64,000 bases of DNA from positions 1-64,000 of the forward strand of contig JAEURP010000009.1 of NCBI GenBank assembly GCA_016788585.1. The letters are read 5' to 3'. The DNA comes from Chthonomonas sp. (GTDB lineage: Bacteria > Armatimonadota > Fimbriimonadia > Fimbriimonadales > Fimbriimonadaceae). The translations under genes and the position numbers were made by a program. This document shows positions 1 through 64,000 of the stretch, piece after piece. The notes beneath the pieces are model-generated. The model had not been told where the DNA came from and searched no databases. It saw only the letters and a list, made by a program, of their open reading frames with translations. Position 1 is the first letter of the stretch. The number at the start of each line of letters is the position of its first letter.

Positions 1-16
1 GGAACCCACTTGCGTG

Positions 17-300
17 GGAGCCCACAGTGGCTGGGGTGATTGTCATGCGTGGCAGGGTTTGCTTAATCTTAGCAATCCCTCTCGTGCTGGGTCGCCCTAG
101 CAAGCCCTGAAGTCTCAACCTCTTCCCATTCTGAACCCCTGCATTCCACATGCTTTCGTGCATGGGGCGCTTTTTGGGTTTATGGTGATTGGTGCTTCAG
201 GGCTTGCGTGACGGGCGTGTTATGATGGAGTGAAATGTATCTAGATCGTCACGCAAACCCTGGCACACATGGAGGATCATCCCGGCCACGGGAGTGGGCT
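17..300. repeat. Long imperfect inverted duplication
   Basis: Positions 17-112 and the reverse complement of about 195-302 are recognisably the same sequence. Shared blocks are GGGAGCCCAC, then GTGGC-(T/C)GGG-(G/A)TGAT, then CAGGGTTTGC, and a perfect 13-base match (100-112 against 195-207). The arms flank a terminator hairpin, so the whole can fold into one large interrupted stem. No protein is recognised in it: the two copies differ by small indels that break any shared frame. It may be a decayed MITE-like element or a folded RNA. Nothing else is seen in bases 1-383. Confidence 0.6.
146..175 (+). terminator. Rho-independent terminator
   Basis: The stem CCACATGC/GCATGGGG has one mismatch and a TTTCGT loop. 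It is followed by CGC and five T residues. It sits at the centre of the inverted duplication and would end transcription arriving from the left of the window. Confidence 0.6.
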
Positions 301-383
301 CCCTACTACAGCCCCAGAGAGCGCCGCTGGGGAAATTGGAATGAGGATATTGAGAAGGCGAAGAGGAATCCTGGATCTCGCTC

Positions 384-824
384 ATGATGAGGTGGCTACT
401 GATGGGTATCATTTCGCTGCAAGCCGTTGGGCTATGGTTCCACTGGACCCTCATGATGGGGCGTTCGAGAATTGAGCTGGCACCAGGGGCCCACTTTCTC
501 GTGCCGACCCAAAGTACTCCTCAATTGCTTTGCCTTGCGATACTCCTTGGCGTGGGTTGCGGGATCGCGACCTGGAAGTTAGGGGACGGCATGTCTTTGG
601 CTGCAATACTCCTGTTCTCGAGCCTAGCGATGCCACGCACCTTTGTACTTTGCTTAGCATTGCCGACGCTGATCCTTGGTCTATTTGCCCTTTGGGTCGG
701 AAGCACTGTGGACCACAAAAGCCGCGGCACAATGCTCACGGCAACTCTTTCGGCACTGGTGACAATCCTCAACTATGTACTTTCCGACCTCGTCTATGCA
801 GGTGCTGTTGGCAGTGCTTCGTAA
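384..824 (+). CDS. Hypothetical membrane protein
   Basis: This 146-residue protein is mostly hydrophobic. It has about four probable membrane helices, near residues 2-20, 46-64, 70-105 (one or two) and 117-138. No family is recognised. The start is the first of two adjacent ATG codons; no strong ribosome binding site is seen. The gene directly follows the inverted duplication and overlaps the small downstream frame at 796-972. It is probably a real inner-membrane protein, but nothing here gives a function. Confidence 0.5.
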   Translation: MMRWLLMGIISLQAVGLWFHWTLMMGRSRIELAPGAHFLVPTQSTPQLLCLAILLGVGCGIATWKLGDGMSLAAILLFSSLAMPRTFVLCLALPTLILGLFALWVGSTVDHKSRGTMLTATLSALVTILNYVLSDLVYAGAVGSAS

Positions 825-972
825 AGGGTCCAACGCCTTGGATGTTGTCGATTATGTCTTCGATAGCGACAACCGAATGACGGATATCGACTACCCGACG
901 GCCCGCCTTCGGGTGGCCCAGATGAATAAGTGGGAGTTGGAGCCCTCTTCGTGGCTGGGAGAAACTTTCTAG
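796..972 (+). CDS. Small hypothetical protein
   Basis: This 58-residue frame starts inside the end of the preceding membrane-protein gene, overlapping it by 29 bases. The product (starting MQVLLAVLRKGSNALD) is soluble and mildly acidic, with no recognised motif. Overlapping ends are common among real genes in this window, which weakly supports it. It may be a chance frame. The remaining bases up to 1125 hold no gene I can support. Confidence 0.3.
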   Translation: MQVLLAVLRKGSNALDVVDYVFDSDNRMTDIDYPTARLRVAQMNKWELEPSSWLGETF

Positions 973-1125
973 TCGAGCGTGGCATGGATAATTGCGTCGC
1001 CCTTCATTAGTCCCGCCCATCTAAGTACTTCGCGACCCCTGCGTAAGATGATGAATACGGTCGGGGCGCGATGCGCTGGAAGAGACTCGTGTCGCACCGT
1101 TCGATAATTAGGTCAAAATCGCAGG

Positions 1126-3513
1126 GTGCGGCGTGCGATTGCGTTGATGCTTCTGCTCCTCACCTCGATGGCGCATGCCCAAGAGGTGCAGATTCGCATG
1201 ATGGCGGGGGTGGGGCAGGGGATTCCGCCTAAGGAAGATACCAACCCACGATCTTTGGCTCGACGCGCCGTGTTTGAGGAGTTCCATCGCCAGAACCCCG
1301 ATGTGCGCGTGGTGAATGCGGGCGGCCTCGAAATGACCGGCGAGCGCGCCGAATCCATGTTCTTGATGAGCATGGCGGGCAACACGGCGCCCGACGTCAT
1401 GTACGTCAACTTCCGCCAGTATTACAACTACATCGATCAGGGCTTCTGCCGCCGCCTCGATGACCTAATCGCCAAAGACCCTGGTGTGATTAGCCGCGCG
1501 AATCCGGTCGCGTTGGAAGTGCTGAAGAGCTACAACGGCGGGATTTATGCTATTCCGTGGTTTCAGGTGGCGTTGGGACTTTACTATCGCCGAGATCACT
1601 TTCGGGAGGCGGGCCTCGACCCCAATCGTCCGCCGCGCACTTGGGACGAGCTTTACGAATACGCCCAAAAGCTGAGCATGAGCGCGGAAGGGCGGCTCGG
1701 CTACATCACGAGCAAGCCCGCGGGCTACCATTGGAGCAACTTCGTGTACCAAGCGGGCGGCACGGTGGTCAAGGAGAGCGAGGAGCCAGGCGTTTGGAAG
1801 AGCAATATCAACTCGCCCGAGGCCGCGCAGGCACTGGAGTTCTTCCGCAAGATGATGGTCGCCAAGTGGAAGGACGACAAGGGCAAGATGCGAGGGCCGG
1901 CGGGCGCGGTCAGTACCAATTTTAACGAGGACATTCGGTCGAGCAAGGCGAGCATGTGGTTCACCTATGTGGGCGATGTAATGCTGAACATGCAGGATCT
2001 GCCGCCTTCGGTGGTCGGAATCGCGGCGATGCCGAAGGGGCCGGCGGACCGGTCGAACGAGATCAACGCGGGCATGTGGGCGATCAACGCGCGGGTCACC
2101 GACCCGAAGAAGCTGGACGCGTGTTGGCGGTTCATCAAGTTCTTCGCCGGCGATGAAGCCGCACGGATCAACACGGAGTCGTTCGTGAACCTGGGATTGG
2201 GTTCTTTGGTGAACCCGACTTGGCTCCAGAAGTATGGCTACGAGGCGGAGCTTGCGCAGGTTGACCCGGAATATGTGAAGGCGAATGAGGAGCTCTTCGC
2301 GAAGGGGCATCCCGAGCCCTACGGGCGAAACATGAGCCAGGTTTATGTGATGCTCGACCAGGCCCTGGACCGTGCGGTGCTGGAGCCCAATACGCCCGCG
2401 GCGACGATCCTAGGCAAGGCGCAGAAGGACATGGACCAGGTGCTTCTGGGCTACACGCCACCGGAGGTATTGCAGACGCAGCGCGCGTGGGCCACGGGGA
2501 TTCTGATTGCGGTACTACTTGGACTAAGTGGTCTAGTTGGTCGACTGTTTTGGAAGGCCTCAAAAGCTCCAAAGCAGGTGCATTTAACCAAACGGTTAAA
2601 CAAGCCATTCATTGTTCTTTGCCTTGCTCCGGCGGCGCTCACGCTCCTTGTTTGGGCCTACTATCCGTTGCTGCGCGGCCTCATGATGGCGTTTCAGGAC
2701 TACCGCATCGTCACCGGCACGAAGTGGGTGGGGCTTGATAACTTCATCGCCGTGTTCACGCAGCCGATGTTCTACAAAGCCCTTGGTAACAGCTTCATCT
2801 ATGTTGGGCTGAGCATTGTAATTGGCTTCTTGCTTCCGATCTTCTTGGCTTTGGCTTTGAATGAGATTCCCAGGGCGAAAGTGTTCTTCCGCACCATCTT
2901 CTACTTGCCTGCGATGACGAGCCCGATCGTGATCGCGTTCCTGTGGCGGCAGTTTTACGACAAGACCGAGGCGGGGCTGCTGAACACGCTGATCTCTCCC
3001 TATGTCGACATCATCAACAACGTTTTTATCCGCAACCCAGAGGCGTTCTGGCCGAAGGCTTATGATTGGCTTGGCAATCCGCAGCTCGCCATGTTCGCGG
3101 TCGTGCTTCCGGGAATCTGGGCGGGGGCTGGGCCGGGTTCGATTCTTTATCTCGCCGCGCTGAAAAACATTCCGGACGAGCGCTATGAGGCCGCCGACCT
3201 CGACGGCGCGAACTGGCGACAGAAGATTCGTGCGATTACCCTTCCTGGACTCAAGCCGCTGATTCTCATCAACCTGCTCGGCGTCTTCATTGGCGGCTTC
3301 AAGGCGATGGAGAATATCTTCGTGCTCACGATGGGCGGGCCACTCGGAGCGACGCATACGATGGGCCTTGAGGTTTGGATGAACGCCTTTATGTATCTCA
3401 AGTTCGGCTACGCGACGGCGGCAGCGTGGGTGATGGGCAGCATTCTCATCGGCTTCACGCTGATTCAGATTCGAAGCCTATTGCGCATGCGGTTTACGGC
3501 GGCGAAGCTGTGA
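1126..3513 (+). CDS. ABC sugar transporter: fused solute-binding protein and MalF-type permease
   Basis: The 795-residue protein joins two normally separate subunits of a CUT1 carbohydrate importer. Residues 1-19 are a signal peptide (ending AHAQ). About 20-450 are a family 1 extracellular solute-binding protein. About 455-476 form an extra membrane helix, and about 477-490 a basic linker (KASKAPKQVHLTKRLNK). About 491-795 are a six-helix MalF/UgpA-like permease with the EAA loop (ERYEAADLDGANW, near 685). The extra helix returns the chain to the cytoplasm, where such permeases begin. The start is GTG. No second permease (MalG) or ATPase follows: the next gene is DUF554, overlapping by 4 bases. 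Partners must lie elsewhere. The domain calls are secure; the substrate is unknown. Confidence 0.85.
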   Translation: MRRAIALMLLLLTSMAHAQEVQIRMMAGVGQGIPPKEDTNPRSLARRAVFEEFHRQNPDVRVVNAGGLEMTGERAESMFLMSMAGNTAPDVMYVNFRQYYNYIDQGFCRRLDDLIAKDPGVISRANPVALEVLKSYNGGIYAIPWFQVALGLYYRRDHFREAGLDPNRPPRTWDELYEYAQKLSMSAEGRLGYITSKPAGYHWSNFVYQAGGTVVKESEEPGVWKSNINSPEAAQALEFFRKMMVAKWKDDKGKMRGPAGAVSTNFNEDIRSSKASMWFTYVGDVMLNMQDLPPSVVGIAAMPKGPADRSNEINAGMWAINARVTDPKKLDACWRFIKFFAGDEAARINTESFVNLGLGSLVNPTWLQKYGYEAELAQVDPEYVKANEELFAKGHPEPYGRNMSQVYVMLDQALDRAVLEPNTPAATILGKAQKDMDQVLLGYTPPEVLQTQRAWATGILIAVLLGLSGLVGRLFWKASKAPKQVHLTKRLNKPFIVLCLAPAALTLLVWAYYPLLRGLMMAFQDYRIVTGTKWVGLDNFIAVFTQPMFYKALGNSFIYVGLSIVIGFLLPIFLALALNEIPRAKVFFRTIFYLPAMTSPIVIAFLWRQFYDKTEAGLLNTLISPYVDIINNVFIRNPEAFWPKAYDWLGNPQLAMFAVVLPGIWAGAGPGSILYLAALKNIPDERYEAADLDGANWRQKIRAITLPGLKPLILINLLGVFIGGFKAMENIFVLTMGGPLGATHTMGLEVWMNAFMYLKFGYATAAAWVMGSILIGFTLIQIRSLLRMRFTAAKL

Positions 3514-4241
3514 AGTCATTCCGCGGCGCGGGCACGGTTCTCAACTTCCTCACCGTGTTGATCGGTGGCGGTATTGGACTGTTGTTGCGCACGCCAATGG
3601 AGAACAATGGGCACCTCTTGGAGTGTGTGAAGTTCAGTCTCGGCGTCGTGACGCTCTGCATCGGCGTCAAGTTATTTCTAGCTATGCGGAACCCGGTCGT
3701 TGTCGCTTTGTCGGTTGCGTTGGGCGGCATGCTAGGAGCGCTGATGGGTCTTGACCAAATGGTTAGTAATGGCGCGCTTTGGCTCGAAAACGTACTGGGC
3801 GGTGGTCCGGACTTCAAGAAGGGGCTAGTTCTGGCTTCGGTCGTGTTTTGCGTTGGACCGATGACCATTCTCGGCTGTATGCGAGACGCGATTGACCGGA
3901 ACATCGACTTGCTAAAGTTGAAGTCAACGATGGACGGCTTGGTCGCGATCTTTTTCGCCGCAGCATTTGGGGCAGGAGTGGTGGCGTCGGCATTCGTCGT
4001 ACTGATCATTCAAGGCCTGCTCACGATCTTGGCGGCGCCTCTCAAGGGATTGGCGCAAGATCAAGAAATGCTCGACGAACTGTCGGGCGCGGGTGGGCCA
4101 GTGTTGTTCATCGTGGGGCTCTCGCTTTCGGGCCTCAAAGAAGTGGATAGCGCGAACTGGCTCCTCGTGCCGATGCTAGCTCCGCTCATCGTCTTCATTT
4201 TCCGTTTGGTTAGGAGGCCCGCTGTTGTTGGAAGTGCATGA
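3510..4241 (+). CDS. DUF554 family membrane protein
   Basis: This is a 243-residue polytopic membrane protein of the DUF554 (YdfK/YqgA-like) family. It opens with the family's typical Arg-Gly-x-Gly-Thr segment followed by a glycine-rich helix (LIGGGIGLLL), and it carries a conserved VGPMTILGCMRDA segment. Family members have six to seven helices and no firmly established role. The GTG at 3510 is chosen because it lies in the GTGA overlap with the preceding stop and gives the family's normal N-terminus. A longer upstream reading would overlap the permease heavily. It overlaps the next gene by 17 bases. Confidence 0.75.
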   Translation: MKSFRGAGTVLNFLTVLIGGGIGLLLRTPMENNGHLLECVKFSLGVVTLCIGVKLFLAMRNPVVVALSVALGGMLGALMGLDQMVSNGALWLENVLGGGPDFKKGLVLASVVFCVGPMTILGCMRDAIDRNIDLLKLKSTMDGLVAIFFAAAFGAGVVASAFVVLIIQGLLTILAAPLKGLAQDQEMLDELSGAGGPVLFIVGLSLSGLKEVDSANWLLVPMLAPLIVFIFRLVRRPAVVGSA

Positions 4242-5310
4242 CTTTCTAGTGACCGGGAGACCGGAACTCGAGTTTCTGTGCGTCATGGTCGCCTCGCTCG
4301 TCGTTGGCGGGTTTCTCTACTTCCTCATCAGCCGCTTGCTAACGCCAAAGAAGCACTTGCGCCAAGTCATCCGAAGCAGTGCGCACGGGTTGGGCATTTC
4401 GCGCTCCTCGACGCTGTTCTTCGCGACGCTGGTCTATGACGCGATCGCCCACGGCATCGATCTGCCCAGACTGCTCGATGCACAGGTCCACACCTGGGTC
4501 GTATTCGTTCGAATTCTGTGCTTTGGATGGTTAGTCTCGGTTTCGTATCAGGTCATGTTGACCCTAGCCAGTGAGAATGGCCGTCTCCAGGGGGACAAAC
4601 AAAGGAAGATCCTCGTTCCCTTTGCCCGAAAGCTGGGTTCGGCGCTGATCTTGATTCTCACATTTGTGTCGGCTCTTGCCGTTGCCGGAATGAATGTCTG
4701 GGGCATGGCAGCGGGGCTTGGAATCGGCGGCATCGCAGTCGCCTTCGCGGCGAAAGACAGCGTTGAAAATCTATTCGGCTCGGCGACCGTGATGATTGAC
4801 ATGCCGTTTGGCGTCGGCGATTGGGTGAAGATTGATTCGGTCGAGGGTGTCGTAGAAGAAATCAACCTGCGCAGCACCCGAATCAGAACCTTCGAAGACT
4901 CGCTTGTGACCATGCCGAACAGCACGTTCATCAAGGCTGCGGTCGAGAACATGGGGCAGAGGCGTTCGCGCCGGATCCGTACCTCCATTTTCCTGGATGC
5001 GCCCCGAAACGCGGGTCAAATTCAAGGCTTTACGACCGCTTTAGTCGAAGGGATCAAAGAAATCCCGCAAGTCCAAGGCGACTCCGTGGTAGCAGGACTA
5101 TTTGAGCTCAAAGAAACCGGCGCAGTGGTGCAAGTCGTTGGCCGCTTCGCGATCGACTCGTATCGCGAAGAGCTCGAATGCCGTCAGAATGTTCTACTAG
5201 CGGCGATTTCAATTGCCGCCGAACAAGGTTTACACTTCAAATCTCAGCCCAATGAAGAACTTCCTCGCCCTCCTGCTAGCGATCCCAAGCTTGGCGATCG
5301 CCCAAGTTGA
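4225..5310 (+). CDS. MscS-family mechanosensitive ion channel
   Basis: This 361-residue protein matches small-conductance mechanosensitive channels. Three or four N-terminal helices lead into the pore-lining helix, which is rich in Gly and Ala (GMAAGLGIGGIAVAFAAKD, near residues 160-180). The cytoplasmic beta domain follows (FGVGDWVKI, then the NSTFIKAAVENM region). These channels open under membrane tension to release solutes during osmotic downshock. A TTG at 4225 lies 7 bases after a clear AGGAGG, so it is preferred over GTG 4234. The stop lies 59 bases inside the next gene, so the two are probably co-transcribed. Confidence 0.85.
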   Translation: MLEVHDFLVTGRPELEFLCVMVASLVVGGFLYFLISRLLTPKKHLRQVIRSSAHGLGISRSSTLFFATLVYDAIAHGIDLPRLLDAQVHTWVVFVRILCFGWLVSVSYQVMLTLASENGRLQGDKQRKILVPFARKLGSALILILTFVSALAVAGMNVWGMAAGLGIGGIAVAFAAKDSVENLFGSATVMIDMPFGVGDWVKIDSVEGVVEEINLRSTRIRTFEDSLVTMPNSTFIKAAVENMGQRRSRRIRTSIFLDAPRNAGQIQGFTTALVEGIKEIPQVQGDSVVAGLFELKETGAVVQVVGRFAIDSYREELECRQNVLLAAISIAAEQGLHFKSQPNEELPRPPASDPKLGDRPS

Positions 5311-7231
5311 AAAAGACCCTCGCTGGCTCGCCTTTCAAGATGGCCGCCGCCTAGAGTCCGCCTACCGCGCGGCGGGCCAGGCCAATGTTCAATGGTCCGG
5401 AGACTCTAAAGCCTACGGCCTCATGGAGAACGGCAAAAGGGTTTGGAGAACCGTTACGACGGGCCAAGAGGTGGTCAATGTCGCCGCCGCAAATTCGCCA
5501 AGGCAGCTCAATTCGTCGCGCGGACGTCCGATCGAGTCGCCTGACGGAAAGTTTAGGCTGTACACGCAAGGCAATCGGGTCTATCTAAAGGGCGCGGGCG
5601 ATCCGGTTGCGCTTGTGCCCGATTCTGAGATCACGCCGACCGTGCTCTGCGGCAATGTGCCGTGGGTTTATGGCGAGGAGCTGGCGCAAAATGCTGGAAT
5701 GGGCTGGTCGCCTTCGGGCAACCGTTTCTGGTTCTACAAGTTCGACTCGAAGCCGGTTCAGCCCTACTTCTTAGCCAATCAATTGCCAATCCAGTCGGGC
5801 TTGATGGAGCTCGACTATCCCAAGGCTGGGACACCTAACCATTTGGTGGAATTGTGGGTGGGCGACGCGGCAACAGGTGAGGTGAAGAAGATCGATTCAG
5901 CCCCTCGGCCAGGTGTCGAGTATCTGTTCGACATTCGATGGACTTCACCGAGGCACTTGCTCTTTGCTCGACTAGATCGTCTTCACCAGAGTCGCGATGT
6001 GGCCGTCTACGATGCTGTGAAGGGTGAGCCGCGGACTCTCTACACCGAGAAGGACCCGAAGGGCTACATTCCCTCGAATTGGCGGGTCATCTTGATGGGC
6101 GACCATTTCTATTTCCCCGCCGATAACAATGGGTTTGCCAACTGGTCGCGTGTGAATCCGGCGGCAGGCGCAGTGGAGCCGCTCGCTCAGCATCCGTTTG
6201 ATGTCGGCAATCTCTATTCGGTTAACCAAAAAGGGATGGTTTACAGTGGCCGCGGCGGTGCCAGCCCCATTTCAAATCAGCTGTACTATTACGACTTTCG
6301 GTCGAAGAGAGCCACTCTGTTGACGAGCCCAGATCTTCATCATGTGATCTCAGTTTCACCAAATGGTGAGGCGTTTTTGGACGTTTCGCAGGGGCCGAAT
6401 CACGCGCCCGAACGGGCGCTTTATCAGATCGAGAACGGGAAGGCAAAACTGGTTCGGACACTTGAGAGGCCGCCGGTACCCATGCTTCCTGGACCAGGCA
6501 CAGAGACCTTGGCGTTCACGAGCGCAGACGGCCGGACGACTTTGACCGGCATCATCTCGTTCCCAAGAGGGTTTGATCCTAGCAAGAAGTATCCGGTGTT
6601 GTTTGATGTCTACGGAGGCCCGGAGCGCAGCGACGTCGACCTCAACTATCAACCCTATCGCGCGATGACGGAGCTTGGATTCTTAGTTGTTCAAGCGGAG
6701 ACGCGTGGCGGCGTTGGTCGCGGCGCAACATTCCGGGATGCGTCGTATGCGGCGCTAGGAGTTGCTGAGATGGATGACTTTGCCGCGTTCGCGAAGAAGC
6801 TTGGCACGCTGCCCTATGTGGATTCTAGCAAGGTCGCGATGTTCGGCACGAGCTATGGAGGGTACGCCTCGCTTATGGCTCTGTTGCGCCACCCTGACCT
6901 CTTCCAAGCGGCCAGCGCAAGCAGCCCACCAACCGATTGGCGCAACTACGACACGATCTACACCGAGCGATTTATGGGTCTGCCTCAAGACCAGAAGGCG
7001 GCTTACGACGCGGGCAATGCGCTGACTTACGCTTCTGCGTTGAAAGGCAAGCTACAGCTGTACTTTGGAACAAGTGACGACAATGTGCACCCAAGTAATA
7101 GCTTGCAGCTCATCCGCGAACTCGAACGCCTTGGCAAAGACTATGAATTGAGAATTGGCCCAGACCGCGGGCATACCTATGTTGGGGACCGCCATCTCGT
7201 GCGGTTCCTATGGAATGCGTTTGGCATGTAG
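5252..7231 (+). CDS. S9 family peptidase (prolyl oligopeptidase / DPP IV-like), exported
   Basis: This 659-residue serine peptidase has a signal peptide (MKNFLALLLAIPSLAIAQ). A beta-propeller-like N-terminal domain follows, with DPP IV features such as RWTSPRHLLFARLDR. The C-terminal alpha/beta hydrolase domain starts near residue 430. The catalytic triad is visible: Ser534 in GTSYGGY, Asp609 or 610 in GTSDDNVHP, and His641 in DRGHTYVG. Such enzymes trim dipeptides, often Xaa-Pro, from peptides in the periplasm or outside. The ATG at 5252 is preferred over an upstream in-frame start because it begins the signal peptide. It ends just before a word-repeat hairpin that likely terminates it. Confidence 0.88.
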   Translation: MKNFLALLLAIPSLAIAQVEKDPRWLAFQDGRRLESAYRAAGQANVQWSGDSKAYGLMENGKRVWRTVTTGQEVVNVAAANSPRQLNSSRGRPIESPDGKFRLYTQGNRVYLKGAGDPVALVPDSEITPTVLCGNVPWVYGEELAQNAGMGWSPSGNRFWFYKFDSKPVQPYFLANQLPIQSGLMELDYPKAGTPNHLVELWVGDAATGEVKKIDSAPRPGVEYLFDIRWTSPRHLLFARLDRLHQSRDVAVYDAVKGEPRTLYTEKDPKGYIPSNWRVILMGDHFYFPADNNGFANWSRVNPAAGAVEPLAQHPFDVGNLYSVNQKGMVYSGRGGASPISNQLYYYDFRSKRATLLTSPDLHHVISVSPNGEAFLDVSQGPNHAPERALYQIENGKAKLVRTLERPPVPMLPGPGTETLAFTSADGRTTLTGIISFPRGFDPSKKYPVLFDVYGGPERSDVDLNYQPYRAMTELGFLVVQAETRGGVGRGATFRDASYAALGVAEMDDFAAFAKKLGTLPYVDSSKVAMFGTSYGGYASLMALLRHPDLFQAASASSPPTDWRNYDTIYTERFMGLPQDQKAAYDAGNALTYASALKGKLQLYFGTSDDNVHPSNSLQLIRELERLGKDYELRIGPDRGHTYVGDRHLVRFLWNAFGM

Positions 7232-7239
7232 TCGTTTTT

Positions 7240-7335
7240 GTTAGGATTTGTTAGGGTTGGTGAGGTATTGTTCGGGTGGTTAGGTTGTGTGTAAGGAACC
7301 CGAGCGAACCTAACCAACCTAACTAACCTAACAAT
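7240..7335. repeat. Word-repeat hairpin A (GTTAGG type), probable bidirectional terminator
   Basis: The left arm (about 7245-7282) repeats words like GTTAGG, GTTAGGGTTGG and GGTGAGG. The right arm (about 7294-7335) is their approximate complement (AACCTAACCAACCTAACTA). The arms pair imperfectly over about 35 bases around a purine-rich loop. It fills the gap between two convergent genes and touches the stop codon of the minus-strand gene. The same architecture with other words occurs near 62000-62085, 63249-63334 and 63778-63852. The G-rich words resemble telomere repeats, but this is internal chromosome. Confidence 0.6.
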
Positions 7336-7992
7336 CTAAACGGAGATCGGCCGCAAATCTTCCGACACCGTGTAAGCCCCTGCGGTCTTACTTGCGATCT
7401 CATCGAGCGTGACATCGGGTGCGTGCTCTTTCAGAACGAGGCCCGAACTGGTCACCTCAAAGACGGCTAGGTCCGTGATGATCATGTTCACGCAACGCTT
7501 GCCGGTTAAGGGCAGAACGCATTCCTTCAGAACCTTGCTCTCGCCGGCCTTGTTGGTGTGCTCCATCACCACGACGACGCGCTTTGCGCCGGCGACGAGG
7601 TCCATTGCGCCGCCCATGCCTTTCACCATTTTGCCCGGGATCATCCAGTTGGCGAGGTCGCCTTCCTCGCTGACCTCCATCGCGCCAAGGACCGTGAGGT
7701 CTACATGGCCGCCTCGGATCATCGCGAAGCTGTCTGAGCTGCTGAAATAGCTGGAGCCGGGAATCTCGGTGATCGTCTGCTTGCCGGCGTTGATGAGGTC
7801 GGGATCGGCTTCGCCTTCATAGGGGAAGGGGCCCATACCGAGCATGCCGTTCTCGCTTTGGAGCACGACGTCCATGCCTTGCGGGATGTAGTTGGCGACG
7901 AGGGTCGGAATTCCGATTCCCAGGTTCACCAAGAACCCATCGCGTAGCTCTTGCGCAGCTCGCATGGCCAACTGATCTCGAGTGAGAGGCAT
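7336..7992 (-). CDS. scoB: 3-oxoacid CoA-transferase subunit B
   Basis: This 218-residue beta subunit belongs to the succinyl-CoA:3-ketoacid CoA-transferase family, which moves CoA between succinyl-CoA or acetyl-CoA and acetoacetate. It carries the catalytic-glutamate motif SENGMLGMG near residue 46, the [11 protein letters not shown] opening and the [19 protein letters not shown] signature. The partner A subunit is not adjacent, as is usual, but at 21202-21906 on the other strand. This gene instead follows DAHP synthase by 21 bases at the end of a hisC-aroF-scoB run. Assignment is firm; substrate preference is not readable. Confidence 0.9.
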
Positions 7993-8013
7993 GATTGCAG
8001 TTTACCGAACAGG

Positions 8014-9033
8014 CTAAGCAACCACCGGCAGCAAAACACTTCGCCCCAATGCTCCGGCAACAGCTTGCACCTGCGGCACCAACGCTTCGAATTGTGCGGG
8101 TGCGAGGCTTTGGGCGCCGTCCTTGATCGCCTGCTCGGGGTTGACGTGGACTTCTATGAGCAATCCATCGGCACCAGCGGCAATTGCGGCGAGTGACATG
8201 GGTGCGATGAGATCGCGTTTGCCGGTGGCCTGAGACGGGTCGACGATGACCGGGAGCTTCGCCAATTCCTTCATGACCGGAACGGAGGCGAGGTCGAGCA
8301 TGTTGCGGGTGCCGCTTTCGAAGGAGCGAATGCCGCGCTCGCAAAGAATGATCTGCTCGTTGCCGCTCGACGCGACGTGCTCGGCGGCCATGAGCCACTC
8401 TTCATAGCGCGCGCTGAGGCCACGCTTTAGCAGGACTGGCTTCGAAGACTGACCTACTTCGTGCAGGAGGTCGTAATTCTGCATATTGCGCGCACCAATT
8501 TGGAGAATGTCGGAGTGCTGGGCCACGAGGTCGACCTTGCGCGGGTCCATGACCTCAGTGATCACCTTGAGGCCGAATCGCTTGCCGGCGGCGGCGATAA
8601 GCTCTAGGCCCTTCACGCCCATGCCGCGGAAGGAGTAGGGCGAGGTGCTGGGCTTATAGGCCCCACCGCGCAGAACCGTCGCGCCCGCATGAGCTACGGC
8701 CTCGGCCGTTGCAAAAATCTGGCTCTCGGATTCGATGGTGCACGGGCCAGCCATGATAACTATTGCATCGCCGCCAATAAGTACGCCTTCACCAAGATCG
8801 ACAATTCGCGATTCTTGGCCAACGACCTTGGTGCTGGGTTGCGAAAAGTGGACTTCTTCGACCCCCTCCCACGCCCGAAGTTGCTTCAAGTGATCGAGGT
8901 GAAGGAGTTCATCTGCTCCTGACCCGCACAGAACGGCCCGCCCGCCCGCTAGGGCTTCCTCAACGCGAAAACCGAGTTCCTCGAGCCGAGACTTCACCGC
9001 TCCCGCTGCGTGGAAGGCAACAACGACAATCAT
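8014..9033 (-). CDS. aroF: 3-deoxy-7-phosphoheptulonate synthase (DAHP synthase, type I-beta)
   Basis: This enzyme commits carbon to the shikimate pathway by condensing phosphoenolpyruvate and erythrose 4-phosphate. Of 339 residues, about 1-70 form a ferredoxin-like regulatory domain like that of the Thermotoga enzyme, where it gives feedback inhibition. The rest is the barrel, with [36 protein letters not shown] and the GKRDLI segment. A role for the N-terminal domain in Tyr or Phe sensing is inferred from the family. It overlaps hisC by 4 bases, which links it to aromatic amino acid synthesis. Confidence 0.92.
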
Positions 9034-10136
9034 GATTTGACTTTTGCCTCCATTACGGCTCTAAATGCTTCTACGAAGCGATCGACCTCGGTGTCGGTGC
9101 CAATGCTCACTCGTAGGCAGGTTGGCAAGCCAAGTACATGGCCGCCGCGAACAATCACGCCTTCCCTGAGCAATGCCTCAAAAACTGGCTGTGCAGGCTC
9201 GCGGACATCAACCAGGATGAAGTTCGCAAAGCTCTCATAAACCCGAAAACCATGACTCTCCATCGCCTGCTTCATTTTTGCCCGGCCCGCCGAGTTCACC
9301 GCAATCGTGCGCTCGAGATGCTCATCATCTTGAAGGGCGGCGACAATGGCGACTTGGGCCAAGTTATTGACGGCGAATGGGGCTTGAACGCGAGCGATGG
9401 CGTCGATAATCTCAGGTGCCGCAACCATGAAACCAGCTCGGATTCCGGCCAGGCCATGAGACTTGCTGAAGGTTCGAAGCACAATGACGTTTGGGCGAAG
9501 GTAATCGAGGCCATTTGGATAGAAGGGGTCTTCTTTGGCAAACTCGCAATAGGCTTCGTCTAGAACGACAACGACTCTGTCGGGCACCTTGGCCATAAAG
9601 GCCTCGAATGCGGCCTTGCGGTAGATCGTGCCAGTTGGATTGTTTGGGTTGGCCAGAAAGATGATTTTGGTATGCGGTGTGATCGCTTGCGAGACCGCTT
9701 CAAGGTCGATGCACAGGTCGTCATCAAGAGGCACTGGCACAAAACGACACGGCGCGACCGCGGCTGCCGTTTCGTACCGGGCGAAGCTCGGATCGCCAGC
9801 AATGACCTCGTCCGGCTCGTTCTGGATAAATATCTCGCCGATTAGCGCGATCAGCTCTTCGCTACCATTCCCTACCAGCACCTGATTTTCCGGTACACCA
9901 AGATGGCTTGCTATGGCGCCTCGAGCCTCAGAAGAAATGGCATCGGGGTAAAGATGAACCTGTGACAGGGCATCCCGCATCGCCTCGATGGCCATTGGGC
10001 TTGGGCCAAGCGGATTCTCATTGCTCGCCAGCTTAATGACATCGCGAAGGCCCAATTCACGCTGAACATCCGCGATTGGGCGTCCCGGAGAATAGGGGCG
10101 CAATCCAAGCACGTTTGGTCGTATCTCGGGCGGCAT
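9030..10136 (-). CDS. hisC: Histidinol-phosphate aminotransferase (HisC family)
   Basis: This is a 368-residue fold-type I PLP enzyme. It shows the substrate and cofactor motifs of HisC: the KLASNENPLGPSP opening, the NPNNPTG motif, DEAYCEF, and the PLP lysine in RTFSKSHGLAGIRAG. It transaminates histidinol phosphate with glutamate. HisC enzymes may also act on aromatic keto acids, and its 4-base overlap with a DAHP synthase gene suggests a dual or aromatic role here (inference). No other his genes are in the window. It begins the hisC-aroF-scoB run. Confidence 0.88.
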   Translation of the reverse strand: MPPEIRPNVLGLRPYSPGRPIADVQRELGLRDVIKLASNENPLGPSPMAIEAMRDALSQVHLYPDAISSEARGAIASHLGVPENQVLVGNGSEELIALIGEIFIQNEPDEVIAGDPSFARYETAAAVAPCRFVPVPLDDDLCIDLEAVSQAITPHTKIIFLANPNNPTGTIYRKAAFEAFMAKVPDRVVVVLDEAYCEFAKEDPFYPNGLDYLRPNVIVLRTFSKSHGLAGIRAGFMVAAPEIIDAIARVQAPFAVNNLAQVAIVAALQDDEHLERTIAVNSAGRAKMKQAMESHGFRVYESFANFILVDVREPAQPVFEALLREGVIVRGGHVLGLPTCLRVSIGTDTEVDRFVEAFRAVMEAKVKS

Positions 10137-10188
10137 ATAAGTTCAAGTTTAGCCGATTTGGCTCCACGTCGAACTTTGGGCCTACCTC

Positions 10189-10809
10189 CTACTCAGCGTT
10201 CAAGATAATGCTGATTTCCTCTTTTGGATCAACTGCAGTCCGCAAGTCGATGATGTGGGGTCCCTTCTCCAGATAAAGATTGAACGACCATGAACCATCC
10301 TCTTCAGCCGTCTTAAAGAAAGACTTTCCGTCGTTCACCGTAACCTCGATCCGTCGGCCCGGAGCCGTCGTGCCCACGAGTCTGAAAACGCCAGCTGGGA
10401 CCTTATCGCCATCCTTTGCGTTCGAAATCTCCAGACGACGCTCCAGCGGCTTAAGAAGGTCCTTGACCACAAACTCGACGGCTCTAGATTTCGTACCGTA
10501 GATACCGCCAACCTGCTCATAAGCAGCTTGAATCGTATGCTTGCCCGTTACGAAGCTCGCATCGAGTGTCCAAGTTTTGTCGTTCTTAACGTTTGCACTG
10601 GCCACGAATCGCCCCCCGTCGAAAACAGCAAGCGTTCTTCCTGGTTCGCCACGACCAGAGACTTTGACCCAGGCCTGGGTAACGGCCTCACCTGGCACTG
10701 GCGTAAGGATTGTCGGGGATGGTCCCAGAGCTACTGCAGATACTACTGCCCCTCCACCAAGCGCAACTTGGATAGCGGCCCGGGTGGTCATCCAGGCGCC
10801 AAACGTCAC
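10189..10809 (-). CDS. Membrane-anchored protein with Ig-like repeats
   Basis: This 206-residue protein has one N-terminal hydrophobic segment (about residues 13-30), probably an uncleaved anchor. Two beta-sandwich-like modules follow (about 32-110 and 125-206). Both are of the bacterial Ig type that opens with a Pro-Gly turn (VPGEAV, VPAGVF) and contains an Arg-x-(L/I)-x-V strand (GRTLAVFDGG, GRRIEVTVNDG). It overlaps the preceding coiled-coil gene by 4 bases, so the two products probably work together at the envelope. No closer function is recognised. Confidence 0.6.
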   Translation of the reverse strand: MTFGAWMTTRAAIQVALGGGAVVSAVALGPSPTILTPVPGEAVTQAWVKVSGRGEPGRTLAVFDGGRFVASANVKNDKTWTLDASFVTGKHTIQAAYEQVGGIYGTKSRAVEFVVKDLLKPLERRLEISNAKDGDKVPAGVFRLVGTTAPGRRIEVTVNDGKSFFKTAEEDGSWSFNLYLEKGPHIIDLRTAVDPKEEISIILNAE

Positions 10810-12221
10810 GAAAGCTCTCCAAGTTCAGATGATTCGGTCAGTTCGTCTCGAACGCTACCGCCGCCGGCAACTTTCTTTCGAGAATCAGATTTGGCTGGCC
10901 GCCTCGCCTCTTTTGTCGGGGCGGTCGAGCCTACAGCATCTTGTAACAATCGGATTTGCTCCATGGCTTCTTGAAGGGCGCGCCGGTTCTCGGCTGCTTC
11001 TCGGTGAGATGCCTGGACCGCTCCGAAGAGGTCGTTCATTCGCTCCTCTAGGGTCGAGACCTCGGTTGGCATGCTTGCTACTGGCTTGGCCTCGCGAAGG
11101 AGTTCTGCTTCGGCCTGAGCCTGTACCAGCATTGCTCGGTCTTGCGTCGTCGAGAGTCTCAGGCTCTCCAGTTCATTATTCAGCCGCGCAACAGTGGCCC
11201 GAAGCTCTTGAATCTCCGAATTGCTTTCGTATTCGTTAATCGCCGCCGACTTCTGCCCCAACTCGTGATGAAGTTGGGCGACGAGAGATTCGAGTTCGGG
11301 CACGCGATGCGAGAGTCGCTCAATCTCGGCATTTCGATCTGCCAACTGACTCTCCAAGTTTTGGATTTGCTCAGGCTCGCTCGCATGCTCGGCAAGCATG
11401 GCGTTGGCATGGGCGAGTTGCGAACGGAAATTCTCAACGACTTCGTCTGACTCAATGAGTTGACTTTGCAATTTCGAAATGCTGGCGAGGAGTCCATCTC
11501 TCTCTTGTTCAAATTCTTGGACAACGGCTTGGTCCTTGGAGGAAAGCTGTTGCTGAAGAGCCGCGTTCTGAGCCTCTAATTCGGCGACACGGGTCACGTG
11601 GCTTGAGTTTTCAAATTCAAATCTCAAGCGCTCAAGTTCAGTTTCGGCATGCTCGGCGCGAAGGCGAACATTAGCAACCTCGGCTTCGCTGGGTGCAGTA
11701 GTTTGAAGTTCTTCAAATCGGCTCTTGAGTTCGGCTAGCGCTTGCTTCAAGGCATTGGATTCTGCCGACTGCACTTGTAGTTCAGCCAAGCTAACCTGGT
11801 GTTGCTGTAGTTGCTGAATGAGGTCGCTATGGCCGGACGACAAGGTACCGATTTCCGCGTCCTTCGCGCCAAGTTCTTGCTTGAGAGATTGAGCCAGGCG
11901 GCTCGCTTCTTCTTCTGCCGCCAGCGCAGCGGCGAGTTGACCTTCAAGGTCGGCGGTTTGGGCAGCATGGGCTTCGTCTTGTGCCGAGCTATCCGCCCGG
12001 AGGAGCTTGGTATTGAGTTCATCAATCTGAGCATTAGCGTTGCGCAACTTTTGGTTAAGTGGCTCTACCTGCCGTGCCTTTTCATGCAGGGCGGCTAACG
12101 CTTCGGAATCGCCGCCGTTAATGCTCCGCTTAATAAGGATCGCATCAATCGCCCACGTTGCTCCTGCGGCGACAAATGCGCCGACGAGAAGCCAAAATAG
12201 ATTTAATTCTGGGATTTGCAT
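10806..12221 (-). CDS. Membrane-anchored long coiled-coil protein
   Basis: The 471-residue product has one N-terminal membrane helix (about 8-30, FWLLVGAFVAAGATWAIDAI). Almost continuous heptad-rich coiled coil follows from about 45 to 425, full of Glu, Gln, Leu and Ala. The tail is charged and disordered. No catalytic motif is visible. Such proteins act as cytoplasmic scaffolds or spacers; the topology (helix first, basic residues after it) fits a cytoplasmic rod. It shares a 4-base overlap with the Ig-like gene downstream, suggesting a two-protein envelope structure. Function unknown. Confidence 0.65.
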   Translation of the reverse strand: MQIPELNLFWLLVGAFVAAGATWAIDAILIKRSINGGDSEALAALHEKARQVEPLNQKLRNANAQIDELNTKLLRADSSAQDEAHAAQTADLEGQLAAALAAEEEASRLAQSLKQELGAKDAEIGTLSSGHSDLIQQLQQHQVSLAELQVQSAESNALKQALAELKSRFEELQTTAPSEAEVANVRLRAEHAETELERLRFEFENSSHVTRVAELEAQNAALQQQLSSKDQAVVQEFEQERDGLLASISKLQSQLIESDEVVENFRSQLAHANAMLAEHASEPEQIQNLESQLADRNAEIERLSHRVPELESLVAQLHHELGQKSAAINEYESNSEIQELRATVARLNNELESLRLSTTQDRAMLVQAQAEAELLREAKPVASMPTEVSTLEERMNDLFGAVQASHREAAENRRALQEAMEQIRLLQDAVGSTAPTKEARRPAKSDSRKKVAGGGSVRDELTESSELGELS

Positions 12222-12251
12222 CGCCTTTCCCCATATTTTTGGCAGTTTTAC

Positions 12252-13217
12252 TCAAAACCCAAAGGGTGGATTGAAAAGTCCTTGTTCCGTGACGATCGCG
12301 GTAATCAGTTCATTTGGGGTTACGTCAAACCCAGGATTCCAAGTTGGGCAACCCGCAGGAGCGACCTGAACACCTTCTATCATAGTAATCTCGGCGCCAT
12401 CCCTTTCTTCAATGGGGATTTGCCTCCCATCAGCGATTTCGATATCAATCGTGCTCGAAGGTGCTGCCACGTAGAATGGAATGCCGTGGTACTTCGCGGC
12501 AATCGCCAATGCGTAAGTACCAATCTTGTTGGCGGAATCGCCATTGCATGCAATTCGATCTGCACCGACCACGACGAGATCAATCTTGCCGAGGGCCATT
12601 AGGCTTGCTGCCGCACTGTCTGCGATGCTCTTGAACGGGATATTGTCCTTCATCAGTTCCCAGGCCGTTAATCGCAGCCCTTGCTGACGAGGTCGAGTCT
12701 CACATGAAAAAACGGTGATGGAAGGATCCTTGGCGAACGCAGATCTAATGATGCCAAGGGCAGTTCCGTGGCCAGAAGTTGCCAGGGACCCCGTGTTGCA
12801 AATTGTAAGAATCCCAGCCCCTAACGGGACCAATTCGGCACCAAACTTCCCGATCGCTAGATTCATCTGGAGGTCTTCATCATCAATAGAAACCGCCTCG
12901 GCCAGAATCGCCGATGCGTCGGTGGTCCGAAGCGCTTCAATTCGGTCGAGGGCCCAAAAGAGGTTCACCGCCGTCGGACGGCTGGCCCGTAATCCAGCTG
13001 ATGCGACCATGAGGTCGTCGCCAGCGCGGGCGGCCAGTGCCATTCCATAGGCGGCAGTGACGCCGATTGCCGGTGCGCCGCGCACAACCATATCCCGAAT
13101 GGCCTCGGCGACACCGGCCCAATCATGGAAAACGACCCACTCTTCCCGGTTTGGGAGGAATCGTTGATCGAGCAAGTGCAGAGCTCCGTTTCGCCATTCA
13201 AGGGCTCTAATCGCCAC
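12252..13217 (-). CDS. mtnA: S-methyl-5-thioribose-1-phosphate isomerase
   Basis: This 321-residue enzyme isomerises methylthioribose-1-phosphate to methylthioribulose-1-phosphate in methionine salvage. It shows the family's VVRGAPAIGV motif near residue 45, the CNTGSLAT catalytic-Cys segment, and VVGADRIACNGDSANKIGT with the catalytic Asp. It belongs to the same superfamily as eIF2B-like proteins, but the Cys and Asp motifs support the isomerase. It follows phoU by 9 bases on the same strand. No other salvage gene is present in the window, although metK is. Confidence 0.92.
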   Translation of the reverse strand: MAIRALEWRNGALHLLDQRFLPNREEWVVFHDWAGVAEAIRDMVVRGAPAIGVTAAYGMALAARAGDDLMVASAGLRASRPTAVNLFWALDRIEALRTTDASAILAEAVSIDDEDLQMNLAIGKFGAELVPLGAGILTICNTGSLATSGHGTALGIIRSAFAKDPSITVFSCETRPRQQGLRLTAWELMKDNIPFKSIADSAAASLMALGKIDLVVVGADRIACNGDSANKIGTYALAIAAKYHGIPFYVAAPSSTIDIEIADGRQIPIEERDGAEITMIEGVQVAPAGCPTWNPGFDVTPNELITAIVTEQGLFNPPFGF

Positions 13218-13226
13218 TTCGGGACT

Positions 13227-13889
13227 TTACCCGTCCGCCATCGCACTTACGGGCCGGCGAAACTTTCGGAGCCGCTTGGCTATCTCAACGCCATGGTCGG
13301 CGAAGTGCTCCAAGGCATGAAAAATCTCGATCGTGCGAAACATGTCGCGACTTAGTGGACCTTCGCTGTCGGCGACTTCGAGGATATGTCTTCGTGCCCG
13401 TTTGTACGCGGAATCGATCATCTCATCGCCTTCGATGATCTCCATCGCTTTCGCGTCGTCGTAATGAGTGTAAAGCGCCATCGCGTCGGACATCATTTGA
13501 ACCGAGCTCTCGGCAAGGGCGCCCAAGGGAGCTAGAAGATCTTCCCGGAACTTCCCGCGCATCTTTGACGCCCTGCGCGCCAACTTGACTGCGTCGTCAC
13601 CGGCTTGTTCGAGCTCCCCTACGATACTAAGTGTTCCCATTAGGAGCCGGGCGTCCTCACTGACTGGCGATTGCATCACCATCAATTGAAAGACCTCCTT
13701 CATGATGCGATCCTCAAGGTCGTCAATCATCGGATCGGCCTCGACCACACGCTCCAGCATTGGTAGGTCATCACTGACGGCGCCTTCGACGCCATCCAGC
13801 ACCATAGAGCAGACTTGATCCGCCATGCTGATCAGCATGGTTCGAACTTCATCCAGCTTCAGGTCAAGTTCGTTTCGAGTCAATGGCAC
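13227..13889 (-). CDS. phoU: PhoU-domain phosphate signalling regulator
   Basis: The 220-residue helical protein has the two tandem PhoU repeats, each with an acidic metal-binding motif: EADPMIDDLEDRI near residue 50 and EGDEMIDSAYKRA near 153. PhoU restrains phosphate uptake by PstSCAB and the PhoR/PhoB system. Here it stands apart from any pst or pho gene, directly upstream of mtnA. Family assignment is secure; its actual partner cannot be read from this context. Confidence 0.88.
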   Translation of the reverse strand: MPLTRNELDLKLDEVRTMLISMADQVCSMVLDGVEGAVSDDLPMLERVVEADPMIDDLEDRIMKEVFQLMVMQSPVSEDARLLMGTLSIVGELEQAGDDAVKLARRASKMRGKFREDLLAPLGALAESSVQMMSDAMALYTHYDDAKAMEIIEGDEMIDSAYKRARRHILEVADSEGPLSRDMFRTIEIFHALEHFADHGVEIAKRLRKFRRPVSAMADG

Positions 13890-13931
13890 CTCTTGAGCGT
13901 AAGCCCAGATTGTTATGACGATGTGAAGGCG

Positions 13932-14426
13932 TCAAGGGTCTCCGGCCGATAGGACCATTGTCGGACCTCGCATCGCGTGGCAGATAGCAATGGCGAGAGC
14001 GTCGGCAACGTCATCCGGCTTAGGCGGCGTTGGCAAGCTGAGGAGTTTCGCAACCATGAATTGGACTTGCTTCTTTTCTGCCCCTCCATGACCGACCACG
14101 GATTGCTTGATCGAGGGTGGGCTGTACTCTTCCCACGGCAAGTTACGAGCGCTCGCCGCCAGTAAGATAGTCCCAAGCGCCTTGCTGACATCGAGAGCAG
14201 TGGTCTTGTTTGCCGTAAACAGCAGCCTCTCCGTGATGAGGCAAGCGGGCTGGAGCCGGTCGATGAGCGCGAGGGTCTCGTCGTGGATGAGCCTCAGTCG
14301 GTCGGGCAATCTGATTCGAGGCGTTTGAATGAGCCCGCACTCAATCATCGTCAGTCGGGAGCCAACACGCTCGATAACCCCAAAGCCAACGCGCTCGAGC
14401 CCTGGATCGATGCCAAGGATCTTCAT
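13932..14426 (-). CDS. ruvC: Holliday junction resolvase RuvC
   Basis: This 164-residue endonuclease cleaves Holliday junctions after RuvAB branch migration. The RNase H-like acidic residues are visible: Asp7 in ILGIDPGLERVGFG, the Glu in CLITERLLF near 66, and the Asp pair in PPKPDDVADALAIAICH near 140. It overlaps mutL by 4 bases, forming a mutL-ruvC repair operon. No ruvA or ruvB is near. The family's normal length supports the ATG chosen. Confidence 0.93.
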   Translation of the reverse strand: MKILGIDPGLERVGFGVIERVGSRLTMIECGLIQTPRIRLPDRLRLIHDETLALIDRLQPACLITERLLFTANKTTALDVSKALGTILLAASARNLPWEEYSPPSIKQSVVGHGGAEKKQVQFMVAKLLSLPTPPKPDDVADALAIAICHAMRGPTMVLSAGDP

Positions 14427-16189
14427 GCTCGCTTAAACCGCCGCATAAGCTCACTCTTGCCCATACTGATTGTAATTGGGCGCCCATGCGGGCATAAATA
14501 GGGATTTTCAGTGCGGGCGAGATCGATCAAGAGCTTCTCCATCTCTGCCATTCCGAGCCGGTCACCCGCTTTGATCGCCATCTTGCAGGAGCACATCACC
14601 CAGATTTGCTCCCGGACGGAGAGTCCGCTTGGACCGGCACCGTCGAGGATTTCATCAATCAGTTCTTTGAGCACCGTAATTGGATCGGCTCCCCGCATTG
14701 CTGCGGGCGCGGCGCGGACAATAAATGCTTGGTCACCAAAGGGCTCAAGTTCAAAGCCCATACCCAAAAACTCTTCAAGCCTCTCATTGACGATGGTAGC
14801 CTGAGCCCGGTCAAGGTCCAACGTCATTGGAGTCAGCAATGGTTGGCGCTCAACACCACCGGCGCCTCGAGCGTTGCGGATTCGCTCAAAGAGCACGCGC
14901 TCATGAGCAACATGTTGGTCGATGACCATGATGCCCTCATCGTTCTCCGCAATGATGAAGAAAGCATCGGCAGTCTGGCCGATGACGCGAAGGCCAGCCA
15001 AAAATCGATCGGCAAATGACCGGAAAATCACCGGCTCGTCGTCATGAGAATCCGAGTGGGCAACTGCGAATCCTGGATCGATGGCCGTGCTCCATGCGAC
15101 TAACTCGTCGGAAATTCGAGGCTGGGCATTCGATGCCGCGATTGCCTCATTTGCCCGGATGATGCCGTCCATGTTTGGCATCATTCCGTGCTCCATTAGA
15201 GCGCCCTTGATGCCTTGCCTGACCGCATCGAAAACTCTTCCCTCTTGCGAAAACCGGCACTCGCTCTTCGTTGGAGAGACGTTCATATCGACACTTGCCG
15301 GATCGAGGTCGATCATCAAGAGCGCAACTGGGAACCGCCTCTCTGGCGTGATTTGTCGGTAGGCGACATCGATGGCTGTGTAAAGTCCACGGTTTTTGAC
15401 TGGCCGTCCATTTACAAAAATCCACTGCTGCGATCGTGTTGGTCGGGTGAAGTGGGGGGCGCTGATATAACCTCGAACCCGGATGCCTTCCCGAAAGACA
15501 TCGATCTCGGCGATGCCCCGGGCTACATCGCGACCCCAAACGGCGGCTACAGCCGATAGAGCATCCCCATCGCCAGGAGAGTCGAGCAGAGTTTGTTCGC
15601 CGTGAATCAACCGAAATGCGACATCAGGGGTACTGATCGCATACTTACCAACGATCTCGCTGATTTGCGCGAGTTCGGTCCCCATCGTTTTTAGGAACTT
15701 CAACCTGGCTGGCGTGTTGTAAAAAAGGTCCTCAACCGAAATCGTCGTGCCCTTCGGTCCGGCTTCATGGTGCGGCTCTGCCCGGCGCCCACCATGAACA
15801 TCGAGAACCGTTCGACTCCCGTCACCTTGCCCGGAACTCAACTGAAAGCGTGAAACCGAGGCGATTGATGGAAGTGCCTCGCCGCGAAAACCAAGCGACC
15901 CAATACGACCCAAGTCCTCAACAGTGCGGATCTTGCTTGTTGCGTGTCGTTCAAGGCATGCGATGGCGTCGTCGCGGGACATACCGGTGCCATCATCGGT
16001 CACCCGGATGAGCTCCGTGCCTGACTGGAGTAACTCGATGGTGATCCGCCTAGCGCCAGCATCGAGGGCATTTTCAACGAGCTCCTTTACAACACTTGCC
16101 GGACGCTCGACGACTTCTCCCGCAGCAATCTGGTTGATCGTATGCGGGTCCAGGAGGCGAACGCCAGCATGGGAAGGTGCCGAGGCCAT
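14423..16189 (-). CDS. mutL: DNA mismatch repair protein MutL
   Basis: This 588-residue protein couples MutS mismatch recognition to strand removal. The N-terminal GHKL ATPase has IAAGEVVERP, ENALDAGA, DDGTGM and GFRGEAL. The C-terminal endonuclease domain has DQHVAHERVLFE near 423, SCKMAIKAGD and CPHGRP near 566. These match the metal-binding set of nicking MutL proteins found in bacteria without MutH; the usual DQHA is DQHV here. It is divergent from motA, and the 111-base gap holds a structured leader on the other strand. Confidence 0.93.
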   Translation of the reverse strand: MASAPSHAGVRLLDPHTINQIAAGEVVERPASVVKELVENALDAGARRITIELLQSGTELIRVTDDGTGMSRDDAIACLERHATSKIRTVEDLGRIGSLGFRGEALPSIASVSRFQLSSGQGDGSRTVLDVHGGRRAEPHHEAGPKGTTISVEDLFYNTPARLKFLKTMGTELAQISEIVGKYAISTPDVAFRLIHGEQTLLDSPGDGDALSAVAAVWGRDVARGIAEIDVFREGIRVRGYISAPHFTRPTRSQQWIFVNGRPVKNRGLYTAIDVAYRQITPERRFPVALLMIDLDPASVDMNVSPTKSECRFSQEGRVFDAVRQGIKGALMEHGMMPNMDGIIRANEAIAASNAQPRISDELVAWSTAIDPGFAVAHSDSHDDEPVIFRSFADRFLAGLRVIGQTADAFFIIAENDEGIMVIDQHVAHERVLFERIRNARGAGGVERQPLLTPMTLDLDRAQATIVNERLEEFLGMGFELEPFGDQAFIVRAAPAAMRGADPITVLKELIDEILDGAGPSGLSVREQIWVMCSCKMAIKAGDRLGMAEMEKLLIDLARTENPYLCPHGRPITISMGKSELMRRFKRA

Positions 16190-16230
16190 TGGGATTAGTT
16201 TACTAGACGTTGTTCTGGCCTTTTGCGGAC

Positions 16231-16292
16231 CAAGATTGGCAAAATTGCCACCTCAAGGTCTGAGAATTAGGCGGAGCGGACCGACAATCTTG
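16231..16292 (+). promoter_or_regulatory. Predicted three-way-junction leader of motA
   Basis: A perfect 8-base stem (CAAGATTG 16231-16238, CAATCTTG 16285-16292) encloses two smaller hairpins. One is GCA/TGC (16239-16248). The other is GGTCTG/CGGACC (16257-16262 with 16277-16282, one G-U pair). The closing stem ends 8 bases before the motA start, next to the GAAAG that serves as ribosome binding site, so folding could affect translation. It does not match a riboswitch class I know. Confidence 0.4.
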
Positions 16293-16300
16293 AAAGAAGC

Positions 16301-17161
16301 ATGTTCGCAATTATTGGCATTGTGCTCGCCGTGGGGTGCATCGTAATGGGATATACGATGCACGGAGGCCAAATCGGAGTTCTGATCCAGATCTCCGAAT
16401 TCATTATCATTGGTGGCGCCGGCATCGGCATCTTTTTGGCCAGCAATGGAAAAGATGGCGCTATCGCTACGGTCAAGGCGGTCATGGGAGTGATGAAGCC
16501 AGATCCATTTACGAAGGGGGCCTTTGTGGACTTGCTCCGAATGCTTTACCAGCTGTTTAATGTTGCGCGAAAGGAGGGACTCCTCGGTCTTGAAAAGCAT
16601 ATTGAGAACCCGGCTGAGTCCGAAATCATGAAGAAGTTCCCCGGGTTTGTGAACAACCATCATGCATCCGATTTCCTCTGCGACACACTCAAAGTCGTTC
16701 TCACCGGTGCCGTTGGCCCGCATGACTTGAGCGAAATGATGGAACTCGATCTAGAGATTGCCCATCAAGAAGCGCACAAGCCAGTGGAGGCAGTCCAGAA
16801 CGTCGCTGACGCCATGCCCGCAGTTGGCATTGTCGCGGCGGTTTTGGGCGTTATCATCACGATGGGCAAGATCGGTGGCGAGGCAGCCGCCATCGGTCAC
16901 TCGGTTGCAGCGGCACTTGTCGGTACATTCCTTGGAATCTTTGTCGCCTATTGTCTTTTTGCCCCGATCGCCAAGGCGATCGAGGCCAAGATTTTTCCTG
17001 AGTCCCAATACATGAACGCAATCCGGTTTGCGCTTTTCAGCTTCGCCCGAGGAGAGTCACCAATCACGTGCGTTGAGTTTGCTCGCCGAAACATCGCACC
17101 CGCGTATCGCCCTTCCTTCTCAGAAGTGGAAAAAGCAGTTAAGGAAAAGGACGCGGCTTAA
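16301..17161 (+). CDS. motA: Flagellar motor stator protein MotA
   Basis: This 286-residue protein forms the stator channel with MotB and drives rotor turning. It has four membrane helices. Two are at the N-terminus (IIGIVLAVGCIVMGYTMHGG and FIIIGGAGIGIFLAS). A cytoplasmic loop carries conserved charges (EKHIENP). Helices three and four are VGIVAAVLGVIITMG, with the preceding conserved Pro, and AALVGTFLGIFVAYCLF. The layout follows proton-driven MotA. motB follows after 47 bases. A folded leader precedes it. No sigma-28 motif is convincing upstream. Confidence 0.92.
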   Translation: MFAIIGIVLAVGCIVMGYTMHGGQIGVLIQISEFIIIGGAGIGIFLASNGKDGAIATVKAVMGVMKPDPFTKGAFVDLLRMLYQLFNVARKEGLLGLEKHIENPAESEIMKKFPGFVNNHHASDFLCDTLKVVLTGAVGPHDLSEMMELDLEIAHQEAHKPVEAVQNVADAMPAVGIVAAVLGVIITMGKIGGEAAAIGHSVAAALVGTFLGIFVAYCLFAPIAKAIEAKIFPESQYMNAIRFALFSFARGESPITCVEFARRNIAPAYRPSFSEVEKAVKEKDAA

Positions 17162-17208
17162 AATCCGATTCAAGTCGAATTGGGTAGCGGCTTAAACAAG
17201 GAAACGAG

Positions 17209-18087
17209 ATGAACGACGGCACACCCATTATCATTAAGAAAAAGAAGGTCAGCCACGGTGGACATCATGGCGGGGCTTGGAAGGTGGCCTACGCGGACTT
17301 TGTCACGGCGATGATGGCTTTCTTCTTGGTGATGTGGATCATGGGCTTGTCACCCGAGGACCGCAAGATCGTCCAAGGGTATTTCAATGATCCGATGGGG
17401 TTCATGAAGTCCACACCAAAGGGTGCCCCGAACATTGGCCCCTCGGGAGGACGCCAGGCCTCGAGCGCTGCTTTGGCGCAGGGCGAGGCGACACGCCGGG
17501 CGGAAGAATCAGAATTGCAGAGCTTGCAAAAGGAGATCAAGAGCGCAATCGGTAGCTCTGACGGTGATGCCCAATTGCTTGCCTTGATGGAAGCGATTGA
17601 AGTCAACATCACGCCGGAGGGCCTTGAACTCGAATTTGTCGAAGGAAATGGAGTGGTCTTCTTCGAGCTTGGTAGCGCAGTTGTGCGTCCTCAAGCCCGC
17701 TCGATCATCACTCGCGTCGCCACCCAACTGAGGGCTTCGGGCCGTCTTATGTTCGTTGACGGCCATACCGACGGGCGACCATTCACAGGCGGGTCGAGCG
17801 ACAACAAATTACTGTCTGCTCAACGGGCCCAATCGGTTTATCAGATTCTTCGTTCGGCTGGAGTGCCAGAAGCACAGGTTCTGGACATTCGCGGTCGCGG
17901 AGATCGAAAGCTCAAGATCGTTGAAGACCCAAATGACGCAAGAAATCGTCGGGTCAGCATTTTGCTACCCTTCCTTGGTGGTGAAGAAAAGGTGATGGAT
18001 GATGTGGATGGCACGCCAAAAGAAGGGGCAAAATTCACTTCGCCAATTGATCTCAAACCCCAGAAGCCCGAACTCTCGCATCGCTAG
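17209..18087 (+). CDS. motB: Flagellar motor stator protein MotB
   Basis: The 292-residue partner of MotA has one membrane helix (AYADFVTAMMAFFLVMWIMG) whose Asp30 is the expected proton-carrying residue. A plug/linker region follows. The OmpA-like peptidoglycan-binding domain (about 145-255) contains FVDGHTDGRPF, NKLLSAQRAQSVY and RNRRVSI. It anchors the stator to the cell wall. A good AAGGAAACGAG ribosome site precedes the ATG. The stop is followed by a small unknown gene. Confidence 0.92.
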   Translation: MNDGTPIIIKKKKVSHGGHHGGAWKVAYADFVTAMMAFFLVMWIMGLSPEDRKIVQGYFNDPMGFMKSTPKGAPNIGPSGGRQASSAALAQGEATRRAEESELQSLQKEIKSAIGSSDGDAQLLALMEAIEVNITPEGLELEFVEGNGVVFFELGSAVVRPQARSIITRVATQLRASGRLMFVDGHTDGRPFTGGSSDNKLLSAQRAQSVYQILRSAGVPEAQVLDIRGRGDRKLKIVEDPNDARNRRVSILLPFLGGEEKVMDDVDGTPKEGAKFTSPIDLKPQKPELSHR

Positions 18088-18133
18088 TGGGGATTCTTGC
18101 GTCCCTAGGTGCGTAGGAGCAATCCGCCACGGA

Positions 18134-18430
18134 ATGGCAAGACTCGAATCACACCTCTGGGAGTACAACTTCGCGCGCGTGGTCATCTTAGATGTCTCGA
18201 GCGACTACGAGCTCATGGCGGAGCCAATGCCGCCGAACTGTTACCCAATCCTTGAAGAGAAGTGGGTACACAAGGCACAGTTGCCCGGCATTTTGCCGCA
18301 AGACGAACTCCTCGCTGGTTACCTTTACGACTGGCACGAAAGTAGCGAACGAGAAGAGAACGCTTGGTATGTTGGTGTCGTCCGCCAAGAGCTTGCCCAA
18401 ACCTTGCTTGCCGATCGTGGCATCGCCTAA
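18134..18430 (+). CDS. Hypothetical protein
   Basis: This 98-residue soluble, acidic protein begins MARLESHLWEYNFARVVIL and is rich in Trp, Tyr and Glu. No family is recognised. The ATG at 18134 is chosen over longer readings because upstream in-frame codons lie inside motB and look unlike protein. It follows motB by 46 bases and shares its last 4 bases with the convergent GNAT gene. Reading-frame quality suggests a real gene, but its link to motility is only positional. Confidence 0.5.
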   Translation: MARLESHLWEYNFARVVILDVSSDYELMAEPMPPNCYPILEEKWVHKAQLPGILPQDELLAGYLYDWHESSEREENAWYVGVVRQELAQTLLADRGIA

Positions 18431-19200
18431 AACTGATCGGTCATGAACATCTGGGGCGGGCTCGGACACCCTCGCCCCATAAGATAGAGGTCGGCAAATT
18501 TGAGGTCTCCTGGCACGCCAATCCGATCTGTTAGAGTCCGGAGCCCGTACCACTCCGCCCCAGGGGGAACAGGCCATGACAGAGCTTGGTCGGTGGTCAT
18601 GGCCTCGCGAATCATGGTGCCTTCAAGGCATGCATAACCTCCGCCCATGGGCTCGCACACCTTCAAACTGTACTTCCACTTTGCCCAACTGTGGGAGTCC
18701 CGCCTTAGGCGTCGGCTGTCTTGATGGCTCCAGTCGGCATAAAGCTGTTCGACCTCGCTGAAGGAAAGGGCTGGGCCGACGGTATCAGTGGGAAGTGTTG
18801 CAATTGGACCTCGCACCAGTTCATCGACGACCTCGAAGCCACACTTTTCGTACAGTCCACGGCGCTTGGCGAACAAGATGGCCTCGGAGACCCCTTGAGC
18901 TTCGGAGACAGAGCACACTTCTGAAACTAGCCGCTCAGCGTAACCCTTGCCCCTGGCTGCGGGAAGCGTAGCAACGCCCGCAATACCGATCGCATGGCTA
19001 CTGCCAAATTGAAGGGGTGTGGTGGTGAGGATCGTCTGCATTTCGCCCTCGATGAACAAGGCCCACTTTCGCGCCGGATCAAACCCAGGATCGGCAAAAA
19101 ACACTCCGTGGGCGAGATCGTAATCGAGATCGAAGACCTCGCATAGAATGGCTAGGAAGCGGTCGCACTCTTGCATCCTGACCGGGCGAATTTCGGTCAC
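18427..19200 (-). CDS. GNAT family N-acetyltransferase
   Basis: This 257-residue protein has the acetyl-CoA-binding GNAT core in its N-terminal half: GIAGVATLPAARGKGYAERL near 75-95, then AILFAKRRGLYEKCGFEVV, the usual end of the fold. The C-terminal part resembles the extended acetyltransferases of the Eis type. The substrate is unknown. It overlaps cdaR by 4 bases, so it occupies the place in the cdaA-cdaR operon where glmM usually lies. Whether it modifies a wall precursor or protein is not readable. Confidence 0.75.
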   Translation of the reverse strand: MTEIRPVRMQECDRFLAILCEVFDLDYDLAHGVFFADPGFDPARKWALFIEGEMQTILTTTPLQFGSSHAIGIAGVATLPAARGKGYAERLVSEVCSVSEAQGVSEAILFAKRRGLYEKCGFEVVDELVRGPIATLPTDTVGPALSFSEVEQLYADWSHQDSRRLRRDSHSWAKWKYSLKVCEPMGGGYACLEGTMIREAMTTDQALSWPVPPGAEWYGLRTLTDRIGVPGDLKFADLYLMGRGCPSPPQMFMTDQF

Positions 19201-19844
19201 AGCGAGGATGGGGCCACCTCGATTCGAACCAGAACCACCCGAGGACTGACTTCAACCCTAGGGAGCGGTACCCCATCGGCACCAAGGGCCTCGAGGTCGA
19301 CCGTTTGTGACATGCCTCTTGAGACGTCTACGAGAGCTCGCACACGGGAGACCTTACCGATCTCGCCAGCGGGGCCGGTGAGCGTGATGACCGCAGGTTC
19401 GGCGACAGCATTCTTAAATCCATCGAGCATTCCCTGAGTCTCGACTGACACGGTGCGAATCGTCGTGGCCACTTTGTCGATCGAGACTTTGAGAACCGGC
19501 CGCTTTGGCCTCAACATCACTTTGTCAACAACGGCAGGAACCATCACTTTGACCGTGTACGAACCCGGCTGCTTGTTGGAGACATCGACCACAGCGATGA
19601 GATCAGACGGTTCAATGTCGTCGATTTCAGTTTCTGGCCCATCGGCAACCACGGAGACGCCTTCGGGCAAGTCGCTGAGGAAGAGCCCTGGTTGAAGGCC
19701 CTTTGCTTCCAGTCGCACAAGAAATTCGCGCTGCCGCGTGGGCTGGGTCTGCGCATTGACTTGAAGCCAGAGCATCAGCGAGAGAGCAAACGAGATAATC
19801 GCAAGTAACCCCTTCTCAGCTCGGCCAATTGGCTTAAAGGGCAC
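19197..19844 (-). CDS. cdaR: YbbR-domain protein, CdaR-like regulator of diadenylate cyclase
   Basis: The 215-residue protein has one N-terminal membrane helix (LLAIISFALSLMLWLQVNAQ). Two YbbR repeats lie outside the membrane, with beta-rich VRLEAKGLQPGLFL and VSVETQGMLDGFKNA segments. In Firmicutes CdaR binds CdaA and modulates c-di-AMP production. It overlaps cdaA by 11 bases and GNAT by 4, which supports a functional operon. The count of YbbR repeats is lower than in some homologues. Confidence 0.8.
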   Translation of the reverse strand: MPFKPIGRAEKGLLAIISFALSLMLWLQVNAQTQPTRQREFLVRLEAKGLQPGLFLSDLPEGVSVVADGPETEIDDIEPSDLIAVVDVSNKQPGSYTVKVMVPAVVDKVMLRPKRPVLKVSIDKVATTIRTVSVETQGMLDGFKNAVAEPAVITLTGPAGEIGKVSRVRALVDVSRGMSQTVDLEALGADGVPLPRVEVSPRVVLVRIEVAPSSL

Positions 19845-20676
19845 GCTTGGCCTCCCGGCGTAGCCGCCTTCGTCGTGGCGTGTCCGACCCTCGCAATTCC
19901 TGATTCAGGATTTCTCGCAACTCGTTGATGCCCTCACAAAGGGTCATCCGACCTTCTGCCGCAATAGAAATCGTGCCTCGCTCCTCGCTCACGATGATCG
20001 CCAAGCAGTCACTCTGCTCACTCATTCCGATGCCTGCCCGGTGGCGCATGTGTACCTTCCGGCTGACTTGGTCACTCACGCTAAGTGGTAGCTGGCAAGC
20101 GGCTGCAATGACTTTCTCGCCACGGACAATCGCCGCGCCATCATGCAAGGGGTTACCGTTAAAGAAGATCGAGTTGAGCAGAGCAGGGGTCATTTGGGCA
20201 TCGAGCGGCACGCCATTCGCAATGATGTCGCTGAGGGGTGTCGCACGTTCGACAATGATAATGGCCCCGATCTTCTGCTGAGCTAGCTCTGTGACCCCCG
20301 CAACCAAATCGTCGATCGCTCTTGCGGACGAACTTACGTGTGGCCCCCCGAGCCGAGAGGTCCAAAGACCCAATCGAGCAAACCCTTCAAGAGCCTGGCG
20401 CAATTCCGGCAGGAGAAGAATGACGAGCGCGACGGGTGCCAGGGCGGTCGCCTTGTCGAGGACCCAATGCAGAGTCCTGAGCTGAAGGAGATCTGAAACG
20501 AACAGGGCCGCAACGAATACAACGATGCCAAGGAGAATTCGCCAAGCTCTCGTATTACGAACCAAGATGAGGAGGCGGTAGATGAGGTAGGTGACGAGGA
20601 GGATATCCAGCAAATGCCAGAGGTTCTCGGGGGTGAACCTCAGGAGATGTGACAGACGGAGCAGAAGATCGTCCAC
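19834..20676 (-). CDS. cdaA: Diadenylate cyclase CdaA (c-di-AMP synthase)
   Basis: This 280-residue membrane enzyme makes cyclic di-AMP from two ATP. Three N-terminal helices (about 20-95) precede the DAC domain with both hallmark motifs: Asp-Gly-Ala at 179-181 (PLHDGAAIV) and Arg-His-Arg at 211-213 (MRHRAGIG). In other bacteria c-di-AMP controls potassium and osmolyte balance and wall homeostasis. The start is GTG. It leads a cdaA-cdaR-GNAT operon divergent from a degenerate receiver gene. Confidence 0.93.
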   Translation of the reverse strand: MDDLLLRLSHLLRFTPENLWHLLDILLVTYLIYRLLILVRNTRAWRILLGIVVFVAALFVSDLLQLRTLHWVLDKATALAPVALVILLLPELRQALEGFARLGLWTSRLGGPHVSSSARAIDDLVAGVTELAQQKIGAIIIVERATPLSDIIANGVPLDAQMTPALLNSIFFNGNPLHDGAAIVRGEKVIAAACQLPLSVSDQVSRKVHMRHRAGIGMSEQSDCLAIIVSEERGTISIAAEGRMTLCEGINELREILNQELRGSDTPRRRRLRREAKRAL

Positions 20677-20725
20677 GGACGTGTACCTATTGTATCGGTT
20701 CAGGAGGGCGTAGAATCAATGGCTA

Positions 20726-21085
20726 ATGAGAGTTGCCGTTTATGAAGATAATTTGATTTGGAGCAGCAGGCTTGCAGTCTCGCTCCGGGCCCTAGGGCAT
20801 GAACCTATCGTTTTGCGGCAAGTCGATGCGCCGCTGCCAGATGGAGCCGGTCTTGCAATCGTGAATCTGACGAGCCCCACACTCGATGCCCAGCGTGTGC
20901 TGTCCAACCTGGGGCGCAGGGTGTTTATCATCGGTCATGGTGGCCACAAGGAACTGGGCGAATTGCCGCAGGCGCTGAAGAGTGCCTGCGATCTCGTCAC
21001 CACGAACGGCACGCTTTCTATGCGATTCGAATCCGTGATGAGCCAGGTGCCTGGTGCAAATGCGGGTTTAAGCAAAGACGCTTGA
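20726..21085 (+). CDS. Degenerate receiver-like protein
   Basis: The 119-residue product has the alternating hydrophobic-strand pattern of a CheY-type receiver. MRVAVYEDN is strand 1 with an acidic pair (Glu7, Asp8), LAIVNLTSP strand 3 and RVFIIGHGG strand 4. The phosphorylation Asp is replaced by Asn47, and the conserved Thr and Lys positions are not kept, so it should not be phosphorylated normally. It is divergent from cdaA (49 bases apart). It may be a phosphorylation-independent adaptor; this is inference from fold pattern only. Confidence 0.5.
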   Translation: MRVAVYEDNLIWSSRLAVSLRALGHEPIVLRQVDAPLPDGAGLAIVNLTSPTLDAQRVLSNLGRRVFIIGHGGHKELGELPQALKSACDLVTTNGTLSMRFESVMSQVPGANAGLSKDA

Positions 21086-21110
21086 CCTGTGGGTCGCCGC
21101 TGAGTCTAAA
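21082..21110 (+). promoter_or_regulatory. Sigma-70-type promoter for scoA leader
   Basis: TTGACC (21082-21087) and TCTAAA (21105-21110) are separated by 17 bases, 5 of 6 and 4 of 6 matches to the consensus. The element overlaps the stop of the receiver-like gene and would give an 80-90 base leader before scoA. Confidence 0.45.
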
Positions 21111-21156
21111 ATTGGCCCAGGTCAATCCACTGGCCATCCTGTAATACTGTCCCCTT

Positions 21157-21183
21157 GGGAGCGCTGGGCAGCGCTCCCTTTTT
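21157..21183 (+). terminator. Strong intrinsic terminator 18 bases before scoA
   Basis: A perfect 9-base stem (GGGAGCGCT/AGCGCTCCC, loop GGGC) is followed by five T residues. It can end transcription of the receiver-like gene. Because it lies only 18 bases before scoA and after a promoter-like sequence, it could also be an attenuator. A weaker hairpin, GGCCCAG/CTGGCC, lies upstream. Confidence 0.8.
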
Positions 21184-21201
21184 ATTGATAAACTACTGGG
21201 C

Positions 21202-21906
21202 ATGAATAAGGTCTTCACCGACGCCAAGTCCGCCCTCGATGGTTTTGTGTTTGATGGGATGACCGTTATGAGCGGTGGATTTGGACTTTGCGGCATTGCC
21301 GAGCACCTGATCTTGGCCCTGCGAGACTCAGGCGTCAAGGACATTACGGTGATTAGCAACAATTGCGGTGTCGATGATTTTGGAATGGGCCTCCTTCTTC
21401 AGACCAAGCAGATCAAGAAGATGCTCAGCAGTTACGTCGGTGAGAATGCCGAGTTCGAGCGACAATTCCTGTCGGGCGAGCTGGAGTTAGAGTTCAATCC
21501 CCAAGGCACGCTTGCCGAGAGAATCCGGGCTGGAGGAGCTGGCATCCCTGCCTTTTACACCAAGACCGGCTACGGAACCGTGATCGCGGAGGGCAAGGAG
21601 ACCCGCCAGTTTGGGGGCGAGTGGTACGTGATGGAGACGGGACTGACCGCCGACCTGAGTATCGTCAAGGCTTGGAAAGGAGACAGGGCTGGGAATCTGA
21701 TCTATCGCAAGACGGCTCGCAATTTCAACCCAATGATGGCTACGGCTGGCAAAGTTTGTATTGCGGAAGTCGAGGAGCTTGTTGATATTGGACAGCTAGA
21801 TCCAGATCAAATCCATACGCCGGGTATCTATGTGGATCGCCTCATCGTCGGCACTCATTTCGAGAAAAGAATCGAGCGTCTAACCACGCGCGAGCGCACG
21901 GCCTAG
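21202..21906 (+). CDS. scoA: 3-oxoacid CoA-transferase subunit A
   Basis: This 234-residue alpha subunit matches the family through [14 protein letters not shown] near residue 28, the [12 protein letters not shown] segment, and [15 protein letters not shown]. With the scoB product (7336-7992) it would interconvert acetoacetate and acetoacetyl-CoA. It stands alone, 13 kb from and opposite to its partner, behind a terminator-like leader. Its end overlaps the convergent folE2 by 4 bases. Assignment is firm; pairing with scoB is inferred because no other B subunit is visible. Confidence 0.9.
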
Positions 21907-22706
21907 CCAGACTTGGTTCTTTCGATGCTAGCGTAGGCATTGTGAGCATGAATGCTCTCATGGTTTTCGACCTCGACGCTATACCAGGTGATTCGCTCGT
22001 CGTCGTTGAAGAGTAATGAAACTTCGCGGACCATGTCCTCGACAAATCTCGGATTGTCGTAGGCAAGTTCCGTAACGAATTTCTCATCCGGCCGCTTAAG
22101 GAGGGGATACAGGGGGGCTGAAGCTCGGGCCTCGATTTTCTCGATGATCTCTTCAATCCAAATGTGATCCTTGGCACGAATTCGAACTGTGACATAGCCT
22201 CGCTGATTGTGGGCTCCATAATCGCTAATCTCCTTGCTGCAAGGGCAGAGAGTGGTCACCGGGATTCGAACCTGAACTACTAAGTCGTTCTTAAGGCCGC
22301 CACCTGCTTCAAATCGGCACTCGTATCCCATGAGACCTGGCTTTCTGGTAACCGGTGCGGGCTTGCTGATAAAGTACGTGAAGTCCACGTCGAGGTGGCT
22401 CTGCTCCGATTCCAGCCTCTCTCTCAACTCAGCGAGGATTACGGGAATACTCTGCACGCTAACCATTCCCGCATGTTCACCTAGCACTTCAAGAAAGCGG
22501 CTCATATGCGTTCCTTTGAAGTGTTTGGGCAGGTCAACAGTGAGCGTAAATGTTCCTATGGAATTCTGGATCTCGTTCTGGCGATCGAGGACTCGTATTG
22601 GATACTGCACTCCTCGAACGCCAACGCGATCAATCGCGATATTGCGCTCATCGCGCGAGTTCTGCATGTCGGGCATCGCCCCAGATTCGTTCTGGATCAT
22701 CAGCAA
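21903..22706 (-). CDS. folE2: GTP cyclohydrolase FolE2 (type IB)
   Basis: The 267-residue enzyme starts folate synthesis by converting GTP to dihydroneopterin triphosphate. It is the metal-flexible FolE2 type often kept for zinc shortage. Characteristic segments are [26 protein letters not shown] and [17 protein letters not shown], the last with the metal-binding Cys. An internal ATG (22676) beginning [12 protein letters not shown] gives the usual family N-terminus and may be the true start. It converges on scoA with a 4-base overlap. No zinc-regulator site was recognised upstream. Confidence 0.92.
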
Positions 22707-22762
22707 TTAAAAGATACGCTAATCAGGCCCTCGATGTTTGAACCGGTACAATCGAGTGACCG

Positions 22763-23212
22763 ATGCCGCGCGACATCCAGTACCTTACCGTCCAAGATCA
22801 CCTGTGGATTAATCTCCAAGTGACTGGTCATCAACAGCAATTCAAGTTCGCTGATTTGGAAGAAGCAGTGTACTTACAATATGCATATCAGACCAGTAAC
22901 AATGTGATCGCCCAGGCGGCGCGCTACGGAGCCAAGTTCGCTTCAAAATCTCCATTTGCGCGGGGTAATGAAGCGACAGCATTCGTTGGCTTGGTTTCCT
23001 TCTTGCGGCTGAATGGCTTCAACGTCGAACTCTCGGATGCCAAGGGTGCCGATTTCATGGCAAGTCTGGCCACGGGTGGTGAAGATGCGGTCCGTAAAGC
23101 AGTGCGCCACGATCACCATGCCCACGACGAGTCGGTTGAAGACGTGGCCAAGGCCGTTATTGAGGCCTATCCGAAGACGATTTCCAAGCTGAATAAGCAA
23201 GCCGTCGCCTAA
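22763..23212 (+). CDS. Fic/Doc-fold protein lacking catalytic residues
   Basis: This 149-residue protein resembles Doc (death-on-curing) proteins: an opening IQYLTVQDHLW like Doc's first strand, and SPFARGNEATAFVGLVSFLRLNG at 63-85 matching the Doc segment HPF-x-DGNKRTA and its helix. The catalytic His is Ser63, and the Asp, Lys and Arg of the motif are Arg, Glu and Ala. It should not transfer phosphate or AMP in the usual way. No antitoxin gene is adjacent. A His-rich stretch (HDHHAH, near 115) follows. It shares 4 bases with the convergent alaS. Confidence 0.55.
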   Translation: MPRDIQYLTVQDHLWINLQVTGHQQQFKFADLEEAVYLQYAYQTSNNVIAQAARYGAKFASKSPFARGNEATAFVGLVSFLRLNGFNVELSDAKGADFMASLATGGEDAVRKAVRHDHHAHDESVEDVAKAVIEAYPKTISKLNKQAVA

Positions 23213-26022
23213 GCGCCAACTTGCTCTCCAATAGTCGTCGGAAGCGATTGAAGCGCTTCACCCAACTTACTTAGGTCGCGCCCGCCGGCGGTGGCGAACT
23301 CTGGTCTGCCGCCTCCACCTCCGCCTGTTCGTGTAGCGAGATCCTTAACGATGGCCCCGGCGCTGGCGCCTGCGGCAACAGCGTCTTTGCCCAGCTTGGC
23401 AATGAACGTAGCCTTGCCGTCTTGCTTGACGACAACAACCGCGACACGATTGGGCGCATGAGCCGCGATCTGATCGGCGACGGCCTGAGCTTCCTTTGGA
23501 TCGACGTCATCAAGTTCCTTAACTACGAGCTCGACCGCTCCAATGGTTACTGCCGTTTCGGTGGCGCCAATGGATGACTGTTGCATCAGTTTCTCTCGCT
23601 TCTTGCGCTCCTCTCGCAGGGCTTCGAGATTCTTTTCGATTGCCCGAAGCAAGTCATGCGTCGTCGACTTTAGCAAGGTAGCGGCCTCGACCAAGGTCTC
23701 GTGCTGTTCATTGGCCCACTGCGCCGCGACATCGCCGGCAACCGCCTCGATTCTTCGCACGCCGCTGGCGGCCGAGGACTCGTGGAGAATCTTGAAGAAG
23801 CCGATCTGGCCCGTGTTTGACACGTGGCAGCCGCCGCAAAGCTCGACGCTAACGGGCTCGCCGCGATCTCCGCGAATATCAACGACGCGTACGAAGTCAC
23901 CATACTTTTCGCCGAAAAGAGCCATCGCTCCCATCGCCTTTGCGTCAGCTATCGGCACTCCGTCGTGAATATGAACGGAATAACCCCGGAGGATTTCCTC
24001 GTTAACGTCAGTCTCGACCTGTCGGAGCTCGTCCGCCGTCATGGCCTTGCCGTGGGTGAAATCGAAGCGCAGATGTTCAGGAGAAACCAAAGAACCAGCT
24101 TGTGTCACGTGGGCCCCCAAGCGATTCCGTAGGGCCGCGTGGAGCAAGTGCGTGACCGTATGGTGGCGCGTGATTCGGCGGCGGCGGGCGGCATCAACGG
24201 TTGCCGTGACCTGCTTCTTGAAGAACTGCTCGTTCAAAACCTGCTGTAAGTCCACTTGGGACATTTTGTCAAACGGTACGGGATGCCCAGTTTTCAACGG
24301 TTCGCAAAGATGCACATAGATGCCATCTTGCTTCACCAAGTCAAGGACGCGTAGCTCAAAGCCAGGCCCGACGAGCAATCCTTCGTCGCTGACCTGCCCG
24401 CCACTTTCGGCATAGAAAGGTGTCTGGTTCAGGGCAATCGCGATGTTGCCCGTTGGGCGGCCGTTATCGTCGGTTTCTGGCAAGGCCGCGACGACTTCGG
24501 CTTGGTTGGCAAGAGTTTGATATCCTACAAATTCGGTTGGAGCCGAACCTGCCTCTTCGCGAATGAGGATGAATAGGCCACCATCAACGCCTCCGTACAC
24601 GCTGTCCCGCTGGTCAGCGGACCGGCTCCGCTCTTGAGCTTCTTTGAGGGCCACTTCGTAACCATCGAGATCAACGACCACACCGGCTTCTTCGCATAGC
24701 TCTTGCGTGACTTCAAGCGGGAACCCGTAGGTGTCGTAAAGCTTAAAGGCTGACTCGCCGCTTAAGGTGCCTTGTCCCTGTCGTCCAAGGTCCTCTAGCC
24801 AGAGCGTCAGCATGTCCGTGCCTTGGCTGAGCGTACGTCGAAACTGAGCTTCTTCATTGAGGAGTGTGACCACGATGAGGTCGCGCTTCTCGACTAACTC
24901 CGTGTAGTGATCGCCCATGATTGCGGCGACGCCTTCGTAGATCAGGTGGAAGAAGGGTTCTTCAAACCCGAGAACTCGCTGTCCCTTCAGGACTGCGCGG
25001 CGAATGAGGCGGCGCAGGACATAGCCCCGCCCATTGTTGCTCGGCAAGATGCCATCGGCAATGCAGAAGCAAGCCGTGCGAATGTGGTCGGCGATGACAC
25101 GGATTGCGCGGTCCGAGGTCTCGGACAGGCCGTAGCGGGCACCGACGGACTCGATCGCATGAATAATGGGCTTGAAGGCATCGGTATCGTAAACCGAGCT
25201 GAATCCGCCAAGAACAGCTGCTGTCCGTTCTAGCCCCATGCCCGTGTCAATGGACTGGAAGGGTAGGTTCGGCATGCCGTCTTTGACATAGCCCTCGGAT
25301 GGGCGATCGGGATTGCGCAGGTGGCCCTGCCATTCGTACTGAATAAAGACGTCGTTCCAGATCTCGAGCCACTTACCGGCGGCCTCGTCGCGAATCCAAT
25401 CTTCTTTGGAGTAAGCACCCGATGGCGCGGGCTCGTCATTCGGCGTCCAGTAAAACATCTCCGAATTCGGGCCGCAAGGTCCGGGCGGGCCATTGGTAAA
25501 CGAGCTGGCGGGCCAGTAGTTGGTGTCCTCGCCGAGTAGGAAGACGCGATTTGTTGGGTCGAGCCCGGCGGCCCGAAGGTGCTTCGCCCAGTAGACCGGA
25601 GCGTCTTGGTCTTCTTCAAAAACGGTGAATGATAGCCGGTTCGGATCTAAGCTGAGCCACTCGGGCGATGTCAAGAACTCCCATGAGAAAGCTACGGCAT
25701 CTTCCTTAAAGTAGTCGCCAAAACTGAAGTTGCCGAGCATCTCAAAGAAGGTGAGGTGGCTGGTGTCGCCGACTTCTTCGATGTCACCCGTTCGCACGCA
25801 CTTCTGGGCGGTTGTCAGCCTTGGCCTATCCGGCTTTGCGACCCCACGGAAGAACGGCTTGAACTGCACCATTCCCGCGCCGTTGAAGAGGAGCGACTCG
25901 TCGAGACGGCCGGTTACGTCGTACGGAATCAAGGAGCCGCTGGGAAAAATCCCGTGCCCCTTGGATTCAAAAAACTCTAAATACTTGCGCCGTAACTCGC
26001 GGGTTTCCATGGATATGCTCAC
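23209..26022 (-). CDS. alaS: Alanyl-tRNA synthetase
   Basis: The 937-residue enzyme charges tRNA-Ala. It has the class II core (KYLEFFESKGHGIFPSGSL, then FFEMLGNFSFGDYFK) and the tRNA-recognition region. The editing domain has the zinc-type motifs HHTVTHLLH (near 625) and CGGCH (near 729). A C-Ala domain ending with a glycine-rich GGGGGGRPEFATAGG completes it. It is somewhat longer than the usual 875 or so. An alternative start four codons later (METREL) is possible; neither has a clear ribosome site. Confidence 0.95.
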   Translation of the reverse strand: MSISMETRELRRKYLEFFESKGHGIFPSGSLIPYDVTGRLDESLLFNGAGMVQFKPFFRGVAKPDRPRLTTAQKCVRTGDIEEVGDTSHLTFFEMLGNFSFGDYFKEDAVAFSWEFLTSPEWLSLDPNRLSFTVFEEDQDAPVYWAKHLRAAGLDPTNRVFLLGEDTNYWPASSFTNGPPGPCGPNSEMFYWTPNDEPAPSGAYSKEDWIRDEAAGKWLEIWNDVFIQYEWQGHLRNPDRPSEGYVKDGMPNLPFQSIDTGMGLERTAAVLGGFSSVYDTDAFKPIIHAIESVGARYGLSETSDRAIRVIADHIRTACFCIADGILPSNNGRGYVLRRLIRRAVLKGQRVLGFEEPFFHLIYEGVAAIMGDHYTELVEKRDLIVVTLLNEEAQFRRTLSQGTDMLTLWLEDLGRQGQGTLSGESAFKLYDTYGFPLEVTQELCEEAGVVVDLDGYEVALKEAQERSRSADQRDSVYGGVDGGLFILIREEAGSAPTEFVGYQTLANQAEVVAALPETDDNGRPTGNIAIALNQTPFYAESGGQVSDEGLLVGPGFELRVLDLVKQDGIYVHLCEPLKTGHPVPFDKMSQVDLQQVLNEQFFKKQVTATVDAARRRRITRHHTVTHLLHAALRNRLGAHVTQAGSLVSPEHLRFDFTHGKAMTADELRQVETDVNEEILRGYSVHIHDGVPIADAKAMGAMALFGEKYGDFVRVVDIRGDRGEPVSVELCGGCHVSNTGQIGFFKILHESSAASGVRRIEAVAGDVAAQWANEQHETLVEAATLLKSTTHDLLRAIEKNLEALREERKKREKLMQQSSIGATETAVTIGAVELVVKELDDVDPKEAQAVADQIAAHAPNRVAVVVVKQDGKATFIAKLGKDAVAAGASAGAIVKDLATRTGGGGGGRPEFATAGGRDLSKLGEALQSLPTTIGEQVGA

Positions 26023-26057
26023 CGAGGGTACCCGCGAGGCAGTAAACCCATTGGGAC

Positions 26058-26990
26058 TTAATCAAATTCGGACAGATAAGCCGAGTAGGCTTGAGCGATC
26101 CCTTGTTCAAGCGATGTCTTTTCCTTCCAGCCGAGCGAATGGAGGAGCGAGACGTCGTTGGTCTTTTCCGGGAATCCGTCGGGCTTCGATGTATCCCAAA
26201 CAATCTCGCCTTGGTGGCCGATCACGCGCTGAACGGTCTCGGCGAGCTCCTTAATGGTGACCGATCGACCGATGCCGATATTCACCATATCGGGCACGTT
26301 GTTTTTGCCCATCAGATACACAATCGCGTCGGCGAGGTCGTCGGAGTAGAGGAACTCTCGCTTAGGGCTGCCGGTGCCCCAGCAGGTGACTGGTGCGTGG
26401 CCGTTCTCCTTCGCTTCATGGAACTTGCGAATTAGCGCCGGCAGAACATGACTCGTTTCGAGATTGTAATTGTCTCCTGGCCCATAAATGTTTGGCGGCA
26501 TGCAGGTGAAGTAGTTGCTGCCGTACTGTTGCCGAATGGCTTGACACATTACTAGGCCGGCAATCTTTGCGACGGCATAGGGCGCGTTTGTGGGCTCAGG
26601 TTTGCCCGTCAATAGAGCCGTTTCTGGAATTGGTTGTGGTGTTTCGCGGGGGTAGATGCAACTAGAACCGAGGAAGCAGAAGTTAGGCACACCCGCCTTA
26701 TGCGCACCCCAAATGAGGTTTGCTTCGATCACCAGATTGATGCCAATAAAGTCAGCCGGGTAGGTGCTATTCGCGCCAATTCCGCCAACCTTCGCTGCCG
26801 CCATGACGATCCAGTCTGGCTTCTCAGTGGCTAGAAAGGTATCAACGGCCGCTTGGTTTTCGAGGTCAAGCTCTTGGCGTGTGCGCGTAACGATGTTCGA
26901 AAAACCCTGTGCCTGAAGCTGGCGCACAATCGCCGACCCCACCAAGCCTCTGTGGCCAGCTACAAAAACCTTGTCGGTCCTCTTAAGCAA
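26058..26990 (-). CDS. fcl: GDP-L-fucose synthase
   Basis: This 310-residue short-chain dehydrogenase epimerises and reduces GDP-4-keto-6-deoxymannose to GDP-L-fucose using NADPH. It has the Rossmann motif GHRGLVGSAIVRQL, the GSSCIYP serine segment, and the YAVAKIAG Tyr-Lys pair. It directly follows gmd (3 bases apart) on the same strand, forming the full two-step GDP-fucose module for surface glycan. Confidence 0.94.
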   Translation of the reverse strand: MLKRTDKVFVAGHRGLVGSAIVRQLQAQGFSNIVTRTRQELDLENQAAVDTFLATEKPDWIVMAAAKVGGIGANSTYPADFIGINLVIEANLIWGAHKAGVPNFCFLGSSCIYPRETPQPIPETALLTGKPEPTNAPYAVAKIAGLVMCQAIRQQYGSNYFTCMPPNIYGPGDNYNLETSHVLPALIRKFHEAKENGHAPVTCWGTGSPKREFLYSDDLADAIVYLMGKNNVPDMVNIGIGRSVTIKELAETVQRVIGHQGEIVWDTSKPDGFPEKTNDVSLLHSLGWKEKTSLEQGIAQAYSAYLSEFD

Positions 26991-26993
26991 AGC

Positions 26994-28088
26994 TTAGCGT
27001 CCTTCCTCGGCGCTTGGCGCGACTCGGAAGCCCTCACGTTGAACCAACGCGTCCTTTTGGGCGATTTCGAGGTCCTCGCGCACCATTTCTTCAATCAACT
27101 CTTCAAAGGTAGTTTTGGGCTCCCAGCCCAAAATCTCTTTTGCTTTCGTTGGGTCACCCAAGAGTGTTTCAACTTCGGCCGGGCGATAGTAGCGGGGATC
27201 GACACCGATCACTTCGCGACCAGTGGACTTGTCGATGCCAACTTCTTGCTCGGCAGAGCCGCGCCACTCGATGTCCATGCCGAGTTCGCTAAAAGCCCTT
27301 TCGCAAAGTTGGCGAATCGAGTACTGCTTTCCAGTTGCTAGGACAAAATCGTCGGGCTTATCTTGCTGAAGCATCAGCCACATGCCTTCTACGTAATCGC
27401 GAGCATGCCCCCAATCGCGGAGCGAATCCATATTTCCAAGGTAGAGCTTCTTTTGGAGGCCAACTTTGATGCGCGAGGCGGCACGGGTTACCTTGCGAGT
27501 GACGAAGGTTTCGCCTCGCAAAGGGCTCTCGTGATTAAAGAGAATGCCGTTGCAGGCGTACATGCCGTAGGACTCGCGATAGTTCACTGTAATCCAATAG
27601 GCGTACAGTTTCGCGACACCATATGGAGAGCGCGGATAGAAAGGTGTTGTCTCCTTTTGGGGGATCTCTTGAACGAGACCATAGAGTTCGGAAGTTGAGG
27701 CTTGATAGAAACGAACGTGGTCGGTCATACCGAGGATTCGAATGGCCTCAAGTAGCCGGAGAGCGCCGATAGCATCAGAATTGGCGGTAAATTCAGGCTC
27801 CTCGAAAGAGACTTTGACGTGCGATTGGGCCCCCAGATTGTAAATTTCGTCTGGTTGAACCTCCTGAATGACACGGATGAGCGAGGTCGAGTCTGTTAGG
27901 TCGCCATAGTGGAGATGGAAAGGTAACCCGTTCTCGTGAGAATCGTGATAGAGGTGGTCGATTCTCGCCGTGTTGAAGAGCGATGTTCGGCGCTTGATTC
28001 CATGAACGGCATACCCTTTCTTCAGGAGTAGCTCGGCCAAATATGCCCCATCTTGGCCTGTAATTCCGGTAACCAACGCTTTTTTCAT
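26994..28088 (-). CDS. gmd: GDP-mannose 4,6-dehydratase
   Basis: The 364-residue enzyme makes GDP-4-keto-6-deoxymannose from GDP-mannose. Visible motifs are [19 protein letters not shown] (NADP binding), GIKRRTS, the STSELYG catalytic Thr/Ser region and [15 protein letters not shown] with Tyr and Lys. An in-frame start nine codons upstream is possible, but [12 protein letters not shown] is the normal family start. The gene is divergent from a DUF6614-like gene with a 57-base gap. Confidence 0.95.
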
Positions 28089-28145
28089 CTTTGCTAAGTG
28101 TACTGCCCTGACCATTATCGGGCTCTTGCCGTGCTATCGTGAGGC

Positions 28146-28481
28146 ATGAACCACTATGAGGTGTGGGTAAATCTCGCCCCAGGAGCAAAGGACCTTGAGT
28201 TTGTCGATGCTCTCACCGCTTACCTTGGCTTTCTTCAACAGAAGGGGCTTCTGGAGAGTTTCCGGATTCGACGACGAAAGTTTGGGTTCGGACCGGAAGC
28301 GCTCGGCGAGTTCAATATCTCGATGATCTTCCGCGACCTCGCTCATCTCGACGCCGCTTTCCTTCGGGTCGCGAAGCGGGACGAAGAGGTCGAGAGGCTC
28401 CATGCCGCCGTGTTTTCGCGTGTGGTTGATTTCAAGTCGGGGCTCTATCGAGACTTTCCCGACGAAGTGCGCGAAGGCTAA
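28146..28481 (+). CDS. DUF6614-like conserved hypothetical protein
   Basis: This 111-residue soluble protein has a conserved look: an N-terminal strand YEVWVNLAPG, a helix with DALTAYLGFLQQKGL, the RRRKFGFGPEALGEF core and a LYRDFPDEVR end. I recall similar small proteins under DUF6614, with a ferredoxin-like layout; that label is from memory. Function unknown. It is a single gene divergent from gmd and precedes a hairpin-rich gap. Confidence 0.6.
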   Translation: MNHYEVWVNLAPGAKDLEFVDALTAYLGFLQQKGLLESFRIRRRKFGFGPEALGEFNISMIFRDLAHLDAAFLRVAKRDEEVERLHAAVFSRVVDFKSGLYRDFPDEVREG

Positions 28482-28498
28482 ATTTGTACTGGAGAAAT

Positions 28499-28567
28499 AT
28501 GCTAGTTCGCCCAGTTTCTAGCATGTTTACTTGCGTCTTAGTTCAGCACTTTCAGATAGCCTATCTG
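28499..28567. repeat. Two short perfect inverted repeats
   Basis: ATGCTAG (28499-28505) pairs with CTAGCAT (28518-28524), and CAGATA (28553-28558) with TATCTG (28562-28567). They lie in the 111-base gap between a DUF6614-like gene and a TPR gene. The second is compact enough for an operator or small hairpin. Neither is followed by a T-run. Confidence 0.4.
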
Positions 28568-28592
28568 GACCGGCTCACGCCGACCCACTGAA

Positions 28593-29102
28593 ATGGCCGC
28601 TTGTCAATTTATCCCGGAAATTAGAGCTGACCAAATGCCGCACCGACCGGCTCTGAGATGGAGCGGCCCCTCGTTGGCTCAACGAGGAGACTGGCAGGCC
28701 GCCTTGCGTTCTGCACGGCGACGTCTAAAGCGGCTCCCGGGCGACCTAGGTGCCCTTGAAGTGATGGCTCGATCGCTTGTCGCGGTTGGTCGAGCGGAAG
28801 AAGCCCTCCCGCACCTTCGAACTTTGGTTCGTCAAAATCCCCACGAGCCTGCCTATGATGTCTGGCGGGCATCGGCGCTTCAGGCCCAAGGGAGATACGT
28901 TGAGGCCTTGCTCAGCTTGTCCCGAGCGTACAACCTTTACCGCGAGGGGCCGATCAAAGACAAGGTTCTTGCCGAGGTTGAACTGATGATAAACCTTCTT
29001 GAGCAGAGGGGCCACCAGCCAATGGTACTTTGGACCGAAGTAGGCATCCTGCCCCCGGCGCGCCGCAAGGGTTGCCGCGAGGCAGTGCCTCTGATTCACT
29101 AA
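28593..29102 (+). CDS. TPR-repeat protein
   Basis: The 169-residue protein contains about three tetratricopeptide-like helical repeats. The clearest are DWQAALRSARRRLKRLPGD, LGALEVMARSLVAVGRAEEA and the DVWRASALQAQGRYVEAL segment. Such repeats bind other proteins. No enzymatic motif is seen. A later ATG (28635) is an alternative start. The neighbours, DUF6614-like and metK, give no clue to its role. Confidence 0.6.
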   Translation: MAACQFIPEIRADQMPHRPALRWSGPSLAQRGDWQAALRSARRRLKRLPGDLGALEVMARSLVAVGRAEEALPHLRTLVRQNPHEPAYDVWRASALQAQGRYVEALLSLSRAYNLYREGPIKDKVLAEVELMINLLEQRGHQPMVLWTEVGILPPARRKGCREAVPLIH

Positions 29103-29146
29103 CGAGTGGTGGCCCAAGCGGGGAGCACTGAAGTCTAAGTTTCCGG

Positions 29147-30271
29147 TTACGTCAGGCTTTCGGCTCCGTCAGTTCTTTCCCATGCGAAAGCTGGATTCCC
29201 AAAGTGACCATTCTTTGCGGTCGGCAGATACTTGTGCTGCTTGAGGTTGAGGTGCTTGATGATGCCATTGGGAGACATATCAAAGTTCGCGCGGACCCGC
29301 TTGACGATTTCATCATGTCCAATCTTCTCGGTGCCAAAAGTCTCGACGTTCACTGAGACAGGCTGGGCGACACCAATCGCATAGGCAAGGCCAACGACGC
29401 ATCGATCCGCAAGGTCAGCGGCGACGATGCACTTCGCAATGTGGCGGGCCATATATGCTGCAGAGCGATCCACCTTTGAAGGATCCTTTCCACTGAACGC
29501 GCCGCCGCCGTGGGGGCACATACCGCCATAGGTGTCGACGATGATCTTTCGGCCGGTTAACCCGGTGTCCGCGGCGGGGCCACCTAAGACGAAGCGCCCT
29601 GTTGGGTTAATGTGATAGGTGATATCGCCGTCGATGAAATTCTGATAGTCGGCGAGGACGGGCTTGATAATCTGGTCCTGCACCAAACTTTGGATGTCCG
29701 CCAACTGTAGGGTTGGATCATGCTGATGTGAGACAACCACAGTCTCGATCCGCTTTGGTAAACCATCTTCGTAAACCACCGATACCTGAGATTTGGCATC
29801 GGGCCGAAGTCCCATGGATGGGTTGGCATGCCGGACTTGGGCCGCTTTGTGAGTTAAGGCATGGGCGATGGTAAGCGGCAAAGGCATTAACTGGGGGGTC
29901 TCTTTGGTCGCCAGGCCGAACATCATGCCTTGGTCTCCGGCTCCACCCGTGTTTACACCCTGAGCAATATCATTTGACTGGCCCTGAATGGCAACCAAGA
30001 CTCCACAGGTCGATCCATCGAACCCAACACGAGTATCGTTGTAGCCAATCGAGTTGATGGTTTGGCGAATGACTTCCTGAACATTCACATATGCGTTGGT
30101 CGTGACCTCGCCACTGACGACGGCCACGCCATGGGCCAGCATTGTCTCAACAGCTACCCTCGATTCGGGATCTTGTTCAAGAAGCTCATCGAGGATGGCA
30201 TCCGAAATCTGGTCCGCAACTTTATCGGGGTGTCCCTCACTGACACTCTCAGAGGTGTAAATATGCGTCAT
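29147..30271 (-). CDS. metK: S-adenosylmethionine synthetase
   Basis: The 374-residue enzyme makes S-adenosylmethionine from methionine and ATP. It has the SESVSEGHPDKVADQISDA opening, GAGDQGMMFG, and the GGGAFSGKDPSKVDRSAAY loop. The length is normal for the family. It is divergent from an unknown gene. The 61-base leader can form a hairpin but does not match a SAM riboswitch I know. With mtnA it shows active methionine cycling. Confidence 0.96.
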   Translation of the reverse strand: MTHIYTSESVSEGHPDKVADQISDAILDELLEQDPESRVAVETMLAHGVAVVSGEVTTNAYVNVQEVIRQTINSIGYNDTRVGFDGSTCGVLVAIQGQSNDIAQGVNTGGAGDQGMMFGLATKETPQLMPLPLTIAHALTHKAAQVRHANPSMGLRPDAKSQVSVVYEDGLPKRIETVVVSHQHDPTLQLADIQSLVQDQIIKPVLADYQNFIDGDITYHINPTGRFVLGGPAADTGLTGRKIIVDTYGGMCPHGGGAFSGKDPSKVDRSAAYMARHIAKCIVAADLADRCVVGLAYAIGVAQPVSVNVETFGTEKIGHDEIVKRVRANFDMSPNGIIKHLNLKQHKYLPTAKNGHFGNPAFAWERTDGAESLT

Positions 30272-30285
30272 TGGTCCGGCGTAGA

Positions 30286-30323
30286 GGATACCTTTCGCCG
30301 TCCCCGCTCCATGCCGGGTACCT
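30286..30323 (-). promoter_or_regulatory. Possible leader hairpin of metK
   Basis: On the minus strand AGGTACC (30323-30317) can pair with GGTATCCT (30293-30286) with one bulged T, enclosing a GC-rich 23-base loop. It lies 15 bases upstream of the metK start. Length and sequence do not fit SAM-I, SAM-II or SAM-IV patterns that I can recall, so any regulatory role is a guess. Confidence 0.25.
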
Positions 30324-30332
30324 TGCTAGGTA

Positions 30333-31208
30333 GTGGTCAATTCACTTCAGGCCCTTTTAGAGCACGCCATCGACTACGCCGGCCTTTTTCCGCCGGCGGC
30401 CCTACCATTGGAGGAGGCTGTCTCTGAATATGCCGAGATCATCGCCGGGCCTAATGCATGGATCGTCAATCGGTTCGTGTGTCCGGTGGCATGGCTCTCC
30501 GACCTTGTCGAACTTTTGCCAGTGAATGCCGATGGGCCATGGTCAATTGCGGCCCTTGGGACCTCAGTCGAGGGTTTTCGGCAGGACCTAAACTTGATTG
30601 AGCGCTTCGAGCAAGCCGCTGGCGAGCGCGCGCAGGTCGACGGCTACGAGGTCAAGGCTCTGAAGACCGAAATGACGAAGGGGCTCCTCAACAGAGTCCA
30701 GGAGGCAGGCTTTGAGGAGGCATATATTGAGATTCCATGGGGAACTGACTTGGCGGAGTTCCTCGATCCTCTCGTCGAATTCGAGGATATCGGAGCCAAA
30801 GCGAGGACTGGCGGCCTTGAGGCAGATAAGTTTCCGAGTAGCGAACAGGTCGCTGCATTCATTCACGAATGCGTCTCCCTCGATATCTCTTTTAAGCTCA
30901 CAGCTGGCCTGCATCATCCTTTCCCGCAAGTAGATCATACGATCGGGGCTCGGATGCATGGCTTCTTGAATATCTTGGTTGCGACCGCCCTTTCTGGCCC
31001 TCTCGACCTGAGCCGGGCGGAAGTGGCTTCGATTCTCGACGCCGATGATCCTTCGCAGTTCAATTTTCACGACGCTGGCGTTCGATTTGGGCAGTGGGGA
31101 GTTAATCTCGAAGAGCTCAATTTTGGGCGGCTGATGTTAAGTAGCTGGGGTTCCTGTTCTGTGCAGGAGCCTCTCGATGATTTGACCGTGGCAAACCTAT
31201 TCCCATGA
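30333..31208 (+). CDS. Conserved hypothetical protein beside fumarylacetoacetase
   Basis: This 291-residue soluble protein starts with GTG and the conserved-looking segment HAIDYAGLFPPAALPLEEAV. It contains repeated beta-alpha-like stretches and LTAGLHHPFPQVDHTIGARMHG. I recognise it as a type seen in several bacterial phyla but know no function. It overlaps the fumarylacetoacetase gene by 4 bases, which points to a related catabolic or regulatory role in aromatic amino acid breakdown (inference). Confidence 0.6.
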   Translation: MVNSLQALLEHAIDYAGLFPPAALPLEEAVSEYAEIIAGPNAWIVNRFVCPVAWLSDLVELLPVNADGPWSIAALGTSVEGFRQDLNLIERFEQAAGERAQVDGYEVKALKTEMTKGLLNRVQEAGFEEAYIEIPWGTDLAEFLDPLVEFEDIGAKARTGGLEADKFPSSEQVAAFIHECVSLDISFKLTAGLHHPFPQVDHTIGARMHGFLNILVATALSGPLDLSRAEVASILDADDPSQFNFHDAGVRFGQWGVNLEELNFGRLMLSSWGSCSVQEPLDDLTVANLFP

Positions 31209-32467
31209 AGAAGTTCGTAATTCCCGCAAATGCCAGAAGTTGGGTCCCCGGAGCCAATGCCTCAGATTTCCCGATTCAGAACCTGCCTTATTGTTGTGTC
31301 GATGAAGAGGGCAGCAGTATTTCGGTCCGCATCGGAGATTCGATTGTCATTCTCTCAGAGCTTCAAGAAGCTGGCCTGATCGATGAGAACCTGCCCGTTT
31401 GGGATGGAACTGAGTTCGCATTTGAGGCTCCTGAGTCTCGATACGAATTGCGCAAGACTCTCTTCGACCTGCTTTCGCAAGATGGCGACCCCGCGTTAAA
31501 GGACAATATGGCCTTGCGTGAGCGAGCCTTAGTGCCTGTAAGCGAAGTAACGCTCTACGTTCCGTTCTTCAGCCGCCAGTTTGTGGACTATTACAGCGGA
31601 ATCCATCATGCTGGCAACGTTGGAAAGATGTTCCGTCCAGATATGCCCCCGCTCCTACCGAACTACCGCCACATTCCGGTTGCTTACAATGGTCGGGCCA
31701 GCAGCGTAGTCGAGGATGGCATCGCGATCGTTCGTCCCAACGGTCAAACTAAAGGAGCCAATGACGAGCTTCCTGCCTATGGGCCGACTCAAGAACTCGA
31801 CTTTGAACTTGAAATGGGTTTCTATACGGCTGGCGGCAGTGATATGGGAATGCCGTTCCCAATCAGCGAGGCAGAAGCGCATATCTTGGGGGTGGTTCTA
31901 TTAAATGACTGGAGCGCCCGAGACGTGCAGCGCTGGGAATATCAACCGCTTGGACCGTTCCTCGCCAAGAGCTTTGCCACAACGGTCAGTCCCTATGTCG
32001 TTTCGCTTGATGCAATAGATCCGTTTCGAGTTGCCGGCATCGAACAAGATCCTGCAGTGCTGCCCTATTTGAATGACCCAGAGCCACGTTGCTACGATAT
32101 TGAGCTGGAAGTGATGCTCAAGACTCCTGCCATGGCCGAGGCACAAGTGATCTGCCGATCGAATGCGAAGCACCTCTACTGGTCTTTCCGCCAACAGCTT
32201 GCGCACCAGGTTTCGAACGGGACGCCGATTGAACCATGCGACCTCTATGGAACCGGAACTATTAGTGGGCCGGATGAGGGCACATTTGGTTCACTCCTTG
32301 AGCTAACGTGGAGAGGATCGAAGCCCATCTCGTTGACGTCAGGTGAGGAGCGCACATTTCTTGAGGACGGCGACACGCTCACCATCCGTGGATGGTGCCA
32401 AGGAGATGGGTACCGAATTGGATTCGGTGAGGCCAGTGGCACTATCCTGCCGGCCCCACCCATCTAG
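31205..32467 (+). CDS. fahA: Fumarylacetoacetase
   Basis: The 420-residue hydrolase performs the last step of tyrosine breakdown, splitting fumarylacetoacetate into fumarate and acetoacetate. The N-terminal SH3-like part is followed by the FAH domain, with YSGIHHAGNVGKMFRPD (active-site His), LDFELEMGFY (metal-binding Glu residues), LNDWSARDVQRWEYQPLGPF and GTGTISGP. Released acetoacetate is the substrate of the CoA-transferase encoded elsewhere in this window, a plausible metabolic link. Other tyrosine-catabolic genes are not present here. Confidence 0.94.
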   Translation: MKKFVIPANARSWVPGANASDFPIQNLPYCCVDEEGSSISVRIGDSIVILSELQEAGLIDENLPVWDGTEFAFEAPESRYELRKTLFDLLSQDGDPALKDNMALRERALVPVSEVTLYVPFFSRQFVDYYSGIHHAGNVGKMFRPDMPPLLPNYRHIPVAYNGRASSVVEDGIAIVRPNGQTKGANDELPAYGPTQELDFELEMGFYTAGGSDMGMPFPISEAEAHILGVVLLNDWSARDVQRWEYQPLGPFLAKSFATTVSPYVVSLDAIDPFRVAGIEQDPAVLPYLNDPEPRCYDIELEVMLKTPAMAEAQVICRSNAKHLYWSFRQQLAHQVSNGTPIEPCDLYGTGTISGPDEGTFGSLLELTWRGSKPISLTSGEERTFLEDGDTLTIRGWCQGDGYRIGFGEASGTILPAPPI

Positions 32468-32473
32468 ATTCAC

Positions 32474-34711
32474 TTACTCAATACCAAAGACACGCCACTC
32501 AGCTAGGGTAGCGGCTGGAGTTCCCTCCGGGATTTCTAGCATAATATATCTGGCTTGGGCTAATGGTCCGTAGTAGGAAATCCAGCCATCGAAGCCCCGA
32601 TTGGCGACCATCCAGGGTCCGCTAATTTCCTGAGCCCAGGACCGCGCCGCCTCCGGCTTTTGGCCCGTTCCAAAGATGTTGATCTTGAACATCGGCCAAA
32701 TCGCGCCACCGGGAAAGTTGAGTTCAACTTTAGCAATCGCGCGGTCCTTGCCGAGATCTAGCTCGATCCAGCCAGCCTTTCCAGCTGGCCAATCCAAGAA
32801 TGTAGCGATCTTTCCATCGGTCAAGGCGTCTAGCTTGGCGGGAAGGCTGTTAAAACTATCCGTGATAATGCGACCCTCGGCCAGATTGGAGTCGCCAGGC
32901 TTCGTTACGGGAAGCGCCACCTGTAGGGGCAGAATGCCGGCATCTTTGTTTCCTCGTGCAAACGAGTCGACGAGTTGCCATGCCTTAATGAAGCCCGTTG
33001 CGCTGGTCCCACCTCGACTAACGCGCACCATCAAAACGCCGTCTTCGAAGTTAGCGAAAGGAGTCCGCCCTTGGTTGGGGACTGGGCAAATACCTCCCTC
33101 ATTGTTGTCGATCGTGAAAGAAGGGACCTTTTCAAACTTATCGCCTTTCTTGGCGTAAAACTCCAGCCGAGCACCTTTCACAAGCTGCCCGGCGCTATCA
33201 AGTACACGCAGGACCGTCGTCTTTGGGGTTTGCTCGGCAAGTGGAGCTGTGCTCTGAGTCATTAAGTAATGAAGGGCGGCGACTTCGGTCGCAGCCAAGA
33301 GATTGGTGTCCTCAAATCGGAGTTGCGCCGAAGCTGAGTCAAACCACGGCTCGGCAGGGAAACCCAAAATACTTGGGTAAGCCGAGTCATTGCGCGTATC
33401 TCCTCCCTTCGTGATTCCAGGGAACGGGTCGACACTTGACCGGTCGGCGTCATGGTACGCAAAGACATTTGAGCGATCGAGGTCGGGAACTCCTGCTTTC
33501 AGCAGAATCTCCCGTGCCGCAGATCTGAGGGTTCCTTCGTCGTCTTCACCGGTTCCCTTAAAGGCTTGGATTCGCACTCCCGTTCGTACTCCGTCGAGAG
33601 CAAACGAGAATCGGCTGAAAGGAAAGGCAACCTCGTTCAGGAAGCGTGCCGCCCGAACATAGGCCATTTTGTCGCCCGAATCTGGCACGACCACCGGGAT
33701 CGCGGCTTCGTAGAACTGAATGGCATTGTCCGTTCGGTCAGAGTCTGCGGGGCCCATCTCAGCCCTGACGGTCACTAGCCTGGTGCGATGGTCTGCCGCT
33801 TTTGACCTCCACGGCCACGTGACGGTTACAGAGCCCTCCTTCCCATCCGAAAGTCCGTTCGGCACTTCACTAATCAACTCCTCACCGTCGATCAGCCATG
33901 AAACTCGAATCGCCCCGGATTGAGTGCCTTCGTACCGAAAATGAGCGGTCCAACTGACGGCCTCTCCTTCCTTCGGTGATGTTGTTCTCAGATCGCGACT
34001 GCACGATACATTGATCATTTGCAGGTTGCTCTTACGAGGTGCATCTGCATCTTCGGTTTCGATCTGCAGAACGGGTCGTCCTGACAATGCTTCGCTACTT
34101 CCAAAGTCAACCGGATTGCGAAAATCGAGGGCGAAGCCATGGTTCGAAAGTGGATTCTCGACCATTGTCTGAATAGTCGGGCCCAGGCCGTCGATGATCA
34201 ATTGATTCTCGTTGCGCACGGCGCTTGCCGTCTTGATTTCTTCACGGTCCGCGAGCCCCCTCGCTCCAGGTGCCTGCCAGCGGCTGTACTTCTGGCCGCC
34301 CAGTGGCGAATCCCAAGTTGCTGACACGTTCGGTGCCTTGGCGCCCGCCTCGATTGGAGTTTCAAGCAGCCCTAGCCCCCTCCTTCCCGGTCCCTCCCCC
34401 CATCGGGTGACCATGCGAAAAGCTCCTCCAAACTGAGGTTCCTCGCCGATCTGTTGGGTAAGAATGATTCGAGCTCGCGTTACCCTGCGGTCCCCGACTA
34501 TGCGTTTCAGGTCCCCGAACTTGATGAGAATGGTTTTTCCCGGTCCACCAGAAAGGAGCGGATCGCGACCGTAGTTCTCAATAGCCTTCGTGCTTTCGAT
34601 GAAGGTATCGCTGACGGCATAGTAGCGAAAGTCCAAATCACCAGGGCCGCCGCGTTCAAGGGAGAGGGTGTTGAGTTGAGACGCGATGGCCACGACAAAG
34701 GCGGTGAGCAT
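32474..34711 (-). CDS. Large secreted protein with DNRLRE-like and F5/8 C-type domains
   Basis: The 745-residue protein starts with a short hydrophobic export segment (MLTAFVVAIASQL). A DNRLRE-like beta module comes next (about 25-150, SDTFIESTKAIENYG and DSPLGGQKYSRW). A CARDB/APHP-like beta sandwich (about 235-350) and a central region with SDRTDNAIQFYEA follow. A discoidin (F5/8 type C) carbohydrate-binding-like domain ends it (about 600-745, GWIELDLGKDRAIAKVELNFP). No catalytic motif is recognised. It probably binds polysaccharide outside the cell. It converges closely with fahA (6 bases between stops). Confidence 0.6.
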   Translation of the reverse strand: MLTAFVVAIASQLNTLSLERGGPGDLDFRYYAVSDTFIESTKAIENYGRDPLLSGGPGKTILIKFGDLKRIVGDRRVTRARIILTQQIGEEPQFGGAFRMVTRWGEGPGRRGLGLLETPIEAGAKAPNVSATWDSPLGGQKYSRWQAPGARGLADREEIKTASAVRNENQLIIDGLGPTIQTMVENPLSNHGFALDFRNPVDFGSSEALSGRPVLQIETEDADAPRKSNLQMINVSCSRDLRTTSPKEGEAVSWTAHFRYEGTQSGAIRVSWLIDGEELISEVPNGLSDGKEGSVTVTWPWRSKAADHRTRLVTVRAEMGPADSDRTDNAIQFYEAAIPVVVPDSGDKMAYVRAARFLNEVAFPFSRFSFALDGVRTGVRIQAFKGTGEDDEGTLRSAAREILLKAGVPDLDRSNVFAYHDADRSSVDPFPGITKGGDTRNDSAYPSILGFPAEPWFDSASAQLRFEDTNLLAATEVAALHYLMTQSTAPLAEQTPKTTVLRVLDSAGQLVKGARLEFYAKKGDKFEKVPSFTIDNNEGGICPVPNQGRTPFANFEDGVLMVRVSRGGTSATGFIKAWQLVDSFARGNKDAGILPLQVALPVTKPGDSNLAEGRIITDSFNSLPAKLDALTDGKIATFLDWPAGKAGWIELDLGKDRAIAKVELNFPGGAIWPMFKINIFGTGQKPEAARSWAQEISGPWMVANRGFDGWISYYGPLAQARYIMLEIPEGTPAATLAEWRVFGIE

Positions 34712-34750
34712 GATTAGAGTTTAGACGTTCCAGAGGGTACAACATGAGCA

Positions 34751-35863
34751 ATGAGCGCGACGATTACAAGCCAGCCCTATGGTCGTATCTACAACTTCTC
34801 CGCCGGGCCGTGCACCCTGCCGGTCGAGGTTCTGGAGGAAGCCCGCGACAGCATCATGAACTGGAACGGCTTTGGCGCGAGCGTGCTCGAAATGAGCCAT
34901 CGCAGTAAGGCTTTCGAAGGCATTCTAGATTCGGCGATCGCCGACCTGCGCGAGCTGATGGGAATCCCCGCAAATTACAAAGTGCTGTTCTTGCAAGGAG
35001 GAGCTAGTCTGCAATTCTCGATGATCCCAATGAATCTGCGACCAGAGGGTGCCAGCGTTGACCACATAGTTACGGGCGCCTGGGGAAAGAAGTCGGTGGA
35101 GGCCTCGAACCTGTATGGCGGCAAGACGAACGTGATCTATGACGCCAAAGAGTCAAATTACAATCATGCTCCGGCCCTAACATCGCTTGCGATCTCCCCG
35201 GATAATAGTTACGTCTACTTCACCAGCAACGAGACGATTCAGGGGGTCAATTATCTAGCTGATCCTGCAAATGATGGCAATGTTTGGATTTGCGATATGT
35301 CTTCTGACATTCTGAGCCGCGAAGTTAATGTGTCGAGATACGGGATGATCTTTGCTGGAGTGCAAAAGAACATGGGGCCCGCTGGCGCTGTCCTGGCAAT
35401 TATTCGTGAAGACCTCCTTGAGCGCGTACCTTCGGGCTTACCTCCGATGCTCGACTACAAGGTAATGGTCGAAAACGGCAGCATGTACAACACGCCGCCG
35501 TGTTGGAGCATCTACATGTGTGGCCTCGTGTACAAGTGGATGATGCGCAATGGTGGCGTCGCGGCCATGGAAGCAAAAAACGAGGCCAAAGCCAAGCTAA
35601 TCTACGACGCGATTGATAACTCTTCGTTCTACAAAGGTCACGCGGTCGCGCAAAACAGAAGCCGCATGAACATCACGTTCACGCTTCCAACGGAGGATTT
35701 GGGTAAGAAGTTCGTGGCTGAGGCCAAGGAAGCGGGAATGATCGAGCTAAACGGACATCGCTCTGTTGGTGGATGCCGCGCAAGTGTTTATAACGCATTT
35801 CCGGTCGAGGGTTGCCAAGTTTTGGCGGACTTCATGCGGTCCTTTGAAGCGGCCAACGGATGA
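34751..35863 (+). CDS. serC: Phosphoserine aminotransferase
   Basis: This 370-residue PLP enzyme converts 3-phosphohydroxypyruvate to phosphoserine in serine (and often pyridoxal phosphate) synthesis. Motifs are the YNFSAGPCTLP opening, GGASLQFSMIPMNL, the PLP-lysine region FAGVQKNMGPAG and the GHRSVGGCRASVYNA end. It overlaps priA by 4 bases, an unusual operon partner. An upstream ATG at 34744 is out of frame. Confidence 0.95.
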   Translation: MSATITSQPYGRIYNFSAGPCTLPVEVLEEARDSIMNWNGFGASVLEMSHRSKAFEGILDSAIADLRELMGIPANYKVLFLQGGASLQFSMIPMNLRPEGASVDHIVTGAWGKKSVEASNLYGGKTNVIYDAKESNYNHAPALTSLAISPDNSYVYFTSNETIQGVNYLADPANDGNVWICDMSSDILSREVNVSRYGMIFAGVQKNMGPAGAVLAIIREDLLERVPSGLPPMLDYKVMVENGSMYNTPPCWSIYMCGLVYKWMMRNGGVAAMEAKNEAKAKLIYDAIDNSSFYKGHAVAQNRSRMNITFTLPTEDLGKKFVAEAKEAGMIELNGHRSVGGCRASVYNAFPVEGCQVLADFMRSFEAANG

Positions 35864-38259
35864 TCGCGGTGGCTCAGGTCGCGCTTGATGGGCGCGTCGC
35901 CGGACCGCTTGAGCCGCTCACGTACCTGAACCCCAGCGGAGTGGTCAGGGGCCAGATCGTTTTGGCCCCACTTGGCACACGCGCCGTGTTTGGCGTTGTC
36001 TTGAATGCCCAAGAAGTCGAAGAGGTGGACTTACCGGTGACTCTTTCTCGCATGAGGGCAGTGAGCGCTCCTGTATTGGGCATGGACTTGCCTCCAGTTC
36101 TTGTGGACATCGCAGAGCAGATGGCAGAAGACACGCTCTCTCCTTTGTCGATGGCCATCGGCCTTCTCTTTCCGCCCGGCTTGAAGGGCAGAGTAATGAG
36201 CGCTTGGACGCGAACTGGACTCTCGCCGAGCGAAAAATTGACTGTTGTCCAGGCAGAGGTCTTGAAAGCTATTGATGACCTCGATGGGCAACTCATTGGG
36301 ACTAAATCAAAGCCTATTGCCGCCGCCGCGCTTCGGGCACTTCGACAGCTACGGCAGAAGGGATACGTTCAAGAGGCGTTAACCATTAAGCCCCATCACG
36401 AGCGGGACACCTTGCCTGAGGGCCTCAAACTGACCAACGATGAGGGGCGAGTCGAGGCCTTCTTGATATCAGAGGGGCGGAAAAAACCTGCACAGGCACT
36501 GACCTTGATTCGCCTACAGGGTTCAGAGGGCATTCGCCTAACCCCCCAGGAGATCAAGGCCTTGAGTGGGGTGACCGACCAGACGCTTAAAGCCCTTTTG
36601 AAGGCGAAGCTCCTCGATGCCGCGCCGGATGAAGCCATCGCGCCTTACCATGCTCCGACGTTGTCTACTCAGCAAGCGAAAGCTGTCCAAAGAATTTCAG
36701 ATTCGATTTCATCGGGATCTCAGGAGCAATTTCTGCTATTCGGAGTAACGGGGAGTGGAAAGACCGAGGTTTACCTTCGGGCAGCTGCCGAGGCGCTGAA
36801 GCAGGGTAAGCAGGTTCTGTATCTCGTCCCTGAGATTGCCCTTACAGCTCAAGTAATCGGTCAATTGCGAGGCCGCTTTGGGTCTAGCGTTGAGGTAATC
36901 CATAGTAATATTGGGCAGGCGGAGCGATTGGAGGCATGGTTACGGGTCGCTCAAACCAAATCACCCATCGTAATGGGAGCGCGATCGGCTCTTTTTGCTC
37001 CCCTTAACAATGTGGGACTGATCGTTCTTGATGAGGAGCATGAGCAGAGCTACAAGCAGGAATCCGCACCCCGGTACCACGCGAAACGGGTGGCGAGGAT
37101 GCTGGCAAAGCGGCATGGCGCGACTCTCGTTCTTGGGTCGGCAACGCCCAGTCTTGAATCCTATTGGGAGTCTGAGACAGGGGTTCTTCAGCGGCTAGAA
37201 ATGCCAGAGCGGGCAGCCGCCGCAAAGTTACCAACTGTTCACATTGTGGATTTGGCGGAACAGTATCAGTCGAAGGAGGCGCGACCTTCCATGTTCTCTC
37301 ACTCGCTTCATGAGCGCCTAGAGATGGTTCTAAAGCGCAAAGAGCAGGCCATCCTCTTTCTTAATCGACGTGCCTACTCCCCGTTCTTGAGCTGTCGAGA
37401 ATGTGGGCACATTTTTAGGTGTCACCAATGTGCGGTTTCACTCTCGTATCACAAACGCGACAATTCTCTTGTTTGCCACTATTGTGGCGAGCGGCAGCGC
37501 GTTCCAGAGTTCTGCCCTAACTGTGATGGCGACCGGCTTAGTCCGACAGGGGCAGGTAGCGAGAAGGTCGAAGAAGCTTTGCGAAGCGAATTCCCTATGG
37601 CAAGAGTGGCCAGGCTCGATCGGGATGTAGTTCGAAAGAAGGGTGCCCTGGAAGAAACTTTCGCTCTTATGCGTGCAGGAGAGTTGGACTTTTTGGCCGG
37701 AACCCAGATGGTCGCAAAGGGACTCGACTTTCCGGGTGTCACGCTCGTTGGCGTTATCGTGGCTGACACAGCCCTGCACCTGCCCGATTTCAGGGCGAGC
37801 GAGAGGACATTTCAATTGTTGAGCCAAGTGAGCGGGCGTGCGGGCCGAGCGCAGAAGCCTGGAGAAGTCGTCATTCAGACTTTCAGTCCGAAGCATCCGG
37901 CCGTCCTATGCGCCCAAAACCACGACTATGTCCAGTTTTATGAGTCCGTACTCCTAGAGAGGGAGCAGGTGGGTTATCCGCCATTCACCCGACTAATCAA
38001 CATCGTTCTCTCGGGTGAAAACAGAACGGAACTGATTCAATTCAGCAAAGTAGTTGCCGAGCGCATCGTGTCTCACCTGCCGATAGCGGATATCCTCGGC
38101 CCAGTGGACTGCAATCTTGAGCGTCTGAATGGCCTATGGCGGCGCCACATCTTGCTCAAGGTTCCGCTCGATACATCGCTAGCACCTCTTGCCAAGTTAG
38201 AAATCGAGCACCAGAAGGTCTCGGTCGTTATCGACGTCGACCCTTACACGATGATTTAG
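35860..38259 (+). CDS. priA: Primosomal protein N' (PriA helicase)
   Basis: The 799-residue superfamily 2 helicase restarts stalled replication forks. An N-terminal 3'-end-binding domain leads to Walker A (GVTGSGKTE, near 294) and DEEH (near 390). Eight zinc-binding Cys lie within about 511-557 (CRECGHIFRCHQC, CHYCG, CPNC). The C-terminal helicase lobe has TQMVAKGLDFPGV and QVSGRAGRA. All motifs are intact. Two tRNA genes lie immediately downstream on the other strand. Confidence 0.95.
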   Translation: MIAVAQVALDGRVAGPLEPLTYLNPSGVVRGQIVLAPLGTRAVFGVVLNAQEVEEVDLPVTLSRMRAVSAPVLGMDLPPVLVDIAEQMAEDTLSPLSMAIGLLFPPGLKGRVMSAWTRTGLSPSEKLTVVQAEVLKAIDDLDGQLIGTKSKPIAAAALRALRQLRQKGYVQEALTIKPHHERDTLPEGLKLTNDEGRVEAFLISEGRKKPAQALTLIRLQGSEGIRLTPQEIKALSGVTDQTLKALLKAKLLDAAPDEAIAPYHAPTLSTQQAKAVQRISDSISSGSQEQFLLFGVTGSGKTEVYLRAAAEALKQGKQVLYLVPEIALTAQVIGQLRGRFGSSVEVIHSNIGQAERLEAWLRVAQTKSPIVMGARSALFAPLNNVGLIVLDEEHEQSYKQESAPRYHAKRVARMLAKRHGATLVLGSATPSLESYWESETGVLQRLEMPERAAAAKLPTVHIVDLAEQYQSKEARPSMFSHSLHERLEMVLKRKEQAILFLNRRAYSPFLSCRECGHIFRCHQCAVSLSYHKRDNSLVCHYCGERQRVPEFCPNCDGDRLSPTGAGSEKVEEALRSEFPMARVARLDRDVVRKKGALEETFALMRAGELDFLAGTQMVAKGLDFPGVTLVGVIVADTALHLPDFRASERTFQLLSQVSGRAGRAQKPGEVVIQTFSPKHPAVLCAQNHDYVQFYESVLLEREQVGYPPFTRLINIVLSGENRTELIQFSKVVAERIVSHLPIADILGPVDCNLERLNGLWRRHILLKVPLDTSLAPLAKLEIEHQKVSVVIDVDPYTMI

Positions 38260-38262
38260 AAC

Positions 38263-38337
38263 TGGAGCGGGTGACGAGATTCGAACTCGCAACATCAACC
38301 TTGGGAAGGTCGCGCTCTACCATTGAACTACACCCGC
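38263..38337 (-). tRNA. tRNA-Gly (CCC)
   Basis: A 75-base cloverleaf reads on the minus strand. The acceptor stem GCGGGTG pairs with CACCCGC, the T-loop is TTCGAAT, the anticodon loop is TTCCCAA (anticodon CCC, codon GGG), and CCA is encoded. It begins 3 bases after the priA stop on the opposite strand. Confidence 0.95.
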
Positions 38338-38386
38338 TTCCGACTCCATTTTAAGCACGGGACGTGGGAATGTCAAGGGGAATTGC

Positions 38387-38461
38387 TGGAGCCCAAGAGC
38401 AGAATTGAACTGCCGACCTCTTCTTTACCAAAGAAGTGCTCTACCACTGAGCTACTTGGGC
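38387..38461 (-). tRNA. tRNA-Thr (GGT)
   Basis: A 75-base cloverleaf reads on the minus strand. The acceptor GCCCAAG pairs with CTTGGGC, the D-arm is GCTCAGTGGTAGAGC, the anticodon loop is TTGGTAA (anticodon GGT) and CCA is encoded. It lies 49 bases upstream of tRNA-Gly and is probably co-transcribed with it. Confidence 0.95.
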
Positions 38462-38512
38462 GGGCGGGCATAGTGATACCCGTTTCTGGCGTTTTGATGC
38501 CACCGAAGGAGA

Positions 38513-39775
38513 TTATCGGGACTGCCGGATCAGGTCTTGATAGGCATAGAAACTGGATTTTGGAATTCGTTCGCCGGTTTCAAAGTTTACGTAAACCATG
38601 CCAAATCTCTTTCGAAATCCCTCTTGCCACTCAAAGTTGTCGAGAAGTGTCCAATGATGATAGCCAAGTATTGGAACGCCTTCGGCCATCGCCCTTTGCA
38701 ACTCTCCAACGTGCCGTCGGATGAAATCTACACGGGCCGGATCTTCAACCTTGCCTTCAAGATCGGGCCATTCGATTCCGGCCATACCATTCTCGCCAAT
38801 AAGCACAGGCTTGCTGTACCTTTGGTAGAAGAACTTCGGCCCCCAATAGAGGACCTCAGGAGTCACCGGCCAATTGAATGCACTGACCGGATGGCCCGGC
38901 CGCAATTGGGAATCTCCACTGTAAAGATTAAGCGTTGTGAAGTCGGCTGGTTCTGGAGGTTGGTCGGTGTATACGACTTCGAGTTCAGGAATTGCCTCGA
39001 GAGACTCTAAGTTCCATCGCCCTCCCAGAAGGGGGTCGCTCCAAATTGGAAAGGGCCACAAAGAGCGCCGCAAACCTGAAAACGTCAGTCTGAGTGCCTC
39101 AGCTTCATCGGCCTTCGCAGATGGGCAGTTCACTGATCCTGTAAGTGCAATCGAAACTTTGACATCAGAGACCTGGCTTCGAAGTGCCTGCATGGCGGCA
39201 CCGTGGGCTCTAAAGAACGTTCGAATCGCCAAAGCCCCTTTCTCCCAATCCCATTGATGCCCTGGCGCATGGACTGTTCCCATAAGGCCATCACCGATGA
39301 AGCAATTTGGCTCGTTAAATGTGAGCCAAGTTTTGACTCGATCCCCAAGTCTTTGGGCTGCCTGCCGCGCGAACGCCGCGAAGCGCTCCGGAGTCCGTGG
39401 ATCGTTCCAACCCCCGTCATCTTCGGCCCAGAGGGGAAAGTCCCAGTGAAACAGGTTGATAATGGGTTGTATTCCCGCTTCTAAGTACTCATCGACTAGT
39501 GAATCATAGAATGCCCAGTCTCCGCTTTCCCCTTCCTTGGGCTCAACGCGGGGCCAACTGAGGGAGAAGCGCGCACTGTTAAGGCCCAGGTCCTGCATGA
39601 GCAAGATGTCTTCTTTGAAACGGTGATAGTGGTCGCAGCCTATGTCGGCGCGGCACCCATCGGCGATCTTCTGCGGGAGTTCGGAGAATCGGTCCCAGAC
39701 TGAGTCCCCACGTCCGCAGCGGTGTCCCTCGATTTGGTGAGCGCTAGACCCGACTCCCCAAAGAAATTCAGCCAT
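38513..39775 (-). CDS. Glycoside hydrolase family 1 (beta-glucosidase-like)
   Basis: The 420-residue enzyme has the GH1 barrel: FLWGVGSSAHQIEG at the start, NSARFSLSWPRVEP, the acid/base Glu in TWLTFNEPN (near 153) and the nucleophile Glu in PVLIGENGMAG (near 326). No signal peptide is seen, so it is probably cytoplasmic and acts on imported beta-glucosides or related glycosides; the exact sugar is not readable. It lies downstream of a lipoprotein gene, 11 bases apart on the same strand. Confidence 0.9.
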   Translation of the reverse strand: MAEFLWGVGSSAHQIEGHRCGRGDSVWDRFSELPQKIADGCRADIGCDHYHRFKEDILLMQDLGLNSARFSLSWPRVEPKEGESGDWAFYDSLVDEYLEAGIQPIINLFHWDFPLWAEDDGGWNDPRTPERFAAFARQAAQRLGDRVKTWLTFNEPNCFIGDGLMGTVHAPGHQWDWEKGALAIRTFFRAHGAAMQALRSQVSDVKVSIALTGSVNCPSAKADEAEALRLTFSGLRRSLWPFPIWSDPLLGGRWNLESLEAIPELEVVYTDQPPEPADFTTLNLYSGDSQLRPGHPVSAFNWPVTPEVLYWGPKFFYQRYSKPVLIGENGMAGIEWPDLEGKVEDPARVDFIRRHVGELQRAMAEGVPILGYHHWTLLDNFEWQEGFRKRFGMVYVNFETGERIPKSSFYAYQDLIRQSR

Positions 39776-39786
39776 TTGTCCTTGGG

Positions 39787-41010
39787 CTAGGCGCCTCTTT
39801 CAAGAGTCAAGTCAGGCAGCTCGTAATCCTCTCCAGTCTTGCCGCCATTGTCGATGAGGTCTGGCCCCGGACTATAGAGTTTGAAAACCGGTCCATCGGC
39901 CTCGTAACTGAACGGTCGGTTTGTAAACGGATCGAGGCAGAGGGCTTCTCCGAACGCATCCAGGCTAGTTGGGGCCTGGCCGTTTGACTTGACCTGAGAC
40001 AAGATCTTGCATTCGAGCACGAAGAGTTGGGTTCGCGCTCGCGTACGCACCTCCTTCGCCAGCAGGGGCCGAAGCGTCCGGAACAGCTGCTTCGAAAATC
40101 TCCTCCAAGGGCGTGATTGATGTTCCGGGAATTCAAGTTCTGTGCGATTGCAGACCGGAAGTTTGGATTGCTCTAAAACCCAGGAAGTCTCCATTTTGGC
40201 TTCGTTTGCAAATCCTTGGAAGAACCCAGATTGCTTTTCAGCCGATTGCGTGTGCATTAAGCGAAGGTACTCGACAGCCTCGCGTACTTCAGGGCCCATG
40301 TTGTCCTGGAGTCGCTCAAGCTTATTCTGCAAGTAGGCGTCTTGAACAAACTGAACACCTGCAAGCATCGAGGAATGTTCGTTCTCGATCGCACCGTCCA
40401 GCCAATCGTCTCGGATCGCGTCGGCTTCAAGAATTGCCGCCAAGGCGCTTATGGTCTCGGGGTTCAATTGCCCCAGCTCTGGAGCAAGAGTCTGGCGTAT
40501 GTCATCGAGCAAGCTTAGGCCCAGGTCGGCTTCCGCAGCCCCGCCTTTCAAGAGGTCTGATGCAAATTTGGAGGCTTGTTTTGCGGTTCGAGTGATTGCC
40601 GTCGAATCTGCTGCTTCTAATGCGTCCTCCAATTGCCAAATCATGGCCCGACTAAGCAGGCGCCAGCCGGGGTGGCTCGGGTTGGGGGTGAACGGATGAG
40701 CCGCCCGAAACTCAAATTCGCAGTCCCTGCCGGTAGCGCGGGTCAGTTCAGCTAGCGCGCCGCTAAGGCGCCTTTGGGAGGCTTCCTTCTGGCCTTCGGT
40801 AAAGGAGACCCTGCGAGTGCCCAAGGGATCGGCCGATTGAGCCATTTCGGCCGCCCTTAAGTAACCATCAAAGGCGTTCGTACCCTTTTGAGAGTGGTAG
40901 GGTGGCTCGGCTGAGAACCACGTGGCAAATGCCGCTGGGTGAGGCTTGCCGCATCCTGCACCAATCACCCCAACCAAGACTAAAACTGCGAGCCTCACCT
41001 TCCTTAGCAT
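39787..41010 (-). CDS. Hypothetical lipoprotein
   Basis: The 407-residue protein begins with a lipoprotein signal (VLVLVGVIGAGCGKP, lipobox Gly-Ala-Gly-Cys). The rest is largely helical. The C-terminus (DPFTNRPFSYEADGPVFKLYSPGPD) resembles the end of pseudopilin-like or 'DUF'-type proteins that show a Ca-binding-like loop. No family is firmly recognised. The ATG at 41010 is chosen because it starts the signal peptide; longer upstream frames cross the divergent gene. It precedes the GH1 gene. Confidence 0.65.
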   Translation of the reverse strand: MLRKVRLAVLVLVGVIGAGCGKPHPAAFATWFSAEPPYHSQKGTNAFDGYLRAAEMAQSADPLGTRRVSFTEGQKEASQRRLSGALAELTRATGRDCEFEFRAAHPFTPNPSHPGWRLLSRAMIWQLEDALEAADSTAITRTAKQASKFASDLLKGGAAEADLGLSLLDDIRQTLAPELGQLNPETISALAAILEADAIRDDWLDGAIENEHSSMLAGVQFVQDAYLQNKLERLQDNMGPEVREAVEYLRLMHTQSAEKQSGFFQGFANEAKMETSWVLEQSKLPVCNRTELEFPEHQSRPWRRFSKQLFRTLRPLLAKEVRTRARTQLFVLECKILSQVKSNGQAPTSLDAFGEALCLDPFTNRPFSYEADGPVFKLYSPGPDLIDNGGKTGEDYELPDLTLERGA

Positions 41011-41052
41011 GGCCTTACTTACTATCCTACCGCAAAGGTACGATTCACCATC

Positions 41053-41985
41053 GTGAAAGGAGTCATTCTCGCCGCCGGAAAAGGCACCCGCCTCTATCCG
41101 GTTACTCGCCATATCGCAAAGCCGTTGCTCCCAATCGCTGGCCGACTGACGCTCGATTACGCCTTCGAGCAACTTAAAGGAATGGGAATTACCGAGGTTT
41201 GCGTGGTTGTCGGAGAGAATGAAAACGCCATTCGAGAAGCCCTTGGCGACGGTAGTGAATATGGGGTCGAACTTCATTACTCACGGCAAATTGAACCCAA
41301 AGGGCTCGCTCATGCGGTTGGTTTCGCCAAAGACTTCGTTGGCGATGACAGCTTTGTTTTGTACTTGGGCGACGCTGTCTACGATCGCTCACTGGCGGAG
41401 TTTGCTAAGAAGTTCGAGGAATCGGGATGCGCCAATCTTAATCTTGTAATGTGGGTTGAAGACCCGCGCCGATTTGGCGTTGCTAATCTTGAGGGAGACC
41501 GCATTGTGAAGCTCGTTGAGAAGCCGCAGGAGCCAGAGTCCAATTACGCCATGGCAGGAATGTATATCTTTGGTCCGCAGATTTGGTCGGTCTTACCCGA
41601 CTTACAACCAAGCGCTCGCGGCGAGTACGAGATTACCGATGCGATCCAGACTCTGGTGGATCGGGGCGAGGACGTTAGAGCCGGGATCTACGAAGGAAAC
41701 TGGTTTGATACGGGAACTCTCGATTCCTATCTTGAGACAACGGCGTTCCTGCTTAACTCGCAAAGCCTGATGGGGCACGAAGTTGCGCTCAATGCGCCGA
41801 TCGGTTCTAGCGTTGTTATTGGTGATCGTGCCATCGTCAACGCGGGTCTCATCGAGGACTCCGCGATCCTGCCGGGGGCCAAAGTCAATGTGAATGGCAC
41901 GATCCGACATTGCTTACTGGCGGGCACGGTCAACCACGATGGCGATCTTGAGAATGCGATTTTCTGGGGCGACGAAAGAAACTAG
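41053..41985 (+). CDS. Sugar-1-phosphate nucleotidyltransferase (RmlA-like)
   Basis: This 310-residue enzyme couples a sugar 1-phosphate to a nucleotide. The nucleotide-binding loop is VILAAGKGTRLYPVT, the Mg-binding Asp lies in VLYLGDAVYD, and later come VEKPQEP and GNWFDTGTLDSYLE. The closest known group is glucose-1-phosphate thymidylyltransferase of the long type, with an added left-handed helix-like C-terminus (residues about 240-310). No rmlBCD follow, so the product sugar is uncertain. A clear hairpin ends it. Confidence 0.8.
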   Translation: MKGVILAAGKGTRLYPVTRHIAKPLLPIAGRLTLDYAFEQLKGMGITEVCVVVGENENAIREALGDGSEYGVELHYSRQIEPKGLAHAVGFAKDFVGDDSFVLYLGDAVYDRSLAEFAKKFEESGCANLNLVMWVEDPRRFGVANLEGDRIVKLVEKPQEPESNYAMAGMYIFGPQIWSVLPDLQPSARGEYEITDAIQTLVDRGEDVRAGIYEGNWFDTGTLDSYLETTAFLLNSQSLMGHEVALNAPIGSSVVIGDRAIVNAGLIEDSAILPGAKVNVNGTIRHCLLAGTVNHDGDLENAIFWGDERN

Positions 41986-42009
41986 AGCCACCCAAAACTG
42001 GGTGGCTCT
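41984..42009. terminator. Bidirectional hairpin terminator
   Basis: AGAGCCACCC (41984-41993) and GGGTGGCTCT (42000-42009) form a perfect 10-base stem around AAAACT. It overlaps the stop of the nucleotidyltransferase gene and faces the end of the small lipoprotein gene. The T-run is short. Confidence 0.75.
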
Positions 42010-42029
42010 TCTGGTCATGCGTTAAGTGT

Positions 42030-42185
42030 CTATTTGGCGTCGGGGTTTCCGGACTTATCGTTAGGACCCGCGTCTCCCGCCGAGGTGTTCTCGCCAGTGG
42101 GTGTCTCGGCGGCAGGGCCGCCACAGCCAGCAAGAACCGATGCAAACGCTACGGTGAGTAGGGAAAAGATAAAGAGTTTCTTCAT
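42030..42185 (-). CDS. Small lipoprotein
   Basis: This 51-residue product starts MKKLFIFSLLTVAFASVLAG with a lipobox Leu-Ala-Gly-Cys. A short disordered tail follows, rich in Gly, Pro, Asp and Asn (GGPAAETPTGENTSAGD). A strong AGGAGG lies 9 bases before the ATG at 42185. Small lipoproteins of this kind are common and usually uncharacterised. The 200-base gap up to the next gene holds no recognised element. Confidence 0.65.
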   Translation of the reverse strand: MKKLFIFSLLTVAFASVLAGCGGPAAETPTGENTSAGDAGPNDKSGNPDAK

Positions 42186-42386
42186 ACGTATTATCCTCCT
42201 AACGTGCGACCCTTTGGCCACAACGCAAAGCCCAATCGCAAGTCAAATGGCCCTTGCAAGCCCTGCGTATCCTACATAACGTTTCGCGGGCCAAGAATGT
42301 TGCAACGATGGATTTGGCATAAAGTCCCCTTGTGAATCCCACGACTTGGTGAGATCGTATCGAATTCCGTGCCCGGGAAAAGGAAC

Positions 42387-43049
42387 ATGGAGGTGGGAAC
42401 CCTAGTTGCCATTAGTTTGGTGGCCTTTGCGATCTGGGTCATTCCGATCACCCGCCCGCTTGGGTTGCCGCTCATGTTCCTCAATACGCACCTCCATGAG
42501 CTTTGTCATGCCATCGCGGCGCTGGCGACCAGCGGACACGTCGCCTATATCAAGGTCTTTTCCAATGCGAGTGGGATCACCCCCGTTGCCGGCGGAAGCT
42601 TGCCGCTCCTTGCCATGGCGGGCTATGTGGGCTCCGCCTTAATTGGAGGACTGCTTATTGCCTCATGTCGAACCACCGAGAATGCCCGAAAAGCAATGTG
42701 GATTTTGACCGGAGGGCTTGCAGCATCGATGCTACTATTCGTCCGCGGCGATCTTCTCGGCTGGCTAGCCGGCGTCTTTTGGACATTGCTCTGTGGGCTA
42801 GCCGCTTTGAAGCTGAGTGCGGAAGGGATAAGGCTCTTCACCGCGTTCATTGGTGTTCAACAGTGCCTCACTTCCGTGCACGCGCTCATGGTTTTGCAGC
42901 AAATATCGGTCAGCACCGAGCAGCAGAGCGACGCTCTCCTTATGCAGCAGGCGAGTGGCATTCCCGCGATCTTTTGGGCTTCGATTTGGATGATCCTTAG
43001 TGCTCTTTGTATGGGGTGGGGCGTGCGCCAATTGCTTCGTACCCGCTAA
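42387..43049 (+). CDS. M50-type membrane metalloprotease
   Basis: The 220-residue membrane protein has HELCH (HExxH zinc motif) near residue 40 in a hydrophobic stretch. Several further helices follow, including a conserved-looking AGGSLPLLAMAGYVGS segment typical of the M50B group. Such proteases cut membrane proteins within the bilayer. The ATG at 42387 with AAGGA upstream is chosen; a GTG six codons earlier is possible. It stands 12 bases before an ABC operon and may be co-transcribed. Confidence 0.7.
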   Translation: MEVGTLVAISLVAFAIWVIPITRPLGLPLMFLNTHLHELCHAIAALATSGHVAYIKVFSNASGITPVAGGSLPLLAMAGYVGSALIGGLLIASCRTTENARKAMWILTGGLAASMLLFVRGDLLGWLAGVFWTLLCGLAALKLSAEGIRLFTAFIGVQQCLTSVHALMVLQQISVSTEQQSDALLMQQASGIPAIFWASIWMILSALCMGWGVRQLLRTR

Positions 43050-43061
43050 CATCAGGAATTC

Positions 43062-43994
43062 ATGAACGCCCCACCGCTTGAAGCCGTCGCCTCCGTCGTG
43101 AACCTCACGGTGCGGTATGGGCGGTTCACGGCTCTCCATGACTTTAGTGTCCAGATTCCGAATGGTTGCGTTGGCCTGCTAGGCCCAAACGGGGCGGGCA
43201 AGACGACGCTATTGAAGACCCTTCTCGGCTTTGTAAAGCCATCCTCGGGTACCGCGACAATCCTTGGCAAAAGCGTTTTGAAAGAAGGTGCAGCGGTACG
43301 ACAAAAGGTCGGTCTCATGCCTGAGCAGGATTGCCACCTCCCCGGGATGAGCGCAATCGAGTTTGTCGCTTACGCGGGAGAGCTCGCAGGAATGCCCCAG
43401 GCACAAGCCCTTCGCAGGGCTCACGAGGTCTTGGAGTATTCGGGGCTCGGCGAAGCAAGATACCGAAAGGTCGAGACTTTTTCGACCGGAATGAAGCAGC
43501 GAATCAAGCTCGCCCAGGCGCTGGTCCATGGCCCCAAGCTCTTGCTACTCGATGAACCCACAAATGGTCTCGATCCAAGGGGGCGCGAGGAAATGCTCAA
43601 GCTGATCCGCGATATCAGTCTCCACAAGGATGTCAATGTAATTGTCAGTAGCCATATCCTTCGCGACATCGAGAAGACCTGCGAGTCTGTGCTGGTCGTG
43701 GTCAAGGGCCAGTTGAAGATGCAGGGCTCGATCAAAGATCTCACCAGAATTCAGGGGCACCCGATTGATGTCGAGCTGAAGGACCCAAGCCCGTCCTGGC
43801 AGGAGGCGGTATCTCGCCGCGGCATCAGTATCGTTCATACCGAACGAAACAAGGTCCGGGTTCACCAAGAGGCTCCCACAGAGGTGACCACCAAGCTAAT
43901 TTTTGAGGCCGCACGTGAATCCGGGGCGGAGATTCGAGGCCTGAACGTTGCGACGAAGAGCCTAGAAGAAGCGTTCTTGGAGGTGATCCACTAA
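43062..43994 (+). CDS. ABC transporter ATP-binding protein (ABC-2 type)
   Basis: The 310-residue ATPase has Walker A GPNGAGKTT (near 45), the signature FSTGMKQRIKLAQALVHG, Walker B LLLLDEPTNGLDP and the switch His (SSHIL). A C-terminal extension (about 225-310) is typical of ABC-2 exporters of the CcmA/NatA kind. It shares a TAATG junction with the following permease. It is the first of two ATPase/permease pairs in this operon. Confidence 0.9.
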   Translation: MNAPPLEAVASVVNLTVRYGRFTALHDFSVQIPNGCVGLLGPNGAGKTTLLKTLLGFVKPSSGTATILGKSVLKEGAAVRQKVGLMPEQDCHLPGMSAIEFVAYAGELAGMPQAQALRRAHEVLEYSGLGEARYRKVETFSTGMKQRIKLAQALVHGPKLLLLDEPTNGLDPRGREEMLKLIRDISLHKDVNVIVSSHILRDIEKTCESVLVVVKGQLKMQGSIKDLTRIQGHPIDVELKDPSPSWQEAVSRRGISIVHTERNKVRVHQEAPTEVTTKLIFEAARESGAEIRGLNVATKSLEEAFLEVIH

Positions 43995-45019
43995 TGTCAT
44001 CGCCGATTGCAGATCTCAGCTACCGAACTTACGATGGCCCATTGAATCCACCCAGCGCACGCTGGTGGGTGATTGCCAAGATGCACACGCTAAAGGCATT
44101 TCGCAATCGGTTCTATTGGCTGTTTGTTGGGCTTTCCGGTTGGTATTACCTGGTCATCCTTACAGTGATCTTCATCATGCAAATGGTGTCGTCTAATGCG
44201 ACCGAAATGGTCGGAACGAGCGGAGAGGCAGCCAACGAGCTAGTGCGACAAATCCAGTTCATCGATCGGTTTCTTTGGAAGAATCAGTACCTGCATGGCT
44301 TCAGTTATGGCCAGCTCACCTACCTGATTATTGCGCTCCTCGTTGGGGCTGGGGCGGTCGCAAATGACAACCGGTCAAATGCCCTTTTGGTGTACTTAAG
44401 CAAGCCGTGCACTAAGCTCGATTACGTCGTCGGTAAGTTCTTTGGGGTTTGGATTCCAATTGTTACGGCGATGGTCGTCCCCTCGCTCTTCTTCTTCCTG
44501 TACGGCATGATGAGCTACCGAGGCCAGGGCTTTGCGCTTTATGCTCCGGCGTTTCTCTCCCTGGTGCTGGCGATGGCGATGTCCGCCGCACTGCATACCT
44601 CGATCCTCCTAGGGATTAGCTCGTTGATGAAACAAGGTCGAATCGCGGGGATCATTTACGGGGCGCTTTACATGATCACGAACATCTTTACGGTGATGAT
44701 CTGGGCGTTCTGGCTACAGCCGCTTGGCCAGGTGCGGTCGAACGGTGCGACAACAAATGCGATTCTGGGGGCCGAGGTTGTCGACCGCAATCCACTCCTG
44801 CAGCCTGCTTTCTACGGCTCGATCGACGGCCTCAACATTGGGCTCGCAAAGGCTCTGCTCAACGTGGACGGAGGGAATGGATTCGGGATGCCGCCCGATC
44901 CTGCAGCGACGGTCCCCGCACCCAATGGGTTCATGGTCTTCTGGCTCATGGCGGCAATCTGCGCCTTTTGGCTGTTCGTCTTTTGGCGTCGTGTTCGTGC
45001 TGTGGAGGTGGTCGGATGA
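43994..45019 (+). CDS. ABC-2 type permease
   Basis: The 341-residue membrane protein has about six helices: FYWLFVGLSGWYYLVILTVIF near 35-60, four in the middle region, and WLMAAICAFWLFVFW at the end. The second segment (YLIIALLVGAGAVANDNRSNALLVYL) matches the ABC-2 permease pattern before the 'SKPCTKLDYVVGKF' coupling stretch. It is expected to pair with one of the two ATPases in this operon. It overlaps the next gene by 4 bases. Substrate unknown. Confidence 0.85.
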   Translation: MSSPIADLSYRTYDGPLNPPSARWWVIAKMHTLKAFRNRFYWLFVGLSGWYYLVILTVIFIMQMVSSNATEMVGTSGEAANELVRQIQFIDRFLWKNQYLHGFSYGQLTYLIIALLVGAGAVANDNRSNALLVYLSKPCTKLDYVVGKFFGVWIPIVTAMVVPSLFFFLYGMMSYRGQGFALYAPAFLSLVLAMAMSAALHTSILLGISSLMKQGRIAGIIYGALYMITNIFTVMIWAFWLQPLGQVRSNGATTNAILGAEVVDRNPLLQPAFYGSIDGLNIGLAKALLNVDGGNGFGMPPDPAATVPAPNGFMVFWLMAAICAFWLFVFWRRVRAVEVVG

Positions 45020-45930
45020 TCGAACTCGATCACGTCAGCCGGTGGTTTGGACTTGTGATTGGCTTGAACGATGTGTCGGCACACATTGGGCCTGGAATCA
45101 CAGCTCTTCTTGGCCAAAATGGCGCCGGTAAGACCACGATGATCCGAATGATCACGGGTCAGATTCGCCCAACCACCGGGCGAATCGAGATCTTAGGGGA
45201 GGAGCCCTTTGCGAATCCCAATGTCTTTCGGCAGTTGGGTTACTGTCCTGAGATCGATCAGTTCTACGAGTGGATGACCGGGCGTGAGTTTGTCGAGCAC
45301 ATGGGCCGCCTGAGTGGATTTGGAGCCTCTGAGGCCAAAGAGCGGTCGCAGCGAATGCTTCAAATTGTTGGCATGGCCGACCGTTGCGACAAGAAGATTG
45401 CCGGCTACAGCAAAGGCATGCGTCAGCGAATCAAGTTAGCGCAGGCGATGCTCCATGACCCAAAGATCATTCTTCTTGATGAGCCTTTGAATGGGCTAGA
45501 CCCAGTGGGCAGGCACGAGTTTATGCAAGTGGTCGCCGGCCTTGCCGATCGTGGCAAGTGCATCATCATTTCAAGCCACATCCTCTCAGAGGTCGAGCAG
45601 CTCACTCACAATATCTTTCTGCTCCATCGCGGAAGGCTACTTGCCACGGGCAATTTGACAACGATTCGGAATTTGATCGACAAACACCCTCACCGCATTC
45701 GGATAGAAACTCCCGAACCGCAAAGGGTCGCATCTCTCATGTTGACCCTCGATAATGTACTCAGCCTCGACCTCGATCGCGACGGCGCAGTCGATCTTGA
45801 AGTGAAAAATGCCGACACTTTTTATCCAGCCGTCGCCAATCTAGTGCTCGAACACGACCTGAAGATTCACGGGCTCGCAAGCCCCGACAATAATCTGGAA
45901 TCCGTATTCCAGTATCTGGTGGGAGCCTAA
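45016..45930 (+). CDS. ABC transporter ATP-binding protein (ABC-2 type)
   Basis: The 304-residue ATPase has GQNGAGKTT, YSKGMRQRIKLAQAMLHD, LLDEPLNGLDPVGR and SSHIL. It starts at ATG 45016 within an ATGA overlap, giving the standard N-terminus MIELDHVSRWFG. It differs enough from the first ATPase to suggest an old duplication rather than a recent copy. It shares a TAATG junction with its permease. Confidence 0.9.
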   Translation: MIELDHVSRWFGLVIGLNDVSAHIGPGITALLGQNGAGKTTMIRMITGQIRPTTGRIEILGEEPFANPNVFRQLGYCPEIDQFYEWMTGREFVEHMGRLSGFGASEAKERSQRMLQIVGMADRCDKKIAGYSKGMRQRIKLAQAMLHDPKIILLDEPLNGLDPVGRHEFMQVVAGLADRGKCIIISSHILSEVEQLTHNIFLLHRGRLLATGNLTTIRNLIDKHPHRIRIETPEPQRVASLMLTLDNVLSLDLDRDGAVDLEVKNADTFYPAVANLVLEHDLKIHGLASPDNNLESVFQYLVGA

Positions 45931-46706
45931 TGGCAGGCTATATTTACCTCTCGACTCTGCGTGAGTTTCTCTCTCCTAGAAGACTAATCATCTGGATTGT
46001 CGCCGTAATGGCGGTCGCGGGCTTGGGATACGGCTGGCTTAGTCTCAGTCGGCAATTGGGGACAGACATGGGCTACAGCACTCTCATGGGGCTGATGGGA
46101 TTCAGGCTCCTCGCCCTCGTTGCCGCCGTTTTTGCAACAGCGGTGATTGCTGGAGAGGTGGAGCAGAAAACAATTGTCTATCTACTCACACGCCCCATTC
46201 CACGACCCGTCCTGCTTGTCTCAAGAGCTCTGGCGGCAATCACGACTATCGCGGTTATTGGGGTGGTTCTTGTACTGGTAGTGAGCTTGGTGAATTTCGG
46301 TCCATCCGGGCTCGCGAAGGGCATGGTGTGGCGCGATGTTGGCGTAGTCGCCCTCGGCGCTATGGCATATGGCGGCTTCTTCCTATTCATCTCAATGCTT
46401 TTGAACAGGGCCTTCCTGTTTTGCCTGCTCTTTGCGTTCGGATGGGAAGTCTTCGTGCCAAATATGCCAGGTGACCTTTACTTTGCTTCGCTGCATTCTC
46501 ACATGCGAGCGCTTACGCTGCACCCGACATCAGCGGCTCCTTCACCCGGTCTCACCGGCATCGGGCCTTCGATCGGCGCGGGACCAACGGCAATTCCAAC
46601 GGGCGTTTCAATCGCGGTCCTTTTGCTGGTATGCCTCGTTTCGCTAGGATTATCTGCCCTTTGGTTCCAACAGAGCGAATACGTCCCGCGTGAAGACGCC
46701 GAATAA
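45930..46706 (+). CDS. ABC-2 type permease
   Basis: The 258-residue membrane protein has about six helices (RLIIWIVAVMAVAGLGYGW, LVAAVFATAVIAGEVEQKT, and later ones). It contains the ABC-2 coupling-like stretch QKTIVYLLTRPIPRPVLLVSR after helix two. It completes the second ATPase/permease pair. Its stop lies one base from the stop of the convergent GspE/PilB gene, with no room for a terminator. Confidence 0.85.
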   Translation: MAGYIYLSTLREFLSPRRLIIWIVAVMAVAGLGYGWLSLSRQLGTDMGYSTLMGLMGFRLLALVAAVFATAVIAGEVEQKTIVYLLTRPIPRPVLLVSRALAAITTIAVIGVVLVLVVSLVNFGPSGLAKGMVWRDVGVVALGAMAYGGFFLFISMLLNRAFLFCLLFAFGWEVFVPNMPGDLYFASLHSHMRALTLHPTSAAPSPGLTGIGPSIGAGPTAIPTGVSIAVLLLVCLVSLGLSALWFQQSEYVPREDAE

Positions 46707-46707
46707 G

Positions 46708-48447
46708 TCAGGCCGCTTTGGGCAAGGCTTTTGCGGAAGGCGTGATTAGGTGATCGTCAAAGAACACGACGCGTTTGGCCTCTTCGAAGCTGGTTTGCCC
46801 GGTGAGGACGCGCTCGATCGCGTCCTCTTGCATCGAGACGAAACCATGCGTTTGGCCGACCTGCCGGATGAATTCCAGCGGTGCGCCGGTCGCGATGAGC
46901 TGCTGGATTTCGCTCGGAACTGGAAGCAGTTCGTTAACGGCAATACGCCCTTTGTAACCAGTGCCGTGGCATGCATCGCAACCGCAGGCTCGCCAGACCG
47001 AAACTGGCTTGGGGTCGAGCGGTGCCAACACCTTAGCTTCTTCGCCTGAGGCGACATCCTTGATACGGCAATTCGTGCAAAGAAGGCGGACAAGTCGCTG
47101 AGCCATAATGCCAATGAGTGATGTCGAGAGAAGGGACGGGCTCACCCCAATGTCGAGTAGTCGGTTGATGGCAGCGGGCGCATCGTTGGTGTGTAGCGTG
47201 CTCAGAACGAGGTGTCCAGTCATCGATGCTCGAATCGCGATTTCGGCAGTTTCCTGATCCCGGATTTCGCCTACCAAAACGACATCTGGATCCTGTCGAA
47301 GAATCGCTCGTAATTGGCTTGCGAATGTAAGACCGACCTTTTCATTCACCTGCGATTGGTTGATTCCAGCGATGTCATATTCCACCGGATCTTCGCAAGT
47401 CATGATATTCCTCGAAACATCTTTGATTTCATTTAGGGCGGCGTAGAGACTCGTTGTCTTCCCGCTTCCCGTTGGTCCGGTAACGAGGATCATCCCGTAT
47501 GGCTTAGTAATGAGTCTGCGGAAGAGATTAAGGTTATGATTGCTAAACCCGAGGCTCTCCAGTGGCATAAGCGCAGCTGAGCGATCGAGGATTCGCAAGA
47601 CGATTCGCGCGCCGTGGTGATTTGGCAAAACGCTAACCCGCATGTCGATATCCCGCCCATCGAGCTTGGCCGTAATCCGCCCATCCTGAGGTAACCGGTG
47701 CTCCACAATATCCAGTTCCGCCATGATCTTGATTCTGGCGGCGACCATGGGGAGGAGCGCCTTTGGAAACTCCTGAGTTTTGCAAAGTTGACCGTCAAGC
47801 CGAGCCCGGACCTCTACAACATTGTTCCGAGGTTCGAGGTGGATATCGCTCGCGCGCATTCTAATAGCGTCGGCGAGAATCTGGTCCACCAGAGAAACCA
47901 CCGGGCGCGTGTTGATTTCGCCGAGAATATGGGTTTCTTCGTCTTCTTGTGAAACGCCTTTGATCTCGAGCATGGCTTGCGCTACCGTCGCGCCCACGTC
48001 GTGGTGATCGCGCCCGCCCTCGCCAATGTTTTCGATGAGACGCCTTAGCCGGGACTCATTGGCAAGAACAGGTTCTATGCGGTAGCCGCTTACGGCTCGG
48101 GCCGTTTCGATCGCTGGCATGTCCTGCGGATTCCGCATCGCCACCAGAAGAAGGTCCCCTCTTATCTGGACGGGCAGCATCTGATACTTGCGGCACAGCT
48201 CCAAGGGAAGTTTGCCAATCGCGTTCTTCGCGGCGGGTTCTAGGCTTAGGTTCCAGGGGGCGACACCTGCTCGGGCGGCCAGCACCTTCAGGATTTGTTC
48301 TTCGCTGACATAGCCTCGGCGGATTAGAATATCGCCCAGAGGCTCGAGGGTGATGCGCTGAGTTTCTCGAGCTTCGGAGATTTGAACCTCGTTGACTAGC
48401 CGATGGGCCAGTAGTAAGTCATCTAACTGTTCAATATGCCGATCCAT
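46708..48447 (-). CDS. GspE/PilB-family secretion or pilus assembly ATPase
   Basis: The 579-residue hexameric ATPase powers type II secretion or type IV pilus extension. An N-terminal MshEN-like domain (about 10-150) precedes the ATPase. Walker A is GPTGSGKTTSL (near 326); an Asp box, Walker B VLVGEIRDQETAEIA and the His box HTNDAPAAINRLL follow. A four-Cys zinc site (CTNC ... CGCDAC) matches this group and not PilT. A GTG three codons upstream is also possible. No other pilus gene is adjacent. Confidence 0.9.
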   Translation of the reverse strand: MDRHIEQLDDLLLAHRLVNEVQISEARETQRITLEPLGDILIRRGYVSEEQILKVLAARAGVAPWNLSLEPAAKNAIGKLPLELCRKYQMLPVQIRGDLLLVAMRNPQDMPAIETARAVSGYRIEPVLANESRLRRLIENIGEGGRDHHDVGATVAQAMLEIKGVSQEDEETHILGEINTRPVVSLVDQILADAIRMRASDIHLEPRNNVVEVRARLDGQLCKTQEFPKALLPMVAARIKIMAELDIVEHRLPQDGRITAKLDGRDIDMRVSVLPNHHGARIVLRILDRSAALMPLESLGFSNHNLNLFRRLITKPYGMILVTGPTGSGKTTSLYAALNEIKDVSRNIMTCEDPVEYDIAGINQSQVNEKVGLTFASQLRAILRQDPDVVLVGEIRDQETAEIAIRASMTGHLVLSTLHTNDAPAAINRLLDIGVSPSLLSTSLIGIMAQRLVRLLCTNCRIKDVASGEEAKVLAPLDPKPVSVWRACGCDACHGTGYKGRIAVNELLPVPSEIQQLIATGAPLEFIRQVGQTHGFVSMQEDAIERVLTGQTSFEEAKRVVFFDDHLITPSAKALPKAA

Positions 48448-48515
48448 TCCCAACACATTTGTGCCAGGTTTGAGTTCAAGACCACCCTTGGGTGATTACT
48501 AGGCTACGAGTTGAA

Positions 48516-49514
48516 TCATCGCTTCAGAATCCAAAGCAGGGCGGGGGCGCCAAGAATTGCCGTGATTGCCCCTACCGGCAACTCTTGTCCAGTGAGGAGC
48601 CGTTGGGCGACGGAATCGGAGAGGAGCAAGAGCACGGATCCCAGAACGGCCGATAAGGGGAGCGCTCTACGTGCGTCGGCCCCAACCCAACGTCGAACAA
48701 TGTTGGGAGCGATAATTCCGAGAAATCCAATGATTCCGGTTGCCCCGACGGCAACGCTGGACATGATCGCTCCAGTTGCCAGTATTGTCCTCCCGGTTCG
48801 GTTGGGGTCCACCCCCAAACTTCGGGCAGTAACTTCCCCGAGGGACAACGCGTTCAGCTTGCGGCTTTCCCGTATCAGGACGAAGCCGCCGATGCCAAGT
48901 GTCATGAAGAGCAAGACGACGCGGCTCCAATAAGCTGGCGACATACTTCCGAGCATCCAGCGCAATACGGCAGAGCTATCTTTGCCCGAGACGAGAAGGA
49001 TGACGGTCATCATGCTCAAGAGTAGGGTGCTGATGACGGCCCCAGCGATGAGCACGCTCTCTGAGTGAAATCCGCGGCGAACCGATGACAGGGCCAGGAC
49101 TAGACGCAGGGTAAGGAGCCCCCCAAGGATAGCGGCCAGCATCGTTCCAAGTTCGTTGAACAGACCAGAAAGGCCCAACGAGAGTGATGCAGTAATCGCT
49201 ACCGCGGCACCACCACTGACGCCGACAACGAAGGGCTCAGCCAGTGGATTTCGAAAGAGCAATTGAAAGGCCGCCCCGGTGATCCCGAGAATCGCTCCGA
49301 CGAGGGCACAGGCCAAGGCGCGGGGGAGGCGAATATCCCAAACCACGGAAGACCAAGTTGAGTCGCGAGAGATTAGCGCATGCCACAAGCTGGAAAAGTC
49401 AGAGCCCAAAGCTCCGCCAAGCATTACATGGACGACGAATGCCAAAGCAAGCGCCGCAATCGATCCGAGCCATGCGCGCCGATTTGAGCCCACGCCGGTG
49501 AAGGGTACCATCAT
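48516..49514 (-). CDS. FecCD-type ABC permease (iron-siderophore or cobalamin)
   Basis: The 332-residue protein has about ten membrane helices and the BtuC/FecC signatures: RLPRALACALVGAILGITGAAFQLLFRNPLAEP, with the GAALAxAG-like turn, and later GATGIIGFLGIIAPNIVR. It would pair with a periplasmic binding protein and an ATPase, but neither is adjacent. The stop-side and start-side neighbours are unrelated. Only 6 bases separate its start from the divergent aspartate aminotransferase, so their promoters must overlap coding sequence. Confidence 0.85.
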   Translation of the reverse strand: MMVPFTGVGSNRRAWLGSIAALALAFVVHVMLGGALGSDFSSLWHALISRDSTWSSVVWDIRLPRALACALVGAILGITGAAFQLLFRNPLAEPFVVGVSGGAAVAITASLSLGLSGLFNELGTMLAAILGGLLTLRLVLALSSVRRGFHSESVLIAGAVISTLLLSMMTVILLVSGKDSSAVLRWMLGSMSPAYWSRVVLLFMTLGIGGFVLIRESRKLNALSLGEVTARSLGVDPNRTGRTILATGAIMSSVAVGATGIIGFLGIIAPNIVRRWVGADARRALPLSAVLGSVLLLLSDSVAQRLLTGQELPVGAITAILGAPALLWILKR

Positions 49515-49520
49515 GCCAAC

Positions 49521-50699
49521 GTGAGACCGCTAGCCGATCGCCTTTCCATGATCAAGCCCTCGCCAACTCTAGCGATTACGGCAAAGGCCCGTCGGCTAAA
49601 GCAAGAGGGAAAAGACGTTATCTCATTTGGAGCGGGTGAGCCAGATTTCGATACGCCGTCCGTCATTTGCGATCGAGCCATTCAAGCGATTCGAAATGGC
49701 GAGACGCGCTATACGCCTTCGGCGGGGACGGTTCTCATGCGTGAAGCCGTCAGCAAGAAATTTGAGCGTGAGAATGGACTGAGCTATACGGCAGACCAGA
49801 TCGTGGTCAGTTGTGGTGCAAAGCATTCCATTTACAATGCCTTGCAAGTAACCATTAATCCAGGTGACGAAGTCATCCTCATCGCACCGTATTGGATGAC
49901 CTACGCCGATCAGATTCGGCTGGCCGGTGGCGAGCCCCGGGTTATTCACACCAGTCAAGAAAGTGGTTTCAAGCCGACCTTCGATCAACTGAGGGGTGCG
50001 ATCACACCGAAGACTCGGGCCATTATCGTGAACAGCCCCAGCAATCCAACGGGTGCGGTTCAAAGCCGGGAGACGCTTAAGGAGATTGCCAGCCTCGCAA
50101 TCAAGCACGACTTCTGGATAATCACGGATGAGATTTACGAGCGCCTTATCTATGGCTCTGTACACGAGAGCATCGCCGCGTTGGGTTCAGACGTCTATGA
50201 CCGGACAATCACGGTTGCCGGTTGTAGTAAGACATACGCAATGACCGGTTGGCGAATTGGATACGCGGCAGCTCCACTGGAAGTCGCCAGGGCGATGTCA
50301 ATGCTACAAGATCAAGTGACCAGTAATCCAACCGCCTTCGCACAGGCAGGTGCGATAGCGGCTCTCGAAATGCCCAACGATGCCATTGAGGCAATGCGGT
50401 CAGAGTTTGAGGCTCGCCGTGACTTGATCATCGGGATGCTCAACGCGATTCCGGGGATCTCGTGTGCAGTTCCCGGGGGAGCATTTTATGCCTTTGCCGA
50501 CTTTAGCGAAACTCTTCGCGAAGGTGAAACAGATATCGAGCTAGCATCAGAACTACTGGATAATGCCTATCTGGCGGTTGTGCCTGGCACGGTTTTTGAG
50601 GGTCCCGGGTGCCTGAGGTTCAGTTACGCGACAAGTCGCGAGGAAATCTCGCGGGGCGTAAACCGTCTTGGTGATTACTTGGCCTCGCGAAGCGCATGA
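49521..50699 (+). CDS. aspC: Aspartate aminotransferase (class I-beta)
   Basis: The 392-residue PLP enzyme interconverts aspartate and oxaloacetate with glutamate. Motifs are the IKPSPTLAITAKARRLKQEG opening, FGAGEPDFDTP, NSPSNPTGAV, DEIYERL and the PLP lysine in GCSKTYAMTGWRIGY. The GTG start at 49521 gives the family's normal N-terminus (MRPLADRL). The class I-beta enzyme may also use prephenate in some bacteria. It overlaps rnc by 4 bases. Confidence 0.93.
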   Translation: MRPLADRLSMIKPSPTLAITAKARRLKQEGKDVISFGAGEPDFDTPSVICDRAIQAIRNGETRYTPSAGTVLMREAVSKKFERENGLSYTADQIVVSCGAKHSIYNALQVTINPGDEVILIAPYWMTYADQIRLAGGEPRVIHTSQESGFKPTFDQLRGAITPKTRAIIVNSPSNPTGAVQSRETLKEIASLAIKHDFWIITDEIYERLIYGSVHESIAALGSDVYDRTITVAGCSKTYAMTGWRIGYAAAPLEVARAMSMLQDQVTSNPTAFAQAGAIAALEMPNDAIEAMRSEFEARRDLIIGMLNAIPGISCAVPGGAFYAFADFSETLREGETDIELASELLDNAYLAVVPGTVFEGPGCLRFSYATSREEISRGVNRLGDYLASRSA

Positions 50700-51397
50700 T
50701 CCCCAAAGCTATTCCCTTAAAGAACCAGCAGCAGTTTCAACTGGCCATGACCCACCGATCGGCGGCAGTCGACGACCCGGTTCGGGATAGTTACGAACGC
50801 TTGGAGTTTTTTGGAGACTCGGTTCTCGGGTTGGTGATCGCCCAGTACCTCTATGAGCAGCACCCAGATTGGGATCAAGGGATGCTCAGCAAGGCGAAAT
50901 CCTACGTTGTTCAAGAGGCTCCACTTGCTGAACGAGCCAGTACCCTTGGATTAAGCGCTTACTTGGTACTGAGCGCAAATGAGGAGTCCACGGGCGGTCG
51001 GCATCGCCCGAGTATCTTGGCCGATGTTTTCGAAGCGCTGATCGGTGCGATTTATCTAGAATCGGGGCTCGAGCAAGCCCGTTGGTTCATTCTAGAACAA
51101 TTGCGAGGTTTTCTCGATGAAATCAGCGGCGGAGATGTCAATCCGAACGACTACAAGTCCCGTTTGCAGGAAGTTGCCCAAGCAATTTGGAGAAAAACTC
51201 CGAACTACCGCATCAAAAGTGAAGTCGGAAATCAGCAGGAGCGACGCTTTGTCGTGCAAGTGATCTTTGATTCAGAGGTCATGGGCGAGGGGGCCGGTCG
51301 TTCCAAAAAGGAAGCGGAGCAAGCCGCGGCTAAAGATGCTCTGGACCTTATCGAGCGTGCAAGAAAAAGACGAATGACTGAAGAAGACCTGTATTAG
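50696..51397 (+). CDS. rnc: Ribonuclease III
   Basis: This 233-residue enzyme cuts double-stranded RNA (rRNA precursors and structured mRNAs). The N-terminal nuclease domain has ERLEFFGDSVLG (residues 34-45) and DVFEALIGAIYLESG with the second catalytic Asp and Glu. The C-terminal double-stranded RNA-binding domain (about 155-225) ends with GAGRSKKEAEQAAAKDAL. Length and motifs are standard. Its ATG overlaps the aspC stop. Confidence 0.95.
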   Translation: MIPKAIPLKNQQQFQLAMTHRSAAVDDPVRDSYERLEFFGDSVLGLVIAQYLYEQHPDWDQGMLSKAKSYVVQEAPLAERASTLGLSAYLVLSANEESTGGRHRPSILADVFEALIGAIYLESGLEQARWFILEQLRGFLDEISGGDVNPNDYKSRLQEVAQAIWRKTPNYRIKSEVGNQQERRFVVQVIFDSEVMGEGAGRSKKEAEQAAAKDALDLIERARKRRMTEEDLY

Positions 51398-51461
51398 TTT
51401 GGGTTTTGCCTCCGTACTTTCACGGGTTATCGGGATCAAAGCTAGGTTACACAGAGTCTGA

Positions 51462-51478
51462 TTGGTATAGTTTTTGCA
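51462..51478 (+). promoter_or_regulatory. Sigma-54 (-24/-12) promoter candidate
   Basis: TTGGTATAGTTTTTGCA has the GG (51464-51465) and GC (51476-51477) separated by exactly 10 bases, as RpoN requires, and a good TTGCA -12 box. The -24 half is weaker (TGGTATA). It precedes the PEP-CTERM gene by 33 bases. RpoN with PrsR is known to drive PEP-CTERM genes in other phyla. Confidence 0.5.
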
Positions 51479-51510
51479 CGATGGAGGGCAGGTCTCAGGG
51501 GTGATTTGAT

Positions 51511-52218
51511 ATGAATAAGTTGAAGAATGCAGTTGTTTTAGCGCTGATTGTTGTAGCAAGTAGTGCGTTCGCGATGCCTCGCAACTCGTACCTTGTGCGA
51601 CCAGCGCGGACTCACGCTGACCTGATCTCCCAGATCAAGGCCGAGCCTGTCGTCGCTGATCGCTACATGCGACATTTCGGCATGAACCGCAAAGAGATGA
51701 TCGAGTATGTGGACAGCCTCAAGCTGACTCGATTGGAAAAGACGGCGGTCTACATGATTTATGGTGTGCCTAAGAACGGAGAGCTTCATGCGAATCCTCA
51801 GCTTCTTAAGCGTGGAACGCTTGTTTGGGTAGATGCCACGGGCGCGCCGATCCTGCTCGAGATCTGCGGCAATCCGTTTACACAAGGACCGAAGCACACC
51901 ACGATGAATGATGTGATTTCGGCCAATCCGGCTCAACCGCAGGGTATGGCGCCAATGGCGACCTATCCGACGGATCCTGTGGCTAGCGCCCCGGTTGCCA
52001 TCACAATGGCCCCGCAGACGCCGACGGCTCCAGTTATCGAGCCAGTTGTTGAATCGGTTTCCACGAGTCGAACCAACTTTGGGTGGCTCGCTCTGTTGCC
52101 AGCCATCGCACTGATTCCAAATGGCGACCCAGACCCAGTTCCAGAGCCAGCAACAATGACGGCCCTTGCTCTTGGTGCAGGATCACTTATTGCCCGCCGA
52201 CGAAAGGCTACCAAGTAA
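51511..52218 (+). CDS. PEP-CTERM sorting domain protein
   Basis: The 235-residue exported protein has a signal peptide (about 1-21, KLKNAVVLALIVVASSAFA). A soluble body of no recognised fold follows. The C-terminal exosortase signal (about 210-235) is VPEPATMTALALGAGSLIA plus an Arg-rich tail. PEP-CTERM proteins are cut by exosortase and tied to exopolysaccharide and biofilm formation. A proline- and threonine-rich linker precedes the anchor. Upstream is a sigma-54-type promoter, downstream a perfect hairpin. Body function unknown. Confidence 0.85.
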   Translation: MNKLKNAVVLALIVVASSAFAMPRNSYLVRPARTHADLISQIKAEPVVADRYMRHFGMNRKEMIEYVDSLKLTRLEKTAVYMIYGVPKNGELHANPQLLKRGTLVWVDATGAPILLEICGNPFTQGPKHTTMNDVISANPAQPQGMAPMATYPTDPVASAPVAITMAPQTPTAPVIEPVVESVSTSRTNFGWLALLPAIALIPNGDPDPVPEPATMTALALGAGSLIARRRKATK

Positions 52219-52234
52219 GCATTCTTTCACCCCG

Positions 52235-52273
52235 GAATCACAGTTCGAGGATCTTGTCCTCGAACTGTGATTC
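52235..52273. terminator. Perfect hairpin overlapping the end of a coding region
   Basis: A 17-base perfect inverted repeat (GAATCACAGTTCGAGGA and its complement, loop TCTTG) lies between the convergent PEP-CTERM and M24 peptidase genes. Most of it is inside the last codons of the peptidase gene (stop at 52238-52240), so the final residues ESQFEDKILEL are encoded by a terminator-like stem. No long T-run follows on either strand. Confidence 0.7.
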
Positions 52274-53323
52274 GTTTATGGCGATAGCTTCAGTCTCGCC
52301 GCAGGCGTAGATATTTTCGAGCCGAATGCCGAACTCGCCTTCCAAGTAGACGCCCGGCTCAATGCTGAACGTGTTTCCGGGCTCCAATGGGGCTAGGTTA
52401 TCGGAACTCATGTTGGGAGCCTCGTGACCGCGAATGCCAATGCCGTGGCCCGTTCGGTGGTTGAAGTTTGGGCCGAATCCTCTTGCAACGATGATATCGC
52501 GCCCAGCATTGTCAACTTCGCAACCCGTTGCTCCGGGATGGATCGCGTTGACTGATGCATTATGAGCATCTCTGACCGCAGAGTAGACCTCTTGGACTTT
52601 TGGACTGGCTGGCCCGATACTCACCACGCGAGTAATGTCTGCCTGATAGTGATCTAAGACGCATCCAAAATCCATGAGAACGACATCTCCGTTCTTGATG
52701 ACCGTGTCATCGGGCAAATGGTGAGGCTCTGCTGATGCCGCGCCCGTTGCCGTAATGCAGAAATTCAGTCCTGCACCCTTTGCTAAGACCATGGCCTGGA
52801 TTCGACCTGCCAACTCACGCTCGGTTTCCCCCGGGGCAAGCGTTGGAAGAAGGTCCGCGTAGACTTCCTCGACGAGCTTCGCCGCTGCCTTGAGTCTCTG
52901 GATTTCATTGGCGTCCTTTTTGGCCATTAGTGGGGCAATCCATCGATCGGCGGTTTGAAACATCGCGCTGGGGACGCAGTGTTGGAGTTGAAGCAGGATA
53001 TCTGCTCGCATCTGGGGATCGATGGCAATCACTGCCGTCCGCAATTCCCAGTCTTCGGCCAGCTTTCTAAAAAGGCCAAAGCAATCCTCGCCATCGCTCC
53101 ATGGGCGAACATCTTCAATTCCATGGCGCCTCGCCTGATTCGCGCTGAGGGCCGGAGCAATGAGGGCGACATCGCCATTGGATCGAATTGCGAGAAGAAG
53201 CAACCGCTCATGACCATCTTCAAAAAAGCCGTGGGCGTAACCCATCATCGGCGCGCTACTGAGCAGGACACAGTCGACATTATCGGCCTGCAACGCTGCG
53301 GAAATCTGAGCGGTTCGGTTCAT
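52238..53323 (-). CDS. M24 family aminopeptidase (Xaa-Pro type)
   Basis: The 361-residue metallopeptidase removes N-terminal residues, typically before proline. The N-terminal creatinase-like domain (about 1-125) is followed by the pita-bread domain. Metal ligands are in VLMDFGCVLDHYQADITR (two Asp), HRTGHGIGIRGHE (His), SIEPGVYLEGEFGIRLEN (two Glu). All five ligands are present. No signal peptide is seen. Its last codons form a hairpin with sequence outside the gene. Confidence 0.9.
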   Translation of the reverse strand: MNRTAQISAALQADNVDCVLLSSAPMMGYAHGFFEDGHERLLLLAIRSNGDVALIAPALSANQARRHGIEDVRPWSDGEDCFGLFRKLAEDWELRTAVIAIDPQMRADILLQLQHCVPSAMFQTADRWIAPLMAKKDANEIQRLKAAAKLVEEVYADLLPTLAPGETERELAGRIQAMVLAKGAGLNFCITATGAASAEPHHLPDDTVIKNGDVVLMDFGCVLDHYQADITRVVSIGPASPKVQEVYSAVRDAHNASVNAIHPGATGCEVDNAGRDIIVARGFGPNFNHRTGHGIGIRGHEAPNMSSDNLAPLEPGNTFSIEPGVYLEGEFGIRLENIYACGETEAIAINESQFEDKILEL

Positions 53324-53368
53324 GGGCCCAGTTTACTGAACTCTGAGCGGGTACCCTATTGCCCGGCT

Positions 53369-53442
53369 TGCGGGATCGTCTAATGGCAGGACAGCGGTTT
53401 TTGGTGCCGTCGGTCAAGGTTCGAATCCTTGTCCCGCAGCCA
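53369..53442 (+). tRNA. tRNA-Gln (TTG)
   Basis: A 74-base cloverleaf. The acceptor TGCGGGA pairs with TCCCGCA, the anticodon loop is TTTTGGT (anticodon TTG), the T-loop is TTCGAAT, and CCA is encoded. It is divergent from the M24 gene and convergent with the heptose operon, 5 bases before its end. Confidence 0.95.
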
Positions 53443-53447
53443 GCCAC

Positions 53448-54653
53448 TCAGTTGAGAAATTCGGAGCCAGTTGCCGCCTTGGCAATCTGCAGTAGATGGT
53501 CACCTGGTTCATAGCGAATGCCGCGGATTCCTGCCCGCTCGGCCGCCATCAAGTCGGTTTCAGCATCGCCAATCAAGAATGATCGCTCAGTGTCGATGCC
53601 CCAGTCCTCGATTGCTCTCAGGATCATGCCTGGATTAGGCTTTCGATCTGGAGAATCGAGAAGATACTCTCCAATGCCCTCGGTTGGATGATAGGGGCAG
53701 AAGTAAACATCGTCGAAGTGACCTCCCATTTCGCTCAGATCTGCCCTCATCTGGTCCATAAAATGATGAAAGTCGGCTTCAGTGTAAATCCCCTTGCCGA
53801 TTCCCGCTTGATTCGTGACCACGATCACGAGGTAACCCGCATCATTTAGCCAGCGTACTGCCTCCTTTGAGCCTTCTAGCCACTCGAGATCCTTGGTTCT
53901 GTAGGTGTGGTGGGTGTTTCGGTTGAGAACGCCGTCACGATCGAGAAATGCGGCAGGCTTTCGGCGCCACGCTGGCACGGTGGTTTGTGCCTCTGCAAGT
54001 GATTCGGGCAGCCCAATGTCCACGAAAAATCCTTCAGATCGCAACCCTGTGAGTCGCCCTTCGGCCGCCAAAACAGAAAACAGATCTCTTTCAATCGAAG
54101 ACGGCCCATCAGGAAGGCGGGCGAGGAGTGTCTGATCCAGTGCATAGACTCCGGCATTGATATAGCCAGGGCCCGCGGCCAGTTTTTCCTGAAAGGCAGT
54201 GATTCTGTCCTCTTCGAGTTCGCAGCCGCCATAGCGTGAAACGTCAGGCACGTGCCTCAGCGCGATTGCCGCGTTACCCGGAGCAGTTTTCAAGTTCAAC
54301 AAGGCCAAGTAGTTGACGTCGTACAGGGTGTCACCATTAAGCATCAGGAACTCGTCTTCGAGAAGGCTGGCCGCGAACTTTGCTGCCCCGCCCGTTCCTA
54401 ATGGTTCTGTTTCGACACAGTACTTGAGCTCGAGTCCGAACCGGGAACCGTCTTCAAGGACTTCTTCAATCTTGTCTGCAAGGTAGCCTGTTGACAGGAC
54501 AACTCTCTCGATCCCGTGCCTCCGGAGATTCCATAGCACGGTTTCCATAAATGGCGAGCCTGCCACCGGTAGGATCGGTTTTGGAATGTCTTTGGTGATC
54601 TCGCCGAGGCGCGTCCCGAAGCCTCCTGCGAGGATGAGCGCTTGCCTAGCCAC
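53448..54653 (-). CDS. hddC-gmhB: Fused heptose-1-phosphate guanylyltransferase and heptose bisphosphatase
   Basis: The 401-residue protein joins two steps of GDP-D-glycero-alpha-D-manno-heptose synthesis. Residues 1-225 are a nucleotidyltransferase ([23 protein letters not shown]), the HddC-type guanylyltransferase. Residues 232-401 are a HAD phosphatase of the GmhB type, with FLDRDGVLN (236-244), [19 protein letters not shown] and IGDAETD. The zinc loop keeps the first CPYHP, but the second Cys pair found in most GmhB is missing. It follows gmhA with an 8-base overlap. Sequence cannot fully exclude other sugar substrates. Confidence 0.85.
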
Positions 54654-55218
54654 AAAGAGCCTTCTCGGACAACTCGCAGATGATGTGCCCGATGAGAATG
54701 TGCATCTCTTGAATGCGAGGCGTTACCGGGCTGGGCACCTCGATGCAGAGATCGCACATGCCGGGGAAGGCGCCGCCACGATTGCCCGTCCAGCCGATGA
54801 CCTTGATCCCCATTTCCCGAGCCTTCTCAACCGCACGAAGGATGTTCGAGCTCGTACCGCTAGTGGTAATGGCGATGAGGACATCCTCGGGGTTACCGTG
54901 CGCTTCAACCTGACGGGAGTAGACCACATCGAAGCTGTAGTCGTTTCCGATTGCCGTCATGACCGTGGTGTTGGTGTGCAGGGCCAGAGCTGGAAGAGCG
55001 CGCCGTTCCATAAAGAAGCGGCTTACGAATTCACCAGCTATGTGCTGGGCATCGGCGGCGCTGCCGCCATTTCCGCAAAGCATGACTTTCCCGCCCTGTC
55101 GCAGGCACTCGGTCACCAATTCGGCGGCACCCAAGATCTCTGGGGCGATCGCTTGAGTGGCTTCAATCGTGGCTTGGTGATCACTGAGGATCCTTCTGAC
55201 TTCGGCAAGATCTAACAT
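54646..55218 (-). CDS. gmhA: Sedoheptulose-7-phosphate isomerase
   Basis: This 190-residue SIS-domain enzyme makes D-glycero-D-manno-heptose 7-phosphate, the first step of heptose synthesis. Motifs are MLCGNGGSAADAQHIAGEFVS, DVVYSRQVEAHGNPEDVLIAITTSGTS and HILIGHIICELSE with the metal-binding His. It sits between hddA (4 bases upstream) and the fused hddC-gmhB gene, which makes the pathway assignment strong. Confidence 0.93.
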   Translation of the reverse strand: MLDLAEVRRILSDHQATIEATQAIAPEILGAAELVTECLRQGGKVMLCGNGGSAADAQHIAGEFVSRFFMERRALPALALHTNTTVMTAIGNDYSFDVVYSRQVEAHGNPEDVLIAITTSGTSSNILRAVEKAREMGIKVIGWTGNRGGAFPGMCDLCIEVPSPVTPRIQEMHILIGHIICELSEKALCG

Positions 55219-55222
55219 AAGC

Positions 55223-56260
55223 TTATTTTTTGGCGAATTTGGACTCAGGGGCGTTCCATGTGGTCACGCCAAGGTGAGTAAATGAAAGATCGACGAGGCT
55301 AGCCCCCTGCGCTCGCAGTGCCGTTTGGACATCATGGGTGCAAAATGGATCGCACAAGAAGAACATGAATCCGCCGCCGCCCGCGCCCGTGATCTTGCCG
55401 CCAAGGGCACCTGCTTCTCGAGCCCCATTGTAGAGATCATCGATTGCCTGATTCGAGATGCCTTCGGCCATTTTCTTTTTGTTTTCCCAACCTTCGTTCA
55501 GCAGTTGAGCAAACTCGGCGAGGTTACCGATGAGGAGAGCGTTTTTCATCTGATACGCGAGCGCCTTGATGGTATCCATGGCTTCGACGGCAGTCCGATT
55601 TTGATCCTTGAAGTTCGAAACCTGTTGCTGGATGATGTCGCTATAAACGCGCTTACCTCCAACGTATGCGAAAACTAGGCGGTACTCGAGTTCGCTCATG
55701 ACCTCAACCGGGATTCTAAGTTGGTTCACCAATGAAACGTCATGAAGAAACTCGATGAAATTGAATCCACCAAACGCAGAAGCGTATTGGTCCTGCTTTC
55801 CACCGATGATTCCAACTTCAATTCGCTCGATGTCGAAGGCTTTTTGCGCGATTTGATAGCTATCAAGCGGGAGCTTTAGGAATGCCGAAAATGCGCCAAC
55901 CATCGCCACCGCAAGTGCCGATGAGCTTCCAAGTCCCGATCCGGGAGGCGCGTCGTTGTGCAGAATGATCGTTAGACCCGTTGGAAGACTACCCATGCGT
56001 CTAAAATGATCGACTACTCCCTTAGCCAAGTCAAGCTGGCCGTCGTACACAAATGGGTCATCGATTCCGTAGCTAATCGATGCGTCGTAGTCGAGACTCT
56101 GTATGACGATGTGCTCGCCGCCCGGGATCAATGTTGCATAGGCATGACGATTGATGGTCGCACTCAGGACCGCGCCGCCGCGCTCGTCGCAGTATGGGGA
56201 GACATCAGTTCCGCCGCCGGCGAAACTAATTCTAAGGGGAGCTCGGGCACGAATCCACAT
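55223..56260 (-). CDS. hddA: D-glycero-alpha-D-manno-heptose-7-phosphate kinase
   Basis: The 345-residue GHMP kinase phosphorylates heptose 7-phosphate at C1 in the GDP branch. It has the family's RAPLRISFAGGGTDVSPYC opening, the ATP-binding PPGSGLGSSSALAVAM and GGKITGAGGGGFMFFL. It heads the hddA-gmhA-hddC/gmhB operon. The alpha-anomer kinase plus guanylyltransferase, without HldE, indicates GDP-heptose for S-layer or surface glycan rather than ADP-heptose for LPS core. A promoter with a palindrome lies upstream. Confidence 0.9.
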   Translation of the reverse strand: MWIRARAPLRISFAGGGTDVSPYCDERGGAVLSATINRHAYATLIPGGEHIVIQSLDYDASISYGIDDPFVYDGQLDLAKGVVDHFRRMGSLPTGLTIILHNDAPPGSGLGSSSALAVAMVGAFSAFLKLPLDSYQIAQKAFDIERIEVGIIGGKQDQYASAFGGFNFIEFLHDVSLVNQLRIPVEVMSELEYRLVFAYVGGKRVYSDIIQQQVSNFKDQNRTAVEAMDTIKALAYQMKNALLIGNLAEFAQLLNEGWENKKKMAEGISNQAIDDLYNGAREAGALGGKITGAGGGGFMFFLCDPFCTHDVQTALRAQGASLVDLSFTHLGVTTWNAPESKFAKK

Positions 56261-56311
56261 TGCTGATTCAATCTCTTTTGAAGCCGATGCTTGAATCGCA
56301 AGGCACGGGCC

Positions 56312-56344
56312 ATTATATCGGATGGTTGGTCTTTTTCATCCGAT
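56312..56344 (-). promoter_or_regulatory. Promoter with palindromic operator for the heptose operon
   Basis: On the minus strand a perfect TATAAT (56317-56312) is preceded by a perfect inverted repeat, ATCGGATG (56344-56337) and CATCCGAT (56324-56317), with a 12-base spacer. The repeat covers the -35 region, which itself matches the consensus poorly. This layout suggests a dimeric regulator. It lies 52 bases upstream of hddA. Confidence 0.55.
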
Positions 56345-56388
56345 CTTAATAGGAACTGAGCCGTCTTGCGGGCCCTTTTACAAGCAAG

Positions 56389-57021
56389 TTACGCTGATGC
56401 AGGCTCGGATTCCTGCAATTTGAACAGGAAAGCGGAGATGACAGCGCCTATCATGGGCCCAACCCAGTAGATCCACAGGTTTGACTTGTCTTCCATGAAT
56501 AGCGAAAGGCCAGTGCCAACAGCAGGGTTGAAAGCTCCACCCGAGATTCCACCCCCGGTGTACGCAGCGCCGACAATTGTAAAGCCAATGGCTACGCCAT
56601 AAGCATAGTTGCCTTGGGTCTTCTTGTGTGTAGCGATGTTAAGTACGACCAAGCAAAGGGCCATCGTAAAGAGAACCTCGATGATCAGCGGAATATGCGT
56701 TGCTAGTCCACGGGCAGGGGCTATGGACGGTGACTGACCCGCGCACAATTGGGCAACCGTCACACCGCCCGCCGCGCCCAGAAGTTGTGCCAGCCAGTAG
56801 GGAACTAGGTCGGCCCACTTGAACTTGCCCGCGATTGCCAGGGCCAGGCTCACCGCCGGATTGTAATGCGCACCCGACACGTGTCCTCCCATGTAGATCA
56901 TAGCGGCAAGCATGATTCCGATGGCGATCACCGATGTCGGCGCGCCGCCGCCAGTTACCACCAGGCCGATGGTGAACACAAACAAAAAGGTGCCGATGAA
57001 CTCTGTCAGATACTTGGGCAT
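56389..57021 (-). CDS. Aquaporin / MIP-family channel lacking the filter arginine
   Basis: The 210-residue channel has six helices and the two NPA boxes: HYNPAVSLALA (54-56) and AFNPAVGTGL (167-169). The residue after the second NPA, normally the selectivity-filter Arg, is Val170, so the pore should be wider or less strictly water-selective. Start ATG 57021 gives the usual PKYLTEFIGTFLF opening; longer frames run into the divergent ATP-grasp gene. It is upstream of the heptose operon on the same strand, 128 bases apart. Confidence 0.85.
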   Translation of the reverse strand: MPKYLTEFIGTFLFVFTIGLVVTGGGAPTSVIAIGIMLAAMIYMGGHVSGAHYNPAVSLALAIAGKFKWADLVPYWLAQLLGAAGGVTVAQLCAGQSPSIAPARGLATHIPLIIEVLFTMALCLVVLNIATHKKTQGNYAYGVAIGFTIVGAAYTGGGISGGAFNPAVGTGLSLFMEDKSNLWIYWVGPMIGAVISAFLFKLQESEPASA

Positions 57022-57122
57022 AATTTCCCCTGCACTTCGGGACGGACAAGTTGCCCGTAGCGAAGCGGAAGGCGGTAACATTGAACTTGTCAGAACCGGC
57101 GCAGCTTCCGACGGGAATCCTA

Positions 57123-58325
57123 ATGAAGACAATTCTTTGCCTGTCGAGCTTTGAAAAGGGTGCCGCGTTTATGCGTCAAGCCAAGGCTGAAGGCTGGCGC
57201 GTTCTCCTTCTCACCGGCGAAAGTATCAAAGATGCCGGCTGGCCGCGAGAAGCCCTCGACGATATCTTCGCCCTCCCTGACCCGAACAAGGAATGGAACA
57301 TGGGCGACATGCTGAAGGCGGTCAGTTACCTCGCGCGCGAGGTAAAGATCGATCGGATCGTGGCCCTCGATGACTTCGACGTCGAGAAAGCGGCCCTGCT
57401 CCGCGAGCACTTGCGGGTACCTGGAATGGGTGACACGACGGCTCGAAACTTCCGCGACAAGCTCGCCATGCGGGGCCGCGCAAAGGACGCAGGGATCCCA
57501 GTGCCCGAGTTCAGCGGCGTCTTCAACGACGAGGAGGTCAACGAGTACATAACAACCGTTCCGGGCCCTTGGGTTCTTAAGCCACGGTTTCAAGCCAACG
57601 CGATTGGCATCAAGAAGTGTGCGACCGGCGAGGACGTCTGGCGTGAGCTCGACGGCCTCGGCGACAACCGCTCTCAGTTTCTCATTGAGCGCTTCATCCC
57701 CGGCGAGATTTGCCACGTGGACAGCATCGTCGTCAATGAGAAAGTCATCTTCGCTTGCGCCAGCCAATACGGCACACCGCCGATGGAAGTCTTCCACGGA
57801 GGCCGCGTGTTCACGACCCGAACCGTCGTCCCCGGTAGCGACCTCGAAAAGAAGCTCTTTGCCGTGAACCAGCAGATCATGAAGGGACTCGGGCTAAAGT
57901 ATGGCGTGAGTCACAGCGAGTACATCGTCTCTGAGTCTGGCGAAGTCTTCTTCCTTGAGACTTCCGCTCGCGTGGGCGGCGCACACATCGCCGAGCTCGT
58001 CGAAGCCGCGACCGGCATCAACCTGTGGCAGGCTTGGGCGACCCTTGAGTGTGCCGAAGATCCCGCTAAAGCCAAGTTCAAGCAAGGCAAGCGAAAGCAC
58101 GGCACGTTGATGGCGACCCTTGCATCGCAACGTCAGCCAGATATGTCCTCCTACAACGCAAAGGAGGTCGTCTGGAAGCTCAATAAGCCTCAGCATGCGG
58201 GCCTGATCATCGCCTCCGCCGACTACGACCGCGTGACTCAACTCACTGACGAGTATGTTGCTCGGTTCTACGAGGACTTCTTCATGCGTCTCCCGGCCGC
58301 CGAGAACGCGGCCCAAATGGGTTAA
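57123..58325 (+). CDS. ATP-grasp ligase of unknown substrate
   Basis: The 400-residue protein shows the ATP-grasp core: PWVLKPRFQANAIGIKK (nucleotide lysine), FLIERFIPGEICHVDSIV and EVFFLETSARVGGAHIAELV (metal-binding Glu and Asn-like Ser). It resembles L-amino acid and carboxylate-amine ligases and not carboxylases. It shares a TAATG junction with a NatA-type ATPase, so ligase, ATPase and permease form one operon. The start at 57123 begins MKTILCLSSFEKG. The product could be a dipeptide or modified metabolite that is exported; this is inference. Confidence 0.75.
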   Translation: MKTILCLSSFEKGAAFMRQAKAEGWRVLLLTGESIKDAGWPREALDDIFALPDPNKEWNMGDMLKAVSYLAREVKIDRIVALDDFDVEKAALLREHLRVPGMGDTTARNFRDKLAMRGRAKDAGIPVPEFSGVFNDEEVNEYITTVPGPWVLKPRFQANAIGIKKCATGEDVWRELDGLGDNRSQFLIERFIPGEICHVDSIVVNEKVIFACASQYGTPPMEVFHGGRVFTTRTVVPGSDLEKKLFAVNQQIMKGLGLKYGVSHSEYIVSESGEVFFLETSARVGGAHIAELVEAATGINLWQAWATLECAEDPAKAKFKQGKRKHGTLMATLASQRQPDMSSYNAKEVVWKLNKPQHAGLIIASADYDRVTQLTDEYVARFYEDFFMRLPAAENAAQMG

Positions 58326-59068
58326 TGGTTCAAGTTTTCGATCTCTCCAAGACGTTTGTGGATCCCAAACGGGGCGAAATCAAGGCAGTCGATCATGTTG
58401 GCTTTGAGGCAAAGCCTGGGCGAATTCTGGGATTGTTGGGAGTGAATGGTGCTGGCAAGACCACCACGATGCGTATGCTCAGCACCGTCATTTCGCCAAC
58501 CAGCGGCACAGCCCGGGTCGCAGGATACGACATCGTTGATGAGCCAGCTAGGGTTCGCGAATCGATTGGGTTTGTCAGCGGCTCAACCGCCCTGTACGGT
58601 CGCCTCACTGCGAAAGAATGTCTCGAATACTTTGGTCAGCTCTATGGCCTTGATGGAAATCTAAAAGCTTCAATCGACCGAGTGACCGAGCAACTCGGAC
58701 TCCACGACTTCCTGAACCAACTCTGCGACAAACTCAGCACAGGTCAAAAGCAGCGCGTCAGCATCGCTCGGGCGATCATTCATGATCCACCCATCATGTT
58801 CTTCGATGAACCTACGGCTGGCCTCGACGTCCTCGCGGGTCAGGCCATCATGGAGTTCATTGAGTCGTGCCGCAATCAGGGCAAGACCGTGGTCTTCAGC
58901 ACGCACATCATGAGCGAGGTCGAGCGACTCTGCGACGATGTGGTCGTCATCCACGAGGGCCGTGTCTGCGCTACGGGCAGCTCGGCTGAAATGAAAGCGC
59001 AAACTAACTCGCCAACCTTAGAGCAGGCCTTCCTCACCCTTGTCGGCTACCAGCGAGGAGCCCAATGA
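58325..59068 (+). CDS. natA: ABC transporter ATP-binding protein (NatA-like)
   Basis: The 247-residue ATPase has GVNGAGKTTTMRML, the signature LSTGQKQRVSIARAIIHDP, Walker B IMFFDEPTAGLDV and STHIMSEVERL. It matches the NatA sodium-exporter ATPase group. It is linked to the ATP-grasp gene by TAATG and to the permease by a 4-base overlap. Sodium as substrate is known for the Bacillus pair but cannot be read here. Confidence 0.85.
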   Translation: MVQVFDLSKTFVDPKRGEIKAVDHVGFEAKPGRILGLLGVNGAGKTTTMRMLSTVISPTSGTARVAGYDIVDEPARVRESIGFVSGSTALYGRLTAKECLEYFGQLYGLDGNLKASIDRVTEQLGLHDFLNQLCDKLSTGQKQRVSIARAIIHDPPIMFFDEPTAGLDVLAGQAIMEFIESCRNQGKTVVFSTHIMSEVERLCDDVVVIHEGRVCATGSSAEMKAQTNSPTLEQAFLTLVGYQRGAQ

Positions 59069-60237
59069 AATCGAAAGTCGTTTTCCTGAAAGAGCTGAAA
59101 GAGATGTTTCGTGACCGCCGGGTGATCGTCGGCGCGTTCGTCATGCCCCTGCTCCTCATCTTCTTGATGATGCAGATGTTCGGCCTCATCGAGCGTAGCG
59201 TCAGTGGCGGTCAGGCGACCAAGATCGCGATTGTCAAGGGCGGCGAAACAACCGCATTAGGCAAGGCCCTCTCCAAGATTCCCAATGCGACGATCCGAAC
59301 TCCGGACGACGTCGCGGCAGGCAAAGCTCTCCTAGAAAAGGGCTCCGTTCGCCTCGTCCTCGACATTCACAAAGACTTTGATAACCAGCTTGCCCAAGGC
59401 TCAGCCAAGGTCGGAGCATACTACGACTCCAGTGACCCCCTCAGCGCCCTCTCGCTCCGCATAATAGAAGAAGCGGTCAGCGAGACCAACAAGATTTCAG
59501 CGACAGCCCGAATCGGCGAAAAGGGCCTCGCGCCAAGTGTGCTTACGCCAATCGCCCTCGCCAAGAACGACACGGCGAAGCCCGAAGCCAAGGGCGCAGA
59601 AATGCTCCTCAGCCTCCTGCCCTATATGATTATCATTTGGGCCTTCTACGGCGGCTTCAGCTCGGTCAGCGATATGATGGCCGGCGAGAAAGAGCGCGGA
59701 ACCCTCGAAACCCTCTTGCTTTCGCCCGTGAAGCGCAACGACATCGCTCTCGGCAAAATCCTCGCCCTCTCGGTCATTTGCTTGGCGAGCGCCCTTAGTG
59801 CCGTCTTGGGCGTCGTCCTCACGAACACCATCCAGAAGCAGAGCGGTATGGCCCTTCAGCTCACGCCGGTGAGCATTGCCGCAATCATCGCGATGGTGCT
59901 TCCCCTCGTAGCCATGTTTAGCGCATTGCTCTTCGTTGTGAGCACTTGGGCCAAGAACATGCGCGAAGCGCAAACCTACCTGACGAGCCTCAGCTTCGTG
60001 ATCCTGATTCCTGCCGTGTTCAGCAACATCATTGGGTTCACCGGGATGGACAAGGCTCCCTGGCTAAAGCTCGTGCCCGTGCTCAATGTCGGCGCAGGAT
60101 TGCGTCAAGCCCTCATGGGTGCGACAGATTGGAGCCTCGTTGGCGTCGCCGCCATTGTGCACCTGGTGGTCGCAATAGTCTGCTGGCAGATCATCCTTCG
60201 GATGATTAACCGAGATCGCGTGCTCGTAAGAATCTAG
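59065..60237 (+). CDS. natB: ABC transporter permease (NatB-like)
   Basis: The 390-residue permease has an N-terminal helix (RVIVGAFVMPLLLIFLMMQMFGL). A large extracytoplasmic domain (about 45-175) is typical of NatB/ABC-2 exporters with a mixed alpha/beta loop. Five further helices follow, with the conserved GEKERGTLETLLLSPVKR coupling loop. It completes the ATP-grasp-NatA-NatB operon and converges on a small minus-strand gene with a 4-base overlap. Confidence 0.88.
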   Translation: MKSKVVFLKELKEMFRDRRVIVGAFVMPLLLIFLMMQMFGLIERSVSGGQATKIAIVKGGETTALGKALSKIPNATIRTPDDVAAGKALLEKGSVRLVLDIHKDFDNQLAQGSAKVGAYYDSSDPLSALSLRIIEEAVSETNKISATARIGEKGLAPSVLTPIALAKNDTAKPEAKGAEMLLSLLPYMIIIWAFYGGFSSVSDMMAGEKERGTLETLLLSPVKRNDIALGKILALSVICLASALSAVLGVVLTNTIQKQSGMALQLTPVSIAAIIAMVLPLVAMFSALLFVVSTWAKNMREAQTYLTSLSFVILIPAVFSNIIGFTGMDKAPWLKLVPVLNVGAGLRQALMGATDWSLVGVAAIVHLVVAIVCWQIILRMINRDRVLVRI

Positions 60238-60593
60238 CTGCTGAAGGTCGGAAACTCTTCAACCGGCGCGCGGCGCATCTGCACTTCTTCAGTGACGTGC
60301 GCCTCGGCGGTACCGAGTACGCCCTGATCGGCGCGCTTCTTGCGGCGCGCGAGGAGCGATTCTTGGGCGGCATCGAGGTGCCACAGGGCGACGGCGTTCT
60401 CAAGGCAAGCGAGGTCGCGGCCTTGGAAGTCGAGCAGCTTTTGCACCAGGATTTCGATGACGTCTTCGACCGAAACGCCGTTGACGCCGACCTCAGCCGG
60501 GTTCCCGTGCTGAAACTGGATCTTCACAAACTCCGTGTCAAGCTGGGCGGCCGAGCCGTCCAGATGTCGCCATCGTTCCATGTTTTCGCTCAT
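60234..60593 (-). CDS. Small phage-type protein, possibly Acb2/Tad1-like
   Basis: The 119-residue protein has FVKIQFQHGNPAEVGVNGVS (22-41), EDVIEILVQKLLDFQ (43-57) and CLENAVALWHLDAAQESLLARRKKRADQGVLGT (63-95). I recall this pattern (FQ, GVNG, ENA-AL-L-A, then a charged helix and a Gly-x-x-Gly-Thr) from small phage proteins now grouped with the Acb2/Tad1 anti-defence sponges; that is memory, not a search. It lies 104 bases downstream of a DNA polymerase IV gene. An ATG 13 codons upstream is possible. Confidence 0.5.
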   Translation of the reverse strand: MSENMERWRHLDGSAAQLDTEFVKIQFQHGNPAEVGVNGVSVEDVIEILVQKLLDFQGRDLACLENAVALWHLDAAQESLLARRKKRADQGVLGTAEAHVTEEVQMRRAPVEEFPTFSS

Positions 60594-60697
60594 CGCTTTG
60601 TAATAACGCCTCCGATTCGGAGAGAGTTGCATTAATGACGTTGGGTGCTATGGCATTCCTCCAGACAATCGCAAAATTCGACTTCAATTTCGCAAGT

Positions 60698-61969
60698 CTA
60701 TGTGTTCCACTTGGTCTGAATGGTCTCGTCGTCGTGGTCGCCTTTACCCTCGACGAACAACTCTGTCTTGTGAAAAGCAATGCGCTCAGGGGCCGTGTCC
60801 TTAGCTTCATTCAGAGCCGCCAGGAAGACCTTGTTCTTGCCAAATTTCTGGTTGACCTTGTCAACGGCGGTGCTGAAATCTTCCCATTCCGGATGGTTGT
60901 CGAAGAGGCTCGGCGTCGTATCTGCCTTGGTCGTGAGGTTTCCGAGGACGATGCCCGCCTGCGTCGGTCCCTCGAAGTCTCGGGACGCCCACATTTCCGC
61001 AACGAATTCGCCAATGTGAACGCTGTCTTGAATTGCCGGCGTCCGTCGATGAGCCTCCCAGCCCCGTTTGCCGGCGACGTAAATGCTCACAGCTCGCGTC
61101 GCCCAGCCATTGCTTCTCAGTCGGGCCGCGGCCTTTTGAGTCAGCCTCAGCAGAACCTTGTGGGCGCCTTCATCGGTTCGCAGGTCGGGCCGCAGGATAT
61201 GAGAATGGCTGAGCGCTTGCTGAGGGTTCTCCTCGTACTCAAGCTCATAGCCGCGGAGCAGGTACCACCACCGCTCGCCGATGATGCTCCCGAAGGCCTT
61301 CTTCAGGTCAGCCGCGCTCTTGGCCAGCATGTCAGCGGTCGAAAAAATGCCCTTCGCCTGAAGTCGCGCGAGCATCTTGCGATTGATGCCCGGAAAGTCG
61401 GTGAGCTTAAGGCACTCCAGCCGCTGAGGCAACTCGTGCTCTTGAATGATCACGAGGCCATCCGGCTTCTGCATCTCGGTTGCCACTTTCGCAAGAAAGG
61501 CGTTGGGTGCGACTCCAACCGAGCAGCGCAGGCACTCACCCACGCCGTCATAAATGGCTCTCTTGATGCGATGAGCCAACCGTTCCGCTTCATCGGGACG
61601 CTTCTCAACCCCAAGTAGCCTAAACTGCATTTCGTCCACGCTGCGCACCTTGTCGATCGGGAGCACGGTCTCAACGACCTCGAGAATCCGGTTGTGATAG
61701 GCAGTGTAAAGGTGATGCCCGGAGCCAACTACCTGCAAGTCTGGGCACATGCGCTTGGCGTCGCCCACTCGCGTTCCGGTCTTGATGCCATAAGCCTTCG
61801 CCTCGTAGCTCGCTGCGATCGCGACCGTGCTGTCATTCGCCATCGGAGCGACGATGATCGGCTTGCCTCGGAGCTCAGGATGCTCCTGTTGCTCGACCGA
61901 AGCAAAGTAAGAGTTCATATCAAGGAAGAGAACTCGCAACTCGCGCTTGTCGGATTCGAACCCGGACAT
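60698..61969 (-). CDS. dinB: Y-family DNA polymerase (Pol IV / DinB-like)
   Basis: This 423-residue translesion polymerase has LFLDMNSYFASVEQQ with the catalytic Asp and a Phe steric gate. YEAKAYGIKTGTRVGDAKRMCP follows, then the catalytic pair in RSVDEMQF and helix-hairpin-helix-like DFPGINRKMLARL. The C-terminal little-finger domain extends to about 380. The usual Asp of DMD is Asn here, which is not the metal ligand, so activity is expected. No LexA box was recognised upstream; a word-repeat hairpin and tRNA-Lys lie there. Confidence 0.88.
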   Translation of the reverse strand: MSGFESDKRELRVLFLDMNSYFASVEQQEHPELRGKPIIVAPMANDSTVAIAASYEAKAYGIKTGTRVGDAKRMCPDLQVVGSGHHLYTAYHNRILEVVETVLPIDKVRSVDEMQFRLLGVEKRPDEAERLAHRIKRAIYDGVGECLRCSVGVAPNAFLAKVATEMQKPDGLVIIQEHELPQRLECLKLTDFPGINRKMLARLQAKGIFSTADMLAKSAADLKKAFGSIIGERWWYLLRGYELEYEENPQQALSHSHILRPDLRTDEGAHKVLLRLTQKAAARLRSNGWATRAVSIYVAGKRGWEAHRRTPAIQDSVHIGEFVAEMWASRDFEGPTQAGIVLGNLTTKADTTPSLFDNHPEWEDFSTAVDKVNQKFGKNKVFLAALNEAKDTAPERIAFHKTELFVEGKGDHDDETIQTKWNT

Positions 61970-61999
61970 GTGTCTACTATATCACGCTGGAGGGCTGAT

Positions 62000-62085
62000 G
62001 GTCTATGGCTAATAGCTGATAGCTGTTGGCTTAGGAACAATCATTCTCCATACGGCTATCGACCATCGACCAACAGCCATAGACC
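62000..62085. repeat. Word-repeat hairpin B (CTATGGCTGATAG type)
   Basis: GGTCTATGGCT (62000-62010) and AGCCATAGACC (62075-62085) are a perfect 11-base inverted repeat. Inside, both arms continue with degenerate words such as AATAGCTGATAGCTG and its partial complement. It lies directly downstream of tRNA-Lys and upstream of dinB, on the shared minus-strand path, so it could terminate the tRNA transcript. The architecture matches hairpins A, C and D. Confidence 0.6.
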
Positions 62086-62090
62086 GAAAA

Positions 62091-62166
62091 TGGTGAGACG
62101 GCTGGGACTCGAACCCAGGACCCACGCCTTAAAAGGGCGATGCTCTACCGACTGAGCTACCGTCTC
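62091..62166 (-). tRNA. tRNA-Lys (TTT)
   Basis: A 76-base cloverleaf reads on the minus strand. The acceptor GAGACGG pairs with CCGTCTC, the D-arm is GCTCAGTCGGTAGAGC, the anticodon loop is CTTTTAA (anticodon TTT), the T-loop is TTCGAGT and CCA is encoded. The first pair of the anticodon stem is a T-T mismatch. Confidence 0.95.
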
Positions 62167-62206
62167 GAACTGACCGCAGGGTACCCCGCTCCGGTATCCT
62201 GACGCC

Positions 62207-63244
62207 ATGCCGGACCAGCCTTTGACCTATGCCTCGTCGGGTGTGGACATCGATTCCGCCCAGCGATCCATCCGGTCGCTTGAGAGTGCGATTAAGGCCA
62301 CCTACGACGATCGCGTGCTGAGCAATGTCGGCGGATTTGGCGGGCTGTTCTCCGGTACGTTTGAGGGTCTCAACCGACCGATTCTTGTCAGTAGCATAGA
62401 CGGTGTGGGCACCAAAACCAAAGTCGCGGCGATGATGGGCGACTTCCGCCACCTGGGCGCGGACATCGTCAACCACTGCATCAACGACATCCTCTGCCAA
62501 GGCGCAAAGCCTCTGTTTTTCATGGATTATTTCGGCTGCTCGCAACTCTCTCCGACGGTTTTTGACCAAGTGGTTAGGGGCGCTGCCGAGGCTTGCGAAG
62601 CCCAAGGATGCGCCTTGATCGGCGGCGAAACCGCCGAGATGCCTGGGGTTTATCTCGACGACGAGATTGATATTGTCGGCGCGATCGTCGGTGTTGTAGA
62701 CGGCGACAAGAAGCTACCCAACGGCGCGTCGCGAGCAGGAGACAAGGTGATTGGCCTCGCCAGCGATGGTCTACACACGAACGGCTATTCGTTAGCCCGA
62801 AAAGCTCTCTTCGAGAAGGGAGGCCTTAGTGTTCGCGATGAACTTGCCGAAGGTGTGACCATTGGTGAAGCGCTTCTCAAACCGCATCGTTGCTATGCGA
62901 AAGCCGTTCACGCGGTGATGGAAGAGATGGGTGGTGTTCACGCCATTGCTCACATTACGGGCGGGGGGCTCTACGACAACATCCCGCGTGTTCTGCCCAG
63001 CGACCTTCAAGTCCTGCTCGACCGCCGCACCTTCACCCCACCCGAGCTTTTCCAGCTCATTCAGCGCACTGGCGAGGTGCCGGATTTCGAGATGTACCGC
63101 TCGTTCAACATGGGTATCGGCCTAGTACTGATCGCGGATAAAGACCTCGCGTCGGCAATCGTCACCCGTCTCGGCCAACTCGGTGAAAACGCCGCCATCA
63201 TTGGCGAACTACAAGACGGGCCGAATGATGTGCAAATCGTATAA
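62207..63244 (+). CDS. purM: Phosphoribosylformylglycinamidine cyclo-ligase
   Basis: The 345-residue enzyme closes the imidazole ring in purine synthesis (AIR synthetase). Motifs are YASSGVDIDSAQRSI at the start, VGTKTKVA, LGADIVNHCINDILCQGA, GGETAEMPG and GLASDGLHTNGYSLAR. Length is normal. It stands alone between tRNA-Lys and hairpin C. The ATG is 40 bases downstream of the divergent tRNA. Confidence 0.95.
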   Translation: MPDQPLTYASSGVDIDSAQRSIRSLESAIKATYDDRVLSNVGGFGGLFSGTFEGLNRPILVSSIDGVGTKTKVAAMMGDFRHLGADIVNHCINDILCQGAKPLFFMDYFGCSQLSPTVFDQVVRGAAEACEAQGCALIGGETAEMPGVYLDDEIDIVGAIVGVVDGDKKLPNGASRAGDKVIGLASDGLHTNGYSLARKALFEKGGLSVRDELAEGVTIGEALLKPHRCYAKAVHAVMEEMGGVHAIAHITGGGLYDNIPRVLPSDLQVLLDRRTFTPPELFQLIQRTGEVPDFEMYRSFNMGIGLVLIADKDLASAIVTRLGQLGENAAIIGELQDGPNDVQIV

Positions 63245-63248
63245 GGGT

Positions 63249-63334
63249 GCTGGGTGTGGTTGGGTATTGCGGGGAATAGCTGGGTGTCGCTGATTAATCC
63301 CAGCTAAACCAAGCCATCCCCAGCAACCCCCAGC
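63249..63334. repeat. Word-repeat hairpin C (GCTGGG type), probable bidirectional terminator
   Basis: The left arm (63249-63284) opens and closes with GCTGGG and holds degenerate copies between. The right arm (63299-63334) is CCCAGC with the same pattern complemented. About 36 bases pair imperfectly around a 14-base loop. It fills the gap between the convergent purM and flgM stops. Confidence 0.65.
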
Positions 63335-63597
63335 TAACTAACGCGATCGACAATCGCACGCCGAATCATCGCATCTGCGATCTCTTCGCCTGATGGATGC
63401 CAAATGCCGGCTTGCATTTGAGCTCGGATTTCGGCGACGCGGTCTTCGCGGTCGGGCATGGCAATGACATCAGCAGTGATCTGCTTAATCATTGGGCCGT
63501 CGGTTGGGAGGGGGCTGGGAGCAGATTCGTCAACGATCTGGCGCTCGCGAGTAGTCGAGCTCATGACCTTTTCGAGTTCAGTTTTGCTAATTTGCAT
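63334..63597 (-). CDS. flgM: Anti-sigma-28 factor FlgM
   Basis: This 87-residue protein has the FlgM layout: a short helix near the start (ISKTELEKVM), a disordered middle and a conserved C-terminal half with DREDRVAEIRAQMQAG (49-64) and GEEIADAMIRRAI (70-82). FlgM binds sigma-28 (FliA) and blocks late flagellar genes until it is exported through the finished hook. The window also has motAB, but no fliA. It is preceded by a sigma-28-type promoter, a c-di-GMP riboswitch and a hairpin over its ribosome site. The stop lies at the edge of hairpin C. Confidence 0.8.
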   Translation of the reverse strand: MQISKTELEKVMSSTTRERQIVDESAPSPLPTDGPMIKQITADVIAMPDREDRVAEIRAQMQAGIWHPSGEEIADAMIRRAIVDRVS

Positions 63598-63600
63598 GGT

Positions 63601-63619
63601 GTCGCCTCTGATGTGCGAC
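63601..63619 (-). promoter_or_regulatory. Hairpin masking the flgM ribosome binding site
   Basis: On the minus strand GTCGC (63619-63615) and GCGAC (63605-63601) form a 5-base stem with a 9-base loop. The AGAGG that serves as ribosome site (63609-63605) is in the loop and stem, and the ATG follows by 3 bases. It lies between the riboswitch and the start codon, so it is a candidate expression platform. Confidence 0.5.
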
Positions 63620-63633
63620 GCCGCCTTCCATTA

Positions 63634-63695
63634 GGTAACCCGGCTGGCCCCTAGGGCTCCGTGGCTTTGCGTCCCACCGTCGCCGATGGTTTGCC
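63634..63695 (-). promoter_or_regulatory. c-di-GMP class I (GEMM) riboswitch
   Basis: On the minus strand the sequence matches the GEMM consensus. GGCAAACC opens it. A P2 hairpin CCATCG/CGGTGG follows, capped by a GCGA (GNRA) tetraloop. Then come GGACGCAAAGCCACGG, a short variable P3 stem and GCCGGGTTACC at the end. The base aligning with position 20 of the Vibrio Vc2 RNA is G, which favours c-di-GMP over cGAMP. It sits 36 bases before the flgM start. A 6-base palindromic hairpin (63703-63718) lies just upstream. Confidence 0.88.
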
Positions 63696-63724
63696 ATTAT
63701 CTTGGACGCTTGCGTCCACTTCTA

Positions 63725-63752
63725 ATAACGGCACATTCGCCGCGTTTCTTTA
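63725..63752 (-). promoter_or_regulatory. Sigma-28 (FliA/SigD) promoter candidate
   Basis: On the minus strand TAAAGAAA (63752-63745) and GCCGTTAT (63732-63725) are 12 bases apart. The consensus is TAAAGTTT, 11 or so bases, then GCCGATAA or GCCGATAT. The -10 matches 7 of 8 to the Bacillus form. Transcription would start near 63717, just before the riboswitch, and lead into flgM. Confidence 0.6.
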
Positions 63753-63777
63753 GGGTGATTTTTGAGAAAGTTTGGAT

Positions 63778-63852
63778 GTCGGTCAAAGTCGGTGAGGTCA
63801 GTGAGTCGGTAGCGCTTTTAGCACAGACTTACCGACCTAACCGACTACCGAC
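63778..63852. repeat. Word-repeat hairpin D (GTCGGT type)
   Basis: The left arm (63778-63807) repeats GTCGGT and related words (GTCGGTGAGGTCAGTGAGTC). The right arm (63826-63852) is their complement (GACTTACCGACCTAACCGAC). About 27 bases pair, with a 20-base loop that contains AGCGCTTTTAGC. It lies just after the stop of the partial oxidoreductase gene and before the flgM promoter, fitting a terminator. Confidence 0.65.
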
Positions 63853-63862
63853 CCACAATCCC

Positions 63863-64000
63863 CTAGTTATTCAAATTTACCGGCCTCATCTGAGCGAAAT
63901 GCCCCCGAGTGAAATCGGGAATGTCAATGCTCTGACTTCGATTTGCGACCGACCACTCGCTGAGTGGCGAAATGCAAGACCAAGACGCAGCGTCGTAAAC
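63863..64000 (-). CDS. Gfo/Idh/MocA family oxidoreductase, C-terminal end (partial)
   Basis: A 45-codon open frame runs from the window edge to a TAG at 63865-63863. Its sequence includes [20 protein letters not shown] and [11 protein letters not shown], which match the C-terminus of Gfo/Idh/MocA dehydrogenases as I recall it (PLSE..SVA..S..VD.PDFTRG). The catalytic and NAD(P)-binding parts lie outside the window. Substrate unknown. Confidence 0.55.

Follow-up and report, generated by a model that had tools for sequence, protein, structure and literature searches.

The 64,000-nucleotide stretch analysed in this study (the window) encodes a solute-binding protein fused in one frame to a MalF-type permease. 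The fusion very probably supplies half of a CUT1-type (Type I) ABC importer, pairing with a lone MalG-type permease encoded elsewhere in the genome and driven by an orphan UgpC/MsmX-like ATPase. This split importer with a tethered binding protein is real and conserved, and it is probably functional. The window forms the start of contig C16 in a genome (G000) of 2.38 Mb that is 95% complete.

The fusion gene (1126..3513, plus strand, as are all parts given below) is a single GTG-started frame of 795 aa, its extent being supported by orthologue comparison. The first-pass annotation had read it as a signal peptide, binding domain, added helix, basic linker and permease with EAA loop, and this layout was confirmed by Pfam, hydropathy and the sequence itself. 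A signal peptide, judged by eye (residues 1-18, 1126..1179, with cleavage after AHA), precedes the solute-binding region (residues 19-450, 1180..2475), where SBP_bac_1 matches residues 47-346 (E 4.7e-30). C-terminal to it, BPD_transp_1 matches residues 567-779 (E 8.5e-12) within the MalF/UgpA-type permease (residues 491-795, 2596..3510); both matches are over the Pfam cut-off, and at E 0.001 they were the only ones, with no SBP_bac_3 or OpuAC-type domain. By hydropathy the added helix spans residues 453-478 (2482..2559), close to the 455-476 first estimated, and is followed by a basic cytoplasmic linker (residues 479-490, 2560..2595) and six hydrophobic regions within residues 491-795. The EAA loop (residues 688-707, 3187..3246) shows the consensus of such loops, EAA---G---------I-LP, and we take it to be the contact to the ATPase. 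In all 37 aligned orthologues the junction keeps a 19-residue segment with a mean Kyte-Doolittle value of at least 1.68 and a linker with a net charge of +2 to +7. The junction sequence drifts while its hydrophobic segment and positive linker are kept, as would be expected of a topological adaptor.

An SBP_bac_1-type binding domain and a MalF/UgpA-type permease with an EAA loop place the fusion with the CUT1 importers. The nearest solved structures by sequence are Thermotoga MalE3 and a trehalose/maltose-binding protein for the binding domain, and AlgM1 and SugA, more distantly MalF, for the permease part, whose best NCBIfam match is UgpA at 75 of 335 bits, under that model's own cut-off. An AlphaFold model built with 15 close sequences was too poor for use (pLDDT 54.5, pTM 0.41). 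The presumed substrate is an oligosaccharide; the genes around the fusion and the lone MalG gave no substrate clue. The separate-gene CUT1 systems (maltose, Ugp, AlgM and SugABC type) likewise combine SBP_bac_1, MalF- and MalG-type permeases and a MalK/UgpC-type ATPase, but in them the binding protein and permease are separate genes, which are adjacent in the Sinorhizobium locus discussed below.

Orthologues of the fusion were found in 76 of the 113 genomes of the order (Fimbriimonadaceae and kin, Armatimonadota), orthology being judged by eye from identity, which is 51-97% for the full-length orthologues. Seventy-two of them are uninterrupted frames of at least 793 aa. Three genomes hold partial matches (G005 and G050 at a contig edge, and G010), and one orthologue on a 2.99 Mb contig (L119, G085:C1:2619447-2621660) has an in-frame TGA near its end, giving a frame of 756 aa. 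Close relatives at 16 named loci belong to Fimbriimonadaceae, other Armatimonadota records and one unassigned bacterium. Orthologues occurring as two separate genes had been named in advance as evidence against a genuine fusion; no such case was seen among the 73 orthologues of sufficient length for the judgement. An assembly error or lost stop codon that joins two genes has a negligible probability and was rejected, given 72 uninterrupted orthologues in separate assemblies at identities down to 51%. The fusion is under purifying selection, with dN/dS against the closest genome of 0.01 for the binding domain, 0.10 for the junction and 0.02 for the permease. Against the next genome the values are 0.03 for the binding domain and 0.02 for the permease, the junction being saturated, and against G047 only the permease was computable (0.05).

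As the first-pass annotation had stated, no MalG-like gene follows the fusion; the next genes encode a DUF554 protein, an MscS-type channel and a DPP IV-like peptidase. The surroundings include recA and priA, and glyS in family f2. Housekeeping rather than sugar genes as neighbours would suit a tethered binding protein that acts mainly as sensor or regulator of another importer and not as an importer subunit, yet conservation within the protein is among its highest in the EAA loop and throughout the permease part, and such a role is very improbable. As a separate observation, several genera share one arrangement, recA next to the fusion on the opposite strand and priA immediately downstream, a conserved order with no evident functional link.

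It had also been proposed that the transporter may be split, and the search of the genome for a second permease supports this. A lone MalG gene of 507 aa was found at G000:C16:99253-100776, starting about 96 kb past the end of the fusion. It is one of eight BPD_transp_1 places in this genome. Four of these are Dpp- and Pst-type pairs (named from sequence), two form a pair on contig C22 (L009:3664-7841, G000:C22), another SBP-MalF fusion of 814 aa with a 578-aa MalG next to it, and the remaining two are the window fusion and the lone MalG. Besides the two fusions, SBP_bac_1 matches only a PstS-like protein in this genome. The second, different MalG-type permease that belongs to a CUT1 importer is present in the genome, co-occurrence and phylogeny pointing to the lone MalG as the probable partner.

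The lone MalG, like the fusion, has an orthologue in 76 of the 113 genomes. Both genes occur in 72, neither in 33 and just one in eight, namely the fusion alone in G005, G010, G049 and G075 (73-89% complete) and the lone MalG alone in G038, G040, G041 and G065 (68-95% complete); Fisher's test gives p 1e-19, a statistic that ignores common descent. Joint absence is also seen inside genera that otherwise hold both, in g6 (G030 and G034, the latter 77% complete), g19 (G060) and g25 (G069 and G070). Where one contig carries both genes (22 genomes), they are never adjacent, their starts lying 10 kb apart in G009 and 43-644 kb apart in the other 21, and in the other 50 of the 72 genomes they are on different contigs. 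Fused importers of other families, the GlnPQ type included, are homodimers, and a fusion with no MalG-type gene beside it might likewise form a homodimer with two binding domains, the lone MalG having another role. The joint presence and absence of the two genes, together with the adjacency of their paralogues in G026 and G062, speaks against such a homodimer, which is improbable.

In these paralogous pairs, each a fusion and a MalG side by side, both members are closer to their counterparts in the split pair than to those in the C22 pair. G026 has the split pair as well, and G062 lacks it. In the MalF tree the fusion orthologues and the G026 and G062 paralogues form one starred clade (99/99), and in the MalG tree the lone MalGs and the corresponding paralogues form a starred clade (100/99) with the same members, in which the paralogues of G026 and G062 do not group together. 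The simplest history, as read from these sequences, would be that an adjacent pair was separated before families f1, f2 and f4 diverged. The G062 pair lies by genes for a GntR-type regulator, SDR, ROK, SIS and FAD oxidoreductase proteins, and these neighbours point to a sugar, at least for that paralogue.

Two CUT1 systems occur in this one genome, probably with one ATPase for both, and the window fusion might accordingly work with the C22 MalG, or with either MalG. The distribution over genomes argues otherwise: G001, G003, G004, G006 and G008 (f2) hold the fusion and lone MalG but lack a C22-type orthologue; the reverse, a C22-type fusion with neither member of the pair, is seen in ten genomes (G030, G034, G060, G062, G063, G069, G070, G083, G084 and G108). 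The MalG tree, too, places the lone MalGs with the paralogues adjacent to relatives of the window fusion and not with the C22 MalG, which was judged an unlikely partner. The C22 MalG itself has extra N-terminal hydrophobic segments and an outer insert unlike that of the lone MalG. MalG frames of 1471 and 1513 aa in G083 were set aside, since their length comes from reading through an SBP-MalF gene in another frame.

Around the lone MalG, flagellin is a neighbour, or thymidine phosphorylase in the present genome and G047 only. At 11 loci (L010, L093, L100, L102-L105, L107, L108, L110 and L118) a gene of one cluster lies beside it on the opposite strand, which is flagellin by Pfam in the present genome. 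There the lone MalG also overlaps a pyrimidine-nucleoside phosphorylase gene by 4 nt (L010:4254-7048), and of the other loci compared, only that of G047 has a gene of that cluster after its lone MalG.

An ATPase with the MalK-type regulatory domain, the remaining part of a CUT1 importer, is present once in the genome and is an orphan (G000:C25:28247-29383, on another contig than the fusion); it scores over the cut-off of the UgpC subfamily model. A match was found in 103 of the 113 genomes and exactly one in 98, counts that rest on the OB_MalK domain and would miss ATPases lacking it. The nearest same-contig distance from the ATPase to either permease gene is 23.6 kb (positions checked). It is the likely motor of the split importer and probably powers every CUT1 importer in the cell. 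In the MsmX/MsiK type one orphan ATPase serves several CUT1 importers, MsmX being an ATPase common to several; an orphan ATPase is the likeness seen here, and its sharing would be a further one. In G026 a single OB_MalK ATPase stands beside 78 first-look candidates for the fusion query, in which any permease or SBP relative may count.

We infer that the fusion, the lone MalG and the ATPase assemble physically. In the proposed mechanism, a single added membrane helix links the sugar-binding protein to the MalF-type subunit and brings the chain back to the cytoplasm, and the fusion would join the MalG-type permease encoded about 96 kb away, the pair being powered by the orphan UgpC/MsmX-like ATPase with one tethered binding domain per translocator. 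Ligand would close the binding domain, which would dock on MalF-MalG; ATP binding would then open the domain and the sugar would pass, a cycle which is that of the maltose system.

The lone MalGs have a large loop between their first and second helices (residues 46-288 in the present genome, L010:4389-5117, G000:C16), which measures 239-281 residues in 35 sequences and is less conserved than the remainder (mean top-residue frequency 0.58 against 0.84). The loop should lie outside, because the N-terminus is positive in all 35 and no hydrophobic segment occurs inside it. Pfam GH42 matched 20 of the 35 loops at E 1, weakly (best 6.6e-5), with no match in the loop of the present genome. Among ten loops run singly, six matched GH42 at E 0.1, at about profile positions 147-217 of 376, one of the six being over the Pfam cut-off. 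Loop E-values near 0.001 can be due to chance, since the same scan also matched unrelated families, such as ODR4-like in three loops (best 0.0012). The loop profile gave ten matches to PDB sequences, all weak (E 0.039 to 1.1), nine to beta-galactosidase or beta-1,2-glucosyltransferase and one to beta/alpha-amylase, and the G062 paralogue matched GH42 (0.0046), beta-agarase (0.047) and beta-amylase (0.61) over overlapping stretches. A whole GH42 catalytic domain was rejected, just profile positions of about 147-217 of 376 being matched. As the catalytic residues of GH42 presumably fall outside that stretch, binding or docking is the likelier role of the loop than hydrolysis, and a docking or capping function is suggested for it; convergence of a short helical motif is a possible explanation of the GH42-like match. 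A bolder reading, which we consider rather unlikely, is that the importer is permanently split over three loci across the order and that its tethered binding protein has a counterpart in the MalG loop, a captured GH42-type segment that is catalytically dead and holds or hands over glycan. If true, this would be a membrane complex with two built-in sugar-handling elements that needs no free binding protein, and sugar binding by a GH42-like loop would give an importer a new kind of contact with its substrate.

Fusions of this kind are not confined to the window. With the C22 fusion as query and any relative counted, 276 of the 291 genomes in the phylum gave a match at E 0.001; full-length uninterrupted frames were seen in at least 19 of 45 families, and in a further one the frame carries an in-frame TAG. 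Among 77 SBP_bac_1 matches (about 1e-14 or better) in 21 relatives, 39 are in frames of at least 770 aa, the permease part of which was checked in some only, and four are in others. Free binding proteins also occur in these relatives, because the remaining 34 matches are in frames of 400-610 aa. All nine other fused loci that were opened have SBP and MalF in one frame, and in eight a MalG of 271-314 aa lies beside the fusion; at L171 no MalG was present within the stretch examined, and a missing adjacent MalG is thus not unique to the window-fusion family. Plasmid pSymB of Sinorhizobium meliloti gave one of the best plasmid matches (28% identity); its locus keeps the gene order, but with SBP and permease as separate genes and 12 nt between them, a layout that hints at how fusions of this type may arise. 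As to whether fusion arose once or several times, the MalF tree needs five label changes, of which starred branches force one (weak backbone, long branches flagged). Outside the group, as at the pSymB locus, the earlier view that such a fusion is not usual for CUT1 importers holds; within the phylum it does not, fused CUT1 proteins being common there, and an importer with a MalE-MalF fusion has already been published.

A review, citing Licht et al. 2019 (Res Microbiol 170:1-12), describes a fusion of MalE with MalF as competent for transport. The principle of an SBP-MalF fusion is already known for this reason and is not new alone. As far as its description goes, that importer resembles the window fusion in joining a CUT1-type SBP to MalF with a single binding domain per transporter, and the window system differs from it, by description only, in its unlinked MalG, the large MalG outer loop and the orphan ATPase. 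The organism was reportedly Bdellovibrio bacteriovorus. Importers of the GlnPQ/OpuA type use other binding-protein families (SBP_bac_3 or OpuAC-type) and homodimeric permeases, unlike the window system with its SBP_bac_1 domain and two different permeases; what is shared, in the terms of the GlnPQ abstract, is a binding domain covalently linked to the translocator. In the accessible part of its text, the 2014 genome paper on Fimbriimonas ginsengisoli gives a count of 17 sugar ABC sets with no PTS, and the words "fused" and "fusion" are absent. A literature search covering few subscription journals returned no account of fused CUT1 proteins in Armatimonadota, nor of a conserved split of such an importer or a glycosidase-like MalG loop.

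The lasting separation of the importer parts is a less usual feature than the fusion. Two permease halves that evolve together without operon linkage offer a clear case of an obligate complex maintained over unlinked genes. Work on maltose-type importers has mostly concerned a free, abundant binding protein; with many Armatimonadota importers carrying a tethered one, one per translocator, stoichiometry and docking become testable in a natural system.

Follow-up and report, generated by a model that had tools for sequence, protein, structure and literature searches.

A predicted c-di-GMP-I riboswitch in the leader of the anti-sigma-28 gene flgM, and its conservation in Armatimonadota

FlgM acts by blocking sigma-28, the sigma factor of the flagellar system. 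The known routes by which c-di-GMP stops swimming are transcription factors, motor brakes and riboswitches that control flagellar operons. In Clostridioides difficile the GEMM-I riboswitch Cd1 lies before the flgB operon and works by transcription termination (PMC5386303). The c-di-GMP-I riboswitch Vc2 of Vibrio cholerae is described as a gene-ON switch (PMC12564702), and in E. coli the small RNAs OmrA and OmrB repress translation of flgM (PMC7602753 and references there). In a literature search with most subscription journals outside its coverage, we found no paper joining flgM with a riboswitch of its own, none describing a riboswitch on any anti-sigma gene, and none on c-di-GMP riboswitches of Armatimonadota; the first-pass annotation of this DNA likewise knew of no described flgM riboswitch. 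Here we analyse a locus in which flgM itself is preceded by a c-di-GMP-I aptamer. The window, meaning the whole stretch of DNA analysed, is 64,000 nucleotides long, and the named relatives of its source genome belong to the Fimbriimonadaceae, Armatimonadota. Judged by the literature searched, the novelty lies in an anti-sigma factor being the target and in a logic shared across the phylum.

The flgM gene, its promoter and its leader

The elements of the locus are listed below in their order along the minus strand, which runs from the promoter through a 5′ hairpin, the aptamer and a Shine-Dalgarno (SD) hairpin to flgM.

63745–63752, minus strand: −35-like element TAAAGAAA of a sigma-28-type promoter (sequence and conservation)
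63725–63732, minus strand: −10-like element GCCGTTAT, separated from the −35 element by an N12 spacer (sequence and conservation)
63703–63718, minus strand: 5′ hairpin UGGACG-CAAG-CGUCCA, at the predicted mRNA 5′ end (folding, z −3.5)
63630–63704, minus strand: c-di-GMP-I (GEMM) aptamer (RF01051 and RF03167 covariance-model matches)
63627–63634, minus strand: 3′ strand of stem P1, CU-AA-UGGA, with partner UCCAAG at 63706–63701 (sequence and folding model)
63613–63621, minus strand: putative switching strand GCGUC-G-CAC (predicted from the folding model)
63601–63619, minus strand: SD-sequestering hairpin GUCGC/GCGAC, with AGAGG (63609–63605) in its loop and arm (sequence)
63334–63597, minus strand: flgM, an 87-aa anti-sigma-28 factor, apparently a single-gene unit (PF04316)

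The first-pass annotation had named the gene flgM, and the open reading frame does match the Pfam FlgM family PF04316 (37.6 bits, cut-off 25), the matched part being C-terminal residues 37–78. Its score against the NCBIfam FlgM equivalog TIGR03824 was 21.9 bits, below the cut-off of 40.75. The gene is therefore assigned to FlgM by Pfam family and context, with equivalog status unconfirmed. Downstream lies a purM-like gene on the plus strand, and the upstream neighbour on the same strand is an oxidoreductase-like gene ending at 63863. The same genome encodes flagellins, five GGDEF genes and sigma-28 itself (FliA; TIGR02479, 225.2 bits, cut-off 189.6, G000:C6:59797-60474).

The promoter-like sequence TAAAGAAA-N12-GCCGTTAT reported earlier is present at 63752–63745 and 63732–63725. 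Patterns of the type TAAAG-N(11-12)-GCCGATAA, of which the window site is a form with GCCGTTAT, were sought in 69 leaders. The strict pattern TAAAG...CCGATAA recurred just upstream of the aptamer in 29 of them, against 0.75 expected after shuffling, and near matches were present in most of the others. A matching site, TAAAGCTA-N11-GCCGATAA, also lies before one of this genome's flagellin genes. A genome-wide search for TAAAG-N(13-14)-CCGATAA gave zero matches, its spacing range not including the real sites. The earlier reading of this sequence as a predicted sigma-28 promoter for aptamer and flgM is thus supported by conservation and by the flagellin-gene site.

Also borne out was the GTCGC/GCGAC hairpin holding AGAGG, which is present at 63619–63601; the same SD hairpin, with an altered loop, occurs in two relatives of the same genus (G001 and G004). 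The small 5′ hairpin at 63718–63703 is an addition to the earlier description. Its 3′ arm has UCCA in common with P1, and it forms part of the switch in the folding model; short 5′ hairpins are frequent in the family, with z < −1 in 26 of 42 leaders. Aptamer and start codon are usually separated by 15–45 nt (very short examples are 13 nt in G038 and 15 nt in G016), and no terminator-like U-run was found between the two in the leaders inspected, which are so short as to leave too little room for a terminator. In a sister family (f2) the SD sequence GGAGGCAG is complementary to CUGYCUCC, that is, to the 3′ strand of P1 together with the next bases, CUCC, so that formation of P1 and sequestration of the SD should be mutually exclusive.

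Identity and distribution of the aptamer

A search with Rfam models confirmed the GEMM aptamer proposed between promoter and gene. It scored 64.9 bits against RF01051 (curated cut-off 35) and was the only c-di-GMP-I match above cut-off in the whole genome. By E-value the top-ranked label was the variant RF03167 (c-di-GMP-I-GGC; 62.0 bits, E 3.2e-12), a score barely above the cut-off (62 versus 59). The hallmark of this variant, taken from the model consensus GGGACGCGAA, is G instead of A47. The window reads GGGACGCAAA and keeps A47, as do all 68 aligned Armatimonadota aptamers, and membership of the variant was rejected, the top Rfam label being misleading. The GEMM-Ib, or cGAMP-sensing, variant was ruled out for the window by G20, since that variant needs A20.

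The residues that contact the ligand, numbered as in the Vc2 structure, are all canonical in the window: G20 at 63695, A47 at 63668 and C92 at 63635. Of the 68 aptamers in the same alignment, 67 have G20, 67 have C92 and all 68 have C44, which makes the P2–P3 contact. With G20, A47 and C92 as in classical c-di-GMP-I riboswitches, the window RNA should bind c-di-GMP, and the aptamer is, by its sequence, an ordinary member of the known class. In most Fimbriimonadaceae aptamers a shortened loop containing a bulged A takes the place of the P2 internal loop AAA/GAC, which accounts for the low Rfam scores in this family. P2 was structurally misaligned between families by MAFFT, and we therefore make no claim of covariation in P2.

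The first-pass annotation had suggested looking in close relatives, and there the aptamer precedes flgM in the same genus (G001–G004), family and order. Across 101 relatives (the first 101 genomes, aptamer E ≤ 0.001), 66 of 86 Pfam FlgM matches had a same-strand aptamer 120–205 nt ahead of the conserved FlgM domain. Five more linked aptamers, which score under the threshold or have an enlarged P3, were recognised by their core motif (G010, G027, G057, G058 and G064), and nine others, all in one genus, lie upstream of divergent FlgM-like proteins not detected by Pfam. At the level of the order there were 73 Pfam FlgM genes, of which at least 67 carried the aptamer, in addition to the nine FlgM-like genes; this count leaves out a false FlgM match inside a 609-aa frame (G064:C49). 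Outside the order, the same arrangement was found in 48 genomes from 11 families of the phylum. The E-values, together with conservation across the phylum, indicate that the arrangement is not due to chance and, judged from this distribution, it is old within Armatimonadota.

The aptamer was missing before flgM in one genus whose genomes are normal in size (G007, G036 and G053) and before a second flgM copy (G038:C55), and several families outside the order had FlgM without a linked aptamer among the matches listed. Two members of the family with AT-rich genomes of 1.5 Mb (G032 and G050; L101 and L103) have lost the aptamer while keeping flgM. As the metagenome-assembled genomes are incomplete, absences are weaker evidence than presences.

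Some further aptamers were seen in the course of this survey. The flgM aptamer of G057 (L089) has an apparently enlarged P3 with a repeat-like filling (gtgagaatcgtgagaatcgt...) and was hence missed by Rfam. Other c-di-GMP-I aptamers of Armatimonadota (L034, L028, L021, L118 and L119) lie upstream of long open reading frames resembling secreted subtilisin-type proteases, two of them (L118 and L119) in tandem in G099. In the same genome an 81-bit aptamer (L012, G099:C237) lies upstream of an open reading frame resembling an HD-GYP-type phosphodiesterase, a possible case of c-di-GMP feedback.

Direction of control and alternative readings

For 66 leaders we calculated how much it costs to open the SD-to-AUG stretch when the aptamer fold is imposed and when it is not, and leaders in which the rest of the linker had been shuffled served as controls. 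Imposing the fold changed the cost by a mean of −2.8 kcal/mol, against −0.6 kcal/mol for shuffled leaders, and 57 of the 66 leaders lay below their own shuffled mean; the sequences are related, so these statistics are inflated and the Wilcoxon p-value overstates independence. This drop beyond the shuffles means that the folding model predicts ON, a direction of control that the first-pass annotation had not given. The exceptions were G023 and G024, for which OFF was predicted, and a few leaders that showed no change. In terms of thermodynamic folding, which takes no account of co-transcriptional kinetics or ligand energy, translation of FlgM is probably turned ON by c-di-GMP, and sigma-28 would thereby be silenced.

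A first model of the window leader began inside the 5′ hairpin, and a full-leader model was used instead; the ‘off’ mode of the latter was left out because it also forced the P1 bases to be unpaired. With the aptamer folded, the cost of opening the SD fell from 3.8 to 1.4 kcal/mol in the full leader of the window, from 3.2 to 1.0 in G001 and from 6.0 to 2.3 in G004. Taken alone, the window effect was reached by 32% of shuffled leaders and so is not beyond the control, and a window model without the 5′ strand of the hairpin gave the opposite sign (OFF). The detailed route in the window is for these reasons tentative. In the folding model the switching strand has two alternative partners, the SD arm GCGAC in the blocked state and the 5′ strand GUGGACGC at 63719–63712 in the open state. 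P1 would take UCCA away from the 5′ hairpin, and the freed strand GUGGACGC would then capture GCGUC-G-CAC and break the SD hairpin.

From these data we consider it likely that flgM mRNA is made from a sigma-28 promoter with a leader that acts as a translational c-di-GMP-I riboswitch, ON at high c-di-GMP, and that FlgM then silences sigma-28. At low c-di-GMP, P1 would remain unformed and the ribosome-binding site buried, giving little FlgM. At high c-di-GMP, ligand binding would close P1 and free the SD site, and the FlgM produced would silence sigma-28 and shut the late flagellar genes. FlgM output would thus need both active sigma-28 and high c-di-GMP. The analysis supports the first-pass proposal that c-di-GMP tunes how much FlgM is made within a sigma-28 feedback loop.

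The same riboswitch might instead have the opposite sign, c-di-GMP reducing FlgM translation, either through hindrance of the ribosome by an aptamer folded only 13–45 nt before the start codon or through stabilisation of the SD hairpin. FlgM would then be reserved for cells with low c-di-GMP, trimming sigma-28 while they swim. The very short aptamer-to-start distances of G038 and G016 would suit such an arrangement, as would the OFF sign of the shortened window model and of the two exceptional leaders. We nevertheless think it unlikely, since most leaders, compared with shuffled versions of themselves, shift towards ON, the full leaders of the window, G001 and G004 all predict ON, and the SD of the sister family pairs with the 3′ strand of P1, which ligand binding must release. 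It would also run against the usual repression of motility by high c-di-GMP.

A leader acting mainly on transcription, by attenuation, or on mRNA stability, with the 5′ hairpin as a decay-protecting element and translation touched indirectly, would fit the frequency of short hairpins at the predicted 5′ end, and termination is the mechanism of the flagellar GEMM riboswitch Cd1 (PMC5386303). We regard this as improbable, because no terminator-like U-run fits in the leaders inspected and because P1 can reach the SD and the two are often complementary. A related dinucleotide in place of c-di-GMP, in this genus or generally, is hinted at by the variant label RF03167 and by the near relatives G001 (L026) and G004 (L025), the only sampled flgM aptamers with A20, a change that enables GEMM-I RNA to bind cGAMP (PMC6274999). 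Among the GGDEF domains found in these two genomes, the base-contact position is E, D or K, never S or T. We take S or T at this position, as against other residues, to be the sign of a cGAMP-type enzyme; none is thus evident among the domains found, and a switch of signal is unsupported. With the contact residues kept in the window and in nearly all relatives, another ligand seems very improbable. Returning to translational ON control by c-di-GMP, we lean towards an ancestral riboswitch that makes FlgM a direct readout of c-di-GMP in Armatimonadota, in which sigma-28 promoter and c-di-GMP-ON translational switch in series would form an AND gate shutting flagellar expression.

Comparison with known systems

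If this is true, the literature searched holds no earlier case of a riboswitch that acts on an anti-sigma factor. With no protein sensor involved, c-di-GMP would here act on the FlgM/sigma-28 checkpoint, the central node in the timing of flagellar expression, and the arrangement is retained in much of a phylum that has been little studied. For these bacteria, which have almost no genetics, it gives a direct prediction that could be tested cell-free or in a reporter strain.

The aptamer resembles c-di-GMP-I riboswitches of RF01051 in sequence, fold and ligand-contact residues; it differs in its target, the anti-sigma factor gene flgM, and many of its Fimbriimonadaceae counterparts differ in the altered P2 internal loop and low scores. 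Vc2 has in common with it the GEMM-I aptamer and the gene-ON direction predicted here, whereas Vc2 has another target gene and no known sigma-28 link. OmrA and OmrB also control the amount of FlgM post-transcriptionally, acting on the leader or the early part of the coding sequence. They are trans-acting and of opposite sign, in contrast to the predicted ligand-sensing cis element of the flgM leader. The closest precedent is Cd1 (PMC5386303), likewise a GEMM-I riboswitch on flagellar genes, in which high c-di-GMP leads to less motility, as predicted here. Cd1 is an OFF switch that terminates transcription from a sigma-A promoter, whereas the flgM leader is predicted to be ON, translational and transcribed from a sigma-28 promoter; Cd1 thus reaches a similar end by terminating an early operon that encodes sigma-D (sigD), where the flgM leader would act on the anti-sigma factor.
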